64,000 nt of DNA from Bombilactobacillus thymidiniphilus (GTDB lineage: Bacteria; Bacillota; Bacilli; Lactobacillales; Lactobacillaceae). The translations under genes and the position numbers were made by a program. The first letter of the stretch is position 1. Each line of letters opens with the position of its first letter. Positions 1 through 64,000 of this stretch are shown here, piece by piece. The stretch is from positions 1,240,001 to 1,304,000 of the forward strand of contig NZ_CP093365.1 in the NCBI RefSeq assembly GCF_023380245.1, in the 5' to 3' direction. The notes below the pieces were generated by a model. The model made no database searches and was not told the origin of the DNA. It saw only the letters and a program-made list of their open reading frames with translations.

Positions 1-1
1 T

Positions 2-739
2 GAACGAGTAGGTCAGCCAACACAAAATGTTATTGTGCGCGAAGGAGTTACTGTTGATCAGATTGGTACCGAAGTTGCTAAGAAAACGCCTTATTCCAAA
101 AAGCAATTTTTAGCTTTGATGAAGAATAGAGATTTCTTGGAACATTTGCAGAAGAAATATCCACAGTTATTGGATTCTAGCATGGCTTCTAAAGATGTTC
201 GTTATCATTTGGAAGGTTATTTATTCCCAGCGACGTATCCTTATTACAACGGGATGTCTTTGAAACAAATAGTCAGCGAAATGGTGTCTAAGGCTAACCA
301 AGAATTATCACCATATTATGGACAAATCAAAAATGAAGATTTAACCGTTCAGCATATGTTGACTTTGGCTTCTTTGATTGAACGTGAAGGTGTTACAGAC
401 CAGGATCGTCGAAAGATTTCAGGGGTCTTCTTTAATCGAATTGCTGCTGATATGCCATTACAATCTGATATTTCAGTTATGTACGCTTTAAATACGCATA
501 AACACAGTTTGACAAATAAAGATACGAGCGTAAAATCGCCGTATAACCTTTATAAAAATAAAGGTTACGGACCAGGACCATTTAATTCACCAAGTTTGAG
601 CTCTATTCAAGCTGTCTTGAATCCAAGTGATCAAGATAAGGGTTATCTGTATTTTGTTGCTAACTTGAAGACCGGAAAAGTTTATTATTCCACCTCATAC
701 TCGCAGCATTTAACAACTAATTCGAAAATTGGTCAATAA
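2..739 (+). CDS. mltG: Endolytic murein transglycosylase MltG (C-terminal part)
   Basis: The reading frame is open from the left edge, so the N-terminal cytoplasmic part and membrane anchor are missing. The visible 245 codons carry the YceG/MltG fold: the catalytic-Glu segment LIEREGVTDQDR, the Q-S-D substrate loop, and the family signature SPYNLY..GPGPFNSP followed by AVLNP. MltG cleaves nascent glycan strands near the membrane and so helps set glycan length. The gene ends just before a hairpin and is followed by udk and greA, the usual order in lactobacilli. The family assignment is firm; only the start is unknown. Confidence 0.95.
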   Translation, partial: ERVGQPTQNVIVREGVTVDQIGTEVAKKTPYSKKQFLALMKNRDFLEHLQKKYPQLLDSSMASKDVRYHLEGYLFPATYPYYNGMSLKQIVSEMVSKANQELSPYYGQIKNEDLTVQHMLTLASLIEREGVTDQDRRKISGVFFNRIAADMPLQSDISVMYALNTHKHSLTNKDTSVKSPYNLYKNKGYGPGPFNSPSLSSIQAVLNPSDQDKGYLYFVANLKTGKVYYSTSYSQHLTTNSKIGQ

Positions 740-745
740 AATCGT

Positions 746-772
746 GGACTGACTCAGTTGTCAGTCCCTTTT
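746..772 (+). terminator. Hairpin between mltG and udk
   Basis: A perfect 8-bp stem (GGACTGAC / GTCAGTCC) is followed by C and four T. The short T-run suggests a weak terminator or attenuator, so udk may receive read-through from mltG. Confidence 0.55.
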
Positions 773-788
773 GATAAGGAGAACAAAT

Positions 789-1436
789 TTGCAAGCTTCA
801 AATACTAATAAACCATTGATTATTGGTGTCAGTGGTGGTTCCGGTAGTGGTAAGACAACAATCGCCAATAAATTGATTATGGAATTACAAGATGAATCTA
901 TTGCTTTAATTCAAATGGATTCATATTACAAGAAATTAGATCTGCCTTATGAACAACGGAAAAAGCAAAATTTTGATCATCCGTTATCTTTTGATACAGA
1001 TCTACTGGTAGAAGATTTAAATAAATTGAAGCATTTGCAAAGTATTGAAGTGCCTATTTATGATTTTGTGGATAGTAATCGAACTGAGCAAACTAAACAT
1101 CAAGAACCAACTGATGTTATTTTGTTAGAGGGAATTTTAACTTTGTATGATAAGCGACTACGTGATTTAATGGATATTAAAGTGTTCGTGGATACGGATG
1201 ATGATATTCGCTTGATTAGACGCATTAGTCGTGATGTAGAAGAACGTGGCTACACTTTAGAAACGGTTTTTTCACAGTATTTAGATCATGTGCGTCCTAT
1301 GTATCAGCAGTTTATTGAACCAACGAAGCGCTTTGCTAATTTGATTGTTCCTGAAGGTGGATCGAATAAAGTAGCGATTGATTTATTGACTACCAAAATT
1401 AAATATTTAATACAAGAAAAAAGAAATACTAACTAA
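789..1436 (+). CDS. udk: Uridine kinase
   Basis: Phosphorylates uridine and cytidine in pyrimidine salvage. The P-loop GVSGGSGSGKTT lies at residues 13-24, followed by the MDSYYK substrate motif, the FDHP segment and the LLEGILTLYD region of the uridine kinase family. Length (215 aa) is normal. I chose the TTG at 789 because AAGGAGA lies 7 nt upstream; the earlier in-frame TTG at 771 precedes that ribosome binding site and would add residues before the usual N-terminus. It sits between mltG and greA, a common Firmicute arrangement. Confidence 0.95.
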   Translation: MQASNTNKPLIIGVSGGSGSGKTTIANKLIMELQDESIALIQMDSYYKKLDLPYEQRKKQNFDHPLSFDTDLLVEDLNKLKHLQSIEVPIYDFVDSNRTEQTKHQEPTDVILLEGILTLYDKRLRDLMDIKVFVDTDDDIRLIRRISRDVEERGYTLETVFSQYLDHVRPMYQQFIEPTKRFANLIVPEGGSNKVAIDLLTTKIKYLIQEKRNTN

Positions 1437-1457
1437 TTTTACTAATGGGGTGAAAAA

Positions 1458-1931
1458 ATGGCTGAACAAAGATATCCAATGACTGCAGAAGGTAAGCAAA
1501 AATTAGAACAAGAATTAGAAGATTTAAAATTGAAAAAGCGACCAGAAATTATTGAGCGGATTAAGATTGCACGTAGTTTTGGTGATTTATCCGAAAATTC
1601 GGAATATTCTTCGGCTAAAGATGAACAAAGTGTAGTAGAGTCACGTATTTCAGAAATTAAAACAATGCTCCAGTATGCTGATGTTGTGGACGTGAGCCAA
1701 GTTGATGCTAATGAAGTAGCAGTGGGTAAAACTGTCACTTTCCAAGAAGCTGACGAAGATCCTGAGACTTATCAGATTGTCGGTGCTGCTGAATCGGATC
1801 CTTTACATGGCAAAATAAGCAATGAATCTCCCATTGCTCAATCTTTGTTGGGGCAAAAAGTTGGTGCTGAAGTTGAAATTATGACTCCTGGTGGCTCTTT
1901 TATGGTAACTATTACAGCGGTAAATAATTAA
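1458..1931 (+). CDS. greA: Transcription elongation factor GreA
   Basis: Binds RNA polymerase through the secondary channel and stimulates cleavage of backtracked transcripts. The 157-aa product has the N-terminal antiparallel coiled coil (about residues 1-75), with the conserved tip [15 protein letters not shown] carrying the acidic residues that position Mg2+ in the polymerase active site. A C-terminal FKBP-like domain (about 80-157) follows. ATG at 1458 is preceded by GGGGTG. It lies 21 nt behind udk and is probably co-transcribed with it. Confidence 0.97.
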
Positions 1932-1982
1932 TTGTCTTTCAACATAGTAGTGGTGTATGCTTTAAAGTGGGGGTGCATAGCA

Positions 1983-2279
1983 ATGAAATTTATGGTTAGT
2001 GATGCTGCACAAAAATGGTACCAAGATAATTTGGAGCTAGAAAAAGGTGATGGATTACATTTTTATGGCAAGGTTTATGGTAAAACTAATGTCCATGATG
2101 GTTTTTCGTTAGCTTTTATCAAAGAGAAACCGCACAATCCTTATTATGTTAAACAAATAGATGGTATTAATTATTTCTTTAGTGATAATGACATTTGGTT
2201 TTTTAGCGGATATGATTTGCAGATTGATTATGATCCTGCAATAGATAGTCCCAAATATACTTTTATTGAGGAAGATTAA
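1983..2279 (+). CDS. HesB/IscA-like (YneR-type) protein without cysteines
   Basis: A 98-aa protein of the HesB-like family seen in lactobacilli and bacilli. The pattern is an N-terminal helix (SDAAQKWYQDNLEL), then GDGLHFYGKVYG and a beta-rich remainder ending in a PKYTF strand. The three Cys that bind Fe-S clusters in true IscA are absent; there is no Cys at all, so an Fe-S carrier role is unlikely and the function is unknown. ATG at 1983 has GGGGGTG 7 nt upstream. A longer frame from 1932 ignores this site and begins directly at the greA stop. Confidence 0.75.
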   Translation: MKFMVSDAAQKWYQDNLELEKGDGLHFYGKVYGKTNVHDGFSLAFIKEKPHNPYYVKQIDGINYFFSDNDIWFFSGYDLQIDYDPAIDSPKYTFIEED

Positions 2280-2319
2280 GCAGTTTGCGATAATGTTTGT
2301 TTTGCAAGCTGCTTTTTTT
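2280..2319 (+). terminator. Rho-independent terminator after the HesB-like gene
   Basis: A 9-bp stem (GCAGTTTGC / GCAAGCTGC with one G-T pair) spanning 2280-2312 is followed by seven T. It closes the udk-greA-HesB-like unit. A TATAAT at 2322-2327 just after it could serve the next gene. Confidence 0.8.
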
Positions 2320-2360
2320 GCTATAATAACTTAGTAAACTTTAACTAGGAGAATTTGCTC

Positions 2361-4466
2361 GTGAAATTTATGCACCGTTTTAATAAGGCTAAAACTACAC
2401 AATCTATTTTGCCGTTTCGTTTAAATGTTTTATTGATTTTAGTCTTTGGCTTGTTTGCACTTTTGATAGGACAATTAGCATATTTGCAACTTTTAAATGG
2501 GAGTAAGTTTCAAGCGGAAGTGGATCGTTCTGATAAAACCGTGATTAGTGGTAATGTTCCACGTGGCTTGGTTTACGATTCCAAGGGACGTTTGATCGTG
2601 GGTAATGATCCTAGCAGTGCAATAACTTATACACGTAGTGGATCAGTAAAAACTAGTGATATGTATCAAATTGCTAATCGCTTACAAAAATTTGTTTATC
2701 TAGATGATGGTAATTTAACTAAACGTGATAAAGCTGATTATTATTTGGCTGACAGCAAGCATTATAAGAAGATTCAAGCTCTAATTACTAAGGGAATGTC
2801 AGATGACGAAGTACAGTCGATTGCGCAAAGTGATTTGTACAATCGAGCTGTAAAATATGTATCTAATCATATAAATTTAGATTTGACTCCTGCCCAAGAG
2901 CAAGCGGCGCTTATTTTCCAAAAAATGAGTTCTGCTTCGCAATATTCAACGGTTTATATTAAAAGTTATCATGCTACACCTAAAGAAGTTGCGGAGGTTA
3001 GTGAACATCAAATCGAATTGCCTGGCGTTCAAGCTGGTGTAGATTCTCAGCGCTCTTATCCAATGGGTGATTCCATGAGTAGTATTATTGGTAAAGTTTC
3101 TACTGAAAAACAAGGTTTGCCTGATGATCGCGTTAATCAATTATTAGCTGAAGGCTATTCGCGCGATGATCGTGTCGGGACTAGTTATTTAGAACAAGAA
3201 TATGAGCCAATATTAAAGGGCAGCAAATCTCAAACTCAAATTTCTGTGGGACCTAATAATAAATTAACGGATTCAATTTTGAAGTATAAGGGCTCACAAG
3301 GTAGTAATCTTAATCTAACCATCGATTCACAATATCAAAAAGCAGTTGATAGTGCGGTGAAACAAACCTTTTCCTCGGCTCAAGCAGCAGGTGTTGCTCA
3401 ATATTCTGATGGAGCCTATGCAGTCGCAATAAATCCTAAAACTGGTGCTATTTTAGCAATGTCTGGTGTTCATTATGATCCTACAACTGGAAAAACCACA
3501 GACGATGCACTTGGTGTCATTAACCGTACATTTGTTATGGGTTCGGCTGTTAAAGGTGCTACTGTATTGGGGGGGTTGATGTCGGGCGCAATTTCACCAG
3601 AAAATAATGTTTTATCTGACGAACCAATTTATTTACCGAGTACGCCAGTTAAAAAATCTGTTTATCCTAACGGTACTTTTGGTGCATTAGGTGCCACACA
3701 AGCCTTGGAAGTATCTTCGAATATTTATATGATGCGTTTAACAATGCGTGAAGGTAATGCTAAATATACTCCTAATAAGTATATTCATATTGATCAAGAT
3801 ATTTTCAAAAAAATGCGAGCTAATTTCAACCAATTTGGTTTAGGTGTTAAAACCGGTATTGACTTACCTGGAGAGTCCAGTGGTATTGAAGGTCCGACCA
3901 TGAGTGATGGTATGGTAAAAGTGGGTTCAGCTCTGGATGAGTCCTACGGTAACTATGATGCTTATACGTTAATGCAAATGGGGCAATACGTTTCGACTAT
4001 TGCTAATGGTGGATATCGCATGAAGCCATATATTGTCCAATCAATCCAAAAATCTAAAAATGATGGTACCTTGGGAGCTATCGTTAATATTACACAGCCC
4101 CAAGTTTTGAATCGGGTAGGATTTGACTCTAGTCAATTGAATGTTGTTAAAACTGGATTTTATAATGTGGTGCACGGCACTGGTGCTTGGACAACTGCTA
4201 AAGATTTGGCAGATGTTTCGCCATCAATGGCTGGTAAAACAGGTACCGCACAATCATTTTATTATGATCCTAAGCATCCAGACAATCCTAATCCTCCATC
4301 AACGATTACTTTAAGTATGGTTGGCTATGCTCCGGCTAATAATCCACAAATTGCCGTAGCCGTTGTATTGCCTAATTTGAGCACAGAAAAGGGTAATTAT
4401 AATTTAAACTTAGTTAAAAATATGATGAATGCCTATTTTGGTAATTCACAATCAGATTCTGAATAA
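2361..4466 (+). CDS. pbpA: Class B penicillin-binding protein (PBP2A-type transpeptidase)
   Basis: A bifunctional-looking but monofunctional D,D-transpeptidase that cross-links peptidoglycan, probably with the elongation machinery. One N-terminal membrane helix (about residues 20-42) is followed by the dimerisation domain with NVPRGLVYDSKGR and then the transpeptidase domain with SAVK near residue 394, SSN near 450 and KTGTAQ near 624. Length (701 aa) suits PBP2A/MrdA. GTG at 2361 has AGGAG 9 nt upstream; the TTG at 2355 is too close. The downstream order rpmG, cyclo-ligase, rhomboid, yqgQ, glcK parallels the Bacillus pbpA neighbourhood, which is why I prefer PBP2A over PBP2B. Confidence 0.88.
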   Translation: MKFMHRFNKAKTTQSILPFRLNVLLILVFGLFALLIGQLAYLQLLNGSKFQAEVDRSDKTVISGNVPRGLVYDSKGRLIVGNDPSSAITYTRSGSVKTSDMYQIANRLQKFVYLDDGNLTKRDKADYYLADSKHYKKIQALITKGMSDDEVQSIAQSDLYNRAVKYVSNHINLDLTPAQEQAALIFQKMSSASQYSTVYIKSYHATPKEVAEVSEHQIELPGVQAGVDSQRSYPMGDSMSSIIGKVSTEKQGLPDDRVNQLLAEGYSRDDRVGTSYLEQEYEPILKGSKSQTQISVGPNNKLTDSILKYKGSQGSNLNLTIDSQYQKAVDSAVKQTFSSAQAAGVAQYSDGAYAVAINPKTGAILAMSGVHYDPTTGKTTDDALGVINRTFVMGSAVKGATVLGGLMSGAISPENNVLSDEPIYLPSTPVKKSVYPNGTFGALGATQALEVSSNIYMMRLTMREGNAKYTPNKYIHIDQDIFKKMRANFNQFGLGVKTGIDLPGESSGIEGPTMSDGMVKVGSALDESYGNYDAYTLMQMGQYVSTIANGGYRMKPYIVQSIQKSKNDGTLGAIVNITQPQVLNRVGFDSSQLNVVKTGFYNVVHGTGAWTTAKDLADVSPSMAGKTGTAQSFYYDPKHPDNPNPPSTITLSMVGYAPANNPQIAVAVVLPNLSTEKGNYNLNLVKNMMNAYFGNSQSDSE

Positions 4467-4542
4467 AATGCTGGAAAAATTAACTTGGAAATGTTAACAT
4501 AAGGAAGTTGTCTAGCAAAATTTGTAAAGGAGTTTATAGATT

Positions 4543-4692
4543 ATGCGCGTAAATATTACTTTAGAATGTACAGAGTGTCATGAACGTAACTATTTAACTA
4601 GCAAAAATAAACGTAATAATCCAGATCGCTTAGAGTTAAAGAAATATTGCCCTCGGGAAAGAAAAGCAACGTTACATCGTGAAACTAAATAA
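4543..4692 (+). CDS. rpmG: 50S ribosomal protein L33
   Basis: A 49-aa ribosomal protein starting [17 protein letters not shown] and ending KATLHRETK, with AAAGGAG upstream of ATG 4543. It has Cys at positions 9 and 12, the first half of a zinc ribbon, and Cys36, but the partner expected three residues later is Glu (CPRE). This three-Cys form is familiar in lactobacilli and probably does not bind zinc in the standard four-Cys way. A terminator follows at once. Confidence 0.95.
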
Positions 4693-4694
4693 AA

Positions 4695-4722
4695 AACAAC
4701 AGGATGATTCCTGTTGTTTTTT
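4695..4722 (+). terminator. Terminator after rpmG
   Basis: A perfect 10-bp stem (AACAACAGGA / TCCTGTTGTT) with a TGAT loop and a T-rich tail starts 2 nt after the rpmG stop codon. Confidence 0.9.
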
Positions 4723-4747
4723 ATTAAAATGAATTGGAAGCGATTGA

Positions 4748-5284
4748 TTGTTAGCAAAATCATATATTAGAAAAGAACAGCCAAAGAAAATAGCCGCTTG
4801 GTTGAAACAAAATACTGAATCATTGTCAAAGTTATATGATAAATTATTTATGTGTACGGCATTTCAAATGGCAAATACAATTGCCACTACGATCAGCATG
4901 GAACACGAGTTATCTACTAAACCAATTATCCAGCGTGCTCGGCAAATGTCAAAGCAAGTTTATGTGCCTCAGACATTAGCCAACAACCAAATGCAGTTTC
5001 GTTTGTTCAATCAAGAGACAGTTTTAAAACCTACGCAATTTGGTGTTTTGGAACCTAACAATGGTGAAATATTGGCACAAGGAGCGGATTTAACTATTGT
5101 GCCAGCGTTGGCGGTGTCTTTGGATCATAATCAGCGAATTGGTTTTGGTGCTGGTTACTATGACCGTTATTTAGCCAAAGTCACAACAATGAGTATTTCT
5201 TTAGCAATGTCACCGATTTTATTTTCTGAGACTGTTTGGCAAGTAGATGACCATGATCAGCCCATCAATCAAATTATTTATTAA
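4748..5284 (+). CDS. 5-formyltetrahydrofolate cyclo-ligase
   Basis: ATP-dependent conversion of 5-formyl-THF to 5,10-methenyl-THF in folate recycling. The diagnostic C-terminal motif GFGAGYYDRYL is present, as is the MRFxxF-like segment MQFRLFNQE and the GVLEPN segment. Length 178 aa is normal. The TTG start at 4748 has GGAAG 8 nt upstream; no ATG lies nearby. Position between rpmG and the rhomboid gene matches yqgN in Bacillus. The N-terminal third is less conserved than usual. Confidence 0.88.
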   Translation: MLAKSYIRKEQPKKIAAWLKQNTESLSKLYDKLFMCTAFQMANTIATTISMEHELSTKPIIQRARQMSKQVYVPQTLANNQMQFRLFNQETVLKPTQFGVLEPNNGEILAQGADLTIVPALAVSLDHNQRIGFGAGYYDRYLAKVTTMSISLAMSPILFSETVWQVDDHDQPINQIIY

Positions 5285-5296
5285 TGTGAGGACAAT

Positions 5297-5962
5297 ATGA
5301 ACTGGCAAAAAATAAAGAACTATCCTATTGCTACTTATGGTTTACTGATTATTCAAGTATTGGTATTTTTATGGGAGCAAACGCATGGTGGTAGTTATAA
5401 TACGCAAACACTAATACAAGCTGGTGCTAAAGTTGATAGTTTCATCATTGCTGGTCAATGGTGGCGCTTGATCACGCCAATTTTCGTACATATTGGCTGG
5501 ATGCATATATTGCTTAATTCCTTAACTTTATATTTTGTCGGTATCCATTTAGAATTAATGTATGGTAAAATGCGCTTTTTAATATTATATTTATTAAGTG
5601 GCATTGGCGGCAATCTAATGAGTTTTGCTTTGGGCAATCCAGAAACTATTTCAGCTGGTGCTAGCACTTCATTATTTGGCTTGTTTGGCGTTTACGTCGC
5701 TTTAGGTATTGTTTTCCGGGGTAACAGTGGTGTTAAACAATGGTCAAATCAGTTTTTAGTTTTGATTTTCTTAAATTTGGTCACTGATCTTTTTGCTGGC
5801 AATATTGATATTTGGGGACACGTTGGTGGTGCATTGAGCGGTGTTTTATTGGGAATTGTGATTAGTTTGCCACAAGTTAAAGAAAAATTTATCTGGCGTT
5901 TTATCAGTACTTTATTATTGCTATTAGGCTGGATTCTATTTTATTTTATGGGGGTCAATTAA
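5297..5962 (+). CDS. Rhomboid-family intramembrane serine protease
   Basis: Cleaves transmembrane substrates inside the lipid bilayer. Six to seven hydrophobic segments are visible. The HIGWMHILLN motif supplies the conserved His and Asn residues, GAST carries the nucleophile Ser123, and GHVGG carries the catalytic His175, so the dyad is complete. It is a short GlpG-like form without the TPR extension of Bacillus YqgP. It sits directly between the cyclo-ligase and yqgQ genes, with spacings of 12 and 3 nt, so they are probably co-transcribed. The substrate cannot be inferred. Confidence 0.9.
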   Translation: MNWQKIKNYPIATYGLLIIQVLVFLWEQTHGGSYNTQTLIQAGAKVDSFIIAGQWWRLITPIFVHIGWMHILLNSLTLYFVGIHLELMYGKMRFLILYLLSGIGGNLMSFALGNPETISAGASTSLFGLFGVYVALGIVFRGNSGVKQWSNQFLVLIFLNLVTDLFAGNIDIWGHVGGALSGVLLGIVISLPQVKEKFIWRFISTLLLLLGWILFYFMGVN

Positions 5963-5965
5963 TTT

Positions 5966-6190
5966 ATGCGTGAAACGAATATTAAGACCTTATATGATGT
6001 GCAGCAATTGTTAAAAAAGTTTGGTATTTATGTTCATTTAGGTAAACGACTTTGGGATATCGAATTAATGGCGCTAGAATTGGATCGCTTATATCAAGAA
6101 AAAGTGATTGATCAAGCTAATTTCATTACGTGTAAGTTGGTTTTAACTAGAGAACATAATTATGAAGAAAAACAAGCGGGGAATTATTGA
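5966..6190 (+). CDS. yqgQ: YqgQ family protein (DUF910)
   Basis: A 74-aa mostly helical protein matching the YqgQ family by size and by the pattern TLYDVQQLLKKFGIYVHLGKR followed by WDIELMALELDRLY. Function is unknown; the family is thought to bind nucleic acid. Its stop codon overlaps the glucokinase start by one base, so the two are translationally coupled, an arrangement conserved in bacilli and lactobacilli. Confidence 0.88.
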   Translation: MRETNIKTLYDVQQLLKKFGIYVHLGKRLWDIELMALELDRLYQEKVIDQANFITCKLVLTREHNYEEKQAGNY

Positions 6191-7152
6191 TGTCAAAAAA
6201 GTTATTAGGAATTGATTTGGGTGGTACAACTATTAAATTTGCTATTGTGACTACCAAAGGTCAAATAACTAAGCAGTGGAGTATCAAAACCAATATTTTA
6301 GATGCTGGTAATTGTATTATCCCTGACATGATTGAGTCGATAACTGAGCATCTCAAGTTGGAACGACTGACGACCACTGATTTTTTAGGTATTGGAATTG
6401 GTACTCCTGGAAGTGTCAATTATAAAGAAGGTACAGTTAATAATGCCTTTAACTTAAATTGGGATCATCAAGTCAATATCAAGACTGAATTAGAGGCACA
6501 ATTAAAAATGCCCGTTTTGATAGAAAATGATGCTAATGTGGCAGCTTTAGGCGAACAATGGCAAGGGGCTGGTGAAAATAGCTCCAATATGGCATTCGTT
6601 ACTTTAGGGACTGGTGTTGGCGGCGGCATCATTATTAATGACCAGATTGTTCATGGCATTGGTGGTGCTGCGGGAGAAATTGGACATATGATAATTGATC
6701 CACAGGGTTATCTATGTACTTGTGGTAAGAAAGGTTGTCTAGAAACAATTGCTTCTGCCAGAGGGATTGTACACTTGAGTTATGATTTAGCAGAACGTTA
6801 TGCAGCTTCTTCAGCACTAAAAGACTTAATTGCCGAAGGTCAAGATATTTCAGCCAAAAATGTTTTGGATTTAGCTAAAGAAAATGACGAATTAGCTTTA
6901 CAAATTTTACAGATAGTAAGTGACAATTTAGGACAAGCTTTGGCTAATATCTCAGTGACTATTAATCCAGAATATATTATCATTGGTGGTGGAGTATCCA
7001 ATGCTGGAACTTTTTTGTTGGATAAAGTTCAACAGGCTTATGATAAATATGTATTTGCAGGTGTGCGTAATACGACACGTTTGCGCCTAGCAACTTTAGG
7101 CAATAGCGCAGGAGTTTTGGGTGCAGCTTCATTGGTAGTTATTAACCAATAA
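6190..7152 (+). CDS. glcK: ROK-family glucokinase
   Basis: Phosphorylates glucose with ATP to glucose 6-phosphate, the entry step for non-PTS glucose. It has the N-terminal phosphate loop DLGGTTIKF, the ENDANVAALGE catalytic segment, the EIGHM motif, and the ROK zinc site CTCGKKGCLE. Length 320 aa is standard. ATG at 6190 shares its A with the yqgQ stop. The following gene is rhodanese-like, as in many lactobacilli. Confidence 0.95.
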   Translation: MSKKLLGIDLGGTTIKFAIVTTKGQITKQWSIKTNILDAGNCIIPDMIESITEHLKLERLTTTDFLGIGIGTPGSVNYKEGTVNNAFNLNWDHQVNIKTELEAQLKMPVLIENDANVAALGEQWQGAGENSSNMAFVTLGTGVGGGIIINDQIVHGIGGAAGEIGHMIIDPQGYLCTCGKKGCLETIASARGIVHLSYDLAERYAASSALKDLIAEGQDISAKNVLDLAKENDELALQILQIVSDNLGQALANISVTINPEYIIIGGGVSNAGTFLLDKVQQAYDKYVFAGVRNTTRLRLATLGNSAGVLGAASLVVINQ

Positions 7153-7173
7153 TAATTTTGTGAGGTGTAACGA

Positions 7174-7575
7174 GTGTCATTTTTAAGTGCTTTAATTTTT
7201 GTTATTTTGATTGTTGTCATTTACTACGGTGGTTCTTGGCTTTATTATCGTTTGCGGGCTAAACAATTAGGCGGAGCCTTAGACAATGAAGTTTTTGAAG
7301 AGACGATGCGTAAAGCGCAGTTAATTGATTTGCGCGAGAAAAAATATTTTGATAGTGGTCATATTTTGGGTGCTCGAGATATGCCTTATACACAGTTTAA
7401 AATGTGGGTACCTGAATTACGCAAAGATTTACCAGTTTATTTATATGAACAAGGCAGTACTTTAAGTGTGCGGGCTGCTTTGAAAATGAAAAAACGTGGT
7501 TTTACTGATGTTAAATGGTTAAAAAAAGGATTTAACGAGTGGAATGGTAAAACTAAAAAGACAACTAAATTATAG
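7174..7575 (+). CDS. Membrane-anchored rhodanese-like protein lacking the catalytic Cys
   Basis: A 133-aa protein with one N-terminal membrane helix (about residues 2-24) and a cytoplasmic rhodanese domain: LIDLREKKYFDSGHILGARDMPY and the loop following LPVYLYEQG. The residue after YLY, where active rhodaneses have Cys, is Glu, so sulfur transfer is not expected; a binding or scaffold role is more likely. GTG at 7174 has GAGGTG upstream. It follows glcK by 21 nt and ends before a strong hairpin. Confidence 0.82.
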   Translation: MSFLSALIFVILIVVIYYGGSWLYYRLRAKQLGGALDNEVFEETMRKAQLIDLREKKYFDSGHILGARDMPYTQFKMWVPELRKDLPVYLYEQGSTLSVRAALKMKKRGFTDVKWLKKGFNEWNGKTKKTTKL

Positions 7576-7586
7576 TATAAGCAACT

Positions 7587-7627
7587 AATAATGACCTAAG
7601 AAGATTGACTTCTTAGGTCATTATTGC
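7587..7627. terminator. Bidirectional terminator between convergent genes
   Basis: A perfect 17-bp inverted repeat (7587-7603 and 7609-7625) with a 5-nt loop lies between the rhodanese-like gene and the convergent DUF3042 gene. It can serve both transcripts. Confidence 0.85.
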
Positions 7628-7632
7628 TTTAA

Positions 7633-7824
7633 TCAATAATTGATGGATTGAGCTGAATGAGCTTTACGATTGGCTTTTTTACGATTTTCTGCAATGCGAT
7701 TGTCTTGCTTTTTAATTGGTTTGATTGTTTTTTGGCGGTACATTAATGCTGAACCGACTGCTGCGCCGGCAGTTACAATAGCGCCAACTACAATACCAGA
7801 AATCATTCCAGATTTACTTGTCAT
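7633..7824 (-). CDS. DUF3042 small membrane protein
   Basis: A 63-aa protein with one hydrophobic segment rich in Gly and Ala (about residues 6-27) and a basic C-terminal tail containing ENRKKANRKAHS. The pattern, and the position divergent from miaA, match the DUF3042 family found widely in lactobacilli. ATG at 7824 is preceded by AGAGAGGT. Function is unknown; the topology suggests a short anchor with a charged cytoplasmic tail. Confidence 0.8.
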   Translation of the reverse strand: MTSKSGMISGIVVGAIVTAGAAVGSALMYRQKTIKPIKKQDNRIAENRKKANRKAHSAQSINY

Positions 7825-7915
7825 AAGCTTTACCTCTCTTTCTACTTACCTTAATTATTCATAAATTAAGGTGTAATTTCAACTAAAATCACCTTGAAAT
7901 CAGAAAGGAAATTAT

Positions 7916-8836
7916 TTGAAAAAAGCAGTTGTCATTGTAGGACCTACCGCTGTAGGTAAAACCGACCTCAGTATTAGATTAGCTAAAAAATATCATGGCG
8001 AAATTATTTCCGGTGATTCGATGCAAGTCTATCGTAAATTGGATATTGGAACTGCCAAAATTTTACCCGATGAGATGCAAGGTATCAGACACCATTTGTT
8101 AGATACTTTGGATGTCACGCAAGCGCATACCGTCCATGATTTTCAACAAGAAGCTAATTCTTTGATTGAAGACATTTATCAACGGCAACATTTACCGTTA
8201 ATTGTTGGTGGTACTGGTTTTTATATTAATGCGTTAATTAGTAATTTGAATTTAGGTGGTGATCAAATTGCTGAGCAATCACATGCAGTTAGAGAGCGTT
8301 ATGAAAATTTAGCGAAAAAGCAGGGTAATCAAGTCTTATGGCATTTGTTGGCGCAAAAAGATCCGCAAGCTGCTAACAATATTCCCGTAGCTAACACACG
8401 CCGGTTGATTCGTGCTTTGGAAGTATTGGATTTAACTGGATCATCATTTAGCAAGCAAAAAAAGCTAACTTCACCATATGAATTTTTGGTAATTGGTTTG
8501 AATACGCAACGTAAATTGTTATATCAACGAATTAATCAACGTGTTGATTGGATGATGCAACAAGGCTTGGAACAAGAAGCAGCATGGTTGTACCAAAATG
8601 CGCCAAGTAGTCAAGCAAGCCAAGCAATTGGCTATAAAGAATTTTTTACTTATTTAGCCGGAGATGCTACCAAGGAGCAGGCTATTGAACTAGTCAAACG
8701 TAATTCACGGCGTTTTGCTAAGCGCCAATTGACCTATTTTCGTAATCAAATGACTGTTCAATGGTACGATATTTTACAAAATCCAGCGCAAATTAAATTG
8801 ATTGAACAAGTTATTCAGAAATTTTGGGAGGAATAA
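7916..8836 (+). CDS. miaA: tRNA dimethylallyltransferase
   Basis: Adds a dimethylallyl group to A37 of tRNAs reading UNN codons. P-loop GPTAVGKT at residues 8-15, then SGDSMQVYRKLDIGTAK, GGTGFYINAL, and the RLIRALE and RQLTYFRNQ segments of the family are all present. TTG at 7916 has AGAAAGGAAA upstream. It opens a run of close genes, miaA-ynbB-glnR-glnA, the order also known in Bacillus. Confidence 0.96.
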   Translation: MKKAVVIVGPTAVGKTDLSIRLAKKYHGEIISGDSMQVYRKLDIGTAKILPDEMQGIRHHLLDTLDVTQAHTVHDFQQEANSLIEDIYQRQHLPLIVGGTGFYINALISNLNLGGDQIAEQSHAVRERYENLAKKQGNQVLWHLLAQKDPQAANNIPVANTRRLIRALEVLDLTGSSFSKQKKLTSPYEFLVIGLNTQRKLLYQRINQRVDWMMQQGLEQEAAWLYQNAPSSQASQAIGYKEFFTYLAGDATKEQAIELVKRNSRRFAKRQLTYFRNQMTVQWYDILQNPAQIKLIEQVIQKFWEE

Positions 8837-8838
8837 AA

Positions 8839-10089
8839 ATGAATTGGATGGCCGATTTACCAGAAAAAGTACAAAAAGCAATAGTGGAAGTTGACCAACA
8901 GATTCAACCACAAATTGCAGAAATTGATCGCAGAATGGATAATAACCAAGCTAAGGTGTTGCAAGCTTTTATGGATCAACAAGTTGCAGAAAGTCATTTG
9001 AATGGTTCGACTGGTTATGGTAATAACGATGAAGGACGTGAAGTTTTAGATAAAGTATATGCTCAAGTATTCGCTACGCAAGCAGCATTAGTTCGACCAC
9101 AATTTGTCTCTGGAACGCATACTTTGGCTGTTGGTTTGTTTGGTTGTTTACATCCCGGACAAAAGTTGCTGTATATTACAGGAAAACCTTATGATACTAT
9201 GCAAGAAGTTATTGGTATGACTGGTAGCGGTGTCGGAAGTTTGCAGGAATATGGAATAAAATTTGATTATCAAGAATTAAATCAGCAAGGCAAAGTCGAT
9301 TATGAACATTTGGGCAATAAATTGACTGATTTTAAGCCGGATGTGATTGCTATTCAACGTTCACGTGGCTATGATCCGCGCCCTAGTTTTACGGTAGCAG
9401 AAATTGCCGAAATGATTACTTTTGTGCGGCAGTTTGTGCCACAGACCATTGTGTTTGTGGATAATTGTTACGGCGAATTCTCAGAAGAAACAGAGCCTTC
9501 ACAAGTTGGAGCTGATTTGATAGCTGGATCCTTATTTAAAAATGCGGGAGCGGGTTTGGCTACGACAGGTGGTTATTTAGCCGGACGCCAAGATTTGATT
9601 GAGCGATGTGCAATTCGTTTAACAGCGCCGGGAATTGGCTTGCATGAAGGGGCAACTGGGAATAATTTACGTTGGATGATTGAAGGCTTTTTTTTAGCCC
9701 CCCAAGCGACGGGAAATGCTATTAAAGGGGCTATTTTTGCAGCAGCTTTATTAGAAAAATTTGATTTTGATGTCACACCCAAATACGATGAACCGCGCAC
9801 TGACTTAATTCAAACAGTAATTTTAGGTACAGCGGATAAGATGGTGCAATTTGCCAAGGCCATTCAAAAATATTCGCCTATTGACTCCTTTGTAGCACCA
9901 GAACCAAGTTCTATGGTTGGTTATGAGGATCAGATTGTAATGGCTGCAGGAACTTTTGTACAAGGTTCGACGATTGAATTGTCGGCAGATGGACCTTTGC
10001 GATCACCTTACGCGATTTATTTGCAAGGTGGTTTAACTTATCAACATGTTCGTATTGCGGTTAGTCATGCCTGTGCGGATATTTTATAG
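8839..10089 (+). CDS. ynbB: PLP-dependent methionine gamma-lyase family protein (YnbB)
   Basis: An aluminium-resistance/YnbB-type protein of the Cys/Met-metabolism PLP enzyme superfamily. The pyridoxal Lys lies in GSLFKNAGAGLATTGGY near residue 233, and the conserved QRSRGYDPRPS and FVDNCYGEF segments are present. The real substrate is unknown. ATG at 8839 has GGGAGGA 7 nt upstream and begins 2 nt after the miaA stop, so coupling is likely. Its location between miaA and glnR is the strongest support for the YnbB label. Confidence 0.9.
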   Translation: MNWMADLPEKVQKAIVEVDQQIQPQIAEIDRRMDNNQAKVLQAFMDQQVAESHLNGSTGYGNNDEGREVLDKVYAQVFATQAALVRPQFVSGTHTLAVGLFGCLHPGQKLLYITGKPYDTMQEVIGMTGSGVGSLQEYGIKFDYQELNQQGKVDYEHLGNKLTDFKPDVIAIQRSRGYDPRPSFTVAEIAEMITFVRQFVPQTIVFVDNCYGEFSEETEPSQVGADLIAGSLFKNAGAGLATTGGYLAGRQDLIERCAIRLTAPGIGLHEGATGNNLRWMIEGFFLAPQATGNAIKGAIFAAALLEKFDFDVTPKYDEPRTDLIQTVILGTADKMVQFAKAIQKYSPIDSFVAPEPSSMVGYEDQIVMAAGTFVQGSTIELSADGPLRSPYAIYLQGGLTYQHVRIAVSHACADIL

Positions 10090-10094
10090 TTTCA

Positions 10095-10111
10095 TGTTAT
10101 AAAAGCTAACA
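10095..10111. promoter_or_regulatory. GlnR operator
   Basis: TGTTA-N7-TAACA is an exact match to the GlnR/TnrA box TGTNA-N7-TNACA. It lies 8 nt upstream of a perfect TTGACA, so bound GlnR could block the glnR promoter. This implies autoregulation of glnRA by nitrogen supply, as in Bacillus. Confidence 0.8.
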
Positions 10112-10118
10112 TGAGCGC

Positions 10119-10147
10119 TTGACAGATTTTAGGTGCCTTGATAAAGT
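10119..10147 (+). promoter_or_regulatory. glnRA promoter
   Basis: A consensus -35 TTGACA at 10119-10124 is followed 17 bp later by TAAAGT at 10142-10147. It sits directly behind the GlnR box and 23 nt before the glnR start. Confidence 0.65.
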
Positions 10148-10169
10148 GACATTGTTCGAGGTGGAAATA

Positions 10170-10535
10170 ATGAGTGAGAAGGAATTACGACGTAATTTAG
10201 CAGTGTTAACTGTGTCAACCACGATTAAGTTAACCGGACTTACGGCACGCCAATTGCGCTATTATGAAAGTTTCTCCTTAGTTCAACCACAAAGGAGTGC
10301 GGGTAATCAACGCTTATATTCTTTGAATGACATAGATTGTTTATTAGAAATAAAATCTTATTTGTCTTCGGGTATGACGATGGAAGAAGTGAAGCGTGTT
10401 TTGACATCTGGCAAGTCCACTAATTTAGTTAATGATTCCACAGTTAGTGATTCTCAGGCTCGCAAAATATTTCGGAAAGAAATGTTACGTATTGGTCAAT
10501 GGGGCAATAACCATGACTCGAATAATTTGTTTTAA
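10170..10535 (+). CDS. glnR: Glutamine synthetase repressor GlnR (MerR family)
   Basis: A 121-aa nitrogen regulator that, with feedback-inhibited glutamine synthetase, represses glnRA and other nitrogen genes. The winged helix reads LTARQLRYYESFSLVQPQRS followed by NQRLYSLNDID, and the C-terminal tail RIGQWGNNHD is the GlnR-type tail that senses GlnA. ATG at 10170 has GAGGTGG upstream; a longer frame from 10119 would begin inside the promoter. It is followed by glnA after 21 nt. Confidence 0.95.
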   Translation: MSEKELRRNLAVLTVSTTIKLTGLTARQLRYYESFSLVQPQRSAGNQRLYSLNDIDCLLEIKSYLSSGMTMEEVKRVLTSGKSTNLVNDSTVSDSQARKIFRKEMLRIGQWGNNHDSNNLF

Positions 10536-10556
10536 TTGAGGAGAGAGATTGGTTTT

Positions 10557-11897
10557 ATGACGACACAAAAGTACACTGAACAAGATATCAGGCAAATGGT
10601 TCAAGACAATCAAGTTGAATTCTTGCGGTTAATGTTCACGGATATTAATGGAATTATCAAAAATGTTGAGGTGCCAATTGATCAGCTTGATAAAGTATTG
10701 GCTAATAAGGTTACACTAGATGGTTCTTCCATTGATGGTTTTGTACGGATTGAAGAAAGTGACATGTTGCTATATCCGGACTTGAACACATGGCTCATTT
10801 TTCCTTGGGGTTCAGAGCATGGTAAAGTTGCTCGCTTGATTTGTGATATTCACATGGCTGATGGCACTGAGTTTGCTGGTGATCCCCGGAATAATTTGCG
10901 GCGGATTGTTCGTGAAATGCAGGATGCTGGTTTTACATCTTTTAATATCGGACCGGAGCCTGAATTTTTCTTGTTTAAGATGGATGATAAAGGACAGCCA
11001 ACGTTAAATTTGAATGATAATGGCGGTTACTTTGACTTTGAGCCTGTTGATTTAGGTGAAAATTGTCGACGTGATATTGTTTTGGAATTAGAAAAAATGG
11101 GTTTTGAAGTTGAAGCCAGCCATCATGAAGTAGCTCCTGGACAACACGAAATTGATTTTAAATATGCTGATGCGATTGAAGCAGCAGATAATATTCAAAC
11201 TTTTAAAGTGGTTGTAAAAACAGTGGCCCGTAAGCACGGTTTGCATGCCACATTCATGCCTAAACCTCTAGAGGGTATTAACGGGTCTGGTATGCATGTT
11301 AATATGTCTTTATTTAAAAATAAGGATAATGTTTTTTATGATCAAAATACTAAAAATGGATTGTCTCAAACTTCCATGTACTTCTTGGCGGGATTATTAG
11401 ATCACGCAATCGGAATGACCGCAATCAATAATCCAACAGTAAACTCTTATAAGCGTTTGGTTCCAGGATTTGAAGCGCCTGTTTATGTAGCTTGGTCTGG
11501 TAAAAATAGGTCACCATTGATTCGTGTTCCTAGTGCACGTGGGGCGGGCACACGTTTAGAGATGCGAAGCGTTGACCCCACAGCCAACCCATATTTAACG
11601 ATTGCAGCTATTTTGCACAGTGGCTTAGAGGGTATTAAGGCAGCACAATTACCTGTTGCTCCAGTTAACCGTAATATTTATACGATGGATGAAACTGAAC
11701 GCCATCAAAATAAGATTTATGATTTGCCTGCTACATTGCATAATGCAATTCAAGCGTTAAAACAAGATGATGTAGTACGAAAATCCATGGGAGAACATTT
11801 ATATAAGAGCTTTATTGATTCAAGAGAATTAGAATGGGCAGCTTATTGCCAAACAGTTTCACAATGGGAAAGAGATCAATATTTAAAACGATTTTAG
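10557..11897 (+). CDS. glnA: Type I glutamine synthetase
   Basis: Makes glutamine from glutamate, ammonia and ATP. The beta-grasp N-domain has the LDGSSIDGF motif, the catalytic domain has GPEPEFFLF, the NGSGMHVN loop and [17 protein letters not shown], and NRSPLIRVP is present. At 446 aa, without the extra adenylylation loop, it is the GSI-alpha form, which is feedback-inhibited rather than adenylylated. ATG at 10557 follows GAGGAGAG. Control by the GlnR box upstream is likely. Confidence 0.97.
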
Positions 11898-11904
11898 AAA
11901 AATA

Positions 11905-11934
11905 TTGACAAGTGATGTTATTATTCAATATAAT
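11905..11934 (+). promoter_or_regulatory. Promoter of tRNA-Arg(TCT)
   Basis: TTGACA at 11905-11910 and TATAAT at 11929-11934, 18 bp apart, both consensus, lie 12 nt upstream of the mature tRNA 5' end. Confidence 0.8.
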
Positions 11935-11945
11935 ATTACTTGTTT

Positions 11946-12019
11946 GTCGCAGTGGCTCAGCTGGATAGAGCAACGGTCTTCTAAACCGTAGGTCGTGGGT
12001 TCGAATCCCACCTGCGACA
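11946..12019 (+). tRNA. tRNA-Arg(TCT)
   Basis: A complete cloverleaf: acceptor arms GTCGCAG and CTGCGAC with discriminator A, D-arm GCTC..GAGC, anticodon stem closing the loop CTTCTAA (anticodon TCT, reads AGA/AGG), and T-arm GTGGG-TTCGAAT-CCCAC. CCA is not encoded. Confidence 0.96.
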
Positions 12020-12048
12020 TTCATATACTAATGGATACTCTTATACAT

Positions 12049-12082
12049 AAAAAATCTTAAATACTTTATTTGAGGATTTTTT
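12049..12082 (+). terminator. Terminator after tRNA-Arg(TCT)
   Basis: An A/T-rich stem (AAAAAATC..AAATA against TATTT..GATTTTTT, one bulge) with a 3-nt loop and T-rich tail follows the tRNA by 30 nt. Confidence 0.6.
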
Positions 12083-12650
12083 ATTTTTATTCATTTACAA
12101 ATATATTTTTTTGAATGAATCTTTTAAATTATAATTCATCTGACAGTTTAATAACTTTCAGTTTACATTTATAACCCAGTCTAATTTTTGATGGATTACA
12201 AAAATATGAATATTAAATTTTTTTACTAAATTTACTGTTTGAATTATTTTTAGATGATAGTTTATATCAGATCAGTATTGTTTTCATTTTTAACCAAATA
12301 AAATATCAGAGCTTGTTTGCTCTTTATACGAAATATTTTAACGTGCATCAATTAATTATTATATAAGATTATCTGAAACATGAATTGCTAACGATGAATT
12401 GTTTTATTTTAATGAAAATAAAATAATTTTTTTGTGTGTTCCAAATTTAAGTTACATGGTAAAAATTTAGTTCATAAAATAATCAACAAGTTTTACTACT
12501 GTTAAATCTTTAAGGGTACGAAAACCTCAAATCAAACAATAATTTTTATTTGATGGAATTATTAATCTTTGGTCAATAAATAAAATATTTATCATCACTA
12601 TCCAGCTTTTTCCTAATATAACTGCCTAACATTACTTTTATAATAACAAA
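12083..12650. other. Gene-free AT-rich stretch
   Basis: About 570 bp with no coding frame, no clear tRNA or riboswitch and no strong promoter on either strand. It separates the housekeeping glnA/tRNA block from the minus-strand MFS gene and may be decayed sequence left by an insertion or deletion. Confidence 0.6.
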
Positions 12651-12651
12651 A

Positions 12652-12680
12652 ATACTTGAAGTCTATGACAACTTCAAGCA
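12652..12680 (-). terminator. Terminator of the MFS transporter gene
   Basis: Stem CTTGAAGT / ACTTCAAG (12655-12662 and 12671-12678). Read on the minus strand it is followed by TATTTTTG, and it lies about 25 nt beyond the stop codon. Confidence 0.75.
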
Positions 12681-12705
12681 CTTTTATTATATTTAACTGC
12701 TAATA

Positions 12706-13905
12706 TCATTCGACAACTGTTTCTTGTGGTTGTTTATTTTTATCAATAATTTTACCAAAACGTGTCAATAATAATAGACCGGCTAAGATTAAAGACATGA
12801 CGGTTGCCATAATAAAAGAAGCGTTACCTGCAGAAACATGGAGTATGGCTAATAAAATAGGTGCAGCCATTCCAGCTAATGATGATGCTAACGTATTTAA
12901 AGATATAACTACTGGGAATTGTTTTTCGTTAGCAAGTACTGATAGTTGAAATTGGATCGTGGCATTTACCATGACTACGCCCATGCCAGAAAACATATTG
13001 CCCAAAATATGAAAGGCAGGATTATGGAAGTACATTACAAAGATATAAGATAGGGCAAATGCAATAAAACCATAAGCTAAAGTATCAGTTTTAGTTAATT
13101 TGCGAATATATTTTAGTCCAAAACCAGTTAAAATACCGCCAATATTGCCAATTGAAGTAATGATAGCTACATAAGCAGTTCCACGATGCTGAGATTGTAA
13201 AACAAGTGACTGATTGGACATGAAAATCATTAGAGCTAACGAAGTCAAGAAAGTTAATAAAATGATCACATACGTATAACCGTTGATGTTTTTGATGATT
13301 GTGCCAAAACTTTGTTTTTCTCTTTGATCATCAACGTTAACTTTGATGCCAGAATCTTGTGGCACTAGAATCCAAACAATTAATAAAACAATAAAAGCTA
13401 AACCATAAACCCAAAATAGATTACGCCAATTAGATCCACCCAAAATTCCACCTAAGGCTGTAAAAACCATCATTCCAATGTTATTGAATCCCACGGACCA
13501 ACCCATAACACTAGCACGATCTTCATCGACAAAATGCTCTTGTAGCAATACAGGACTGACATTACTGATTAAACCGGTACCACAACCTAAAACAGCCATA
13601 CAAGCTAGTATCAAGTTCAGGCTATTAGGATGGATCAATGGAATAATTCCACTGACACCAACTAGTAAAACAGCGATTAAACCAATATTTTTACGCGTTA
13701 AAATATAAGTTAGCCAAGTGAAAAATATTGTAGCCACCAATTGTCCCAATTGCGAAATGGAACTGACCATTTGCACTTTAGCAATTGTTTCGTGTGGAAA
13801 TGATTTGGCAATTGCAGCAATAGCAGAGCCGATTACTGATCCGGTCATCAATAGTAAATTCATGCTTAGGATACCTAAAGCTAGAACTATTTTTTTACGT
13901 GACAC
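12706..13905 (-). CDS. MFS transporter, substrate unknown
   Basis: A 399-aa protein with about 12 membrane helices in two bundles split by a charged loop near residues 190-205 (PQDSGIKVNVDDQREKQ). The family is the major facilitator superfamily; its subfamily cannot be read from the sequence. The GTG at 13905 is chosen because GAGGGGG lies about 9 nt upstream. A CcpA-type cre element lies upstream, and the AraC regulator and glycoside genes follow, so import of a plant glycoside or its sugar is a reasonable inference. Confidence 0.8.
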   Translation of the reverse strand: MSRKKIVLALGILSMNLLLMTGSVIGSAIAAIAKSFPHETIAKVQMVSSISQLGQLVATIFFTWLTYILTRKNIGLIAVLLVGVSGIIPLIHPNSLNLILACMAVLGCGTGLISNVSPVLLQEHFVDEDRASVMGWSVGFNNIGMMVFTALGGILGGSNWRNLFWVYGLAFIVLLIVWILVPQDSGIKVNVDDQREKQSFGTIIKNINGYTYVIILLTFLTSLALMIFMSNQSLVLQSQHRGTAYVAIITSIGNIGGILTGFGLKYIRKLTKTDTLAYGFIAFALSYIFVMYFHNPAFHILGNMFSGMGVVMVNATIQFQLSVLANEKQFPVVISLNTLASSLAGMAAPILLAILHVSAGNASFIMATVMSLILAGLLLLTRFGKIIDKNKQPQETVVE

Positions 13906-13957
13906 TTTAAAAGTCCCCCTCAATATTTATAAATTAGTTAATCTCAGTTTATTTTTT

Positions 13958-13971
13958 TGAAAACGATTCCA
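13958..13971. promoter_or_regulatory. Candidate cre (CcpA) site
   Basis: TGAAAACGATTCCA matches the cre consensus TGWAANCGNTNWCA at all positions but one. It lies about 55 nt upstream of the MFS start codon, where it could mediate glucose repression of the transporter. Confidence 0.55.
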
Positions 13972-14048
13972 CAATATGCTAAATACACTATTTCTATGTC
14001 TATTTCGCAGATGTTAATGTTTTAGTTAAAAAAATATGATTAATACGA

Positions 14049-14079
14049 AAAAAGCATAAAGTCTTTCTGACTTTATGCT
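14049..14079 (-). terminator. Terminator of the AraC-family gene
   Basis: A perfect 11-bp stem (AGCATAAAGTC / GACTTTATGCT) with a 5-nt loop. On the minus strand it runs into six T. It lies between the AraC and MFS genes, so these two are probably separate transcripts. Confidence 0.85.
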
Positions 14080-14124
14080 GGAATAATTATGTAACAATGA
14101 TGAGTAGTTTGGTATTTTTACTAA

Positions 14125-15132
14125 TTAGCGCGTTTTACGATAGGTGGCTGGCGATATACCGAAAATTTTTTTGAAAATTTTATATAAATAAGACGGATTT
14201 TCATAGCCAACCTCTGTGGCAATTGTTTCCACTGAAGCATCAGTATAAAGCAGTAGCTGGGCAGCAACGTTAATTCTTTGCAGATGAACAAGTTGGATAA
14301 AAGTATGTCCAGTTTCTTTTTTTAAATAAGTGGATAGATAATTGGGATTAAAACCAAAGTGCTGAGCTAAATTATCTAAGGTAATCGTCTTATAATGACT
14401 TTCAATGTATAACAAAAGCGCTAATAAATTAATTTGGGAATGATTGCTTTGAGGAGCATAGATTTTGGAATAGTAAGACTGACGCAATAAGCGTGAAAAG
14501 AGTGTCAAAATATCAAAATGCAGAATCTGTTGAGATTGAATATCGGAATGATAATATTCATCAATGATGTCATAAATATTGTTAACAATTTTTTGTTGAT
14601 GATTGATTTTAAACCAAACGTAGCGTTCCTCGCTGTATTTTTCGCTTGCAAATAAAGAAAGCAACAGTTGAAAAATGCTGGCACCACCACTATTGTTTTG
14701 CAGAAAATTTAAATCACTCAATGAAAAGGCAGCCTGTTTAAGCATAATATTAATGACAATATCATTTTTACCGATCGGTTTCACTTTGTGAGCAGTCTTA
14801 CTGCCAATTAATAAAATATCTTCACTTTTTAAATTTAAAGTTTGCTTCTCAAAATAAACACTGCATTCGCCAACTAATGGGATCATTACTTCAATATAAT
14901 TATGCATGTGATACGGAATATAAGAGCAAACTGGTTGTGCTGAAATTGTGATCGGCTGCAAATTTAAAACTAGATTATCTGAGTAAGTTTCAAAAAAATT
15001 GTATACAGGTTCATCTATATTAGTGACAGTTTGGGCAAGTGGGTTGCCCTGTTGCGTAAATGCTCGGGCAATTTGTTGCCAATCTCTAGGATAATTATTC
15101 TTACGTAAAAGTTCTTGAAGTTCCTTTTTCAT
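14125..15132 (-). CDS. AraC-family transcriptional regulator
   Basis: A 335-aa regulator with an N-terminal cupin-like ligand domain (HMHNYIEVMIPLVG is the typical strand) and a C-terminal double helix-turn-helix of about 100 residues: TLDNLAQHFGFNPNYLSTYLKK and VETIATEVGYENPSYLYKIFKK, closing with the family signature SPATYRK. ATG at 15132 follows GGAGTG. It is divergent from the GH3-rhamnosidase-pgmB genes and probably activates them in response to a released sugar. Confidence 0.92.
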   Translation of the reverse strand: MKKELQELLRKNNYPRDWQQIARAFTQQGNPLAQTVTNIDEPVYNFFETYSDNLVLNLQPITISAQPVCSYIPYHMHNYIEVMIPLVGECSVYFEKQTLNLKSEDILLIGSKTAHKVKPIGKNDIVINIMLKQAAFSLSDLNFLQNNSGGASIFQLLLSLFASEKYSEERYVWFKINHQQKIVNNIYDIIDEYYHSDIQSQQILHFDILTLFSRLLRQSYYSKIYAPQSNHSQINLLALLLYIESHYKTITLDNLAQHFGFNPNYLSTYLKKETGHTFIQLVHLQRINVAAQLLLYTDASVETIATEVGYENPSYLYKIFKKIFGISPATYRKTR

Positions 15133-15311
15133 ACCTTGAATTCACTCCTTGTTTTTTATGATATAGGATTTGGTTGTACGGAACATCTTTTTTTGAGATA
15201 TTCTAAGAAATAAATACAATTATTATGTTTTTTAACCATAGTGCCAAGTACTTAACTTGATTAAAATAAATAGAAATCATAGCAAATTGATTGACAATGG
15301 AGGCTATAAGA

Positions 15312-17015
15312 ATGGTTGACTTAACGAAGAAACCTTACTATTTAACAGCAGAACAAATCAATAGTATTCATCAAAAATTGGTAAAAATGAGCACAAAGGA
15401 AAAAATTGGACAATTGTTTTTTGTTATTGGACCAGATGCAAATACTACTGATATACCAGAATTTATCCATAAATATCAACCAGGTGGAATCATGTATCGC
15501 CCTGATCAAGCTGATAAAATCAAGTCTTCATTAATCGCTGCGCAAGCTGCTAGCGAAATTCCTTTGTTGACAGCAGCAAATTTGGAATCTGGTGGTAATG
15601 GAATTGTTAATGAAGGAACTTGGTTTGGGACACCTTTGCAAGTAGCTGCTAGCGATAATCCAGATAATGCTTATGAACTAGGTAATATTTCAGGCATAGA
15701 GGCCCAACAAGTAGGTACTAATATGGCATTTGCACCTATTGTGGATATTGACAAAAATTTTCGTAATCCAATTATGAATACTCGAACTTTCGGCAGTGAT
15801 CAAGCTAGAGTTTTAGCCATGTCCCGAGCTCAAATTAAAGGACTGCATGCTAACAAAGTTATTCCAGTAATTAAACATTTTCCTGGTGATGGAGTTGATG
15901 AAAGAGATCAACACTTACTTAGTTCGGTGAATTCATTGTCTAAAGATGATTGGATGAATTCTTATGGGCAGATTTATCAAGCTTTGATTGATGAAGGAAT
16001 TCCCGGTGTTATGATTGCACACATTTTTCTGCCAGCATGGGAAAAAGCACTAGCACCTAATACTACAAATACAGATTTACGCCCAGCTTCTAGTTCTAAA
16101 TTATTGATCAACGGATTATTGCGCGATGTTTTGCAATTCAATGGCTTAACTATCACAGATGCCACACCAATGATAGGTTATAATGCTGCAATGCCAAGAC
16201 GCGATCTTTTACCAGCAACTATTAATGCTGGAATTGACATGATTTTATTTAATAAGAATATTGATGAAGATTATGGTTTTATTACAGATGCGGTACAACA
16301 AGGTGTGATCACACAAGAACGCTTAAATGAAGCAGTTTTACGCATTTTAGGAACAAAAATGGCACAAAAAATTATGACTACTGACTACCAACTAATTGCT
16401 AACGATTTGCCGGTTGCAGATTTACATTCGGATCAAGCTCTAAAAGCAGTGGCTCAATTAGCTGATGAATCAATAACTTTAGTTAAAGATCGCGATAATT
16501 TATTGCCTTTAACACCGCAAAAGTATCCTAGAATTCGTCTAGTTATTTTGGGTGATCAAGATGATGGAGGTTTTAAAGAAGGAGGCAATATCAAAGATAT
16601 TGTCTATCAGCAATTAAAAGAGCGAGGGTTTCAAGTAACGCTTTTTGATCAAAACAAACTGGATTTTCATGAAGTTTTTGAAGAAGGAGTAGCTGATCTG
16701 CAAGCTAAATTTGATTTAGCCTTGTATATTGCTAATGTAGAAACTGCCAGCAATCAAACAACTACACGTTTAGATTGGGTGCACTTGATGGCAGCAGATG
16801 CACCTTGGTTTATGAAGTCAATTCCAACTGTTTTCGCGTCTACTGCTAATCCATATCATCTTTTTGATATTCCTAATGTTTCTACATTCATTAATGCTTA
16901 TACAGGTAATGCTACTACTATTAATGCTTTGTTGGATAAGTTAATGGGTAAAAGTACCTTTAAAGGGATTAATCCTGTCGATCCTTTTTGTGGTGATTTC
17001 ACAACAAAACTTTAA
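15312..17015 (+). CDS. Glycoside hydrolase family 3, NagZ-like
   Basis: A 567-aa GH3 enzyme with a TIM barrel (about residues 10-340) and a C-terminal alpha/beta domain. The substrate-binding KHFPGDG lies near residue 187, followed by D-x-H (RDQH), the Asp-His pair that acts as acid/base in the NagZ branch. The nucleophile is the Asp of ITDAT near residue 283. There is no signal peptide, so it acts inside the cell. ATG at 15312 follows TGGAGG by 8 nt. Genes for GH78 and pgmB follow closely. Activity could be beta-N-acetylglucosaminidase or beta-glucosidase; the context favours a beta-glucoside. Confidence 0.82.
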   Translation: MVDLTKKPYYLTAEQINSIHQKLVKMSTKEKIGQLFFVIGPDANTTDIPEFIHKYQPGGIMYRPDQADKIKSSLIAAQAASEIPLLTAANLESGGNGIVNEGTWFGTPLQVAASDNPDNAYELGNISGIEAQQVGTNMAFAPIVDIDKNFRNPIMNTRTFGSDQARVLAMSRAQIKGLHANKVIPVIKHFPGDGVDERDQHLLSSVNSLSKDDWMNSYGQIYQALIDEGIPGVMIAHIFLPAWEKALAPNTTNTDLRPASSSKLLINGLLRDVLQFNGLTITDATPMIGYNAAMPRRDLLPATINAGIDMILFNKNIDEDYGFITDAVQQGVITQERLNEAVLRILGTKMAQKIMTTDYQLIANDLPVADLHSDQALKAVAQLADESITLVKDRDNLLPLTPQKYPRIRLVILGDQDDGGFKEGGNIKDIVYQQLKERGFQVTLFDQNKLDFHEVFEEGVADLQAKFDLALYIANVETASNQTTTRLDWVHLMAADAPWFMKSIPTVFASTANPYHLFDIPNVSTFINAYTGNATTINALLDKLMGKSTFKGINPVDPFCGDFTTKL

Positions 17016-17038
17016 TTTGTATGAAATGAGGTTATGAT

Positions 17039-19846
17039 ATGAAGATTATGCATATTTTAGTTAACCATATGTCCGAGCCTTTGGGCTTTGAATTAAAAAA
17101 TTTACGAATTGAATTTCAAGTACAGCAAGATCATGCCAACAATATAAAATTACAAAAAAAAATCCAAATTTATCTCGATTCACCAAATTCACTGGAGTAT
17201 CAAACTGATTGGCAAGATTTTCCTAATAATTATTTTAATGTGGATTTGGATTTACAACCTCGAACTCGTTATCAAGTAGTGATAAGTATACGTAGTGTTA
17301 ACCAAGAAATTCAAGCCCAGACTTGGTTTGAAACTGGTAAAATGTCCGAACCCTTTAGTGCACATTGGATTGGTAACGCTGATATAGATAGCGCTAATAT
17401 TATTTTACAACGAGAATTAGCGATTAATAAACCTTTAAAAAAAGCTCGACTATATATTAGTGGCTTGGGCTTATATGAGACTTATATTGATGGTCAAAAG
17501 GTTGGTCAGGAATATTTAACACCAGGCGTTAGTGCTTATGATCAATTTGTACAAGTCCAAACTTATGATATAACAAGACAATTGGTAACAATGCGCACAC
17601 ACAAGTTGTGTATTGGTTGTGGTGATGGCTGGTACAAAGGCAATTTTGGTTTTGATGGTGGGCAAGATTGTATTTACGGCAATCGCCAACAAGCAATTGC
17701 AGAATATCATTTAGATTTTACTGATGGCAGTCATCAAGTAATAATTACTGATCAAAATTGGCAAACAACGACAGGTCCTATCAAAAAAGCTGCGATTTAT
17801 TATGGTGAAGACTACGATGCTACTGATTTATTGAAAGATTGGCAGCCAGTCGAACTCATTGAGCAATCTAAAACTGTTTTAAGAGATCGGTTAAGTTTGC
17901 CAATCACTGTTAATCAACGTCTGGTCCCTAAGCTTATTCAGACACCTTCTGGGGAACAGATTTTAGATTTTGGACAAAATCAAGCGGGCTGGATAGAGTT
18001 TTATAATCGCGAGCCATCAGGAATTAAATTGAGTTTTGAAATGGGTGAAATTCTGCAAAATGGTGAATTTTATCGCGATAATTTACGTGAAGCGCGGGCT
18101 ACATTTACTTATGTATCTAATGGTAAATCTGAATGGGTGCGTCCGCATTTTACTTATTTTGGGTATCGTTATGTCAAAGTTAGTGGCAATACCTTGCCTT
18201 TGAATGCTGAAGATTACCAAGCGGCAGTTTTATGTTCACAAATGGAGGATACGGGGAGTATTACAACTAATTCTTCTTTAGTTAATCGATTATTTAAAAA
18301 CGTTATCTGGGGACAACGCAGTAATTTTTTAGATATTCCAACTGATTGTCCGCAACGTGATGAGCGATTAGGTTGGACTGGTGATGCTAATATTTTTTCA
18401 CAAACAGCTGCTTATAATATGAATGTTTTCGCCTTTTTTAAAAAATATGCGCATGACATTGCTTTAGAACAGCAACAAAACGATGGTTTTGTGCCAATGT
18501 ATGCGCCTGCGATGGGACAAAAAGATGGCGGCGCAGCGGTTTGGGCGGATGCAGCAACAATGATTCCCTGGAATATGTATCAAATCTATGGTGATCCAGC
18601 TATTTTAAGGCAAAATTATTCGCAAATGAAAGCTTGGGTAGATTGGATTAGTCAACATACCACAACGCCTAATTTGTGGACAGGGACTTTTCAATTCGGT
18701 GATTGGCTAGCCCTTGATGGTGAGAACCCTGGCAAACCAACAGGCAAGACTGATGAGGATTTTATCGCATCAATTTATTATTATTGTTCCACTAACATTG
18801 TGGCGCAAACGGCTCAATTGCTAAAGGATCCGGCTAATTATCGACGCTATTTAGCACAAGCCCGTAACATTAAAAAAGCTATTCAACAAGAATATATTAC
18901 TGCTAATGGGCGCTTAGCTATTGATTCGCAAACTGCTTACTCTTTAGCACTGTGTTTTGATATTGTCACACAGGAGCAAAAAGAACATGTAGTAGCGGAT
19001 TTAGTTCGGCGTATTAATTTAGATAAGCAGCATTTGACGACAGGTTTTGTTGGTACACCATATTTATGTCAGGCATTGTCTGATAACGGACAACATAAAT
19101 TGGCTACAACAATCTTTTTGAATGAAGATTTTCCAAGTTGGCTGTATGCTGTTAAACTTGGTGCGACAACTGTTTGGGAACGCTGGGACTCTGTGCAAGC
19201 TGATGGAACTATTAATTCGCAAGGAATGAATTCGTTAAATCATTATAGCATTGGCGCTATCATGGCTTGGGCATACAAATATTTATTAGGTATTAAAGCC
19301 CAAACCCCGGGTTTTCAAAAAACTACTTTTTCACCGCAATTTGATTATCGCTTGCCTAGAGTAGAAGGCAGCTTTCAGACTTCTTATGGTAAAATAGCTG
19401 TCCAAAGTGCAATTGAAACTGATGAACAGCATACAATTTTGATCAAATTGGTAGTACCCATAGGAGTTGATCTACAAGTCTTTTTGCCACGCTCCCAACA
19501 GCAAATAATTAGTGTAAATCAACAAGAAAAAATTGGTGATGGTTTCTGGTTGTCATCTGGTGAATATCAGATTTCATATCAACCTACGTTAGATTATATT
19601 GAACGCTATACGCCTCAAACGCCAGTAAAGCAAATCTTGGTAGATCAAGATTTAGTGGCACAAATTATGGATATTGATCCAGTGCTTAATTTTTTTGTGC
19701 AAGATCCACAGGCTATTGATAATTTTGGTTCGATGAGTTTGACAGAAATGAATACTACATTTCCATTTATCAATATCTCTGAACAACATTTACAACAAAT
19801 TAATGATTTATTAACGCAAACTGAAATTTTAAGTGAAAGAAAGTAG
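17039..19846 (+). CDS. Alpha-L-rhamnosidase (GH78)
   Basis: Releases terminal alpha-L-rhamnose from plant glycosides. The 935-aa protein has the N-terminal beta domains of bacterial rhamnosidases (IYISGLGLYETYIDG-type segment, LTPG) and the (alpha/alpha)6 barrel with the GH78 signature DIPTDCPQRDERLGWTGDA; the Glu near residue 442 is the expected acid. WADAATMIPW and the TTVWERWDS segment complete the active-site region. No signal peptide is visible, so the substrate must be imported. It lies 23 nt behind GH3. The last 60 residues are an extension I do not recognise. Confidence 0.93.
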   Translation: MKIMHILVNHMSEPLGFELKNLRIEFQVQQDHANNIKLQKKIQIYLDSPNSLEYQTDWQDFPNNYFNVDLDLQPRTRYQVVISIRSVNQEIQAQTWFETGKMSEPFSAHWIGNADIDSANIILQRELAINKPLKKARLYISGLGLYETYIDGQKVGQEYLTPGVSAYDQFVQVQTYDITRQLVTMRTHKLCIGCGDGWYKGNFGFDGGQDCIYGNRQQAIAEYHLDFTDGSHQVIITDQNWQTTTGPIKKAAIYYGEDYDATDLLKDWQPVELIEQSKTVLRDRLSLPITVNQRLVPKLIQTPSGEQILDFGQNQAGWIEFYNREPSGIKLSFEMGEILQNGEFYRDNLREARATFTYVSNGKSEWVRPHFTYFGYRYVKVSGNTLPLNAEDYQAAVLCSQMEDTGSITTNSSLVNRLFKNVIWGQRSNFLDIPTDCPQRDERLGWTGDANIFSQTAAYNMNVFAFFKKYAHDIALEQQQNDGFVPMYAPAMGQKDGGAAVWADAATMIPWNMYQIYGDPAILRQNYSQMKAWVDWISQHTTTPNLWTGTFQFGDWLALDGENPGKPTGKTDEDFIASIYYYCSTNIVAQTAQLLKDPANYRRYLAQARNIKKAIQQEYITANGRLAIDSQTAYSLALCFDIVTQEQKEHVVADLVRRINLDKQHLTTGFVGTPYLCQALSDNGQHKLATTIFLNEDFPSWLYAVKLGATTVWERWDSVQADGTINSQGMNSLNHYSIGAIMAWAYKYLLGIKAQTPGFQKTTFSPQFDYRLPRVEGSFQTSYGKIAVQSAIETDEQHTILIKLVVPIGVDLQVFLPRSQQQIISVNQQEKIGDGFWLSSGEYQISYQPTLDYIERYTPQTPVKQILVDQDLVAQIMDIDPVLNFFVQDPQAIDNFGSMSLTEMNTTFPFINISEQHLQQINDLLTQTEILSERK

Positions 19847-19854
19847 GTTAAATA

Positions 19855-20508
19855 ATGATTAAGGGCGCTTTATTTGATTTAGATGGAGTAATTGCTGACA
19901 CTTCACGATATCATTTTCAAGCTTGGCAACAATTGGTTCAATCGCAATGGCAAAAAAAATTACCAGCGACTTTTGAACAGCAGACCAAGGGCGTTAGTCG
20001 CACCGATTCCTTGCAAAAAATAATAACTTTTTTGCAAATCAACGTCACTGAAGAAGAATTCAATAACTTATTAGCTATTAAAAATAAGATGTATTTACGA
20101 CTATTGGCAGATTTGACACCAGCTAATATATTGCCTGGAATTACTACATTATTGTCTAATTTACGTCATCAAAAAATCAAAATAGCTTTAGCTTCAGCTA
20201 GCCAAAATGCACCATTAATTTTAAAAAAATTAAATTTATTATCTAGTTTTGATTACTTAGCTGATCCCACAAAAGTTAAGGCTGGCAAACCGGCGCCAGA
20301 TATCTTTTTAGAGGCAGCGGCGGGAATTAAAATTCATCCACAAGATTGCTTCGGATTGGAAGATTCTATTGCTGGCATCGATGCCATTAATGCTGCCGAA
20401 GTTTTTTCTGTGGGTGTGGGATCACAAACGGAGCTTCACGCAGCCAATTTATTATTCGCAACTACTAATGATATAAGTTTAGATACAATAGAACAAAAGT
20501 TTAAGTAA
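19855..20508 (+). CDS. pgmB: Beta-phosphoglucomutase (HAD superfamily)
   Basis: Converts beta-glucose 1-phosphate to glucose 6-phosphate. The nucleophile Asp8 and acid/base Asp10 are in FDLDGVIADTSRYHF, the cap-domain segment follows, and KAGKPAPDIF and LEDSIAGIDA carry the remaining HAD motifs. Length 217 aa is exact for the family. It lies 8 nt behind the rhamnosidase, so the three genes form an operon. A beta-phosphoglucomutase normally pairs with a phosphorylase making beta-glucose 1-phosphate; none but the GH3 enzyme is visible here. Confidence 0.9.
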   Translation: MIKGALFDLDGVIADTSRYHFQAWQQLVQSQWQKKLPATFEQQTKGVSRTDSLQKIITFLQINVTEEEFNNLLAIKNKMYLRLLADLTPANILPGITTLLSNLRHQKIKIALASASQNAPLILKKLNLLSSFDYLADPTKVKAGKPAPDIFLEAAAGIKIHPQDCFGLEDSIAGIDAINAAEVFSVGVGSQTELHAANLLFATTNDISLDTIEQKFK

Positions 20509-20630
20509 TGAAACTATAAAACGTAATTTACTTATAATTATTTTTTTATTATAATGAGTGATAAGTTGAGATTTGATGACTAATTATATATTACACAATC
20601 TTTTTTATTAAGGTGTGTATATTGATTTTA

Positions 20631-20666
20631 ATTGTCGTTAATCAAGTAAATATTGTCGTTTATCAA
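20631..20666 (+). promoter_or_regulatory. Direct repeat, candidate LytTR regulator binding site
   Basis: ATTGTCGTTAATCAA (20631-20645) and ATTGTCGTTTATCAA (20652-20666) agree at 14 of 15 positions and repeat with a 21-bp period, two helical turns. LytTR-domain response regulators of the PlnC/PlnD and ComE type bind such pairs. The pair lies just upstream of a TATAAT at 20695-20700 that lacks a good -35 box, as in activated promoters. Confidence 0.65.
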
Positions 20667-20694
20667 TAAAACTATGAATATTTTTTGATTATTG

Positions 20695-20700
20695 TATAAT
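20695..20700 (+). promoter_or_regulatory. -10 box of a putative activated promoter
   Basis: TATAAT 28 nt after the direct repeat. The expected -35 position (20672-20677, CTATGA) is poor, so transcription would depend on an activator. The transcript would begin near 20707, about 380 nt before the LytTR gene. Confidence 0.5.
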
Positions 20701-20730
20701 GTTTGTTGTGTGGAAGGAGGTAATTATATT

Positions 20731-20754
20731 TTGCTTGAATTTTATTTATCATAG
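20731..20754 (+). other. Possible 7-codon open frame behind a strong ribosome binding site
   Basis: AAGGAGG at 20714-20720 is followed 10 nt later by TTG and six sense codons (peptide MLEFYLS) and TAG. Such a strong ribosome binding site without a gene suggests a leader peptide or the remains of a decayed gene. The rest of the 20509-21085 gap is AT-rich with no convincing coding frame. Confidence 0.3.
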
Positions 20755-21085
20755 AAACTTAACTTTGGGGGAAGATATAGTTTTTTATTTTAAATGAAAT
20801 ATATACAAATATATTTTTTATTGAGTTACTTTTAATAATTTAAGCATTATTATTTTAAATGAAATGACTTTTGTTCTAATATATAAATGGTGAATCGGGG
20901 ATTCGTGGTAATAGCAAATATATTCAAGATTGTTATAGATATTTGAATATTGGAATTTTAAACTGAATCACAAAATATGGTTAAATAGGAATTTGTTATT
21001 AGTTGGTTAATAGTGTTAGACTCAAAAGTGCTTTTATATGACAACCGTTTACAGATAGCAATTAATTATTTCGGAGGAGCTCACC

Positions 21086-21835
21086 TTGTATCCAGTTTAT
21101 TTGCTGGAAGATGATTTTAAACAGCAAGAAGAATACAGTTCTATAATTAAAAATGCCATTAAGAAAAACAAATGTGATATGCAGTTGGTTTGTCGGACGA
21201 TGTCACCACTAGAGCTGATATCAATGGCCCAAGCGCAAGAAGGCAATGATGGTTTGTTCTTTTTAGACATGGAAATTGGTGATAATCGGCAAGCTGGTTT
21301 GCAGACAGCAATTCAAATTCGAGAGTTGCTACCGTTTTCTCAGATTGTTTTTATCACTGTTCATGAAGAATTAGCTTTTTTGACTTTAGAAAATCGTGTA
21401 GCTCCAATGGATTATGTCATTAAGGATCAAGATTCGAACCAAGTTGCTAAGAAAATTAGTGAAAACATTGTTCGTGTTTCTGCTATGTTTCAGAAAAGTG
21501 ACTATAATCATCCTAAAATGTTTACTTATCGTGTGGGGCAGCGTTACCATTCTTTGCCGTTAGATGATATTATGTTTTTTTCTACAAATAAAACTTTGCG
21601 TGGGCATGTGTTGTGGCATACTGCCGACCAAGAAGCTGAGTTTTTAGGAAGTTTGACTGAGCTGAATCATCGTTATCAGAATCAGAATTTTTTCAGGTGC
21701 GATAGGAGCTATTTAGTTAATTTAAATCAAAAATGTTCTTTTGATAATGAGACTAGAAAGATTAGTTTTGCTGATGGCAGCGAAGCTTACGTAGCTTCTC
21801 GCAAGGTGCACGAATTTTTACAAAGATTTCAATAA
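21086..21835 (+). CDS. LytTR-type response regulator (AgrA/ComE/PlnD family)
   Basis: A 249-aa regulator with an N-terminal receiver (acidic pair E8/D9-D10, phospho-acceptor Asp61 in FFLDMEIGD, Lys in YVIKDQD) and a C-terminal LytTR DNA-binding domain (about 145-245, with FFSTNK, FFRCDRSYLVNL and RKISFADGS). TTG at 21086 follows CGGAGGAG. No histidine kinase or pheromone gene lies beside it, which is unusual because these regulators normally work in peptide-sensing trios. It may drive its own promoter through the upstream direct repeat. A terminator follows. Confidence 0.9.
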   Translation: MYPVYLLEDDFKQQEEYSSIIKNAIKKNKCDMQLVCRTMSPLELISMAQAQEGNDGLFFLDMEIGDNRQAGLQTAIQIRELLPFSQIVFITVHEELAFLTLENRVAPMDYVIKDQDSNQVAKKISENIVRVSAMFQKSDYNHPKMFTYRVGQRYHSLPLDDIMFFSTNKTLRGHVLWHTADQEAEFLGSLTELNHRYQNQNFFRCDRSYLVNLNQKCSFDNETRKISFADGSEAYVASRKVHEFLQRFQ

Positions 21836-21838
21836 AAT

Positions 21839-21873
21839 AAAAACACTTTCTTTGTTGCTGAAAGTGTTTTTTT
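21839..21873 (+). terminator. Terminator after the LytTR gene
   Basis: Stem AAACACTTTC / GAAAGTGTTT with a 9-nt loop and seven T, starting 4 nt after the stop codon. Confidence 0.9.
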
Positions 21874-21916
21874 ATGGTTTTATTTAAATATAAGTTTATG
21901 TGAAGGATGTGTTATA

Positions 21917-22222
21917 TTGTCTGAAATTTTACCTATTGGTTCTGTTGTGACACTCAAAGGAGAAAATGCAACACCGGTCATGGTTACAAGCCGGGCTGCT
22001 ATATATCAAGAGATTAGTAATAAAACAGGTTATTTCGATTATTCAGCTGTTTTATACCCAGATGGTGTTGAAGATCCCCAAGATTTTATTTTTTTTAATC
22101 GTGAAGATATAGCTGAGCTATTATTTAAGGGTTTTGTTAATGCTGAAGAAAGTGAATTTGCACAACATTACGATCAATTAGTTAACGATAGCGGTTATCC
22201 TAAATTGCATATCAAGGATTGA
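21917..22222 (+). CDS. DUF4176 domain protein
   Basis: A 101-aa protein fitting the DUF4176 family: LPIGSVVTLKG at the start, then YFDYSAVLYPDG and FFNREDIAELLFKGF. Members are often encoded in type VII secretion loci beside LXG toxins, but no such genes occur here. TTG at 21917 has AAGGA 9 nt upstream. It stands between two terminators and so forms its own transcript. Function is unknown. Confidence 0.8.
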   Translation: MSEILPIGSVVTLKGENATPVMVTSRAAIYQEISNKTGYFDYSAVLYPDGVEDPQDFIFFNREDIAELLFKGFVNAEESEFAQHYDQLVNDSGYPKLHIKD

Positions 22223-22233
22223 TTTTATTAAAT

Positions 22234-22289
22234 AAAAAATGATATGTTCTACGAAATTAGTCCAAAATTTCGCTAGCATATCATTTTTT
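22234..22289. terminator. Bidirectional terminator, DUF4176 gene / clpP
   Basis: A long interrupted inverted repeat: outer arms AAAAAATGATATG / CATATCATTTTTT and inner arms CGAAATT / AATTTCG. It lies between the convergent genes and has T-runs on both strands. Confidence 0.85.
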
Positions 22290-22292
22290 CAT

Positions 22293-22880
22293 TTAATTAT
22301 TTTGACTGTTGACCATAATATCGTCGATTAAACCATATTCTTTAGCTTCAGGAGCTGTTAAATAGTTATCGCGTTCAGTATCTTTTTTAATTGTTTCAAT
22401 ATCTTGACCGGAATTATCGGCTAGAATTTTATTTAAACGACTTCTGGTTTTGAGAATTTCTTCTGCAACAATTTCAATTTCAGTTTGCTGACCTTGGGCA
22501 CCGCCGGACGGTTGGTGGATTAACACAGTAGAATTAGGTAGTGCAAAACGTTTGCCACGCGTTCCAGAAGATAATAGAACACTAGCCATTGAAGCGGCCA
22601 TACCCATAGCAATTGTTTGTACATCAGCTTTAACAAAGTTCATAGTATCCATGATTGCTAATCCAGCAGTAACCGATCCACCTGGTGAATTAATATACAT
22701 ATAAATATCTTTCTCAGAATCTTGAGCATCTAAGAAAAGCAATTGTGCAATAATTGTATTAGCCATTTCGTCGTTAACTTCGCCGGAAAGCATAATGATT
22801 CGATCTTTTAAAAGGCGTGAATAAATATCGTAAGCGCGTTCACCACGCGAATTTTGTTCAATAACTGTAGGAACTAACAT
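22293..22880 (-). CDS. clpP: ATP-dependent Clp protease proteolytic subunit
   Basis: The serine protease core that degrades proteins fed by Clp ATPases. The catalytic Ser97 is in MGMAASMAS and His122 in LIHQPSGG; the Asp lies in the ERDNYL region. The 195-aa length is standard. ATG at 22880 follows GGGAGG; the longer frame starting at 22910 begins before this site. A promoter-like pair lies upstream. Only a half CtsR-like motif was seen, so heat-shock control is not shown. Confidence 0.97.
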
Positions 22881-22924
22881 ATAAAAACCTCCCAATGTTT
22901 TGGCACTCATAGTATCACTCTGCT

Positions 22925-22952
22925 AATTTATCACACATCTAGTAAATGTCAA
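22925..22952 (-). promoter_or_regulatory. Putative clpP promoter
   Basis: On the minus strand TTGACA (22947-22952) and TAAATT (22925-22930) are separated by 16 bp, about 45 nt upstream of the clpP start. Confidence 0.5.
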
Positions 22953-22979
22953 ATTGTTTTTACTATAATATATGAAAAT

Positions 22980-23001
22980 AAAAAACCACCATAGGTGGTT
23001 T
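22980..23001 (-). terminator. Terminator of the FMN reductase gene
   Basis: Stem AACCACC / GGTGGTT with a 3-nt loop; on the minus strand a T-run follows. It begins 6 nt past the stop codon. Confidence 0.85.
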
Positions 23002-23006
23002 AATTA

Positions 23007-23561
23007 TTAATACCGTTGGATTAAATCAACGAACGCATCTACAATTGATTTTAAGAAGTTTTTAGTATCTCGATTGGTGATTGTGCCATCTTCATTAATG
23101 AAGTTAGTAACATTGCCTAAATAGGCTTCTGGCTGTTGCAGTGTTGGCATGTTTAAGAATACCAATGATTGGCGTAAATGATGATTAGCGCCAAAAGCTC
23201 CAGGAGCCCCAGGAGATAAGCTGACAATAGCAGCTGGTTTACCATTCCAAACACTTTTACCGTATGGTCTAGAACCAACGTCAATTGCGTTTTTTAAAAC
23301 GGCCGGAACACTGCGGTTGTATTCAGGGGTAACGAACAAAATTGCATCAACATTTTTAACTTCCTGACGAAAGCGCTGATAACTTTCAGGTTCTTGCAAA
23401 TCACCATCTTCAAAATCTTGATTGAATAATGGCAAATCACCAATTTCAATGAATTTAGTTGTGAAATCAGCTGGAAACATAGTTGACATTTCCTTACCGA
23501 CTACTTTAGAAAAAGACTTCTTTCTTAAACTACCTACTAGAATTCCAATAGTTTTAGTCAT
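23007..23561 (-). CDS. NADPH-dependent FMN reductase family protein
   Basis: A 184-aa flavodoxin-like oxidoreductase of the NADPH-dependent FMN/azo-reductase group. GSLRKKSFSK binds the FMN phosphate, FVTPEYNRSVPAVLKNAIDVGSR is the family signature, and SPGAPGAFGA follows. It probably reduces flavins or quinones in the cytoplasm. ATG at 23561 has AGGAGG upstream; the frame extends six codons further but through the ribosome binding site. Confidence 0.92.
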   Translation of the reverse strand: MTKTIGILVGSLRKKSFSKVVGKEMSTMFPADFTTKFIEIGDLPLFNQDFEDGDLQEPESYQRFRQEVKNVDAILFVTPEYNRSVPAVLKNAIDVGSRPYGKSVWNGKPAAIVSLSPGAPGAFGANHHLRQSLVFLNMPTLQQPEAYLGNVTNFINEDGTITNRDTKNFLKSIVDAFVDLIQRY

Positions 23562-23733
23562 ATTAAAATTCCTCCTCATTTATAATTACAAGGCAAATTA
23601 TACATGATTTTCAAATAAAAGTGTTGTAGAAGGCCTTATCAAAAAGCAAATTTATTATTTTTAAATTTTGAATATCTAAATTAGATCAATAAATCGAAAT
23701 ATATTTACCATTTTATTTTATAGTAATTAGGTA

Positions 23734-23762
23734 TTGTCAAATTGTATGTAAAAATGTAAAAT
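23734..23762 (+). promoter_or_regulatory. Promoter of tRNA-Arg(CCG)
   Basis: TTGTCA at 23734-23739 and TAAAAT at 23757-23762 with 17-bp spacing, ending 11 nt before the tRNA. Confidence 0.6.
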
Positions 23763-23773
23763 ATAAAAGTATT

Positions 23774-23845
23774 GCGCCGCTAGTGTAATGGATAGCACAC
23801 AAGATTCCGGTTCTTGGGATCTGGGTTCGACTCCCAGGTGGCGCA
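23774..23845 (+). tRNA. tRNA-Arg(CCG)
   Basis: Complete cloverleaf with acceptor arms GCGCCGC and GTGGCGC (one G-T pair), discriminator A, anticodon loop TTCCGGT giving anticodon CCG (reads CGG), and T-arm CTGGG-TTCGACT-CCCAG. CCA is not encoded. Confidence 0.95.
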
Positions 23846-23858
23846 TTGAAGCAATATT

Positions 23859-23896
23859 TAACCACAACTCAACCATTGAGCTGTGGTTTTTATTTT
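23859..23896 (+). terminator. Terminator after tRNA-Arg(CCG)
   Basis: AACCACAACTCAA pairs with TTGAGCTGTGGTT (one mismatch) around a short loop and is followed by a T-rich run. Confidence 0.85.
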
Positions 23897-23986
23897 TGTG
23901 TTTTCTACTTGTTAGAAATCATTTTAGATATTAGATTAAATAGTTACTTATTTTGTAGTTTACCGGGTAAAATCCAATAGCTTTTA

Positions 23987-24015
23987 TTGCAAATAATAAT
24001 TTTAGTTGTTATAAT
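23987..24015 (+). promoter_or_regulatory. Promoter of the cggR-glycolytic operon
   Basis: TTGCAA at 23987-23992 and TATAAT at 24010-24015, spaced 17 bp, place the start point near 24022, about 45 nt upstream of the CggR operator. Confidence 0.7.
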
Positions 24016-24064
24016 TTCCTTGTGAGTTGAAGGATTGACACTCACATATATTTTTTTGATTGGA

Positions 24065-24100
24065 TGGGTCTTGTTATGCCACACAGGGACATAAACGGTC
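24065..24100 (+). promoter_or_regulatory. CggR operator
   Basis: The Bacillus CggR operator is CGGGAC-N6-TGTC-N4-CGGGAC-N6-TGTC. Here TGGGTC-N6-TGCC-N4-AGGGAC-N6-GGTC keeps the spacing exactly and 15 of the 20 defined bases. It lies downstream of the promoter, where CggR acts as a roadblock. Confidence 0.65.
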
Positions 24101-24114
24101 CCAGTGATGAATTC

Positions 24115-25158
24115 GTGAACCTGAGTAACAAGTTAGGGTGGATCGAAGCTGTGGCGCCGGATTTTTTAAATACTTTGCGCAATCGCTATCGTATTTTGCA
24201 AAATTTGCAGTGGTTGCAGCCAATCGGTCGCCGTGTATTAGCGACGGAACTAGACGTCTCAGAGCGAGTCTTGCGGCGTGAGACTGATTTGTTCAAGAAA
24301 AATGGGTTAATTGATTCATCTAAATCTGGAATGATGTTAACCTATAAGGGTACAGAATTGGTACGTATTTTGGATATGATTATGGGTGAGTTAAACGATA
24401 ATTCAGTTACTGAACAGCGTTTAGCGACACTACTAAATATTCAAACTGTTATTGTTGTTCCAGGTGATAGTGCTCACTATCAACGTGTCATGGATAGTAT
24501 GGGCAATCAGTTGAATCGGTTGTTGGATAAGATCTTGCCTGCAGGATTTTCGACGATTGCCGTGATGGGCGGAACTACGATGTCAGCCGTTGCTCAATAT
24601 CTAACTCCTGATTTGTCTAACCAGCGCAATTTATTATTTGTTCCTGCGCGTGGCGGACTAGGTGAAACAGTTTCTATCCAGGCTAATAGTGTTTGTGCGG
24701 AAATGGCGCATCATAGTGATGGTCATTACCGAGCATTATATGTTCCAGAAGATGCTAGTGCCGAAAGTATTCAGCCTCTGCTCCATGAACCTGTAGTGAA
24801 ATCAGTTTTGGATTTGATTCATAAAAGCAATACCGTGATTCATAGTATTGGTCGTGCCAAAACTATGGCTAATCGACGAGAGATGTCTTCTAAAACAATT
24901 GCATTATTAGAAGAAAAAAAAGCTGTTTCAGAGGCTTTTGGCACATTTTTGGATCAACAAGGTAACATTGTGTATAAGATACCGAAGATCGGTTTACAGG
25001 TCTCGGATCTTACTAATATTTCTCATGTAGTGGCAATTGCTGGTGGTGCTGGTAAAGCCGATGCAATTTGCTCTTATATGAAAATTGCCCCTCATCAGAC
25101 GATTTTGATTACTGATGAGGCGGCCTCAGAAGCGATTTTAAGGGATAATAGCCTTTAA
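24115..25158 (+). CDS. cggR: Central glycolytic genes regulator CggR (SorC/DeoR-type)
   Basis: Represses gap-pgk-tpi-eno; fructose 1,6-bisphosphate relieves repression. An N-terminal helix-turn-helix (PIGRRVLATELDVSERVLRRE) is followed by the sugar-phosphate domain with MGGTTMSAVAQYL, VPARGGLGE and AIAGGAGKADAI. From GTG 24115 the protein is 347 aa, close to Bacillus CggR (340). In-frame ATGs at 24064 and 24076 are possible, but they would put the operator inside the coding region and add an unconserved N-terminus. No start has a strong ribosome binding site. Confidence 0.88.
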   Translation: MNLSNKLGWIEAVAPDFLNTLRNRYRILQNLQWLQPIGRRVLATELDVSERVLRRETDLFKKNGLIDSSKSGMMLTYKGTELVRILDMIMGELNDNSVTEQRLATLLNIQTVIVVPGDSAHYQRVMDSMGNQLNRLLDKILPAGFSTIAVMGGTTMSAVAQYLTPDLSNQRNLLFVPARGGLGETVSIQANSVCAEMAHHSDGHYRALYVPEDASAESIQPLLHEPVVKSVLDLIHKSNTVIHSIGRAKTMANRREMSSKTIALLEEKKAVSEAFGTFLDQQGNIVYKIPKIGLQVSDLTNISHVVAIAGGAGKADAICSYMKIAPHQTILITDEAASEAILRDNSL

Positions 25159-25193
25159 AATAAAAATAAATTTCCTGAAGGAGGAAATCTTAT

Positions 25194-26213
25194 ATGACTA
25201 CAAAAGTAGGTATTAATGGTTTCGGACGTATTGGTCGTTTAGCATTACGTCGTATTTATGAAGTGGCAAATGGCGATTTGGAAGTTGTTGCTATCAATGA
25301 CTTAACATCTCCAGATATGTTGGCACATTTATTAAAATATGATACAGCGCATGGTAACTTCAAACATGAAGTTTCTGCTACAGATAACGCTATTGTTATT
25401 GATGGCAAGAATATTCCTGTATATGCAGAATCAGACGCTCGTAATATTCCTTGGGTTAAAAATGACGGTGTTGAATTGGTACTTGAAAGTACAGGTTTCT
25501 ACACATCAAAAGAAAAATCACAAGCTCATATTGATGCTGGTGCTAAGAAAGTTCTTATTTCCGCTCCAGCTGGTGATTTGAAAACAGTTGTTTACGGTGT
25601 AAACGACGACACAATCAATAAAGATGATCAAATTATCTCTGCAGCTTCATGTACAACTAACTGTTTAGCACCAGCTGCTAAAGCTCTTAATGATGCTTTT
25701 GGTATCCAAACAGGTACAATGACAACAATCCATGCTTATACAGCTACTCAAAAATTACAAGATGGTCCTGATCGCGGCGGTAACAAGCGTAATGCTCGTG
25801 CAGCTGCACAAAACATCATCCCTCATTCAACAGGTGCTGCTAAAGCTATTGGTTTAGTTATTCCTGAATTGAAAGGTAAACTCGATGGACATGCACAACG
25901 TGTTCCAGTTATCACTGGTTCTTTAACTGAATTAGTTGCTATCTTAGACAAGAAAGTTACAGCTGATGATGTTAATGCTGCTGTTAAGAAAGTTACTGAA
26001 GGCAACGAATCATTCGGTTACAACGATGATGAAATTGTTTCATCTGATATCATCGGTACAGAATTTGGTTCCGTATTTGATCCAACTCAAACACAAGTTG
26101 TTGAAGGTGCTAATGGCGCACAAGTTGTTAAAGTTGTTGCATGGTATGACAATGAATCTGGTTTCACAGCTCAAATGATCCGTACTTTGCAAAAATTTGC
26201 AAGCATGTTGTAA
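25194..26213 (+). CDS. gap: Glyceraldehyde-3-phosphate dehydrogenase (type I)
   Basis: Oxidises glyceraldehyde 3-phosphate to 1,3-bisphosphoglycerate with NAD+. The NAD fold begins [11 protein letters not shown], the catalytic Cys153 is in SCTTNCLAP, and WYDNESGF is at the C-terminus. AAGGAGGAAA precedes ATG 25194. Codon use is highly biased, as expected for an abundant enzyme. It lies 35 nt behind cggR and before a hairpin that may lower expression of the genes downstream. Confidence 0.98.
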
Positions 26214-26255
26214 TCCGTAGCTATCTAAAATAGTATATGAATTACTTTTAAGAAG

Positions 26256-26287
26256 GCGGAGGGAGGTTTCTCCTTCGGTCTTTTTTT
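26256..26287 (+). terminator. Terminator or attenuator between gap and pgk
   Basis: A GC-rich stem (CGGAGGGAG against CTCCTTCG with a G-T pair and a mismatch) is followed by seven T. It lies inside an otherwise continuous glycolytic operon, so partial termination would give more gap than pgk-tpi-eno mRNA. Confidence 0.7.
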
Positions 26288-26316
26288 ATTGAAGTGAAAA
26301 ATTGGGAGGCAAATTA

Positions 26317-27531
26317 ATGAGTAAATTAATTGTTTCGGATGTCGATGTAAAAGATAAAAAAGTTTTGATGCGTGCAGATTTCAACGTTCCAGTTAAAGAC
26401 GGCGCAATCACCAATGATAATCGGATTGTGGCTGCTTTACCAACTATCAAATATATTATTGATAATGGTGGCAAATTAATTTTATTGTCTCATTTAGGTA
26501 GAATTAAAAGTGATGCTGATAAAAAAGCTCTAACTTTAAAGCCCGTGGCTCAACGTCTATCGGAATTATTAAATAAAGATGTAAATTTTGTACCAACTAA
26601 CGAAGGCACGCAATTAGAAGATGCTATTGCTAAGATGCAAGATGGCGATATTCTTTTAATGGAAAATACACGTTTTCAAGATATTGATAATGATTTTGGC
26701 AAGCGCGAAAGTAAAAATGATCCTAAATTAGGTCAGTACTGGGCTTCACTAGGTGATGTATTCGTTAATGATGCTTTTGGTACAGCACATCGTGCTCATG
26801 CTTCCAATGTTGGAATTGCTGATGCAATGAAGGCTGCTGATAAACCTGTTGCTGCTGGATTCTTAATGGAAAAAGAAATCAAATTTTTAGGTAATGCAGT
26901 GGAAAATCCGGTCCATCCATTTGTTACAATTTTGGGTGGGGCTAAGGTTTCTGACAAAATTGCCGTTATCGAAAATTTAATTCCTAAATCCGACCATATC
27001 CTGATTGGTGGCGGTATGGCTTATACTTTCTTAGCTGCTCAAGGATACAAGATTGGTAAATCATTATTCGAAGCTGATCGTGTTGAAATGGCTAAGGATT
27101 TATTGGCTAAAGCTGGCGATAAGATTGTTTTACCAATTGATCATGTCGTTGCTACAGAATTCTCTAATGATGCTCCACACGAAGTAACTGAAGGTGTGGA
27201 TATTCCTGATGACATGATGGCTTTAGATATTGGCCCTAAAACAGTTGAATTATTCGAAGATAAGTTAAAGGGTGCCAAAACAGTTGTTTGGAACGGTCCA
27301 ATGGGTGCCTTTGAAATGAGTAACTTTGCTAATGGTACTTTGCAAGTTGGTAAAGCACTTGGTGATTTACAAGATTCAACAACGATTGTTGGTGGTGGCG
27401 ACTCAACAGCTGCAGCACAACAATTAGGAATTGCTGATAAGTTGAGCCATATTTCTACTGGTGGTGGCGCTTCCTTAGAATACTTGGAAGGTAAACAATT
27501 ACCTGGTATTGCAGCTATTTCTGATAAATAA
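26317..27531 (+). CDS. pgk: Phosphoglycerate kinase
   Basis: Transfers phosphate from 1,3-bisphosphoglycerate to ADP. The N-terminal [11 protein letters not shown], the LSHLGR motif, the ENTRF segment, [14 protein letters not shown], and the C-terminal nucleotide site GGGDSTAA and STGGGASLE are present. Length 404 aa is normal. ATG at 26317 has GGGAGG 7 nt upstream; an earlier TTG at 26302 lies before that site. Confidence 0.98.
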
Positions 27532-28311
<780 letters not shown>

Positions 28312-28368
28312 TATGTTTAATTGCTATCAGTTAAATGTTAAAATTAAAAGAGTTATTGGTCTAAATAA

Positions 28369-29676
<1,308 letters not shown>

Positions 29677-29696
29677 AAATATTTTTTAAACTAATA

Positions 29697-29729
29697 AAAC
29701 TCCCAACATTAATTTTGGGGGTTTTATTT
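29697..29729 (+). terminator. Terminator of the glycolytic operon
   Basis: AAAACTCCCAA / TTGGGGGTTTT stem with an 8-nt loop and T-rich tail, about 20 nt after the eno stop. Confidence 0.88.
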
Positions 29730-29760
29730 TTATTACATCAATTTTGTTATTGTAAATCTT

Positions 29761-29780
29761 TTTGTTAAACATTTAACAAA
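29761..29780. promoter_or_regulatory. Rex-type operator upstream of butanediol dehydrogenase
   Basis: A perfect 20-bp palindrome, TTTGTTAAA-CA-TTTAACAAA. Its core TTGTTAA-N4-TTAACAA equals the Rex box described for clostridia and differs from the TTGTGAA-N4-TTCACAA form symmetrically at one base per arm. Rex releases DNA at high NADH, which suits an NADH-consuming enzyme. TTAACA within it could serve as a -35 box. Confidence 0.6.
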
Positions 29781-29857
29781 TTTATGGTACTGAAATAAAA
29801 AAGTGTTAATATATTCACGAATACATTTTTATAATTACAAATTGGGGGTTGTCTATA

Positions 29858-30922
29858 ATGAAGGCAGCAAGAATTTATGGTCAAAAAGATTTACGAATCG
29901 AAGATTTGGATATTGAAGATCCCAAAGCTGATGAAGTTCAAATCAAAGTGCATGATGTCGGCATTTGTGGTAGCGATATTCACATGTATCAAGAAGGAAC
30001 AGGTATCCCGTATGAGAAGCATCCATTAACTGGCAAAACGGTGCCAATTACCGAAGGACATGAATTTTCTGGTGAAGTTGTACAAATTGGTTCTGCAGTA
30101 ACTAATTTTGCAGTGGGTGACCATGTTTGTGTGGAACCCGTGCTTGCTTGTGGCAAATGTGAATTTTGTCGCAAAGGTTTATACAATTATTGTACTCAAG
30201 GTGTTGGTCCAGATGGTAGCTTACAATTTATTGGCTTTAGTGCTGATGGTGGCATGGCTGAATTGGTGAATGTTAATGAAATGTACACCTTTAAATTACC
30301 TGATGGCATGGATTATGAATTAGGCGCTTTGGTAGAACCTGGAGCAGTAACTTACGAAGCAGTGCGTGATAGTGGTTTGATCACTGGACAAACTGTGGCG
30401 GTTTTGGGTGCAGGACCGATCGGTTTATTGACTGCTTTAATGGCCAAATACGCTGGAGCTACTAAAGTTTATATTGCTGATTTAGTTCCTGAAAGATTGG
30501 CTAAGGCTAAAGAATTAGGCTTTAGTGATGTGATTAATTCAGCTGAAGTAGATATTGTAGAGCATGTTTATGATGAATTGCCCAATGGTGTAGATGTGGT
30601 TTTTGAATGTGCTGGCGTGCAGCCGACGCTCAATCAAGCTGTGCAATTAGTGGCTCCAGCTGGAGTTTTGGAAATCGTGGCTTTATTTAATGGCGATTAT
30701 ACTTTGGATATTACAACTTTGCAGAATAAGGGGGTTGATGTGCACACCATTATGGGTTATGCTAATTGTTTTCCACCAACAATCGGCATTATTAACGAAC
30801 ATCAAGCTACTTTTAAGAAGTTAGTAACAAAACGAATTAGTTTGGATCAAGCAGAAAAAGGTATAAAATCCTTAATGACTGATAAGAACCAAGTTAAAGT
30901 AATGATTGAGCCTCAAAAGTAA
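29858..30922 (+). CDS. bdhA: Zinc-dependent 2,3-butanediol dehydrogenase
   Basis: A medium-chain dehydrogenase of the (R,R)-butanediol dehydrogenase group that reduces acetoin to butanediol and regenerates NAD+. The catalytic zinc ligands are Cys in GICGSDIH, GHE and the later Glu; the structural zinc site is CGKCEFCRKGLYNYC; the NAD site is GAGPIGLL. 354 aa. ATG 29858 follows GGGGGTTG. A Rex-like palindrome lies 80 nt upstream. Sorbitol or threonine dehydrogenase is possible, but the sequence pattern favours BDH. Confidence 0.85.
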   Translation: MKAARIYGQKDLRIEDLDIEDPKADEVQIKVHDVGICGSDIHMYQEGTGIPYEKHPLTGKTVPITEGHEFSGEVVQIGSAVTNFAVGDHVCVEPVLACGKCEFCRKGLYNYCTQGVGPDGSLQFIGFSADGGMAELVNVNEMYTFKLPDGMDYELGALVEPGAVTYEAVRDSGLITGQTVAVLGAGPIGLLTALMAKYAGATKVYIADLVPERLAKAKELGFSDVINSAEVDIVEHVYDELPNGVDVVFECAGVQPTLNQAVQLVAPAGVLEIVALFNGDYTLDITTLQNKGVDVHTIMGYANCFPPTIGIINEHQATFKKLVTKRISLDQAEKGIKSLMTDKNQVKVMIEPQK

Positions 30923-30984
30923 TTTAGTAATGTGGGCTTATTGATAATTTATTTCAGTCAAAGAATATTTTGGGGTGTAATTAT

Positions 30985-31263
30985 ATGAAATTGAGTAAGA
31001 ATTTAGTAAAAATGATTGCATTGTTGGAAATTGCTACGTTTGTTGTTGGTAATACTAGTGTAGTAAAAGCCAGTAGCAACAGTAGCCATAAACAAGAGCA
31101 AGTAAGTCGTCATCATCTTCATAGTAAGAAAAATAACAATGATAATCTCCGCAAAAATAGTTCTTCCCAAACCAGCAAGCATTCAACAGCATCGGTAACG
31201 GTAGTTGGCGAGCAAAATCCAGGAATAGATATTTCACCAGTACTTCATTTTCTGGGTTTCTGA
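30985..31263 (+). CDS. Short secreted protein, truncated paralogue of the next gene
   Basis: A 92-aa product with a signal peptide (KLSKNLVKMIALLEIATF then a cut after V-K-A) and a short polar, His- and Ser-rich stretch. Its N-terminus is nearly the same as that of the 323-aa protein encoded 325 nt downstream (MKLxKNLxKxxALxE), and the landmarks QEQV.RHH and the Ser-rich ST.SVT also match. The beta domain is missing, so it is either a degenerate duplicate or a small secreted form. GGGGTG precedes ATG 30985. No family recognised. Confidence 0.65.
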   Translation: MKLSKNLVKMIALLEIATFVVGNTSVVKASSNSSHKQEQVSRHHLHSKKNNNDNLRKNSSSQTSKHSTASVTVVGEQNPGIDISPVLHFLGF

Positions 31264-31316
31264 ATTAAATGATCAGCATGTAATGAATGTTTTTATAGTT
31301 TAAAAATCAATTTTTC

Positions 31317-31350
31317 CCTCATTGATTTAATGATCGATGAGGTTTTTATT
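31317..31350 (+). terminator. Terminator after the short paralogue
   Basis: CCTCATTGAT / ATCGATGAGG stem (one mismatch) followed by TTTTTATTT. Confidence 0.8.
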
Positions 31351-31397
31351 TACGCTAACTCTTTTTTAGTAAACCCTCATCAATCAATGATAAATTA

Positions 31398-31446
31398 AAA
31401 AAGCGGATCTGCAATATTATTGTTCATTGCAGGGCTATTTTTTTGC
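31398..31446 (+). terminator. Second hairpin with T-run
   Basis: CTGCAAT (31409-31415) pairs with ATTGCAG (31426-31432), flanked by further weak pairing, then TATTTTTTT. Confidence 0.6.
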
Positions 31447-31588
31447 TTTCCAAGAAATTATTTATTAACATAAATGATTAATTATCATTTTATAAATTTA
31501 ACTTGAATGTGATAAATTTGTCACTTATAATGACCTTGATTGGAATTTAATTCAATCAAATAAATAATTTTTTTGGGGGCAAAATTGT

Positions 31589-32560
31589 ATGAAATTGAAT
31601 AAAAATCTAATGAAGTTGGTTGCATTATTTGAGGTTGCTGTTTTTGTCGGTGGTGGTGCTAGTGTTGCACAAGCTAGTCACCATAATCATAACAACAATA
31701 ATCAAGAGCAAGTAGATCGTCATCACCACAATAACAACGATCATCATAACAACAATGATCATCATAACAACGATCATCATAACAATAATAATGATCACCA
31801 CAATAACAACGATCATCATAACAATAATAATAATCACCACAATAATAACAATTCTTCAAGCAATAATAACCATTCAACGTCAACGGTTACTAGTGCTTAT
31901 CAACAAGGTGATGCCTTTAATCAAGTTCAGTTGAAAAATGTAGCTTCAAGTAATGTACAATTTAAGGTAGGTTCTGCTTACAGCGTAGACATTCAAGATA
32001 CAACAGTTAATCCTATCCAAACGCAAGAAAAGAATTCTAAATTAGTTATTAGTCAATCAGGACGTAATCAAAATGCTAATGCAGACGATTATTCAATCGT
32101 GGTTACAGTGCCAAGTTCTTCTTCATTAGATAGTATTGATGCCAGTGTTGGAAAAGGCCAAGTACAAATTTCAGATTTAGATTTGACAGCACAAAGTACA
32201 GTTAGCTCCAATTCTGGACAAGTAACAATTAGTGATTCCACTTTTAATGGTCTAAAATTTGATGCTAATTCCGGTAACTTAGAGTTGGACAATTCACAAG
32301 TTAATCGGTTAGTTGCAGTAGGTAACTATTCTGAAGTTAATGTTAACAATACTAACTTGACTGGTTACAATAAGATTAATGGTAACAATGTTCGAGTTTC
32401 TTTGAATAATGTTGCTGATGATCTTGGGTTAAGTGTCAAAGGTGCAATAGTTAATGCTGACTACTATGGCACACACTATGGTTATAGTTTCACCCAAAAT
32501 AGAAATGCCAGTGATGAATTAGATATTACCGGTCGTTCATTGAATGTTAGCGTTCAATAA
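31589..32560 (+). CDS. Secreted His/Asn-rich protein with a C-terminal beta domain
   Basis: A 323-aa protein in three parts. A signal peptide (about 1-29, cut after A-Q-A) is followed by a low-complexity region (about 30-95) with 19 His in 66 residues, built from DHHN2-5 units. The C-terminal part (about 105-323) has alternating short strands such as GKGQVQISDLDLT, NSGQVTISDSTF, NSGNLELDNS and NNVRVSLNN, typical of a beta-helix like the DUF4097/DUF2807 adhesin-type domains. No LPXTG or membrane anchor is present, so it is probably released or wall-bound by charge. The His-rich part could bind Zn, Ni or Cu. Function is inferred, not known. GGGGG precedes ATG 31589. Confidence 0.72.
   Translation: MKLNKNLMKLVALFEVAVFVGGGASVAQASHHNHNNNNQEQVDRHHHNNNDHHNNNDHHNNDHHNNNNDHHNNNDHHNNNNNHHNNNNSSSNNNHSTSTVTSAYQQGDAFNQVQLKNVASSNVQFKVGSAYSVDIQDTTVNPIQTQEKNSKLVISQSGRNQNANADDYSIVVTVPSSSSLDSIDASVGKGQVQISDLDLTAQSTVSSNSGQVTISDSTFNGLKFDANSGNLELDNSQVNRLVAVGNYSEVNVNNTNLTGYNKINGNNVRVSLNNVADDLGLSVKGAIVNADYYGTHYGYSFTQNRNASDELDITGRSLNVSVQ
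31722..31853 (+). repeat. Short tandem repeat coding DHHN units
   Basis: Degenerate tandem units of GATCATCATAACAACAAT, 15-21 bp long and always in frame, encode the His/Asn tract. Length is likely to vary among strains by slippage. Confidence 0.85.
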
Positions 32561-32591
32561 TTTTAATTATTTTCAATAAAATCTCTCTATT

Positions 32592-32628
32592 TAACCACAT
32601 AGGTCTGGTGATCTGTGTGGTTTTTTAT
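32592..32628 (+). terminator. Terminator after the His-rich gene
   Basis: AACCACAT pairs with ATCTGTGTGGTT around a loop, followed by six T. Confidence 0.75.
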
Positions 32629-32709
32629 TATGAAAGCAAACGACAATAACTAGTAAATAATTATGCTTTATGTTATCCTACTAATAGTGCCTTAACGGAG
32701 GTTTGAAAC

Positions 32710-32946
32710 GTGTATAGTTTATTGACTGATATTTTAATTATTGATTCTATTTTGATTGTCATTGCCGTTATGATGCAGCCACAAAAGCAACAAGATGCTT
32801 TGAATGCTTTGTCAGGTGGTGCAGGTGATTTATTTAATAACCAGAAGAAACGGGGCTTTGAAGCATTCATGGAAAAAGTTACAGTCTTCTTAGCCGTTGT
32901 TTTCTTCGCTTGTGCCTTAGCTTTAGCTTTTATGTCGTCAAAATAA
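32710..32946 (+). CDS. secG: Preprotein translocase subunit SecG
   Basis: A 78-aa membrane subunit of SecYEG with two helices (about 3-20 and 55-74) joined by a loop containing the family motif MMQPQKQ and GGAGDLF. GTG at 32710 follows GGAGG. It opens the secG-est-rnr-smpB order common to lactobacilli, although a terminator separates it from est. Confidence 0.93.
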   Translation: MYSLLTDILIIDSILIVIAVMMQPQKQQDALNALSGGAGDLFNNQKKRGFEAFMEKVTVFLAVVFFACALALAFMSSK

Positions 32947-32956
32947 TCTTTCAATC

Positions 32957-32985
32957 CTCCTGTTGTATAACAACAGGAGTTTTTT
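32957..32985 (+). terminator. Terminator after secG
   Basis: A perfect 10-bp stem CTCCTGTTGT / ACAACAGGAG with loop ATA and six T. Confidence 0.92.
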
Positions 32986-33003
32986 ATATATAATGAGGTT
33001 ATT

Positions 33004-33744
33004 ATGAATATAGTAGCGCCACAGACATTATTTATGAAAGCAAAACCCAGTGAAAGAAATATTTTATTTTTACATTCTTATACTGGTAGTCCCAATGATT
33101 TTAGAATTATTGGGCATTCATTAGTACAAAATAATATGAGTGTCTATTTACCACTTTTTACGGGACACGGGACAAGTAATCCAATTGATATTTTACAAAA
33201 AGGCAGTGTAGATGCCTGGTGGAAAGATACTTGTCGCGCTATTGAACACCTAACTACGAAACATTTAATAGTGATTGGCTTGTCTTTGGGAAGTATTTTT
33301 GCCTTAAGAGCGCTAGTTGAGTATCCGCAAATTGAGGCAGGTGTGGTATTAGGTTGTCCAGTGGAAGCCACTGATTTTACAGCAGTTAATGCTGGATTTT
33401 ATCAATATGTTCAAAAAATAGATACCTTACAGCAAGTAGATGTTGCTACGAAGGCACAGCATATGCGAATTGCGCAACAAAAGTTACCAAAAGCTCTACA
33501 CGATATTCAAAAACAAGCTGTGCAAGTCAAACAACAATTAAAAGCCATCAAACAACCACTTTTCATTGGACATGGTCAAGAGGATCAAATTATTGACCCT
33601 AAAGTTGCCTTAAATTTGGTAGATAATTTTCCCGATCAGCAAGTTAACTTGCATATTTATCCAAAAGCGGGCCATGTAATTACTGTCAATCAGGCACGTC
33701 CTGCTTTGACTCATGATTTAATTAAATTTTTAACAGTAAATTAG
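33004..33744 (+). CDS. est: Carboxylesterase (alpha/beta hydrolase)
   Basis: A 246-aa alpha/beta hydrolase of the Est/YvaK type. The oxyanion region is LHSYTGSPNDF, the nucleophile Ser lies in GLSLGS near residue 93, the Asp in GHGQEDQIIDP and the His in KAGHVI. It probably hydrolyses short-chain esters in the cytoplasm. Its position between secG and rnr, 9 nt before rnr, is conserved in lactobacilli. Confidence 0.92.
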   Translation: MNIVAPQTLFMKAKPSERNILFLHSYTGSPNDFRIIGHSLVQNNMSVYLPLFTGHGTSNPIDILQKGSVDAWWKDTCRAIEHLTTKHLIVIGLSLGSIFALRALVEYPQIEAGVVLGCPVEATDFTAVNAGFYQYVQKIDTLQQVDVATKAQHMRIAQQKLPKALHDIQKQAVQVKQQLKAIKQPLFIGHGQEDQIIDPKVALNLVDNFPDQQVNLHIYPKAGHVITVNQARPALTHDLIKFLTVN

Positions 33745-33753
33745 GAGCAAATA

Positions 33754-36078
33754 ATGACCTTAGAAAAAAATAAATTTATTGCGGATATTCTAGAAATTTT
33801 CCGTAATTATCCTGAACGTAAATATACGACGCAGCAAATTAATGATATTCTGCATCTTAGTGGTACGAATAAATATAATGATGTGTTAAAAGCCTTGGCT
33901 GTTTTAGAAGGCGAAAAAAAGATTATTGCTACTAGTAACAATAATCAGTTTAAATTAGCACCTATTAATCAAACTGTAATTGGTAATTTTCGTGCCAACG
34001 ATCGTGGTTTTGGTTTTGTGCGCTATGACGATGAAGAACCTGATATTTTTATTGCGCGCCCAAATACGAACCATGCCATTAATGATGATGAAGTAGAAGT
34101 GAAAATTATTAAGCCGGTTAATCCATGGGGTGATAATGGTGCTGAAGGTAAAATTACTAACATTATTGAGCATGGTGTGAAGCAAATTGTTGGTGAATTC
34201 ATGCCTTACAGTGATGTTCAAGTTAAAAAAACGGGGTTGCTAGGCTATGTAAAAAGTCATGAAAAGAAATTGGCTAATAATTTAGTTTTTATCAAAGATA
34301 CGGGTATTTTGCCACAGATGGGCGATATGGTCCAAGTAGAAATTGTTGAGTATCCTAGTGAAAAAGCTCCTCGTAGCATGAAAGGGATTGCTCTAAAAAC
34401 TTTGGGCAATAAAAACGCTCCCGGTGTCGATGAGCTATCAATTGTTTATCAAAATGATGTTAAAGATGAGTTTCCACAAGAGGTTTTACAGTCTGCGCAA
34501 CAAGTGCCTGATCATTTAACAACTGCTGATTGGCAAGGACGTCGTGATAATACTGAACAAATCACCGTAACCATTGATGGCGATGATTCTAAGGATTTTG
34601 ATGATGCCGTGACATTGTGGAAGTTGGAAGATGGTAATTATCATTTAGGAGTTCATATTGCTGATGTTACTCATTATGTAAAATCGGGGACACCATTAGA
34701 TATGGAAGCTTATGAAAGAGGAACGAGTACGTATTTAGTGGATCGTGTAATTCCGATGTTGCCTTTTCGGTTGTCTAATGGAATTTGTTCATTAAATCCT
34801 GATGAGGAGCGTTGTGTTTTAACTTGTGATATGGAAATTACGCCTCAAGGAGAAATTGTGAGTCATGAAATTTATCCTAGTGTTATTCGTTCACACGCAC
34901 GTTTAACTTATGATAATGTTAATAAAATTATTCATGGTGATGAAGAAGTTCGGTCACAATATGCCCAACTTGTACCAATGCTTGAAGATATGGCTCAATT
35001 GCATGATATTTTATTTAAAGTACGTCACGAACGCGGTGCAATTGACTTTGATGAAACAGAGGCTCAAATTATTGTCGACAATCAAGGTAAACCAATTGAT
35101 ATTAAACTGCGAAATCGTGATACGGCAGAAATGATGATTGAATCATTCATGCTTGCAGCCAACGAAACAGTAGCCAAGCATTTTAGTAGTTTACATGTGC
35201 CTTTCTTATATCGGGTGCATGAGCAGCCTGATCCAGAAAAAGTCAAAACATTCTTTGAGTTAGCTAATTCTCTTGGACTTTCAGTACCGGGTGATGCTAA
35301 AAATGTTACCCCAAAGATGTTTCAAACAGTTTTAGAAAAAGTAGCTGATCAACCTCAAGAAGCAGTTATTACAACAATGTTATTACGTAGTTTGCAACAA
35401 GCTAGATATTCACCGGAACCTTTAGGACATTTTGGTTTGGCAGCGACTGATTATACACATTTCACTTCACCGATCAGACGTTATCCTGATTTAATGGTTC
35501 ACCGCATGATCCACAGTTATGCGCAAGAAGGATTAGGTGAAGATGTGCAAAATAAGTGGGATGAGCAATTAGACGAAGTAGCTGTGCACACTTCAGCTTG
35601 TGAACGTAAGTCTATTGATGTTGAACGTGCTGTAGATGATTTGAAAAAGGCCGAATTTATGGAGGATAAAGTTGGTCAAAAATTCGAAGGTGTTATCAGT
35701 GGTGTAACTAGTTTTGGGATGTTTGTTTCTTTGGATAATACGGTTGAAGGTTTGATTCATATTTCTAATATGTTAGATGATTATTATGAATACAATGAAA
35801 AAATGTTATCCATGGTTGGAAAAACTACTCATAAAATCTACACAATGGGTGATCCCATCGAAGTTAAGTTAATTAGAGCTGATGCTGAACAACGTCAAGT
35901 GGATTTTGAGCCAGTATTAACACTAGAAGAACAAAAAGTAGCTGATAAAGAAAAAGCACGTCGCGAGCAGCAAAATAATCGCCGGCACACTACCAAAACG
36001 CAGCATGGTAAATCGCAACGCAATTTTAAACATCGTTCTAATAAATATGAAAACAATAAGCAAAAAACGCAGCACTAA
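33754..36078 (+). CDS. rnr: Ribonuclease R
   Basis: A processive 3'-5' exoribonuclease that degrades structured RNA and works with trans-translation. 774 aa: winged-helix N-terminus (about 1-65), cold-shock domains (about 65-230; RANDRGFGFVRYD), the RNB catalytic domain with DGDDSKDFDDAV supplying the Mg2+-binding Asp residues, and an S1 domain (about 640-725; FEGVISGVTSFGMFV). The tail is basic (RRHTTKTQHGKSQRNFKHRS), as usual. smpB follows after 12 nt, matching the functional link. Confidence 0.97.
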   Translation: MTLEKNKFIADILEIFRNYPERKYTTQQINDILHLSGTNKYNDVLKALAVLEGEKKIIATSNNNQFKLAPINQTVIGNFRANDRGFGFVRYDDEEPDIFIARPNTNHAINDDEVEVKIIKPVNPWGDNGAEGKITNIIEHGVKQIVGEFMPYSDVQVKKTGLLGYVKSHEKKLANNLVFIKDTGILPQMGDMVQVEIVEYPSEKAPRSMKGIALKTLGNKNAPGVDELSIVYQNDVKDEFPQEVLQSAQQVPDHLTTADWQGRRDNTEQITVTIDGDDSKDFDDAVTLWKLEDGNYHLGVHIADVTHYVKSGTPLDMEAYERGTSTYLVDRVIPMLPFRLSNGICSLNPDEERCVLTCDMEITPQGEIVSHEIYPSVIRSHARLTYDNVNKIIHGDEEVRSQYAQLVPMLEDMAQLHDILFKVRHERGAIDFDETEAQIIVDNQGKPIDIKLRNRDTAEMMIESFMLAANETVAKHFSSLHVPFLYRVHEQPDPEKVKTFFELANSLGLSVPGDAKNVTPKMFQTVLEKVADQPQEAVITTMLLRSLQQARYSPEPLGHFGLAATDYTHFTSPIRRYPDLMVHRMIHSYAQEGLGEDVQNKWDEQLDEVAVHTSACERKSIDVERAVDDLKKAEFMEDKVGQKFEGVISGVTSFGMFVSLDNTVEGLIHISNMLDDYYEYNEKMLSMVGKTTHKIYTMGDPIEVKLIRADAEQRQVDFEPVLTLEEQKVADKEKARREQQNNRRHTTKTQHGKSQRNFKHRSNKYENNKQKTQH

Positions 36079-36090
36079 GGAGGGAGTTCC

Positions 36091-36561
36091 TTGAAAAAAC
36101 ATCCCAAAGCAAGCAATGAAGTTGCTAATAATAGAAAAGCTCGTCATGACTATAATATTTCAACAACATATGAAGCAGGACTTTCATTGACTGGAACAGA
36201 GATCAAATCAATTCGAGCTGGTCGAATTAATATTCGTGATGGTTTTGTGCAACAGCGTAAAGGAGAATTGTGGTTAGCTAATGTCCATATTAGTCCTTAT
36301 GATCAGGGCAATCAGTTTAATCATGATCCATTGCGTGATCGTAAGTTATTATTGCATAAGAAGGAAATCGCTAAAATTAGTGGACAACTACAAACCAAGG
36401 GCATCACGGTGATCCCGTTAAAAGTTTATTTAAAGCATGGCTTTGCAAAGGTTTTGCTAGGGGTAGCGGAAGGGAAAAAGCAATACGATAAACGCGAGAC
36501 AATTAAACGACGGGATCAAGACCGTGAGATGCGGCGTAATCTAAAAAATGTTTTGAGATAA
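36091..36561 (+). CDS. smpB: SsrA-binding protein SmpB
   Basis: Binds tmRNA and brings it to stalled ribosomes. [36 protein letters not shown] is the start of the fold, with LHKKEI and KKQYDKRE in the C-terminal tail that enters the mRNA channel. 156 aa. TTG at 36091 follows AAGGAGGGAG. No ssrA gene was found in this window. Confidence 0.97.
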
Positions 36562-36598
36562 GACTCTTTGCAAACCTGCTTTGTGAGGAGCTTTTTTT
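36562..36598 (+). terminator. Weak terminator after smpB
   Basis: A poor stem around CAAA-CCTGC-TTTG with outer CTC/GAG pairs, followed by eight T. Its 3' arm contains the GAGGAG ribosome binding site of the next gene, so termination may compete with translation. Confidence 0.45.
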
Positions 36599-37144
36599 AT
36601 GGTATTGAACATTACAGCAGAATATTTACTCTATCGTTTAGACAATTTATTATTTCAGCAAAATATTAAAATAAATTCTTTAACGCAATTTTTAAAATAT
36701 GTACCAGTCAGCCGTAGTACAATTTATCGCCATTTTGCTGGCGGCTTAGATGAATTATATAAGCAGGTCGCGCTTCGCAAATTCACACCGCTTTTGCAAC
36801 ACAATTTTACTAGTTGGCAGCAAGTGACTAGTTTTTCAGTGGCTTATGTCCAAAAACATCATTTTGGTGTGCAATCTTTATATCATTATTTGACTAAAAT
36901 TGATCAGCAATTGGTCTTTACTAAGTTAATCAAGAACATGTTATTGCAGCAATTAGTCTCTTTAGAAAGCGATGTTTTTATTTTGGAATTTTTAACTGGT
37001 GCAATTTGGCAGCAATGGCAAATTTGGCTAGATAGTAGTTTACAAGTAGACCAAGAAATTATCATAAAACGATTATCAACTGTTGATTTATTAATAAAAA
37101 ATAACTTATTAAATGAAATAATTTCAAAAAACGACTCAAAATGA
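36599..37144 (+). CDS. TetR-like regulator
   Basis: A 181-aa protein with an N-terminal TetR-type helix-turn-helix: NSLTQFLKYVPVSRSTIYRHFAGGLDELYKQV. The remainder is helical with no recognisable ligand motif. ATG at 36599 sits behind GAGGAG. It lies alone between smpB and the thiamine genes, which run the other way, so its target is unclear. A divergence from standard TetR length (about 190 aa) is minor. Confidence 0.7.
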   Translation: MVLNITAEYLLYRLDNLLFQQNIKINSLTQFLKYVPVSRSTIYRHFAGGLDELYKQVALRKFTPLLQHNFTSWQQVTSFSVAYVQKHHFGVQSLYHYLTKIDQQLVFTKLIKNMLLQQLVSLESDVFILEFLTGAIWQQWQIWLDSSLQVDQEIIIKRLSTVDLLIKNNLLNEIISKNDSK

Positions 37145-37245
37145 AATGATTGGCTAATATTATCACTTTTGTTAAAGGACTTTTTTGATATATTTAAGAA
37201 GTCATGACGACAATTTTAAATAATGAGGAGGAAACTAGCTGATCG
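37145..37245. other. Intergenic region with an unused AGGAGG
   Basis: About 100 bp without a gene. A plus-strand GAGGAGG at 37226 has no plausible start codon behind it before the terminator, so it may be chance or a remnant. Confidence 0.35.
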
Positions 37246-37278
37246 AAAAAGGTGGTGATTGCAAGCACCGCCTTTTTT
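37246..37278. terminator. Bidirectional terminator beyond thiE
   Basis: AAAAAGGTGGTG / CACCGCCTTTTT stem (one G-T pair) with an 8-nt loop, T-runs on both strands, 5 nt past the thiE stop. Confidence 0.85.
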
Positions 37279-37282
37279 CGTG

Positions 37283-37927
37283 TCAACTTTTTATTAATTG
37301 TTGCACACTTTTTTGAATGTCTGAACTGTTAGTAATCATTGATATTACAGCACTGCCTGCTACTTTAATTTGTGAAATAGCGCTGATGTTATCGGCTGTA
37401 ATTCCGCCAATTGCTACTATAGGTCGAGTAGCTATTGTTTTAAGTTGCGCTAAACCACACGGTCCAATAGATGGCGCGGCATCTTCTTTAGAATTAGTCA
37501 CAAATATTGGACCACAACCATAATAATCAATTCCTGTAATTTGGTTAGCAATTTCAATTTCTTGTTTATTAGAGCAAGATAATCCTACGATCATTTTTGA
37601 TCCTACTTTTGTGACGACTTGTTGAATTTTGGCGTCGCTTTGACCAACATGAACACCATCAGCATTTATTTGTTGCGCTAGTGTAACATCATCATCAACA
37701 ATAAATGGAACTTGATATTGATGGCATAATTGTTTCAATTTGAAAGCTTCTTCTAAGCGTTGCTGATGACTTAACATAGCATGCGGTCCTTTATCGCGGA
37801 ATTGATAAGCAGTAATTCCTGCTTTTAAGGCTTGCTGAACAATAACTATTAATGATTGTTGCGGTGTTAAATCTTGGGTGCCACAAACAAAATAGGCTTT
37901 GAGTACATCTGGATTAAAGCTCTGCGT
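37283..37927 (-). CDS. thiE: Thiamine-phosphate synthase with no canonical start codon
   Basis: Joins HMP-PP and HET-P to thiamine phosphate. The frame covers the whole ThiE fold: YFVCGTQDL at the N-terminus, AYQFRDKG, then VPFIVDDDV..ADGVHVGQSD, GCGPIF and PIVAIGGI. But from the in-frame stop at 37934-37936 to the first ATG at 37777 no ATG, GTG or TTG occurs, and starting at 37777 would delete about 50 conserved residues. ACG at 37927 lies 9 nt behind AGGAGG and gives a 214-aa protein of normal length; ATA at 37933 is the alternative. It overlaps the end of thiD by 14 nt, so coupled translation is likely. Confidence 0.75.
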   Translation of the reverse strand, partial: TQSFNPDVLKAYFVCGTQDLTPQQSLIVIVQQALKAGITAYQFRDKGPHAMLSHQQRLEEAFKLKQLCHQYQVPFIVDDDVTLAQQINADGVHVGQSDAKIQQVVTKVGSKMIVGLSCSNKQEIEIANQITGIDYYGCGPIFVTNSKEDAAPSIGPCGLAQLKTIATRPIVAIGGITADNISAISQIKVAGSAVISMITNSSDIQKSVQQLIKS

Positions 37928-38744
37928 TTTTATTTACCTCCTGATAGGCCCAGTGATTTAAGGGACCATGTCCATGGCCAACTTGAATTGTTTTTTTAAT
38001 AGCTAGATTGATAAAATCTTTTGCTATATGAACTGCTGTTTTTAGCGGGATACCTCTAGCTATTTGGGAGCATATACAAGCTGATAAAGTGTCGCCAGTT
38101 CCATGGGTGCGTGGTGTAATAATACGCGGGGCGTTCAACCATAAATCTGTATGATCCAAAAATAAGCAATAATCGCTAACTTGCTGACCTTTTGCATGTC
38201 CGCCTTTAATGATGACATTTTTAGCACCTAAGTCTTGTAATTTTTTAGCAGCTAACTTGATGTCATTTGCATCTTTAATTTCTTGATCAACTAAACGTTG
38301 TGCTTCTATGATGTTGGGAGTGATCACTGTTGCTAGGGGAAATAGTTGTTGTTTAACTAATGAAATAGCTTCATCGGTCAATAAAATGGCTCCACCTTTG
38401 GCAACCATAACAGGATCGACAATTAATGGTCCAAAATCATATTTTTTTAAATTATTGACAACGTATTGAACATGTTGTACATCACCCAACATACCGGTTT
38501 TACAAGCTCTAATCTGGAAATCAGCGGCGATAGAAGCAAATTGAGCATCAATAATTTCTTTTGGCAACATGAAAGATTGTTGGACGCCTAGGGTGTTTTG
38601 TGCAGTAACGGCAATTATAACACCAGTGCTAAATGTATGACATTCTTGCATGGTTTTTAAGTCAGCCATCATTCCTGCACCCCCACCTGAGTCAGTACCG
38701 GCAATGGTTAATACTTGTGGAAAAGAATTAATTTCAGAATTCAT
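37914..38744 (-). CDS. thiD: Bifunctional HMP kinase / HMP-phosphate kinase
   Basis: Phosphorylates hydroxymethylpyrimidine twice for thiamine synthesis. TIAGTDSGGGAGMMADLKTM at the N-terminus, DPVMVAKGG, NIIEAQRL, and the anion hole TPRTHGTGDTLSA are typical of the ribokinase-like ThiD family. 276 aa; ATG at 38744 follows GGAG. It lies 2 nt behind thiM. Confidence 0.95.
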   Translation of the reverse strand: MNSEINSFPQVLTIAGTDSGGGAGMMADLKTMQECHTFSTGVIIAVTAQNTLGVQQSFMLPKEIIDAQFASIAADFQIRACKTGMLGDVQHVQYVVNNLKKYDFGPLIVDPVMVAKGGAILLTDEAISLVKQQLFPLATVITPNIIEAQRLVDQEIKDANDIKLAAKKLQDLGAKNVIIKGGHAKGQQVSDYCLFLDHTDLWLNAPRIITPRTHGTGDTLSACICSQIARGIPLKTAVHIAKDFINLAIKKTIQVGHGHGPLNHWAYQEVNKNAEL

Positions 38745-38746
38745 CT

Positions 38747-39541
38747 TTATAACTCCTCATAATCGGCGATAGCAGAAATTTGTTGAGATTCTGCTAAAAA
38801 TAATTGATCCAGTAAATTTACAGTGAAACTGCCTGGACCGATGCATTTATCTTTAGCTGCCAGTTCACCAATTGCAGCAAATACTAAGGCCGCCGTTTGG
38901 GCAGCTTCAAAATAATCTCCCTTACTGACAGCTGCAAAAGCACCAACAATGCTCGTTAACATATCGCCTGAGCCAACGTGGATTGCGAATAATTTGGTAC
39001 CATTGTGAACAGCAGTAACACGATTGCCATCGGTAATATAATCCGTTTTGCCACTCATTAAAATAATACAATGAAATTTCTTAGCAACTACTTTAGCCAT
39101 TTCAACTACATTACTGTCACCAAAACCAGCATCAATCCCCTTAGCTTGCCAACTAAAGTTCGCTAAAGCAGCAATTTCTCCCGCATTGCCGCGAATTACA
39201 GCCACTGAGAAATCTTGTAATAACTGCAGTGCGGTTTGTTTGCGGTAACTAATTGCGCCGACAGCCACTGGATCCAAGACAATCGGGTTATGTGCGAAAT
39301 TAGCTTCTTGACCCATTTTTTTAATATGTGCAATTTGAGTTTGCGTAAAAGAACCCAAATTTAAAGCTATAGCATCACTAATCGCGACCATTTCTTTAGT
39401 TTCGGCAATTTCTTCAGACATGATAGGCGATGCGCCTAATGCATTTAGACCATTAGCTACATCTTGTACGGTGACAAAGTTGGAAATATTCAATACTACT
39501 GGATTTTGTTCACGCAACTTATCTAACCATGCTAGTTTCAC
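38747..39541 (-). CDS. thiM: Hydroxyethylthiazole kinase
   Basis: Phosphorylates the thiazole HET, a salvage step. NISNFVTVQDVANGLNALGASPIMSEE is the substrate region, DPVAVGA and RGNAGEIAAL are conserved, and HVGSGDMLTSIVGAF contains the ribokinase-type anion hole; the usual Cys is Asp here (GSGDMLT is commonly GTGCMLT, so this is a variation). GTG at 39541 follows GGGGGAAG. The operon makes thiamine phosphate from salvaged precursors only. Confidence 0.95.
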   Translation of the reverse strand: MKLAWLDKLREQNPVVLNISNFVTVQDVANGLNALGASPIMSEEIAETKEMVAISDAIALNLGSFTQTQIAHIKKMGQEANFAHNPIVLDPVAVGAISYRKQTALQLLQDFSVAVIRGNAGEIAALANFSWQAKGIDAGFGDSNVVEMAKVVAKKFHCIILMSGKTDYITDGNRVTAVHNGTKLFAIHVGSGDMLTSIVGAFAAVSKGDYFEAAQTAALVFAAIGELAAKDKCIGPGSFTVNLLDQLFLAESQQISAIADYEEL

Positions 39542-39597
39542 TGGCTCTTCCCCCTAATGAGCACAGAACTTTTAAATTAGTCATTCGCGAAAAGACT

Positions 39598-39631
39598 ATT
39601 AAAATAGACGTCTTCTTGCTCGACGTCTATT
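39598..39631 (-). terminator. Expression-platform hairpin of the TPP riboswitch
   Basis: AATAGACGTC / GACGTCTATT (39603-39612 and 39622-39631), perfect 10-bp stem followed on the minus strand by TTTAATA. It lies between the aptamer and thiM and fits a transcription terminator with a weak T-run. Confidence 0.6.
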
Positions 39632-39647
39632 ACTTGAATTATTAATA

Positions 39648-39730
39648 GCACATCCCTACGCAAGTTCTAACTTACAGGTTCAAAGGGTTTAGATCAAAGA
39701 TCTATCTCAGCCACAGGCACCCCTTGCTTC
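39648..39730 (-). ncRNA. TPP riboswitch (THI element) upstream of thiM
   Basis: On the minus strand the conserved aptamer parts are in order: GGGGTGCC, then GGCTGAGA, ACCCTTTGAACCTG, and GCGTAGGGA. Bound thiamine pyrophosphate would stop transcription into thiM-thiD-thiE. Confidence 0.95.
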
Positions 39731-39747
39731 AATATTATTTTAAAGCA

Positions 39748-39776
39748 ATCATAATCAAAATAACAAATTTGTGCAA
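39748..39776 (-). promoter_or_regulatory. Promoter of the thiamine operon
   Basis: On the minus strand TTGCAC (39771-39776) and TATGAT (39748-39753) have 17-bp spacing, and the transcript would begin just before the TPP aptamer. Confidence 0.7.
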
Positions 39777-39893
39777 GCGCTTAATTGATAAATTTAGGCA
39801 AAGCCGAACTAAACTTTATTGCTTAAATTTTAATTAAAATATAAAATAATCAGTAGAATTTACGTAATATAAGTTAGAATAACGGAGGGGAAA

Positions 39894-40490
39894 ATGAATA
39901 GGAAAAAAGCAACTCCATTGGTAGTGGGATTTTTGTTATTTATAAGTGGATTTAACAATGTGTCTATGATACAAGCTAAAGATATTATTGTTAAGCATGC
40001 TCTAACACCCATTGTTGAGGTAGCTAATAAAATTGATGATCAGCCGACAGAAATCGCTTCTGCACCTGCTACAAAAGAAAGTGTTACTATCTCTAATATA
40101 CAACCAACTAGTTATAATTTTGATGCTACAATGGCTGAATCAAATAGTAATCTAGTACAAACTGCTTATTCTTACTTGGGCGTCCCATATGTATTTGGCG
40201 GCAGTAATACTAGTGGTTTTGATTGTTCTGGCTTAGTGCAATATGTAGCACGTTTGAATCACATTTTATTACCGCGAACTTCGCAATTGCAAAGTTTACA
40301 AGGAAAATATGTCTCTTTAGATAATCTGAAATCAGGCGATCTAGTGTTTTGGGGTAGTGTTGGTAATGCTTATCATGTTGGTATTTATATTGGTAATGAT
40401 CAATATATTCACGCACCACAACCAGGTGAAGTGGTTAGTGTTGGTAATATGCAATGGTTTAAACCAGATTTTGGACGAAGGATAGCTTAA
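39894..40490 (+). CDS. Secreted NlpC/P60 cell-wall hydrolase
   Basis: A 198-aa endopeptidase predicted to cut peptide bonds in peptidoglycan stems. A signal peptide (about 1-28, with MIQAK at the end) and a linker precede the NlpC/P60 domain (about 85-198). Catalytic Cys is in FDCSGLVQY, the first His in YHVGIYIG, and the third polar residue in YIHAPQ. GGAGGGGAAA precedes ATG 39894. No binding domain such as LysM is present, so how it is targeted is unclear. Confidence 0.92.
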   Translation: MNRKKATPLVVGFLLFISGFNNVSMIQAKDIIVKHALTPIVEVANKIDDQPTEIASAPATKESVTISNIQPTSYNFDATMAESNSNLVQTAYSYLGVPYVFGGSNTSGFDCSGLVQYVARLNHILLPRTSQLQSLQGKYVSLDNLKSGDLVFWGSVGNAYHVGIYIGNDQYIHAPQPGEVVSVGNMQWFKPDFGRRIA

Positions 40491-40493
40491 TGC

Positions 40494-40688
40494 TTGATGA
40501 TTATGAATTTAATAATTAGTATTATAATTATTATGTTAGGGATTTGGCAACTTGTACAAATATTTAGAGGTACTCGTCAACAAGTTGATACAAAGTATCG
40601 TAATATAATGTTTTCGGCGCGATTGGGTAATTTGGTTATTGCTATTTTACTGTTTGTATTAGCAATTATGATTTTGTCTAAAAAATAA
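40494..40688 (+). CDS. Small two-helix membrane protein, unknown
   Basis: About 64 aa with two hydrophobic segments (about 4-22 and 42-60) separated by a basic loop. Starts are TTG 40494, ATG 40497 or ATG 40503; GAAGGA lies upstream at 40477, best for the first. The gene begins 3 nt after the NlpC/P60 stop, so they may be co-translated. No family recognised. Confidence 0.55.
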   Translation: MMIMNLIISIIIIMLGIWQLVQIFRGTRQQVDTKYRNIMFSARLGNLVIAILLFVLAIMILSKK

Positions 40689-40724
40689 AACCTTCTTGCC
40701 CGTATATAAGGCTAAGAAGGTCGG
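40687..40724. terminator. Hairpin between convergent genes
   Basis: ACCTTCTT-GCC / GGC-TAAGAAGGT stem with an 8-nt loop between the membrane protein and the minus-strand ndt gene. T-runs are short on both sides. Confidence 0.6.
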
Positions 40725-40727
40725 ATT

Positions 40728-41201
40728 TTAATAAGCTGTTAGCGGTCGTATATTGTATTCTAATTGATTAAAGTCAAAAGTGGCTAATTCGCTTATTGTA
40801 ATATAACTTGTCACGCTGGGAATGAGCATTAAATTTATTTCAGCTTTAGAGTTGTCAGGAATTACTGAAACTATGGGTTTATGTGTTGCATAGGCATAAC
40901 CATACTCAAAGGACATTCCTGGATCAGCTCGGTGCGGTAGGAACAAGCCGCAAATAATATCTGATTTATCAATTCCAGTAATGTCATTTTGAAAAGTACC
41001 AATTTGCCATAAAGGATCAGATAAAGCTTCAGGATGCTTAACTACATCAATATTTTTGAATTGATGATCTAAGGGACGGTAGCTGTCAGGCCAATTTACT
41101 GTAGGATTAGCAGATATTGCTTTTTGACCTTGTTCCATGTATTTTTGTTCTTCTTCTGAAAACCAGGAACAAGCAAAATAGACAGTATTTTGTTTTGTCA
41201 T
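40728..41201 (-). CDS. ndt: Nucleoside 2-deoxyribosyltransferase
   Basis: Moves deoxyribose between bases in purine and pyrimidine salvage, an enzyme characteristic of lactobacilli. The catalytic Glu is in GMSFEYGYAYA, with the preceding DPG and the substrate pocket YFACSWF; the aromatic C-terminal Tyr is present. 157 aa is normal. ATG at 41201 has AGGAGA upstream. Confidence 0.93.
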   Translation of the reverse strand: MTKQNTVYFACSWFSEEEQKYMEQGQKAISANPTVNWPDSYRPLDHQFKNIDVVKHPEALSDPLWQIGTFQNDITGIDKSDIICGLFLPHRADPGMSFEYGYAYATHKPIVSVIPDNSKAEINLMLIPSVTSYITISELATFDFNQLEYNIRPLTAY

Positions 41202-41360
41202 TATTATTCTCCTTACATTTGATAACTCATTATAACTTATTTTGAATGTTTTTATGAGATTCTAAAAACAAATTTTTGAGAACAATGTTTGTTTATTTTG
41301 CCAGAAAAATATCTCGTAATGTTTTTCTTATATTTTTTAGTGTAAAAGTGAGGTTATTAG

Positions 41361-42392
41361 ATGTTAACTGAAGCTGTTGGTTTTGATAATTTTTATCCTA
41401 TAAATGATCAGCGTAGTTTTCAAGATGTCACTGTTCAAATAACTGAACCTACTGGCTTTGATTTGTTGGTTAAAGTAACAGCCAGTGCAGTTAATCCAGT
41501 AGATGTTGTTGCACGAAAGTCGTTGCAAAAATCGGAACAGCCGACTATTTTGGGCTTTGATGCTTGTGCAATAGTGGTTGCTATTGGCGATGAAGTAAGT
41601 GATTTTAGTATTGGAGAGCGGGTATTTTATGCGGGAGATTATCAGCGTAACGGCAGTAATGCCCGGTTGCAATTGGTAGATAGTCGATTAGTGGGACACG
41701 CTCCTAAAACTTTGAACAATGTTCAAAGTGCAGCTTTACCGCTTACTTCATTGACAGCTTATGAATTATTGTTTGAAAAAATGTCTTTGCACATAGATCC
41801 ACAGTTAAATAAACAAAAAACCATTTTGATTATTAATGGTGCAGGTGGTGTGGGTTCTATTGCTATCCAGTTAGCGAAATTGTGTGGATTAACGGTTTTG
41901 GCAACTGCATCGCGGCCTAAAACTCGCCAATGGGTTAAACAAATGGGAGCAGATGAGATTTTAAATCACCGTCAAGATCTGGTAAAGCAAGTTAAAAAAT
42001 TAGGTTATCAATATGTAGACTATATTGTTGCTTTAAGTGATGTGAATCCACATTGGTCGGAAATTGTCGCTCTCATTCAACCGGTTAGCGGTCTTGTAGG
42101 TACTATTACGAATATGTCTTTACCACAGATGAATGATTTGAAACATAAAAGTGTGATGTTTGCTTGGGAGTGGATGTTTTCCAAAAGTTACTATCAAACT
42201 GCTAATATGGCGACCCAAGGACAATATTTGGATAAAATAGCTTCTCTGGTTGATGAGCAAAAATTGCAATCAACACTTTATACCACAATTCCGCATTTTA
42301 ATGCAGCTGGTTTTAGAAAAGCTACGCAAATTATTGAAGCAGGTCAAGCGATTGGTAAAATTGTAGTCCAAAATTCTCAAAATGAAGCATAA
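41361..42392 (+). CDS. Zinc-binding-type alcohol dehydrogenase / quinone oxidoreductase family protein
   Basis: A 343-aa medium-chain reductase with the GroES-like N-domain (NPVDVVARKSLQKSEQPTILGFDACAIV) and nucleotide fold GAGGVGSIAIQLAKLCG. The catalytic zinc Cys and His are absent, so it belongs to the zinc-free quinone-reductase group that uses NADPH. ATG at 41361 has GAGG upstream. It is a stand-alone gene ended by a hairpin. Confidence 0.85.
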   Translation: MLTEAVGFDNFYPINDQRSFQDVTVQITEPTGFDLLVKVTASAVNPVDVVARKSLQKSEQPTILGFDACAIVVAIGDEVSDFSIGERVFYAGDYQRNGSNARLQLVDSRLVGHAPKTLNNVQSAALPLTSLTAYELLFEKMSLHIDPQLNKQKTILIINGAGGVGSIAIQLAKLCGLTVLATASRPKTRQWVKQMGADEILNHRQDLVKQVKKLGYQYVDYIVALSDVNPHWSEIVALIQPVSGLVGTITNMSLPQMNDLKHKSVMFAWEWMFSKSYYQTANMATQGQYLDKIASLVDEQKLQSTLYTTIPHFNAAGFRKATQIIEAGQAIGKIVVQNSQNEA

Positions 42393-42403
42393 AATGGTAA
42401 GAT

Positions 42404-42433
42404 AAAGCGGGGATTGAAAGCTCTGCTTTTTTT
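42404..42433 (+). terminator. Terminator after the oxidoreductase gene
   Basis: AAAGCGGGG / CTCTGCTTT stem (two G-T pairs), 8-nt loop, seven T. Confidence 0.7.
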
Positions 42434-42453
42434 ATATAATTAGGAGAAAATTT

Positions 42454-43167
42454 ATGAAATTATTAATGGTGGAAGATAATAAATCTGTTTCTGAAATGAT
42501 GTCAATGTTTTTCCAAAAAGAAGAATGGGATGTATTTTTTGCATATGATGGAGAACAAGCTTTAGAAGTATTTAAAAAACAGCCGACAGATTGGGATATC
42601 ATTACATTAGATCTGAATTTGCCAGCTAAAGATGGAATGGAGGTAGCCAAAGAAATTCGGCAAATTTCTTCAGTACCAATTATTATGTTAACTGCGCGTG
42701 ATTCAGAAAGTGATCAAGTGTTGGGCTTGGAATATGCTGATGAATACGTAACTAAGCCTTTTAGTCCCATTACGTTAATTGCGCGTGTTAAAGCTTTGTA
42801 CCGTCGAAAAAAATTAAATAATGACACAGAGCACCAAGGTGTAGCGGATAATGAATTTGATATCCAAACGGATCATTTTCGCTTAAATAGTCGGACACGC
42901 GAAGCGTATTTAAATAACAAAGAAATTCCTGATTTAACTCCAAAGGAATTTGATTTGTTGAAGAGTTTGGCAAGTAAACCGCGACAAGTCTTTTCAAGAG
43001 AGCAGTTACTTCAACAAGTCTGGGGTTATGATTATTTTGGCGATGAACGAACAGTTGATGCGCACATCAAAAAATTACGTCAAAAAGTTGAGCAAGTGGG
43101 ACCTAAAGTTATTCAAACAGTTTGGGGCGTAGGCTATAAATTTGATGATTCCGGCGTTAAAGACTAA
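42454..43167 (+). CDS. OmpR-family response regulator
   Basis: A 237-aa regulator with receiver domain (phospho-acceptor Asp53 in TLDLNLP, Lys in YVTKPF) and C-terminal winged helix (TPKEFDLLKSLASKPRQVF, DERTVDAHIKKLRQKV, VWGVGYKF). The helix-6 region of the receiver, EYADEYVTKPF, has the small change ADE for ADD. Its stop overlaps the kinase ATG by one base. The signal is unknown; envelope genes next door make a cell-wall stress role possible. Confidence 0.94.
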   Translation: MKLLMVEDNKSVSEMMSMFFQKEEWDVFFAYDGEQALEVFKKQPTDWDIITLDLNLPAKDGMEVAKEIRQISSVPIIMLTARDSESDQVLGLEYADEYVTKPFSPITLIARVKALYRRKKLNNDTEHQGVADNEFDIQTDHFRLNSRTREAYLNNKEIPDLTPKEFDLLKSLASKPRQVFSREQLLQQVWGYDYFGDERTVDAHIKKLRQKVEQVGPKVIQTVWGVGYKFDDSGVKD

Positions 43168-44633
43168 TGAAACTAATTTATCAGTATATGCTAGGCTTTT
43201 TAATTGTTGTGATTACTTGTTTGAGTATTGTGATTTTGACTGTTTTTAATTACAGTGAAAATATGGCATATAAGCAAACTTGGGGTCAATTGGAAGGTTA
43301 TTCAGATAATTTGCAGAAAATGTCGCTTAAATTTGACGCCAACAAGCAAACTATTGAAAATATTACACCGGATACTTTGGACATGTTTCAAGACATTTTA
43401 GCTGATCAAAAAGTTAAATTAGCAATGTTTGATAATAATGGTCGGGAAATTTATCCACAAGCAACCCAAAATTCTGTTTTTAGCGCTAAAACTTGGAAAT
43501 TATTAGAGTCAGGGCATGTTTTACGTGAGCGTAATAGTCACGAAAATCAAAATATGAATGTGCATCGCCGTCGTCCAATGACTTATATTATTAAGCCATG
43601 GTTTGACCAAAATAATAACTTGGTTGCCGTTTTGTGGGTAGGCGCAGAAGTTTCTTCAATTCAAACCAATATTAACGAAATTAAGCAAAATTTGCTCTTG
43701 GCTTTCTTAGGTTCTATTTTGATTGCGATAGTGATGAGTTGGTTTTTGGCTAATTGGCAAGTTAAGCGAATCGATCGCCTGCGTAATGCTACTAAAAGAG
43801 TGGCTGCAGGAAATTTTGAAGTACAAATTAGTGAAGATGGGCAAGATGAAATTGATGATTTAGCTTCTGATTTTAATGAAATGACGCATTCTTTGCGAAA
43901 ATCTAATCAAGAAATTAAGCGTCAAGAAGAGCGACGCAAGGAATTTATGGCAGATGCGGCTCATGAAATGCGCACACCTTTAACTACAATTAATGGACTG
44001 CTTGAAGGAATCGCATATGATGCTATTCCTAAAGAATCACGAAAAAAAAGCCTAGAATTGATGCGCAATGAAACCAAGCGTTTAATACGCTTGGTCAATG
44101 AAAATCTGGATTATGAAAAAATCAGAACTAACCAATTGCCTTTAAAACAGCGTAATTTTGATGTCTCCGATTGCTTGCAAAATATTATTTCACAATTGAC
44201 TAATAAGGCTGAGCAAGCCAATGATCAATTATTATTGGAGGTTTCGCCTGAATTAGTCGTTTATGCCGATTATGATCGCTTTATTCAAATTGTGTTTAAT
44301 ATAACGCAAAATGCGATTCAGTTTACCAATAATGGCTGGATCAAAATTAAAGCACAACATGATGATATTCAAAAGGCAGTAGTAATTAAGATCGCTGATA
44401 ACGGTATGGGGATGAGCGAAGAGCAAGTTAAAAATATTTGGGAACGTTATTATAAAGCAGATCCATCGCGTAAAAGCACCAAATACGGCGAGTCTGGTTT
44501 AGGATTAGCCATTGTGCACCAACTGATGCAGCAACATCAAGGCAAGATCCAAGTTACTAGTCATTTAGATCAAGGTACTGAATTCACGTTAACTTTTTAT
44601 GATGAGCAAGTTATTCAAAAAAAAATAAAATAG
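43167..44633 (+). CDS. Sensor histidine kinase, partner of the OmpR regulator
   Basis: A 488-aa kinase: helix (about 5-27), extracellular sensor (about 28-170), second helix (about 172-192), HAMP, then the H-box ADAAHEMRTPLTTI with the phospho-His near residue 266, N-box NITQNAIQF, and G-boxes DNGMGMS and GESGLGLAIV. It overlaps the regulator gene by one base (TAATG). The extracellular part is mid-sized and contains no recognisable domain. Confidence 0.94.
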   Translation: MKLIYQYMLGFLIVVITCLSIVILTVFNYSENMAYKQTWGQLEGYSDNLQKMSLKFDANKQTIENITPDTLDMFQDILADQKVKLAMFDNNGREIYPQATQNSVFSAKTWKLLESGHVLRERNSHENQNMNVHRRRPMTYIIKPWFDQNNNLVAVLWVGAEVSSIQTNINEIKQNLLLAFLGSILIAIVMSWFLANWQVKRIDRLRNATKRVAAGNFEVQISEDGQDEIDDLASDFNEMTHSLRKSNQEIKRQEERRKEFMADAAHEMRTPLTTINGLLEGIAYDAIPKESRKKSLELMRNETKRLIRLVNENLDYEKIRTNQLPLKQRNFDVSDCLQNIISQLTNKAEQANDQLLLEVSPELVVYADYDRFIQIVFNITQNAIQFTNNGWIKIKAQHDDIQKAVVIKIADNGMGMSEEQVKNIWERYYKADPSRKSTKYGESGLGLAIVHQLMQQHQGKIQVTSHLDQGTEFTLTFYDEQVIQKKIK

Positions 44634-44642
44634 TTGAGCAAT

Positions 44643-44676
44643 AAAAAACCTAATACTTAAATGTATTAGGTTTTTT
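44643..44676. terminator. Bidirectional terminator, kinase / ltaS
   Basis: AAAAAACCTAATAC / GTATTAGGTTTTTT perfect 14-bp stem; serves both convergent genes. Confidence 0.92.
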
Positions 44677-44680
44677 ATTT

Positions 44681-46801
44681 TTACTTAGGAATTTCGTAAA
44701 TCGGAGTAAAGTCATTTTGTAATTCTGGAGCATTAGTTTTATATAAATTAGTAGTGGAACGATTGTTATTACGTGAGTATAAACTAGTTGATTGGCTGCC
44801 TAATTCATCGCGTATCTTGAGAAGTTGTTGAAATTGATTTTGATAATTATAATGCTTGGGATCAACTGGCGTGAAATTAGGTGGGGTATAAAAGCGTAAG
44901 AGATTAGTTTTATTCACCGTATCAGAAATATTCAACTCGTTATTTTTAGTTTTCGCTACTTTTCGCATCTTTTGTTCCAATTTTTTAGAGGGGTGCTCAA
45001 TCAAATGTCCCGTACTATTTTGATAAATAGTAAGACTATTATTATTGTTGTTAGTCATTACGGTATACTGTGGTGTAACAAAATTGTGATTACGGAAAAT
45101 AACATTTTGGTCATGTTGTTTGGATAACAAATCATTTCCCATAAAAATATACGGTTTGGTATTGACGCCTAATAAATGTAAAAGTGTTGGCAATGCGTCA
45201 ATTTCGCCACCATATTGTTTTTGAATGCCACCTTTTAAACCTGGCATATGAATCATAAACGGTACTCGTTGTAATTGCGTGTGGTCAAAATTAGTCCAGT
45301 GATTAGGATCTTTATTCAATAAGGGCGCTAAATCTTTCTCATCGCCAGCATTCAAGCCAAAATGATCACCATATAAAATTACGATAGAATTATCATATAG
45401 ACCGCTAGACTTTAAATAATCAAAGAATTCGCGTACAGAATCGTCTAAATAATGCGCCGTGGCAAAATAATTATTTACCATTGTATTGGGTGTATCTGGC
45501 TTGTCAAAGCCCTCAGTATCATTTTCAGCTAACTCGAAAGGATTGTGATTAGTAACTGTTAAAAATTTAGTATAAAAGGGTTGTTGTAATTGTTCTAAAT
45601 ATTTAGCGCTTTCAGCAAATAATAATTTATCTTTGCTACCCCAGTAAGTGTTGCTATCGGCAGTTTGCTGATAATACTTTTGATCAAAAAAGTAATTGTA
45701 GCCCATGTTTTTATAAACAGTGTCACGACTCCAAAAAGATCCTGTATTGCCATGGAAAGCGGCACTTGTATAACCTTGTTGCTGATTTAAAATCGCCGGT
45801 GCTGCTTGAAAAGTATTATTAGATCCTAAGCTAGTAAAAAACGAACCTTCAGGCAAACCAAATAAACTGGTTTCCATCATTGTTTCTGCGTCACTAGTTT
45901 TACCTTGCCCCACTTCATGGAAAAAGTTAGCAAAAGATAGTGTGTTGTCAGAATGATAAAGACTATTCAAAAATGGTGTTACTTCTTGATCTTTGACCTT
46001 GCTATCAATCAAAAATTGTTGAAAACTTTCTAAATGAATGATAATAACATTTTTTCCTTTAGCCACGCCATAGTAATTGGGATTAGGCTTAGCATAATGT
46101 TGTTGCACATAGTCTAAAACAGGATCCATATTAGTACCTTGAGCACTGGATCGTAAGGTATTGCTTTGAGCTGTCTTAAAGCTATCGTATGCCAAGAAGG
46201 AATTTAGACCTAAATATTTGACTATATAAGTGCGATCGAAAGTTCGCACCAGTAATTGTGGACGATTAGCTTCAGCTAATAAAATATTTAAGGATAGACC
46301 AGTAACCGCTAAACTAGTAACCATGAAAGCCTTAAGGTGGCTATAATAGGTGGTGTCTAATTTAATTGTTTTGGTAAGCCAAAGAATTAATAAAATCAAA
46401 AAATCTAATGCATATAAAAAGTCGTGAGGCTGAGCCATAGCAATTGCACTGCTACCCAGACCTTTGGAAACTTTTCCCACACTTAAAATAGTACTAATAC
46501 TGATAAAATCGCTGAATTCACGATAATAAAGAATATTGCTGTACAGTAAAAGTGTTTCCAAAAGATAAATGACAGTGGCTAGCGAATAGGCTAGTTTAGG
46601 ATTTTTAATGTAGAGTGGTAAACTTAGCAATAACAAGGTTGAAGCTAGAGGATTTAAGATTAATAATAAGTGTTGTAGTGGGTCACTGGCCCCCATGCTA
46701 AAATCTAAATAATAAGCTAGGATTGTTTTGATCCAGATACAAAATACTAATAATAGTGTCCAACCGATACGTTTGGACAGCAGTTGCTTTAATTTTGCCA
46801 T
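44681..46801 (-). CDS. ltaS: Lipoteichoic acid synthase (LtaS-type)
   Basis: Polymerises glycerol phosphate onto the lipid anchor outside the membrane. Five membrane helices fill residues 1-200, then the sulfatase-like extracellular domain: NVIIIHLESFQQFL, nucleophile Thr near 301 in GQGKTSDAE, AAFHGNTGSFWSRD, and the metal ligands in LYGDHFG. The C-terminal 120 residues are Asn/Ser-rich. 706 aa fits LtaS. A neighbouring VanZ-like gene is divergent. Confidence 0.93.
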   Translation of the reverse strand: MAKLKQLLSKRIGWTLLLVFCIWIKTILAYYLDFSMGASDPLQHLLLILNPLASTLLLLSLPLYIKNPKLAYSLATVIYLLETLLLYSNILYYREFSDFISISTILSVGKVSKGLGSSAIAMAQPHDFLYALDFLILLILWLTKTIKLDTTYYSHLKAFMVTSLAVTGLSLNILLAEANRPQLLVRTFDRTYIVKYLGLNSFLAYDSFKTAQSNTLRSSAQGTNMDPVLDYVQQHYAKPNPNYYGVAKGKNVIIIHLESFQQFLIDSKVKDQEVTPFLNSLYHSDNTLSFANFFHEVGQGKTSDAETMMETSLFGLPEGSFFTSLGSNNTFQAAPAILNQQQGYTSAAFHGNTGSFWSRDTVYKNMGYNYFFDQKYYQQTADSNTYWGSKDKLLFAESAKYLEQLQQPFYTKFLTVTNHNPFELAENDTEGFDKPDTPNTMVNNYFATAHYLDDSVREFFDYLKSSGLYDNSIVILYGDHFGLNAGDEKDLAPLLNKDPNHWTNFDHTQLQRVPFMIHMPGLKGGIQKQYGGEIDALPTLLHLLGVNTKPYIFMGNDLLSKQHDQNVIFRNHNFVTPQYTVMTNNNNNSLTIYQNSTGHLIEHPSKKLEQKMRKVAKTKNNELNISDTVNKTNLLRFYTPPNFTPVDPKHYNYQNQFQQLLKIRDELGSQSTSLYSRNNNRSTTNLYKTNAPELQNDFTPIYEIPK

Positions 46802-46881
46802 ATTTTGGGGTCACTCCAAAGTTAATTGTCACGTTTAATTTTACCATTGTATCACTATCGTTAGCTAGGGAGGTTTTGTTA

Positions 46882-47496
46882 ATGTTCTTTTTAAATCCAA
46901 TTTATCAACTAATTTATACATATTATGCTGGTCGACTCAACCATTTTCCTTTGATTCACTTAGTTTTTATCAGTTTGGATAAAACTATTTTTTATTTTTT
47001 GATATTTGTTATTTTACGGATTGCTTTTTTAGTGTGGCGCTCGCAAAAAATTGTTTGGTGGCATGAATTTTATTTGGTATTGTTAGTAATTTATCTTTTA
47101 TTGTTGCTATGTCTGACTGTATTTAGACAACATTATTTTCCTTGGGAATTTCACCCGTTATGGCATCGATCTTTCAAAGAAATTAATTGGTTGCCTCTAG
47201 TCGAAACTTGGAAATTGACTAATGGAAAATCATTAATTGATTTTTTTTATAATTCTTGTGGCAATGTCGTCTGGTTTTTGCCATTGGGATTGCTATTACC
47301 AGTATTAAGTTCTCGGCTGCATTCTTTTGTTAGGGTAGTAGGGATTGGTCTATGTTTATCAGTATTGATTGAAAGTTTGCAATTTATTTTGAATACTGGC
47401 GTTAGTGATATTGATGATGTGATTTTTAATACTTTGGGAACGATCTTAGGTTATGCAATTTGGTCGATAGTGCAACGAATTAGTCGGAAGGTTTAA
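46882..47496 (+). CDS. VanZ-family membrane protein
   Basis: A 204-aa protein with about five to six helices and the VanZ features: LTVFRQ in an early helix, INWLPL, NVVWFLPLGLLLP and the acidic loop GVSDIDDVIFNTLG. Members can raise teicoplanin tolerance, but chromosomal copies have no proven role. ATG at 46882 follows GGGAGG; an upstream extension to 46756 would overlap ltaS on the other strand and includes no membrane start. Confidence 0.85.
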   Translation: MFFLNPIYQLIYTYYAGRLNHFPLIHLVFISLDKTIFYFLIFVILRIAFLVWRSQKIVWWHEFYLVLLVIYLLLLLCLTVFRQHYFPWEFHPLWHRSFKEINWLPLVETWKLTNGKSLIDFFYNSCGNVVWFLPLGLLLPVLSSRLHSFVRVVGIGLCLSVLIESLQFILNTGVSDIDDVIFNTLGTILGYAIWSIVQRISRKV

Positions 47497-47552
47497 CTGC
47501 GGCTATGCTATAATCTAAGTGAGATAAGTAATTAAATTTTCAGGGGGTAACT

Positions 47553-48893
47553 ATGGCACATATTACATTTGATTCTTCTAAATTGGGTAAATTCGTTCAT
47601 GATAATGAATTGTCCGAAATGCAGGCATTAGTTGATGCTGCTAGTCAAGAACTATTTAAAGGCACTGGTGCAGGAAATGATTTCCGCGGTTTTTTAGATT
47701 TACCAGTTGATTATGATAAGGCTGAATTTGCGCGTATTAAAACAGCTGCTAAGCAAATTCAAAGTGATTCAGAAATTTTCATTGGTATCGGAATTGGTGG
47801 TTCCTACTTAGGTGCCAGAGCAGCAATTGATTTTTTGAGCAGTAGTTTTTACAATATCAACAATGAACGTTCAGTGCCGGAAGTTTATTTCTGCGGTAAT
47901 TCGATTAGTCCTAATTATTTAGCTGATTTGTTAGCAGTGATTGGCGATCGTGATTTCAGTATTAATGTGATTTCTAAATCTGGAACAACAACTGAGCCAT
48001 CAATTGCCTTTCGAGTTTTAAAAGCTAAGTTAGTTGAAAAATATGGTGAGGATGAAGCTAAAAAACGCATTTATGCCACGACAGATCGGGCCAAGGGTGC
48101 TTTAAAACAGGAAGCAGATGCACAAGGATATGCCGAATTTGTAGTACCTGATGATATTGGTGGTCGTTTTTCTGTTTTGTCAGCTGTGGGATTATTGCCA
48201 ATTGCAGTAGCGGGTATTGATATTGATCAGTTAATGGCGGGGGCAAGAGCCGCTCGTAGTGAGTATCAATCCAGTGATCTAGAACATAATGATGCTTACA
48301 AATACGCTGTTTTGCGGAATATTTTATATCGTAAGGGCTACACGACAGAGTTATTGGAGAATTATGAACCAAACTTGCAATATTTTGGTGAGTGGTGGAA
48401 ACAATTGATGGGAGAATCGGAAGGCAAAGACCAAAAAGGTATTTTTCCAGCTTCCGCCAATTTTTCAACAGATTTGCATTCCTTAGGACAATATATTCAA
48501 GAAGGTCGGCGCAATCTTATGGAAACTGTTATTATGATTGATCAGCCACGTCAGGACATTCAAATTCCTAAAGAAGCTGATAATCTGGATGGCTTGCAGT
48601 ATTTAGAAGGTAAGTCGATGGATTATGTAAATAAAAAAGCTTATGAAGGTGTCGTTTTGGCACATACAGACGGTGGTGTGCCCGTGATGAGTATTACTAT
48701 TCCAAAACAAGATGAATTTACTTTAGGCTATTTGATTTATTTCTTTGAATTAGCGGTCGCTATTTCTGGCTATCTAAATGGTATTAATCCTTTTAATCAA
48801 CCAGGTGTGGAAGCTTATAAAAAGAACATGTTTGCTTTATTAGGACGTCCCGGTTATGAAGAACTCGGTCAAGAGTTAAATGAACGACTTTAA
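47553..48893 (+). CDS. pgi: Glucose-6-phosphate isomerase
   Basis: Interconverts glucose 6-phosphate and fructose 6-phosphate. [12 protein letters not shown] and SKSGTTTEP are the phosphate-binding SIS motifs; [18 protein letters not shown] and the QGVEAYK-type C-terminal segment ([12 protein letters not shown]) carry active-site residues. 446 aa is the short Gram-positive form. GGGGG precedes ATG 47553. It stands alone and outside the cggR operon. Confidence 0.97.
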
Positions 48894-48911
48894 ATAAAGC
48901 TTATGTAAAAT

Positions 48912-48940
48912 AAAAATGCCTTCGAGGCATTTTTATTTTT
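48912..48940. terminator. Bidirectional terminator, pgi / glycosyltransferase
   Basis: AAAAATGCCT / AGGCATTTTT perfect stem with loop TCG and T-runs on both strands. Confidence 0.9.
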
Positions 48941-49865
48941 TTTCTTTAATAATATAAAGTGGACGCTGTTTAACTTCTAAAAATATTTTACCAATATAAT
49001 TACCGATAATTCCAAGGAAAAATAGTTGCATGCCGCCTAAAAATAAAATAATGGAGATTGTTGATGACCATCCGCGAGTTGGATTGCCAGAAATTAAAGC
49101 ACTAAGTACGATGTACATCAAAGCTAAAAAGGCGATAACCATCACTAATAATCCGAGCCACACTGCTACAATTAGGGGTACCGTCGAAAAGTCAGTGATT
49201 CCTTCAATTGAATATTTGAATAATCCCCAAAAATTCCAACTACTAGTGCCGGCCACACGTTCCACATTTTTGTAAGGTAAATATTTCGTTTTGAAACCTA
49301 CCCAAGAAAAAATCCCTTTAGAGAAACGATTATATTCGGTCAATTCTAAAATTGCATCTACCATATTGCGGCGCATTAAACGAAAATCTCGTGCTCCTGG
49401 AACAATTTGGGTATCCGAAATTTTGTTGATTAATTTGTAAAACATGTTCGAAAAAAAAGAACGTATTGGTGGTTCACCCTTTCGATTTTCCCTTGCCGTA
49501 CCGATGCAATCATAATCAGTAGTTTCCAATAAGTGGACCATTTCAATAAGCATTTCTGGTGGATCCTGCAAGTCGGCATCCATAATCGTTACGAGCTCAC
49601 CAGTGGCATTTTTCAGTCCTGCATAGATTCCTGCCTCTTTTCCAAATTGGCGCGAAAAAGATAAGTAATGACTTTCAATTTCTGGTTGTTGAACTAATTT
49701 ACGCAACTTAGGTAAAGTTTGATCAATTGAACCATCATTCACAAAAATAATTGTGGGTTGGTAATTAGGTATTTTTTTAAAAGTTTCGCAAATAGCTTTA
49801 TAAAAAATATCGACAGTTTTTTCCTCGTTGTAGCACGGTACAATAATGCTTATTTTTTTAGTCAT
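48933..49865 (-). CDS. Polyprenyl-phosphate glycosyltransferase (GT2, CsbB/GtrB-type)
   Basis: A 310-aa enzyme predicted to move a sugar to undecaprenyl phosphate at the inner face of the membrane. The GT-A fold starts ISIIVPCYNEEKTV, has the metal-binding DADLQDPPE, and RFSKGIFSWVGFKT; two C-terminal helices (about 230-250 and 265-290) anchor it. ATG at 49865 is chosen because upstream codons are not conserved and GAGGGGG lies 14 nt before it. It may serve glycosylation of wall polymers. Confidence 0.9.
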   Translation of the reverse strand: MTKKISIIVPCYNEEKTVDIFYKAICETFKKIPNYQPTIIFVNDGSIDQTLPKLRKLVQQPEIESHYLSFSRQFGKEAGIYAGLKNATGELVTIMDADLQDPPEMLIEMVHLLETTDYDCIGTARENRKGEPPIRSFFSNMFYKLINKISDTQIVPGARDFRLMRRNMVDAILELTEYNRFSKGIFSWVGFKTKYLPYKNVERVAGTSSWNFWGLFKYSIEGITDFSTVPLIVAVWLGLLVMVIAFLALMYIVLSALISGNPTRGWSSTISIILFLGGMQLFFLGIIGNYIGKIFLEVKQRPLYIIKEKK

Positions 49866-49947
49866 CGAAGCAAAATCCCCCTCATCTTTGATAAAATAAT
49901 CATAACTTGAAATATAATATTTAGCTAGAGTAAAGAGGGAAGAATCA

Positions 49948-50436
49948 TTGAAAGATTCACAACTAAAATTGCTACCAATGACTGAAGTGGAATTTTCAGC
50001 TTTTTGGCAATCACAAATTAAAGAATATGCCAAACAAAAAGTAGCTAATAAGTTATGGTCTGAAAAAGAGTCTTTACAAAGAGCGACAGATGAATTTACA
50101 TTGCTATTGCCACAAGGCTTGGAAACTTATAACAATTTTTTATATACTATTAAATTGGTAGCAGGTAGTTTATGTGGCTATTTGTGGTTGACAGAAGTTG
50201 TTGATGGTGATAATCCTGCACGACCATATTTATTCATCAATGATTTTACTATTTTGCCAGCATATCAAGGACAAGGCTTATCAGAAGTGGCACTAAAATT
50301 AGCAATGATACAAGTTAAAAAGCTTGGATATCAACAAGTTGGCTTACATGTTTTTGGTAAAAATACTCAAGCTATGCATATCTACCAAAAAGCTGGTTTT
50401 AAAATGACAGACATTACGATGATTAGGAGAATTTGA
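49948..50436 (+). CDS. GNAT-family N-acetyltransferase
   Basis: A 162-aa acetyltransferase. Acetyl-CoA motif A is at PAYQGQGLSEVALKLA, and the C-terminal beta strand and helix (GLHVFGKNTQAMHIYQKAGFK) are typical of GNAT. The substrate is unknown. TTG at 49948 follows GAGGGAAG. It is divergent from the glycosyltransferase and is followed by a permease gene. Confidence 0.88.
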   Translation: MKDSQLKLLPMTEVEFSAFWQSQIKEYAKQKVANKLWSEKESLQRATDEFTLLLPQGLETYNNFLYTIKLVAGSLCGYLWLTEVVDGDNPARPYLFINDFTILPAYQGQGLSEVALKLAMIQVKKLGYQQVGLHVFGKNTQAMHIYQKAGFKMTDITMIRRI

Positions 50437-50523
50437 CTTGTAAAAACTATTGACTTTGTGAATTCTATGTTAGAAAATACCAATTAAAATTAAATTGACA
50501 ATAGAAATGAATGTGATGAGACT

Positions 50524-51954
50524 ATGGAAAATATCAAAACAAAAATGTTGCGTAAAGAAGACCCTAGTATTTATGCAACTAAGGACGCTCATTTAAAAAG
50601 AACCTTAACAACTAAAGATTTTTTAGCACTAGGAGTAGGAACAATTGTTTCAGCGACGATTTTTACTTTACCGGGAGATGTGGCGGCTAAACATGCTGGA
50701 CCAGCAGTGATTTTATCTTTTATTGGTGCGGCAATTGTTGCTGGTTTAGTAGCTTTTGCTTATGCAGAAATGGCTTCAGCGATGCCCTTTGCTGGGTCGG
50801 CATATTCATGGATTAATATCATCTTTGGTGAATTTTTTGGTTGGATTGCCGGCTGGGCATTATTAGCTGAGTATTTTATTGCGGTAGCTTTCGTTGGGGC
50901 GGGATTTTCTGCTAATTTCAGAGGGTTGATTTCACCTTTAGGATTGCAACTGCCAAAATCTTTAGCCAACGCTTTTGGTACTGATGGCGGAATTATTGAT
51001 ATTACTGCGGCAGTAGTTATTTTATTAGCAGCTGCGTTATTATCAATGGGTGTTTCCAAAGCCTCACGAGTTGAAAATATTTTGGTAGTTGCCAAAGTTT
51101 TGGCTATTTTAGTATTTATCGCTGTTGGTGCCACAGCTATTCATGTACGGAATTACTTTCCTTTTATTCCCAAGTATCATGCTAATCCCGATGGCAGTGC
51201 CTTTGGCGGTTGGCAAGGTGTTTATACCGGAGTGTCAATGATTTTTCTGTCCTATGTAGGGTTTGACTCGATTGCTGCTAATTCTGCTGAAGCTAAGGAT
51301 CCACAAAAGACGATGCCTCGTGGTATTTTAGGTTCTTTGATTATTGCGGTAACTTTATTTGTGGCTGTGGCGTTAGTTTTGGTGGGTATGTTTAAATATA
51401 CAGCTTATGCCAACAACGCTGAACCAGTAGGCTGGGCTTTGCGACAAAGTAATCATGAAACAGTTGCAGTGGTAGTTCAAGCAGTAGCAGTGTTAGGAAT
51501 GTTTACCGCTTTGATCGGTATGATGCTGGCGGGCTCACGCTTAATTTATTCTTTTGGGCGTGATGGTCTGTTACCACGCTGGCTGGGCAAATTGGATCAT
51601 GCTCAAAGACCAAATCGTGCTTTGCTCATTTTGACATTGGGTGCAGTTGTGATTGGGGCTATTTTTCCATTCGGAACTTTAGCACAATTGATTTCGGCTG
51701 GAACGCTAATCGCTTTTATGTTTGTGACTTTGGGTATTTATGGTTTACGTAAGCGTGAAGGAAAAGATATCGCTGAACCGGGTTTTAAAATGCCATTTTA
51801 TCCTGTGTTACCTTTGCTAGGATTTTTGGGTTCCTTATTGGTATTTTTAGGCTTAAGTCGTAATGCTAAAATTTATTCTTTAGTTTGGTTTGTCATCGGT
51901 TTATTAATTTATTTTGGTTATGGTATCAGCCATTCATTTTTAAATAAAAAATAA
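50524..51954 (+). CDS. APC-family amino-acid permease
   Basis: A 476-aa permease with 12 predicted helices. LTTKDFLALGVGTIVSATIFTLPG in helix 1 is the substrate-binding unwound segment, and AEMASAMPFAGSAYSW in helix 3 and FLSYVGFDSIAANSAEAKDPQKTMPRG are typical of the cationic amino-acid branch. The substrate is probably a basic or branched amino acid but is not provable. ATG at 50524 is 88 nt behind the GNAT gene; it may have its own promoter. A terminator follows. Confidence 0.9.
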   Translation: MENIKTKMLRKEDPSIYATKDAHLKRTLTTKDFLALGVGTIVSATIFTLPGDVAAKHAGPAVILSFIGAAIVAGLVAFAYAEMASAMPFAGSAYSWINIIFGEFFGWIAGWALLAEYFIAVAFVGAGFSANFRGLISPLGLQLPKSLANAFGTDGGIIDITAAVVILLAAALLSMGVSKASRVENILVVAKVLAILVFIAVGATAIHVRNYFPFIPKYHANPDGSAFGGWQGVYTGVSMIFLSYVGFDSIAANSAEAKDPQKTMPRGILGSLIIAVTLFVAVALVLVGMFKYTAYANNAEPVGWALRQSNHETVAVVVQAVAVLGMFTALIGMMLAGSRLIYSFGRDGLLPRWLGKLDHAQRPNRALLILTLGAVVIGAIFPFGTLAQLISAGTLIAFMFVTLGIYGLRKREGKDIAEPGFKMPFYPVLPLLGFLGSLLVFLGLSRNAKIYSLVWFVIGLLIYFGYGISHSFLNKK

Positions 51955-51958
51955 TTAT

Positions 51959-51986
51959 AAAACTCATCATTTCATGATGGGTTTTT
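51959..51986 (+). terminator. Terminator after the permease gene
   Basis: AAACTCATCA / TGATGGGTTT stem (G-T pair), 5-nt loop, T-rich tail. Confidence 0.8.
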
Positions 51987-52062
51987 ATTTTGGATTAGTG
52001 AACATAGATTAAAAAATATCATTAATTTTATCGTGATATTAGTTGCTATATGAGATCTAAAT

Positions 52063-52079
52063 TTGGTATTTTAATTGTA
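52063..52079 (+). promoter_or_regulatory. Possible sigma-54-like element before the PTS operon
   Basis: TTGG-N8-TTGTA has the exact spacing of a -24/-12 promoter (TTGG-CACGNNNN-TTGCW), but the invariant GC of the -12 box is GT. Mannose-family PTS operons are often sigma-54 dependent. An alternative sigma-A pair is TTGCTA at 52043 and TATTTT at 52067. No activator gene is nearby. Confidence 0.25.
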
Positions 52080-52119
52080 GTATATTTTTTTATAAAATTT
52101 AATTTTTGGGGGTTGTATT

Positions 52120-52587
52120 ATGATTAAACTAGTGAGGGTCGATCATCGCTTATTACATGGGCAAGTTGCGGTGTCATGGTTCAATACCTTGGGTGCCAAT
52201 ACTATTCTAATCGTTAATGATGCGGTGGCTGGCGATGAATTACGTAAGTCTGCTATTCGCTTGGCTAAGCCGGAGCATGCCAAATTAGTTATGAAATCGG
52301 TTGCAGATAGTATTGCTTCCATTAATTCAGGAATTACTGATAAATATGACATGCTAGTGGTTGTAGAAAATGTGGCAGATGCCAAACGATTGATTCAAGG
52401 AACAGAGGGTCTTATTACAGATTTGAATTTAGGAGGGACGAAACCGCGCGCTAATACTAAAAGTTATGCTAAAACAATTAATCTTAGTGAACAAGAAGTT
52501 CAACAGCTGACAGATTTACAAAATTTAGGAGTGCAAGTTTATATACAGCAAGTTCCTAGTGAGACAAGGCAGGTTTTCAAAGCATAG
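52120..52587 (+). CDS. PTS mannose-family EIIB
   Basis: Receives phosphate from EIIA and passes it to the sugar. VDHRLLHGQVAVSW at residues 7-20 carries the phospho-His (His13). 155 aa fits the stand-alone IIB domain of the mannose/sorbose family. ATG 52120 follows GGGGG. First gene of a six-gene operon, EIIB-EIIC-EIID-SIS-SIS-EIIA. Confidence 0.93.
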   Translation: MIKLVRVDHRLLHGQVAVSWFNTLGANTILIVNDAVAGDELRKSAIRLAKPEHAKLVMKSVADSIASINSGITDKYDMLVVVENVADAKRLIQGTEGLITDLNLGGTKPRANTKSYAKTINLSEQEVQQLTDLQNLGVQVYIQQVPSETRQVFKA

Positions 52588-52604
52588 CTTAAGGGGGGAT
52601 TTGA

Positions 52605-53426
52605 ATGGGTTCTTTGATTTTTACGTCTATTATATTGGCGTTAATTGCAATGTTAGGTAATGGAGAATATTTTTTAGGATCTTCTATGTTATCGCGTCCT
52701 TTAGTTATGTGTACTTTGACAGGTTTAGCTTTAGGCAATGTTCGCCAAGGAATTATCATTGGGGCAAGCTTAGAATTAGCATTTGTAGGTTCGTTTTCCA
52801 TTGGAGCTTCTATTCCCCCGGAAATAATTTCCGGTAGTGTTTTAGGCACTGCTTTTGCTATTGGACAGCATAATAGTACTGCGGTAGCACTTACTTTAGG
52901 CATTCCCATTGCTTCATTAGTCCTAATAGTTAAGAATTTGTGTTTTATTTTTATCTTGCCTTATTTTGTTCACAAGGCTGATGCATATGCAGCACAAGGT
53001 GATGGCAAAAAAATGGGGCGTATGAATCTTTTAGGCGGTTTTTTGGCAGTTAATTTACCTATCGGATTAGTTGTAGGTTTATCATATTTATTCGGTAGTA
53101 GTGCGGTGAAAGCTTTGCTAGCCGTTATTCCTGCCTTTATTATCAAGGGATTGCAAGTAGCTACCGGTTTATTACCAGCCTTTGGTTTCGCCATGTTAAT
53201 GAAAATAATGATTAATAAAAACAACGCTACGTTTTTTATTTTGGGCTTTGCAATAGCGGTCTACATGAAAGTACCCGTAACAGGTGTGGCAATTTTAGGT
53301 GCTTGCCTGGCTTTAATTTTGACGGGATATTCGTCTTTTCACGGTAAAAAAGTTGTAACACAAACATCAAATGACGACAATGCTGCCGCTAAGGAGGATA
53401 TTGATTATGAAGATGAGGAATTCTAA
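52605..53426 (+). CDS. PTS mannose-family EIIC
   Basis: The membrane channel subunit: 273 aa, about eight helices, and the IIC features GNGEYFLGSSMLSRPL and ASLELAFVGSFSIGASIPPE. ATG at 52605 follows AAGGGGGG. The charged C-terminus (DNAAAKEDIDYEDEEF) overlaps the start of EIID by 20 nt in another frame. Confidence 0.93.
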   Translation: MGSLIFTSIILALIAMLGNGEYFLGSSMLSRPLVMCTLTGLALGNVRQGIIIGASLELAFVGSFSIGASIPPEIISGSVLGTAFAIGQHNSTAVALTLGIPIASLVLIVKNLCFIFILPYFVHKADAYAAQGDGKKMGRMNLLGGFLAVNLPIGLVVGLSYLFGSSAVKALLAVIPAFIIKGLQVATGLLPAFGFAMLMKIMINKNNATFFILGFAIAVYMKVPVTGVAILGACLALILTGYSSFHGKKVVTQTSNDDNAAAKEDIDYEDEEF

Positions 53427-54228
53427 GTTATTGACCCGTAAAGATTTATTAGCAACTTTTTGGCGTTCTTTTACTGCTGAGTGGGCTTGGAACTATGAAC
53501 GACAAATGAATCTTGGCTATGCCTATTCTATGGTACCAGCGTTACAAAAAATTTATCACCATCAAAAAGATCAACTGATTAAAGCGTATCAGCGCCATCT
53601 AGAATTTTTCAATGTGACACCGTGGTTAGTTACTTTCCCCCTAGGAATTTCCATTGCTATGGAAGAACAAAATGCTTTGAATGATGATTTTGATGTTGCT
53701 ACAATTAACGATATTAAAGTTGCTTTAATGGGACCGTTGAGCGGTATTGGTGATTCTTTTTTCTGGGGAACATTGCGAGTCATTGCTACGGGAATTGGCA
53801 CATCACTGGCGCTGCAGGGTAATATTCTAGGACCACTACTGTTTTTATTAATTTTCAATGTACCAGCGATTTTAGCGCGTTATTATGGACTGTGGATTGG
53901 TTATAATATTGGCTCTTCTTTTGTTGAAAAAATTCAAAAAACGGGCTTGATGGATAAGTTATCTTACGGTGCATCAGTTTTAGGACTGGCTGTAGTAGGA
54001 GCAATGGTTGCTACCATGGTAACTGTTAAAATGCCATTCAAAATTGGTAGTGGCAGTGATGCAACATCATTGCAAGGTATTTTTGATGGGATCGTTCCCA
54101 AAATATTGCCATTACTATTCACCTTATTTATTTATTGGCTAGATAAAAAGGGCTGGAAAGCACAGTGGATTTTGCTATTAATTGCTGGTATTGGCATTGC
54201 CGGTGCAGGATTAGGAATTTTGGGTTGA
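53407..54228 (+). CDS. PTS mannose-family EIID
   Basis: The second membrane subunit. LLATFWRSFTAEWAWNYERQMNLGYAY is the IID signature, and residues up to about 150 are cytoplasmic with LMGPLSGIGDSFFWGT; helices fill the C-terminal part. 273 aa. ATG at 53407 has AAGGAGG 10 nt upstream, inside the EIIC gene; the frame extending back to 53371 overlaps EIIC more and lacks conservation. Confidence 0.93.
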   Translation: MKMRNSKLLTRKDLLATFWRSFTAEWAWNYERQMNLGYAYSMVPALQKIYHHQKDQLIKAYQRHLEFFNVTPWLVTFPLGISIAMEEQNALNDDFDVATINDIKVALMGPLSGIGDSFFWGTLRVIATGIGTSLALQGNILGPLLFLLIFNVPAILARYYGLWIGYNIGSSFVEKIQKTGLMDKLSYGASVLGLAVVGAMVATMVTVKMPFKIGSGSDATSLQGIFDGIVPKILPLLFTLFIYWLDKKGWKAQWILLLIAGIGIAGAGLGILG

Positions 54229-54239
54229 GGAGGAAATAA

Positions 54240-55310
54240 ATGAAGAGCATTACTGATTACGTCAATTTAGAACCTGATTTTTATGAAAAAGCTTTAAAAC
54301 AACAATCAACAGCTTTACAACCTTTATTGGCAGCTCTTAAAGAGCGACCAGTTGATGAAGTGGTTTTGTTTGCCACTGGCTCTAGTGCGAACGCTTCTTA
54401 TGCGGCAGTTCCATTTATGAGTCAAGTGTTAAATTGTCCGATTCATGTTGAGGAGCCATCTTTAGCAGCTAATTATTTGGTGCATAATCGGCCACAAACT
54501 TTGTATATTGCTATTTCACAAGGCGGTCACAGCTATTCAGTTATTCATCTAGTGCAAAAATTACAGCAGCTAGGTCAAATGGTTTGGGTTTTGACAAGTG
54601 ATTTAACTAGTCCTTTAAGTAAAGTTAGCAATCATGTTTGGTCGATGTGTATGGAACATGAGCAGATGCCTTATGTTAGTGCTGGCTACAGTGTGACAAT
54701 TTTAGATTTGGTTTTGCTAGCAATGCAACTTGGTTTACAGCAACAAACTATAGGGTCGTCCAAATATGATCAGTATTATCAAGCGATTCAACAAATTATT
54801 GAGCAAATGCCACAAGTTATAAAACGCTCCACTAGTTGGGTTGAAAATTGTATATCAGAATTTCAACGGGCACAACGTTTTATTTTTATTGGCTATGGTG
54901 CTACTTATGGAATTGCGCGTGAAGGTGAAACGAAGATAACTGAAACTGTGCGCGTTACTGCTAGTGGCAAAGAATTAGAAGAATATATGCATGGTCCTTA
55001 TATCGGGTTAGCCAAGACAGATTGTATTATTTTTATTGATCCGCAAGGTAAATTACAAGCACGACAACAAAAATTACAACAATTTTTACAGCCTTATGTG
55101 TCTCAAGTTAGCATCATTTATGCTAATCAAAGTGCTTTAGCAGAAGCTATGGATTTGCAATTACAAGTTTCTTGCGATGAACTTTTAGCAGCATTATTTA
55201 TGACTATTCCGATCCATTTGCTGGCTGCCCAACTTTCGCAAGCAGCGGGAATTGATTTAACAGTTTCTGCATATCCGGATTTTGACCAAATTACAGCTTC
55301 TAAAATATGA
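54240..55310 (+). CDS. SIS-domain sugar isomerase/deglycase, GfrE-like
   Basis: A 356-aa protein with tandem SIS domains: FATGSSANASYAA and ISQGGHSYSVIHLVQ bind a sugar phosphate, and ELEEYMHGP carries the conserved Glu and His near the active site. It resembles GlmS isomerase-half and GfrE proteins. In the gfr system GfrE removes lysine from glucoselysine 6-phosphate. Substrate here is inferred from context, namely a mannose-type PTS plus a second FrlB-like protein. Starts 12 nt after EIID. Confidence 0.72.
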   Translation: MKSITDYVNLEPDFYEKALKQQSTALQPLLAALKERPVDEVVLFATGSSANASYAAVPFMSQVLNCPIHVEEPSLAANYLVHNRPQTLYIAISQGGHSYSVIHLVQKLQQLGQMVWVLTSDLTSPLSKVSNHVWSMCMEHEQMPYVSAGYSVTILDLVLLAMQLGLQQQTIGSSKYDQYYQAIQQIIEQMPQVIKRSTSWVENCISEFQRAQRFIFIGYGATYGIAREGETKITETVRVTASGKELEEYMHGPYIGLAKTDCIIFIDPQGKLQARQQKLQQFLQPYVSQVSIIYANQSALAEAMDLQLQVSCDELLAALFMTIPIHLLAAQLSQAAGIDLTVSAYPDFDQITASKI

Positions 55311-55325
55311 TGGGGGATATTTATA

Positions 55326-56321
55326 ATGAGAAAATTTAACGAAGAAAAAGAATTGTCTAGTATGAACGGTGCTTTGCACTTGCGTTCACAAATTAATGAA
55401 ATTATTGATAAAATTCATGCTAATAATTATCAAAATATTTGTTGGTTAGGAATCGGTGGCACTTACGCTTCTGCTATGCAAGCTGTGGCGCATATGAAAG
55501 AAAAGTCTGCTTTGGAAACTTTTGTGCAAAATGCTGCTGAATATGTTGTGACTGGCAATAAACGCATCACCAAACAAACGCTGATTATTATTTCTTCTGT
55601 GACAGGTTCTACACAAGAAATGGTAGAAGCAGTCAAAAGAGCTGCTACTACGGGCGCAACTATTTTAGCTTTCTTGGATATTGCTGACTCACCATTAAGT
55701 AAGTTAGCTAATTATGTCGTATCATACCCGGAAAATGAGCAGTTGAAATTTTTCATGGTGGCTGATCGTTTGATGTATTTAGCGGGTGAATTTGCGGATT
55801 ATGATAACTTTTACCAAGAAATGGATCAAAATTTTGCCCAAGCTATTGTGGAGGTCGCTAAAAAAGCGGACAGTTTTGCTAAAGAATTTGCGGCTAAGCA
55901 TCACGAAGATTCTATGCACTATTTTGTCGGTGCCGGTAATCAGTGGGGGGCAACTTATTCTTATGCGATGTGTTACTGGGAAGAACAACATTGGTTGCGT
56001 AGTAAATCAATTGAAGCGGCAGAATTTTTCCATGGCACTTTAGAAGTTATTGATCGTGATACACCGGTGACAGTTTATGTTGGCGAAGATATGCAACGTT
56101 CTTTGAGTGAACGAGTAGCTAAGTTTTTGCCACAAATTTGTGGTAATTATACGATTATTGATACGAAAGATTATGATTTGTTGGGCATTTCACTCCAATA
56201 TCGTGGTCTAATATCGCCATTTGTATTTCATGAGATTAATAATCGTATTGATGCTTATGTTGAGCATATTAATCGTCATCCGATGGATATTCGTCGCTAT
56301 TATCGACAGCTCAAATATTAG
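55326..56321 (+). CDS. SIS-domain deglycase, FrlB/GfrF-like
   Basis: A 331-aa protein. WLGIGGTYASAMQA and ISSVTGSTQEMVEA are sugar-phosphate sites of two SIS domains. SIEAAEFFHGTLEV matches the catalytic Glu-His region of fructoselysine-6-phosphate deglycase FrlB, and the ending HPMDIRRYYRQLKY parallels the FrlB terminus. Predicted to split fructoselysine 6-phosphate (or a related Amadori product) into glucose 6-phosphate and the amino acid. Lies 16 nt behind the first SIS gene; EIIA follows. Confidence 0.75.
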   Translation: MRKFNEEKELSSMNGALHLRSQINEIIDKIHANNYQNICWLGIGGTYASAMQAVAHMKEKSALETFVQNAAEYVVTGNKRITKQTLIIISSVTGSTQEMVEAVKRAATTGATILAFLDIADSPLSKLANYVVSYPENEQLKFFMVADRLMYLAGEFADYDNFYQEMDQNFAQAIVEVAKKADSFAKEFAAKHHEDSMHYFVGAGNQWGATYSYAMCYWEEQHWLRSKSIEAAEFFHGTLEVIDRDTPVTVYVGEDMQRSLSERVAKFLPQICGNYTIIDTKDYDLLGISLQYRGLISPFVFHEINNRIDAYVEHINRHPMDIRRYYRQLKY

Positions 56322-56333
56322 GAGGTAAAAATA

Positions 56334-56762
56334 ATGACTCCTGTATTAATTTGTAGCCATGGATCTTTGGCAACTGGTTTATTAGATACAGCACAAATGA
56401 TTTGTGGCGTTCAATCAAAGTGTGTAGCGTTGACTTTTAAAACGGGAGCATCTGTTGAACAATTTAAACAACAGGTTGTGACTGAATTACAGAAGTTTAG
56501 CGAGCAAAAAGTACTAGCAGTTGTTGATATCAAAGGAGGTACGCCTTTCAATGTGTTGACTAGTTTGCTGACCCAATTTCCTAATTTGAAAATTATTACT
56601 GGTGCAAATATTCCAATGCTGTTGCAAATTTTTCTGCAACGAGAACATATGGAAGAAGAAGACTTGTCAGCAACAGCCGTGGATCAAGGTATTGCAGGGA
56701 TACAATCTTTTGATCAAAAAATATTAGTCAATGATGAGATTTCCGAAGACGAAGAATTTTAA
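56334..56762 (+). CDS. PTS mannose-family EIIA
   Basis: The soluble phosphoryl carrier: phospho-His9 in LICSHGSLATGL, and VDIKGGTPFNVL further on. 142 aa is normal. AGGAGG precedes ATG 56334. Having EIIA last and the SIS genes between membrane subunits and EIIA suggests one operon assembled around the two deglycases. A strong terminator follows. Confidence 0.92.
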   Translation: MTPVLICSHGSLATGLLDTAQMICGVQSKCVALTFKTGASVEQFKQQVVTELQKFSEQKVLAVVDIKGGTPFNVLTSLLTQFPNLKIITGANIPMLLQIFLQREHMEEEDLSATAVDQGIAGIQSFDQKILVNDEISEDEEF

Positions 56763-56764
56763 AT

Positions 56765-56797
56765 AAAAAAGCTTATCTAATAGACAAGCTTTTTTAT
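56765..56797. terminator. Bidirectional terminator, EIIA / YdcF-family gene
   Basis: AAAAAAGCTTATCTA pairs with TAGACAAGCTTTTTT (one mismatch) around a tiny loop; T-runs on both strands. Confidence 0.9.
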
Positions 56798-57855
56798 TGT
56801 GTTAATAAAGCGAATAAATCAAAGATAGAAACTAATAAAATAAAGCTAAGGCAAATAACATGGAATTTTTTATGATTGGCTAATAAAGCCACATATTCGC
56901 GCAAAAAAGCGTTTGGAATAAAGAATTTACTAGTTTGTGCACCAATACCGTTGATAAATAGACCGACAGAACGCGCATAGCTGGCAGCACGGAAAGTATG
57001 GTAATCACTAGTAGCAAAAATGCCTTGCTGCAAATTCAGGTGTAATTTTTCTAAAATAGCTTTTGAGAATTTAAAATTTTCATAAGTGTTTTTGGAGCGC
57101 GTTTCACTATAAACTTGTTGTGGTAAAGAACTATGTTCCAATAAATAAGCACGCATTGCTTGCCCTTCCGGCAAAGATTCGTCAGACCCTTGTCCGCCAG
57201 AACAGATAATGATTGGCGAATATCCATTTTTTTGTATTTGCTTATTTGCAAATTCTAAAGCTATGTCCAGACGAGAAGCCAACAAGGGTGAAATTTCAGT
57301 ACCATTTAACAACCCTGCACCTAAGACGATAATATATTCTTGATTATATTTAGGTTTATATAGCCGAGTAATTAAAAAAGAAGTTATAAAAGCCAATAGC
57401 CAAAAAAGAACATAAAAAATAATTGGTAAAAGTAGATGGGTGTATAAATTAAGTCCCAAATCGGGAAATAATTTTTTAGAAATTAAACGAAGCATTGGTA
57501 ACAGTAAAACACCCAAGCCTAATAGTAAAGTTAATTCATTAGTTAGTGAATGGCTTTCTCTGCGCCACACGATGCTAGCGTTCCAAAGTAATAATAAGCC
57601 TAGTGAGGAATATAACACTAAAATTGGCACGGATATTATTACTAGTATCCAATAAACTAATTGATACAGCCACTGAATTTTACTAGCTTCCACTGTTAAA
57701 ATACCAGCGACTGCGGTGATGGCTAATAATAAATTGACTAAAGCACCATTGATGAGTCGAAATTTATTCTGGTGAAAGCTAATGGCTAAAATTATAAAGA
57801 TTACTAGCACACTAATCCATAACCAAATAATATAAGATATATTCAAAAAAGCCAT
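56794..57855 (-). CDS. YdcF/ElyC-family membrane protein (DUF218)
   Basis: A 353-aa protein with about five N-terminal helices (1-165), the DUF218 domain (about 175-330: IIVLGAGLLNGTEISPLLASRLDIAL, IICSGGQGSDESLPEGQAM, ETRSKNTYENF, ATSDYHTFRAA) and a last helix. Members affect envelope integrity and vancomycin tolerance, but the reaction is unknown. ATG at 57855 follows GAGGGG. Confidence 0.88.
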   Translation of the reverse strand: MAFLNISYIIWLWISVLVIFIILAISFHQNKFRLINGALVNLLLAITAVAGILTVEASKIQWLYQLVYWILVIISVPILVLYSSLGLLLLWNASIVWRRESHSLTNELTLLLGLGVLLLPMLRLISKKLFPDLGLNLYTHLLLPIIFYVLFWLLAFITSFLITRLYKPKYNQEYIIVLGAGLLNGTEISPLLASRLDIALEFANKQIQKNGYSPIIICSGGQGSDESLPEGQAMRAYLLEHSSLPQQVYSETRSKNTYENFKFSKAILEKLHLNLQQGIFATSDYHTFRAASYARSVGLFINGIGAQTSKFFIPNAFLREYVALLANHKKFHVICLSFILLVSIFDLFALLTQ

Positions 57856-57877
57856 CCCCTCGTTATTTCTGCGTTTA

Positions 57878-60292
57878 TTATAAATGGGGAATGGTCAAAG
57901 AACAATTACTTAACGTTAGCGAGTACAAAATGTTTTGATTGGCGCGGATTGTCATTTCCATATCTGTCGCATAGACAATCAATCCTAGTTGGTGTCCAGT
58001 TTTGATTTGATAGTGTGTCGGTTGCAGGGGTATTTTAACATCATAAAATTGCTCAGGTGTGATTGTCTGAACTTTGGTCAATTTTTCTCGATTTTGCAAA
58101 TTAAGATGGGCAAAAGAAATTAGTTGTGAATTCGTTGGTTCAGTAGCTAATTGATAATCTTTTAAAGTTTCTTTTTGATAATGGAATCCGAGATCAAAAG
58201 CCTGGGTTTCCAAGATTGTAGGTAATTGTTGTAACCGAAAATCTCGCCCATAATCAATTAAGCGAATACTGATTAAACCAACATTTTGGCTACTAGCCAC
58301 ACGCAATTTGACTATGGGGCGACCGTCGATGATGAGCGGTTCTGATAAAGGATTACTTTGAAAAATTAATCGATTGTTGTCCAAATTGTTACTTTGAGTT
58401 GCTACTAGATCTTCTCGCCACTGTTTGAAATTCTTAGTATAGTTTTTAAATATTTTTGGCGATAGTTGATCTGAAAAAGTTACTGTTTTAGTAGAAGTCG
58501 ACGTAGGAGTCAGTTTATTTGGTGCTAAGAAGAAAGTGGATTTTTTATTGGCATTATTTCCCCAATCAGTATATTTAAGCCATGTTTCAGGCTTGGTGTT
58601 GTCTTGAATTAAGACGTCTGGCAAAATTTGTTCAGCCTGATTAGCTATACCGTACAATTTGTTTGACAGCCATAAATTCATCATATCAGTAAAATCTAAA
58701 GAACGAAAATTATTGATATAAATATGTGGCCCTTGATGCAAAATCAACTTTTTGGAAATGTTATTTGAATCTAATGCTTGCCATAATTTGAAAGCATTTT
58801 TTGGTTTAACATTCCAATCATTTAAACCGTGTACTAAGATTAAATCAGCTTTAATTTCAGCGACATTGTGGCGATAATTACGTTCATCCCAAAAATTGTT
58901 ATAGTCACCGCTAGTGCGATCTTGTTGCTTTTGAATCCTTTGCAATTGCTGTTGCCAAGTTTTTTTGACAGTCAGATAATTGCCTGCTTGCTGTTGTCTG
59001 GAAAAAGTTTCTGCTGCTAAAACATCCGCATCTTCACCAGGAAAACCACCCGGTGCTACGACTAATCCATGTTCGCGGTAGTAATCATACCAACTAGAAA
59101 TACCAGCTTCAGCAATAATCGTTTTAAGTCCCGTTACGCCGGTGGTTGCCGCTGCTATTGCCAAAGTACCCAAATAAGATTTGCCGGTCATTGCAATATT
59201 TTGGTTGCACCACCAAGCTTTGATAGCGATATTATCTGTTCGATTGGTGAAAGCTGTTCGCGTACCATTAAGCCACTCAATGATAGCAATAGTCGACATA
59301 GTTTCCTGATCGTCGCCACAAGTACGCAAACCATCGGAGTCCTTCGTGCCAATTCCAGCAGCATAGACAACGGCAAAACCGCGTGCCAAGAAATAATCAT
59401 TTAAGCTGTAAGTGAAGTTGGAACCAAAAGTTTCTTCTGCAACAGTAGTTTCTGATTGTATGGTTCTTGTTTGAATGTCAGAAACTAAATTAGCCTTTGC
59501 AGATTGGGTGACAGTATTATCGCAAGGTGTTTTTGGTGCTAATAGTTGGTTAACATTATGTGTTAATTTTTGTCCAATTTCATCATTGGTGCCTTGATTG
59601 TACGGTGAAGCAGTATATAACACCGGTACTTTGAGCCCGGTATTTGTTTCTACTGGGCGGATTACTTCAGCCTTTAATAAATCAAGTTGACCATCGTGAT
59701 CGCTATCTAAGTTGGATTCTACATAAACAACTTCATGAATTAATTTAGTTGTGTCAAAAACGGCTTGGGCTTTTCCGTTGAAAAATAAGGGTTGGGAAAT
59801 TTGCTTGTTGGCAATTAATTTTTGGAAATAACCGCGTGAAGCCAATTCGTCCAAAAAGGTTTGCCCATGGACAGTATGGGTGATTAATAATTGATACCAG
59901 CCGTGCAAAATATCTGCAGTTTGCAAAATGTTATTAGGAAAAACGGGATAATTGATTGAGCTTTTTAAAGCTAGCGGGTGTTCAGGATCGAAATCAATTC
60001 CTACTTTCAGACCTAGCAATTGAAAATATATATTATAAAAAGCATTGACCGTAATTTGTTTTGTTTGCAAGTAGTCATAAGCGTTTTGCGCAGGAGTCGC
60101 TAAAAGTGCAGCGATTTTCGTATTTTTCGCAGTAGTTGTGTGGCATTCTGGAAAGCTTTGTTGCAATAAAGTGTAAAAAGCTTGTGTTGGTGTTTGTTGC
60201 AATATTTCAGTATTAATGAATTTGATCGCTTTCAATTCGGCAATCTCTTGTTCATAGGAAAGCTTTTGTTTGGCAAATTGATTTATTTTCAT
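57878..60292 (-). CDS. pepX: X-prolyl dipeptidyl aminopeptidase
   Basis: Removes X-Pro dipeptides from peptides in the cytoplasm, important for protein growth in lactic acid bacteria. 804 aa: N-terminal helical domain (about 1-190), catalytic alpha/beta domain with nucleophile Ser near 370 in GKSYLG, His and Asp in LVHGLNDWNVKP and HQGPHIYI, and a C-terminal beta-jelly roll. It is not clustered with other peptidases. ATG at 60292 follows AAAGGGAG. Confidence 0.96.
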   Translation of the reverse strand: MKINQFAKQKLSYEQEIAELKAIKFINTEILQQTPTQAFYTLLQQSFPECHTTTAKNTKIAALLATPAQNAYDYLQTKQITVNAFYNIYFQLLGLKVGIDFDPEHPLALKSSINYPVFPNNILQTADILHGWYQLLITHTVHGQTFLDELASRGYFQKLIANKQISQPLFFNGKAQAVFDTTKLIHEVVYVESNLDSDHDGQLDLLKAEVIRPVETNTGLKVPVLYTASPYNQGTNDEIGQKLTHNVNQLLAPKTPCDNTVTQSAKANLVSDIQTRTIQSETTVAEETFGSNFTYSLNDYFLARGFAVVYAAGIGTKDSDGLRTCGDDQETMSTIAIIEWLNGTRTAFTNRTDNIAIKAWWCNQNIAMTGKSYLGTLAIAAATTGVTGLKTIIAEAGISSWYDYYREHGLVVAPGGFPGEDADVLAAETFSRQQQAGNYLTVKKTWQQQLQRIQKQQDRTSGDYNNFWDERNYRHNVAEIKADLILVHGLNDWNVKPKNAFKLWQALDSNNISKKLILHQGPHIYINNFRSLDFTDMMNLWLSNKLYGIANQAEQILPDVLIQDNTKPETWLKYTDWGNNANKKSTFFLAPNKLTPTSTSTKTVTFSDQLSPKIFKNYTKNFKQWREDLVATQSNNLDNNRLIFQSNPLSEPLIIDGRPIVKLRVASSQNVGLISIRLIDYGRDFRLQQLPTILETQAFDLGFHYQKETLKDYQLATEPTNSQLISFAHLNLQNREKLTKVQTITPEQFYDVKIPLQPTHYQIKTGHQLGLIVYATDMEMTIRANQNILYSLTLSNCSLTIPHL

Positions 60293-60452
60293 AATATAAG
60301 GCTCCCTTTAATATTTGGATGAGGGTACATATAATGTTGATGAGATTAATCTTTGTCAACATTGTAGCAAATGTTGGTTAGACATGTTGAGCAAAATATT
60401 ATAATTGACGGGAAAAATTTCGTATAGTAAAAATTATAAGGGAGTGGTATTT

Positions 60453-60698
60453 ATGCATTGGCTATGGGTATTGATTGTGGGCGCTATTATCGGTTTGATT
60501 GCTGGTGCCTTGACTAAAAAGAGTGCATCAATGGGCTGGGTTAGCAATATTATTGCAGGACTAGTTGGTTCAGCATTAGGTGAAGCTATTTTAGGTAGTT
60601 GGGGACCGCAAATTGCAGGAATGGCCTTGATTCCATCAATTATCGGTGCAATTATTTTGGTCTTAATTGTGTCGTTTATTATTAATAAGTTAAACTAA
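60453..60698 (+). CDS. GlsB/YeaQ/YmgE-family small membrane protein
   Basis: An 81-aa protein with two to three helices and the family pattern GAIIGLIAGALTKK and NIIAGLVGSALGEAILG. This group is linked to general stress response, often beside Gls24/Asp23. ATG at 60453 follows GGGAGTGG; the frame extends upstream to 60405 but without a ribosome binding site. A terminator follows. Confidence 0.88.
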   Translation: MHWLWVLIVGAIIGLIAGALTKKSASMGWVSNIIAGLVGSALGEAILGSWGPQIAGMALIPSIIGAIILVLIVSFIINKLN

Positions 60699-60712
60699 AT
60701 AGTAATCTATAG

Positions 60713-60744
60713 GAACAACTTAAACTAAGAAGTTGTTCTTTTTT
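60713..60744 (+). terminator. Terminator after the GlsB/YeaQ gene
   Basis: GAACAACTT / AAGTTGTTC perfect stem, 8-nt loop, six T. Confidence 0.92.
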
Positions 60745-60795
60745 ATTGGTGTCCAGTTATAATAAAAGCAAGATTAATGTATTTGGAGCGTGGTT

Positions 60796-62172
60796 ATGCA
60801 ATTAAGGTGGAAAAAATTTTCTAAAATAACTATTCTTATTTTTATTTTAGATTTTCTATTATTTGGTTCGCTGGGTTATTTAATGCCTTTGGTCGGCGAT
60901 GATCTGAACTGGTGGAGTTCTTGGGGAGTCCATTATTTTTTTAATGGCACTTTTTTGCATTATGATGGACGTTATTTAGGCGATTTATTGATTATTTTGT
61001 TGAGTCATTCTCCGTATTTTAGTTTTGTTATGTATGGTGCTTGTGCTGTTGTGCTTGTTTATTTGCTGAGTAAAATTGTATTGACCATTTTCCCAAAAAT
61101 TAGCTGGCAATTAGTCTTATTAGTCAATTCGTGTTTTCTATTATTCTTGCCACGCAGTATTTTTCAACAAATATGGGGTTGGCATGCTGGTTTTGCGAAC
61201 TATTTACCGTCGCTAATTTTTCCCTTGTTTTACTTATTATTAACTTTGCAGGCGCAAAATAGTTCTAAAGTTTGGTCGCATCGTTATTGGTGGTTATTGT
61301 TAATAATCGCAACTTTGAGTCAGCTATTAGCAGAACACATCACTTTATTGAATTGTTTTGCCGTAATAATGGTTTTCTTTTTCCGGAAACATTATGTACC
61401 AACATTTGTCAAAAATTGCTGGCGTCCTATAGCAATTGGTAATTTTTTAGGTGCTATATTGATGTTTATGAATGAGGCATATTGGAAAATACTTTTGGGC
61501 AAAGATAGTTATCGTAGTTTAAATCAGCAACAAAATGAAACTTTGATTAGTTATTTAAAAAATATGTCTGTATTACACCAGCAGCGCTTTTTATTAAGTT
61601 GTTTGTTAATATTTTTCCTATTGGCTTTCGTAATTTGGAATAATTGGCATTTTAATAATCCTACCTTACAAATAACGACATTTGTTTTGCTGAGTATGGC
61701 CATAATTAGTCAATTACCATTTATAATCGTGGCACCTTATGGACCGCGCTGTGCTTTGATTTTTGTTTTATTGTTTGAATTAGTTTTGGGTTTGAATTTA
61801 GCGCCTTGGATAACAAAAGTCCAATTGTTCTTGAGTCCTTTGTTATTAGTGATACTAACATTTGGCGGATTGTTACTAGTAAATGTTGCCCGCGATTATC
61901 ATCAAACATTTACACTAGCTAGAGACCTTAGTGTTTATCAGTGGCACCAGCATCAACCTAAAACTTATGTTTTGAATTATCACAATACCGATTTGTTATG
62001 GACTAACAATAATAGTATCGATCATAATTTCACGACTTTATTTGTGAATCCTAAGAGTAAAGTGGTGCCAGTGGATTATCAAACATGGCGTAAATTTAGT
62101 AAAGATTTAAAGTTGGAGCAACCAACTGATCGAAAAATATTGTTGCACCGTTTGCAGGAAAAAGTGCACTAA
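60796..62172 (+). CDS. DUF6056-family polytopic membrane protein
   Basis: A 458-aa protein with about 11 hydrophobic helices. The extracellular loop after helix 1, GDDLNWWSSWGVHYFFNGTFLHYDGRYLGD, and the acidic-aromatic pattern fit the DUF6056 family, which resembles membrane glycosyltransferases of the GT-C type. Function is unproven. ATG at 60796 has TTGGAG 7 nt upstream. Confidence 0.65.
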   Translation: MQLRWKKFSKITILIFILDFLLFGSLGYLMPLVGDDLNWWSSWGVHYFFNGTFLHYDGRYLGDLLIILLSHSPYFSFVMYGACAVVLVYLLSKIVLTIFPKISWQLVLLVNSCFLLFLPRSIFQQIWGWHAGFANYLPSLIFPLFYLLLTLQAQNSSKVWSHRYWWLLLIIATLSQLLAEHITLLNCFAVIMVFFFRKHYVPTFVKNCWRPIAIGNFLGAILMFMNEAYWKILLGKDSYRSLNQQQNETLISYLKNMSVLHQQRFLLSCLLIFFLLAFVIWNNWHFNNPTLQITTFVLLSMAIISQLPFIIVAPYGPRCALIFVLLFELVLGLNLAPWITKVQLFLSPLLLVILTFGGLLLVNVARDYHQTFTLARDLSVYQWHQHQPKTYVLNYHNTDLLWTNNNSIDHNFTTLFVNPKSKVVPVDYQTWRKFSKDLKLEQPTDRKILLHRLQEKVH

Positions 62173-62426
62173 ATTGTTTTTATGGGACTTTTCTATTATC
62201 GTTGATTTTTTCAATCACAATATTGGCTACTAAATTTATATAGAACTATTGATCCCTAGAGACGTGGACTTGTCCTTTAAGGCTAAGAAGGTGGAACTAT
62301 TTTGTTGCAATCTTAAAATCATTGTACCTGATAATAATCGGCTAATTCATTTTTAGTAGTGTCTTTTCCTTTATCTTTTGCTTCGATTATCTTATTATCA
62401 CGTTATAAATACGAGGAGGTCTGATT

Positions 62427-62624
62427 ATGAGTGCTGATGGAAGTAAAGATAAATTAACTGGGAAGATTCATGAAGGATTAGGTAAGATCAAAAATGATGA
62501 TTCCGAAAAGTTAAAGGGTAAAGCCAAGCAATCTTGGGGTGACGTTAAAGATAAGGTTAAGGATGCTAAAGATGATGTTGCTGGTAAAATTAACAAAGAA
62601 GTGGATAAACATAAAAAGAATTAA
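62427..62624 (+). CDS. CsbD-family stress protein
   Basis: A 65-aa hydrophilic, Lys/Asp-rich protein with the CsbD pattern DKLTGKIHEGLGKIKNDD and KGKAKQSWGDVKDKVKDAKDD. Members are sigma-B or stress induced elsewhere; molecular function is unknown. ATG at 62427 follows GAGGAGG. The upstream 62173-62426 gap holds no gene that I can see. A strong hairpin follows. Confidence 0.9.
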   Translation: MSADGSKDKLTGKIHEGLGKIKNDDSEKLKGKAKQSWGDVKDKVKDAKDDVAGKINKEVDKHKKN

Positions 62625-62654
62625 ACATTAACAAATAAGTACGTTAAACTTATT

Positions 62655-62693
62655 GAGCTAAGACAAATAAATATTGTCTTAGCTCTTATTATT
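62655..62693 (+). terminator. Terminator after the CsbD-like gene
   Basis: GAGCTAAGACAA / TTGTCTTAGCTC perfect 12-bp stem followed by a T-rich tail. Confidence 0.88.
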
Positions 62694-62710
62694 TGAAAAA
62701 GAGGTGTGAT

Positions 62711-63385
62711 ATGAATGCATTAGTAATCGTTGCTCATCCTAACTTGGCTGATTCGCCGACTCAACAATTTTTAAAGCAAGGTGCAAAACTTACGACTGCT
62801 AAATGGCATTACTTAGATCCGTTACAAGAATTTTCGCCAGCAACTGAGAGGCAATTATTAGTTGAAGCTGAGCGGATTATTTTGCAGTTTCCTTTGTATT
62901 GGTATGGCGCTCCGGCAATTTTAAAAAAATGGCAAGAGCAGATTTTATCCACTAATTTTGTGCAACAAAAGCTAAAAAACAAACAGCTGGGAATAGTTGT
63001 TAATACTGGTTTGCCAGAAAAAGATTTTCACAGTGGCAGTAAAGTAGGTTTTAGTGTTGAGCAATTATTAGCACCTTATCAAGCTTTAGCCCACCAGGCA
63101 CATATGCATTGGCTCAATCCTTTGACAATTTACCAATTTCAATATTTGACTGATACTCAGCAAATGCAGTTATTAATGGACTATCAGCGCTATCTAGTGC
63201 AACCTTATCCAGATACTTTGAAGACGCGCAGTCGATGGTATTTAAAAAAAATGCAAGACTTGTCCTTTAGAGATGAACAGAGTAGTTTGATTCAAAACAC
63301 TCTGAAACAGACCACAGCTGAACTGGAAAATAATTTATCAATATTAGCAATGATTAAAGCAGGAGAAGATGAAGTTAATGGATGA
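62711..63385 (+). CDS. NAD(P)H:quinone oxidoreductase, flavodoxin fold
   Basis: A 224-aa protein of the KefF/MdaB-like group: LVIVAHPNLADSPTQQFL is the FMN/FAD phosphate loop and LQFPLYWYGAPAILKKWQEQ the flavin-ring region. NTGLPEKDFHSG lies where related proteins bind the second flavin edge. It may protect against quinones. ATG at 62711 follows GAGGTG. It overlaps the next small gene by 8 nt. Confidence 0.85.
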   Translation: MNALVIVAHPNLADSPTQQFLKQGAKLTTAKWHYLDPLQEFSPATERQLLVEAERIILQFPLYWYGAPAILKKWQEQILSTNFVQQKLKNKQLGIVVNTGLPEKDFHSGSKVGFSVEQLLAPYQALAHQAHMHWLNPLTIYQFQYLTDTQQMQLLMDYQRYLVQPYPDTLKTRSRWYLKKMQDLSFRDEQSSLIQNTLKQTTAELENNLSILAMIKAGEDEVNG

Positions 63386-63554
63386 TACGCAATGGCTTTT
63401 GGATCAAATTAGAGCGCAACAGAAAAAAGCGCCACAATATGAAATAAGAGCTTTTTGGCAAGGCTTAGCCACACTTGTTGAACAACAAGCCAAGCGTAAT
63501 GAACAATTAGAAGCAGAAATTGATGGTCGGCTGTGGAATCATGATCAGTGGTAG
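63378..63554 (+). CDS. Small hypothetical protein
   Basis: A 58-aa soluble, Gln/Glu-rich protein (MDDTQWLLDQIRAQQKK...AEIDGRLW) of likely helical structure, starting at ATG 63378; ATG 63369 is an alternative. It overlaps the oxidoreductase stop, so translation is probably coupled. No family recognised. Confidence 0.5.
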   Translation: MDDTQWLLDQIRAQQKKAPQYEIRAFWQGLATLVEQQAKRNEQLEAEIDGRLWNHDQW

Positions 63555-63619
63555 TAATAACTTAATTATGCTAAAATTAATAAATATTATATTTATTTTT
63601 AATTGACTGGTAGGTATTC

Positions 63620-63856
63620 ATGAAGAAAAAAACATTCAAGTCTATCTTGAAACAAAATAAAGCTCCACAAAAGCTAATCTACGCCCAGGTTTCTTTTTCT
63701 GATGGTAGTACTTTGCGGATTAATGTTGCTAGCGATGATCAAACGGCAATTGCCCGATTAAAACGCCAATTACGGGATAAAGATGGTATTTTTACTGATA
63801 ACAATGGGCGCCAATTTGATTTAAAAAAATTAGTCTCCTATCGTTTCGTGGACTAA
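63620..63856 (+). CDS. Small conserved hypothetical protein
   Basis: A 78-aa basic protein: MKKKTFKSILKQNKAPQ then a beta-rich middle (YAQVSFSDGSTLRINVASDD). ATG at 63620 is preceded only by GGTAGG. It ends 10 nt before the L21 promoter. No family recognised. Confidence 0.5.
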   Translation: MKKKTFKSILKQNKAPQKLIYAQVSFSDGSTLRINVASDDQTAIARLKRQLRDKDGIFTDNNGRQFDLKKLVSYRFVD

Positions 63857-63865
63857 CGTAATGAG

Positions 63866-63894
63866 TTGACGAGACTGTTTTTTTTGTGTATGAT
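63866..63894 (+). promoter_or_regulatory. rplU promoter
   Basis: TTGACG at 63866-63871 and TATGAT at 63889-63894 with 17-bp spacing; transcription would begin just before the L21 leader. Confidence 0.75.
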
Positions 63895-63902
63895 GAAACA
63901 GT

Positions 63903-63986
63903 TGTAATTGTGATCCACAGCTGCAACCGCACATGGCTAGGTTTAAGCATAAGCGCCTAGCGTGGCGAGTCTAAGAATGGAGGTGT
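63903..63986 (+). ncRNA. Ribosomal protein L21 leader
   Basis: Structured 5' leader with the L21-leader layout: CCACAGCTGCAACCGCAC, GGCTAGG..GCGCCTAGC hairpin and AGTCTAAGAATGGAGGTG before the start codon. It is thought to regulate L21 and L27 synthesis by binding a ribosomal protein. Confidence 0.8.
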
Positions 63987-63990
63987 ACAC

Positions 63991-64000
63991 ATGTACGCAA
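63991..64000 (+). CDS. rplU: 50S ribosomal protein L21, first codons only
   Basis: ATG TAC GCA (M-Y-A) behind GGAGGTG and the L21 leader; the rest lies beyond the right edge. Confidence 0.75.

Follow-up and report, generated by a model that had tools for sequence, protein, structure and literature searches.

A LytTR regulator alone with its promoter

How does a response regulator of the AgrA/PlnD class receive its signal when no peptide or kinase gene adjoins it, and why does a long and almost empty leader separate it from its promoter? These questions are raised by a locus of Bombilactobacillus thymidiniphilus, a bee-type lactic acid bacterium, which we analysed within a window of 64,000 nucleotides (the whole stretch of DNA considered, C1:1240001-1304000 of the single 1,494,436-base contig of an assembly whose completeness is estimated at 94.05%). 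Based on the comparative evidence presented here, we propose that the locus is probably what remains of a PlnABCD-like operon, that its peptide and kinase genes were lost there, and that an orthologous peptide-kinase pair at 234.8-236.2 kb of the contig forms one circuit with the regulator.

The LytTR domain of the regulator (Table 1) scores 70.2 bits against a Pfam cut-off of 22.6, its receiver domain 24.7 bits, under the cut-off of 30.2; the receiver residues E8, D9, D61 and K113 do not vary among eight homologues. The top NCBIfam model is quorum_RR_AgrA, at 110.7 bits, far under that model's cut-off of 400. The regulator is the only LytTR match in the assembly at E<=0.001, and among the open reading frames (ORFs) of the window no peptide or kinase gene adjoins it. 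Its description in the first-pass annotation as an orphan of the AgrA/ComE/PlnD class is thus upheld.

Table 1. Features of the regulator locus (window coordinates)
Feature	Position	Strand	Description	Basis
Left repeat	20634..20642	+	Putative regulator-binding repeat GTCGTTAAT; PlnC/PlnD consensus TACGTTAAT	Repeat scans; consensus from excerpts of PMC2714321
Right repeat	20655..20663	+	Putative regulator-binding repeat GTCGTTTAT; period 21 = 9-bp repeat + 12-bp spacer	
-10 box	20695..20700	+	TATAAT, 39 nt past the first base of the right 8-mer TCGTTTAT; the G003 operon has this distance too	
AGGAGG	20715..20720	+	Presumed vestigial Shine-Dalgarno (SD) sequence of the lost peptide gene; no peptide frame behind it	Comparison with G003
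Leader remainder	20721..21042	+	About 320 nt; no match in Rfam and no convincing remnant of a peptide or kinase gene	
Possible kinase-gene remnant	21043..21079	+	Possible 3' end of a kinase gene; holds the regulator SD (21073-21079)	DNA similarity to G003
Regulator	21086..21835	+	LytTR response regulator, AgrA/PlnD class, 249 aa, TTG start	Pfam, homologue alignment, trees
Terminator	21840..21873	+	Likely intrinsic terminator 3' of the regulator, hairpin then T run	By eye from the sequence
DUF4176 gene	21917..22222	+	With clpP, marker of the chromosomal site common to the intact G003 operon	

Upstream of the leader lies a pair of near-identical 15-mers, ATTGTCGTTAATCAA and ATTGTCGTTTATCAA, at 20631-20666 with a period of 21 bp. 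They had been pointed out before; the pattern matches once in the window and in 0 of 100 window shuffles. According to excerpts of PMC2714321, PlnC and PlnD bind 9-bp repeats of the consensus TACGTTAAT with a 12-bp spacer, in which C3 and T6 are critical. Both bases are found in each window repeat, and the window promoter likewise comprises two 9-bp repeats and a 12-bp spacer upstream of a -10 box. The absence of a -35 box, also reported earlier, was borne out by eye, the hexamers 16-18 nt upstream of TATAAT (20671-20678) having no likeness to TTGACA.

Repeats combined with TATAAT were then scored in up to 600 nt upstream of 40 kinases, those of this genome and of the congener G003 among them, and upstream of the window regulator (two of the loci, L060 and L071, come from a single record). 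The window promoter was the top scorer of the scan (22; 0 of 100 shuffles equal), and the G003 promoter, which lies just beyond the 600-nt stretch and was scored separately, also reached 22. Scores of at least 19 were obtained upstream of 14 of the 40 kinases (13 distinct), at most 1 of 100 shuffles being as good for each, with periods of 20-21 and the -10 box at 39-40 nt; the other 26 scored below 19.

The corresponding operon is intact in a congener

A comparison with related strains had been recommended as a search for an intact peptide gene, and in G003 (locus L058) the corresponding site carries such genes between promoter and regulator: three identical tandem GG-leader peptide genes (MLKNMSDQELQKVVGGATVSTFN...), a kinase gene and a regulator gene, all contiguous. 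The order gap, gapR, reductase, clpP, DUF4176, regulator is common to both genomes (gene names mostly from reading translations), with three extra genes in between in G003, namely two small membrane genes and a formyl-THF ligase-like gene (in two ORFs). In G003 the promoter has the sequence GCGTTAATCAA-N10-ACGTTAATCAA, followed by TATAAT 39 nt past the start of the right repeat, by AGGAGG and by the ATG of the first peptide gene; the period of 21 and the distance of 39 nt are identical to those of the window. The gene whiA lies upstream of the G003 operon and about 75 kb away in the window genome, so that the upstream side was rearranged. In the place of whiA the window has a sugar-utilisation block (15291-20508), which includes an alpha-L-rhamnosidase and a HAD hydrolase (both from Pfam) and a glycoside hydrolase-like protein (from reading its translation).

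The repeats are conserved in one congener. The perfect pair occurs at only two places in seven genomes of the genus, the window and G003, and is missing from the other five even when one mismatch is allowed.

The unit triplicated in G003 (L058 9254-9786) comprises the SD, the peptide gene and the start of the kinase coding sequence, and this tandem triplication looks recent.

A peptide-kinase pair about 1.02 Mb from the regulator

A search of the B. thymidiniphilus genome for the GHKL ATPase domain (HATPase_c_5) gave five hits, four of which are HisKA kinases (L023-L026). The fifth and best is a 436-aa membrane kinase at C1:234769-236079 on the minus strand, with no HisKA or HAMP domain at E<=0.1, which we take to be of the HPK10 type. 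It is the only kinase of this type found in the genome (234.8-236.1 kb), unlinked to the regulator. Directly preceding it is a 41-aa gene (236086-236211) encoding the peptide MKNLSDQELKQINGG/ATVSNFNLFCGSNGSVLGWIYNHLKG (the slash marks the presumed GG cleavage site), whose leader scored 19.1 bits against the bacteriocin_sig model in the genome scan (curated cut-off 15.7). For the tblastn, NCBIfam and HisKA/HAMP searches this peptide was entered without its first residue. The presumed mature peptides of the two species start alike, ATVSNFN and ATVSTFN. No regulator gene lies at the pair, which is followed on its 3' side by a hairpin with a T run, a tRNA-Gln gene and an acetyltransferase-like gene (by reading its translation); the window regulator is about 1.02 Mb away along the contig. 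Peptide, kinase and regulator are thus contiguous in G003 and do not form one operon in the window genome.

How closely these genes are related to the G003 operon was assessed with trees. A contig scan with the single regulator as query returned no relative, and one with an alignment of eight returned 29 loci; from a further search with many matches, the closest were followed. Among the 38 other loci, which were selected for similarity to the window regulator and hence not at random, a related kinase gene occurs in the same locus in all 38 and within 600 nt of the regulator in 37 (L060 and L071 again counting as one record). For the trees of 38 regulators and 38 kinases we dropped L071 (the same record as L060) as well as L059, L062 and L066, in which a gene was short or broken or a full-length pair within 1.5 kb was lacking. 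With support of 100/98 in each tree, the window regulator and the 235-kb kinase pair with their G003 counterparts, in both cases inside one group of five made up of Bombilactobacillus and Latilactobacillus fuchuensis (support 89/94 for the regulators, 95/97 for the kinases).

The orthologous proteins of the two species are 42% (kinases) and 49% (regulators) identical, unevenly distributed. In the kinase, 58 of 91 positions are identical in the H-box/DHp region, 63 of 206 in the membrane part and 54 of 116 in the remaining ATPase part; in the regulator, 69 of 115 in the receiver, 3 of 30 in the linker and 49 of 102 in the LytTR part. Conserved docking between kinase and regulator alongside a diverging signal would give such a pattern, which is not proof of it. 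The first-pass annotation had allowed that the regulator might answer to a kinase elsewhere, and the intact pair speaks for this: the 235-kb peptide and kinase are most likely the regulator's own signal and sensor. One might suppose instead that the regulator takes its signal from a non-cognate kinase or acts independently of phosphorylation, the 235-kb pair signalling elsewhere; no kinase adjoins the regulator, and a 2025 paper on ComE of S. mutans treats, in its excerpted text, activation by a constitutively expressed regulator. We consider this quite improbable, given that the genome searches turned up a single HPK10-type kinase and a single LytTR regulator, each sister to its counterpart in the G003 operon, and that the H-box/DHp and receiver domains are better kept than the membrane part.

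The genome contains one match to a C39 peptidase ABC exporter, at about 708-710 kb (TIGR01193, 862 bits; cut-off 523.85), so that the presumed circuit lies at three places. The G003 exporter is unlinked as well (771 kb); hence only the peptide-kinase split is peculiar to the window genome.

As for the origin of the pair, the kinase gene adjoins nnrD in none of the six congeners. A mobile element was considered and set aside, only short, mostly AT-rich repeats having been seen around the pair, with neither such an element nor a telling flanking repeat. The most parsimonious history is loss at the old site and survival at the new one, through either relocation or duplication followed by complementary losses. 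The pair could also have been acquired rather than relocated; the kinase tree disfavours a distant source.

The leader as a probable deletion scar

The AGGAGG noted earlier as strong, with a mere 7-codon frame behind it, was read again in the sequence together with that frame (TTG start, 20731-20754). The spacing from TATAAT to AGGAGG is 14 nt in the window and 13 nt in G003, and since the promoter geometry agrees with that of the G003 operon, the AGGAGG is best read as the SD of the old peptide gene.

When 20509-21085 was compared by blastn with the G003 operon and with the 235-kb region of its own genome, the best of the listed matches to G003 was the promoter (E 5e-4) and the second-best, at window 21043-21079 (E 0.007), the 3'-terminal codons of the kinase gene. 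Both fall at the expected places, the distance from the latter to the regulator start equalling that in G003 to 1 nt. The next match (E 0.023; 0.013 in a rerun), an implausible one, pairs a stretch overlapping the promoter with the middle of the G003 kinase gene. Against the 235-kb region the leader gave no convincing blastn similarity, the best match (E 0.035) lying away from the two ends. In a Markov control without the SD, 91 of 40000 sequences scored as well as the possible kinase remnant at any offset and 13 of 40000 within 3 nt of register; among real gene-upstream stretches, 1 of 175 outscored it (24 against 23). The tail of the genome's own kinase matched the leader poorly (score 14), and nine other family kinase tails matched it worse than the G003 tail.

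Protein-level tests were negative: the family kinase HMM gave scores of -0.6 and below, within those of shuffles, on six-frame translations of the leader; 1150 of 2000 shuffles reached the leader's best score with a kinase C-terminal protein profile; and tblastn for decayed peptide or kinase frames gave at best E 0.7. The kinase remnant, which is short and stands out from background by a modest margin, is consequently backed by DNA similarity to a single sister species, and we regard it as more probably real than spurious. A candidate H-box remnant at 20839-20853 (blastn E 0.28) was dropped. The case for a scar leans mainly on promoter, SD and synteny, from which the "empty leader" is best read as the trace of a deletion. 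As to the earlier suggestion that the peptide gene had decayed, it is indeed missing at this site, but the kinase gene has gone with it, and an intact pair persists elsewhere; this suggestion and that of a kinase elsewhere are complementary, and both are supported.

A further proposal was that the leader is itself a regulatory RNA; as a functional 5' element it would then control the regulator. Its length, about 380 nt from the predicted transcript start to the regulator, would suit such a role. The leader has no Rfam match at E<=1, however, and folds no better than shuffled sequences (z 0.28; 57 of 100 shuffles at least as stable), so that neither a known family nor an unusually stable structure was found, and its 5' end, perhaps also its 3' end, is accounted for as relics of the old operon. 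We therefore judge a regulatory RNA to be very improbable.

Other target sites and the question of decay

A genome search for the repeat pair had also been proposed as a way to other target promoters, such as those of bacteriocins or adhesins. With a looser repeat pattern the sole perfect match in the genome is the window site itself, so that no bacteriocin or other target operon with a second perfect site was found by pattern search, which degenerate sites may escape. Six other one-mismatch sites of the looser pattern and three three-mismatch sites were placed, eight of these nine within ORFs of at least 60 aa; the ninth (L007, window 2671-2699) lies within a 703-aa ORF (2355-4466), and a fourth three-mismatch site (C1:1271894, window 31894-31924) within the ORF 31589-32560. 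All ten weak sites that were placed in this genome are thus within ORFs, and all matches to the looser pattern (49+54) are fewer than those to a reversed-pattern control (132+134). Before the 235-kb peptide gene the best repeat-plus-TATAAT site scored 17, matched by 11 of 100 shuffles (degenerate sites are possible).

Such a scarcity of strong target promoters could mean that the whole system is decaying, with the regulator a leftover and the 235-kb pair serving something else or dying too, and the small genome (1.49 Mb), the scar-like leader and a receiver domain under the Pfam cut-off would agree with this. Decay is nevertheless unlikely in our view: the reading frames of peptide, kinase and regulator are all intact, the key receiver residues and the promoter geometry are conserved, and the kinase has no other LytTR regulator that we could find.

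Proposed circuit and comparison with known systems

Peptide quorum-sensing operons are textbook autoinducers: the levels of signal, sensor and regulator increase jointly. In the preferred reading, the stretch between operon promoter and regulator would have lost its peptide and kinase genes, while promoter, SD, scar and regulator stayed behind, and the orthologous pair would now be a separate unit at 234.8-236.2 kb. Once expressed, the peptide would be cut to 26 residues and exported, likely by the lone C39 exporter; it would then be sensed by the 235-kb kinase, which would phosphorylate the window regulator, and the phosphorylated regulator would bind 20634-20663 and activate its own promoter. 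The usual self-amplifying loop thus appears to be cut in two, and the best reading of the sites found is that the regulator amplifies itself and no longer visibly its signal. Should the 235-kb pair truly have no such site upstream, feedback would have passed from signal, sensor and regulator together to the regulator alone. That operon splitting has in this way rewired a working circuit, in which production of signal and sensor does not depend on the regulator, the sole strong site found drives the regulator itself and positive feedback acts on signal sensitivity instead of signal production, is a tentative suggestion to which we would give slightly less than an even chance.

The closest known system is the PlnABCD operon of Lactiplantibacillus plantarum C11, for which excerpts of PMC2714321 describe, as here, a GG-leader induction peptide, an HPK and LytTR regulation, with the promoter layout shared by the window. 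In that account the pln regulatory genes make up a single autoregulated operon, which includes two regulators and acts on further target operons, whereas the B. thymidiniphilus genome has one regulator, far from the peptide and kinase genes. There the peptide gene is preceded by no convincing repeat pair, and no other perfect site was found. With the AgrA/ComE class the window regulator has the LytTR and receiver domains in common; among the differences are the GG-leader peptide and the C39 exporter present in the genome. The G003 operon shares the DUF4176-clpP neighbourhood, but is contiguous where the window genome is split. In the available text of openly licensed PMC papers on Bombilactobacillus, B. 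thymidiniphilus, orphan LytTR regulators, plantaricin repeats and unlinked cognate kinases in lactobacilli, no account of such a split was found.

A natural split and an intact sister operon in one genus offer a paired comparison of circuits built from the same components, with and without signal feedback. The locus also indicates how an apparent orphan regulator with an oddly long leader may be recognised as the scar of an operon.

Other loci

Among the relatives, the locus L066 (6047-7557, genome G014) has one of three close family regulators in two pieces, adjoining a short kinase ORF of 256 aa; this member of the regulator family is apparently decaying.

The ends of the B. thymidiniphilus contig (G000:C1:1-22296 and 1472141-1494436) appear to make up an inverted repeat, about 22.3 kb long. 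The stretches compared, namely the first and last 200 bases, 3,045 bases around 19 kb and 20037-22296, are exact mirror images. Such a structure could reflect a linear replicon or an assembly fold-back, the latter being more likely. Within it, at about 17.6-20.7 kb and mirrored at the other end, is a cluster of small GG-leader-like peptide genes (L156). No repeat pair plus -10 box scores 18 or more in this cluster; with bacteriocin_sig, one of its peptides is over the cut-off when neighbours are counted and one is under it. These genes are possibly relics of bacteriocins or pheromones.
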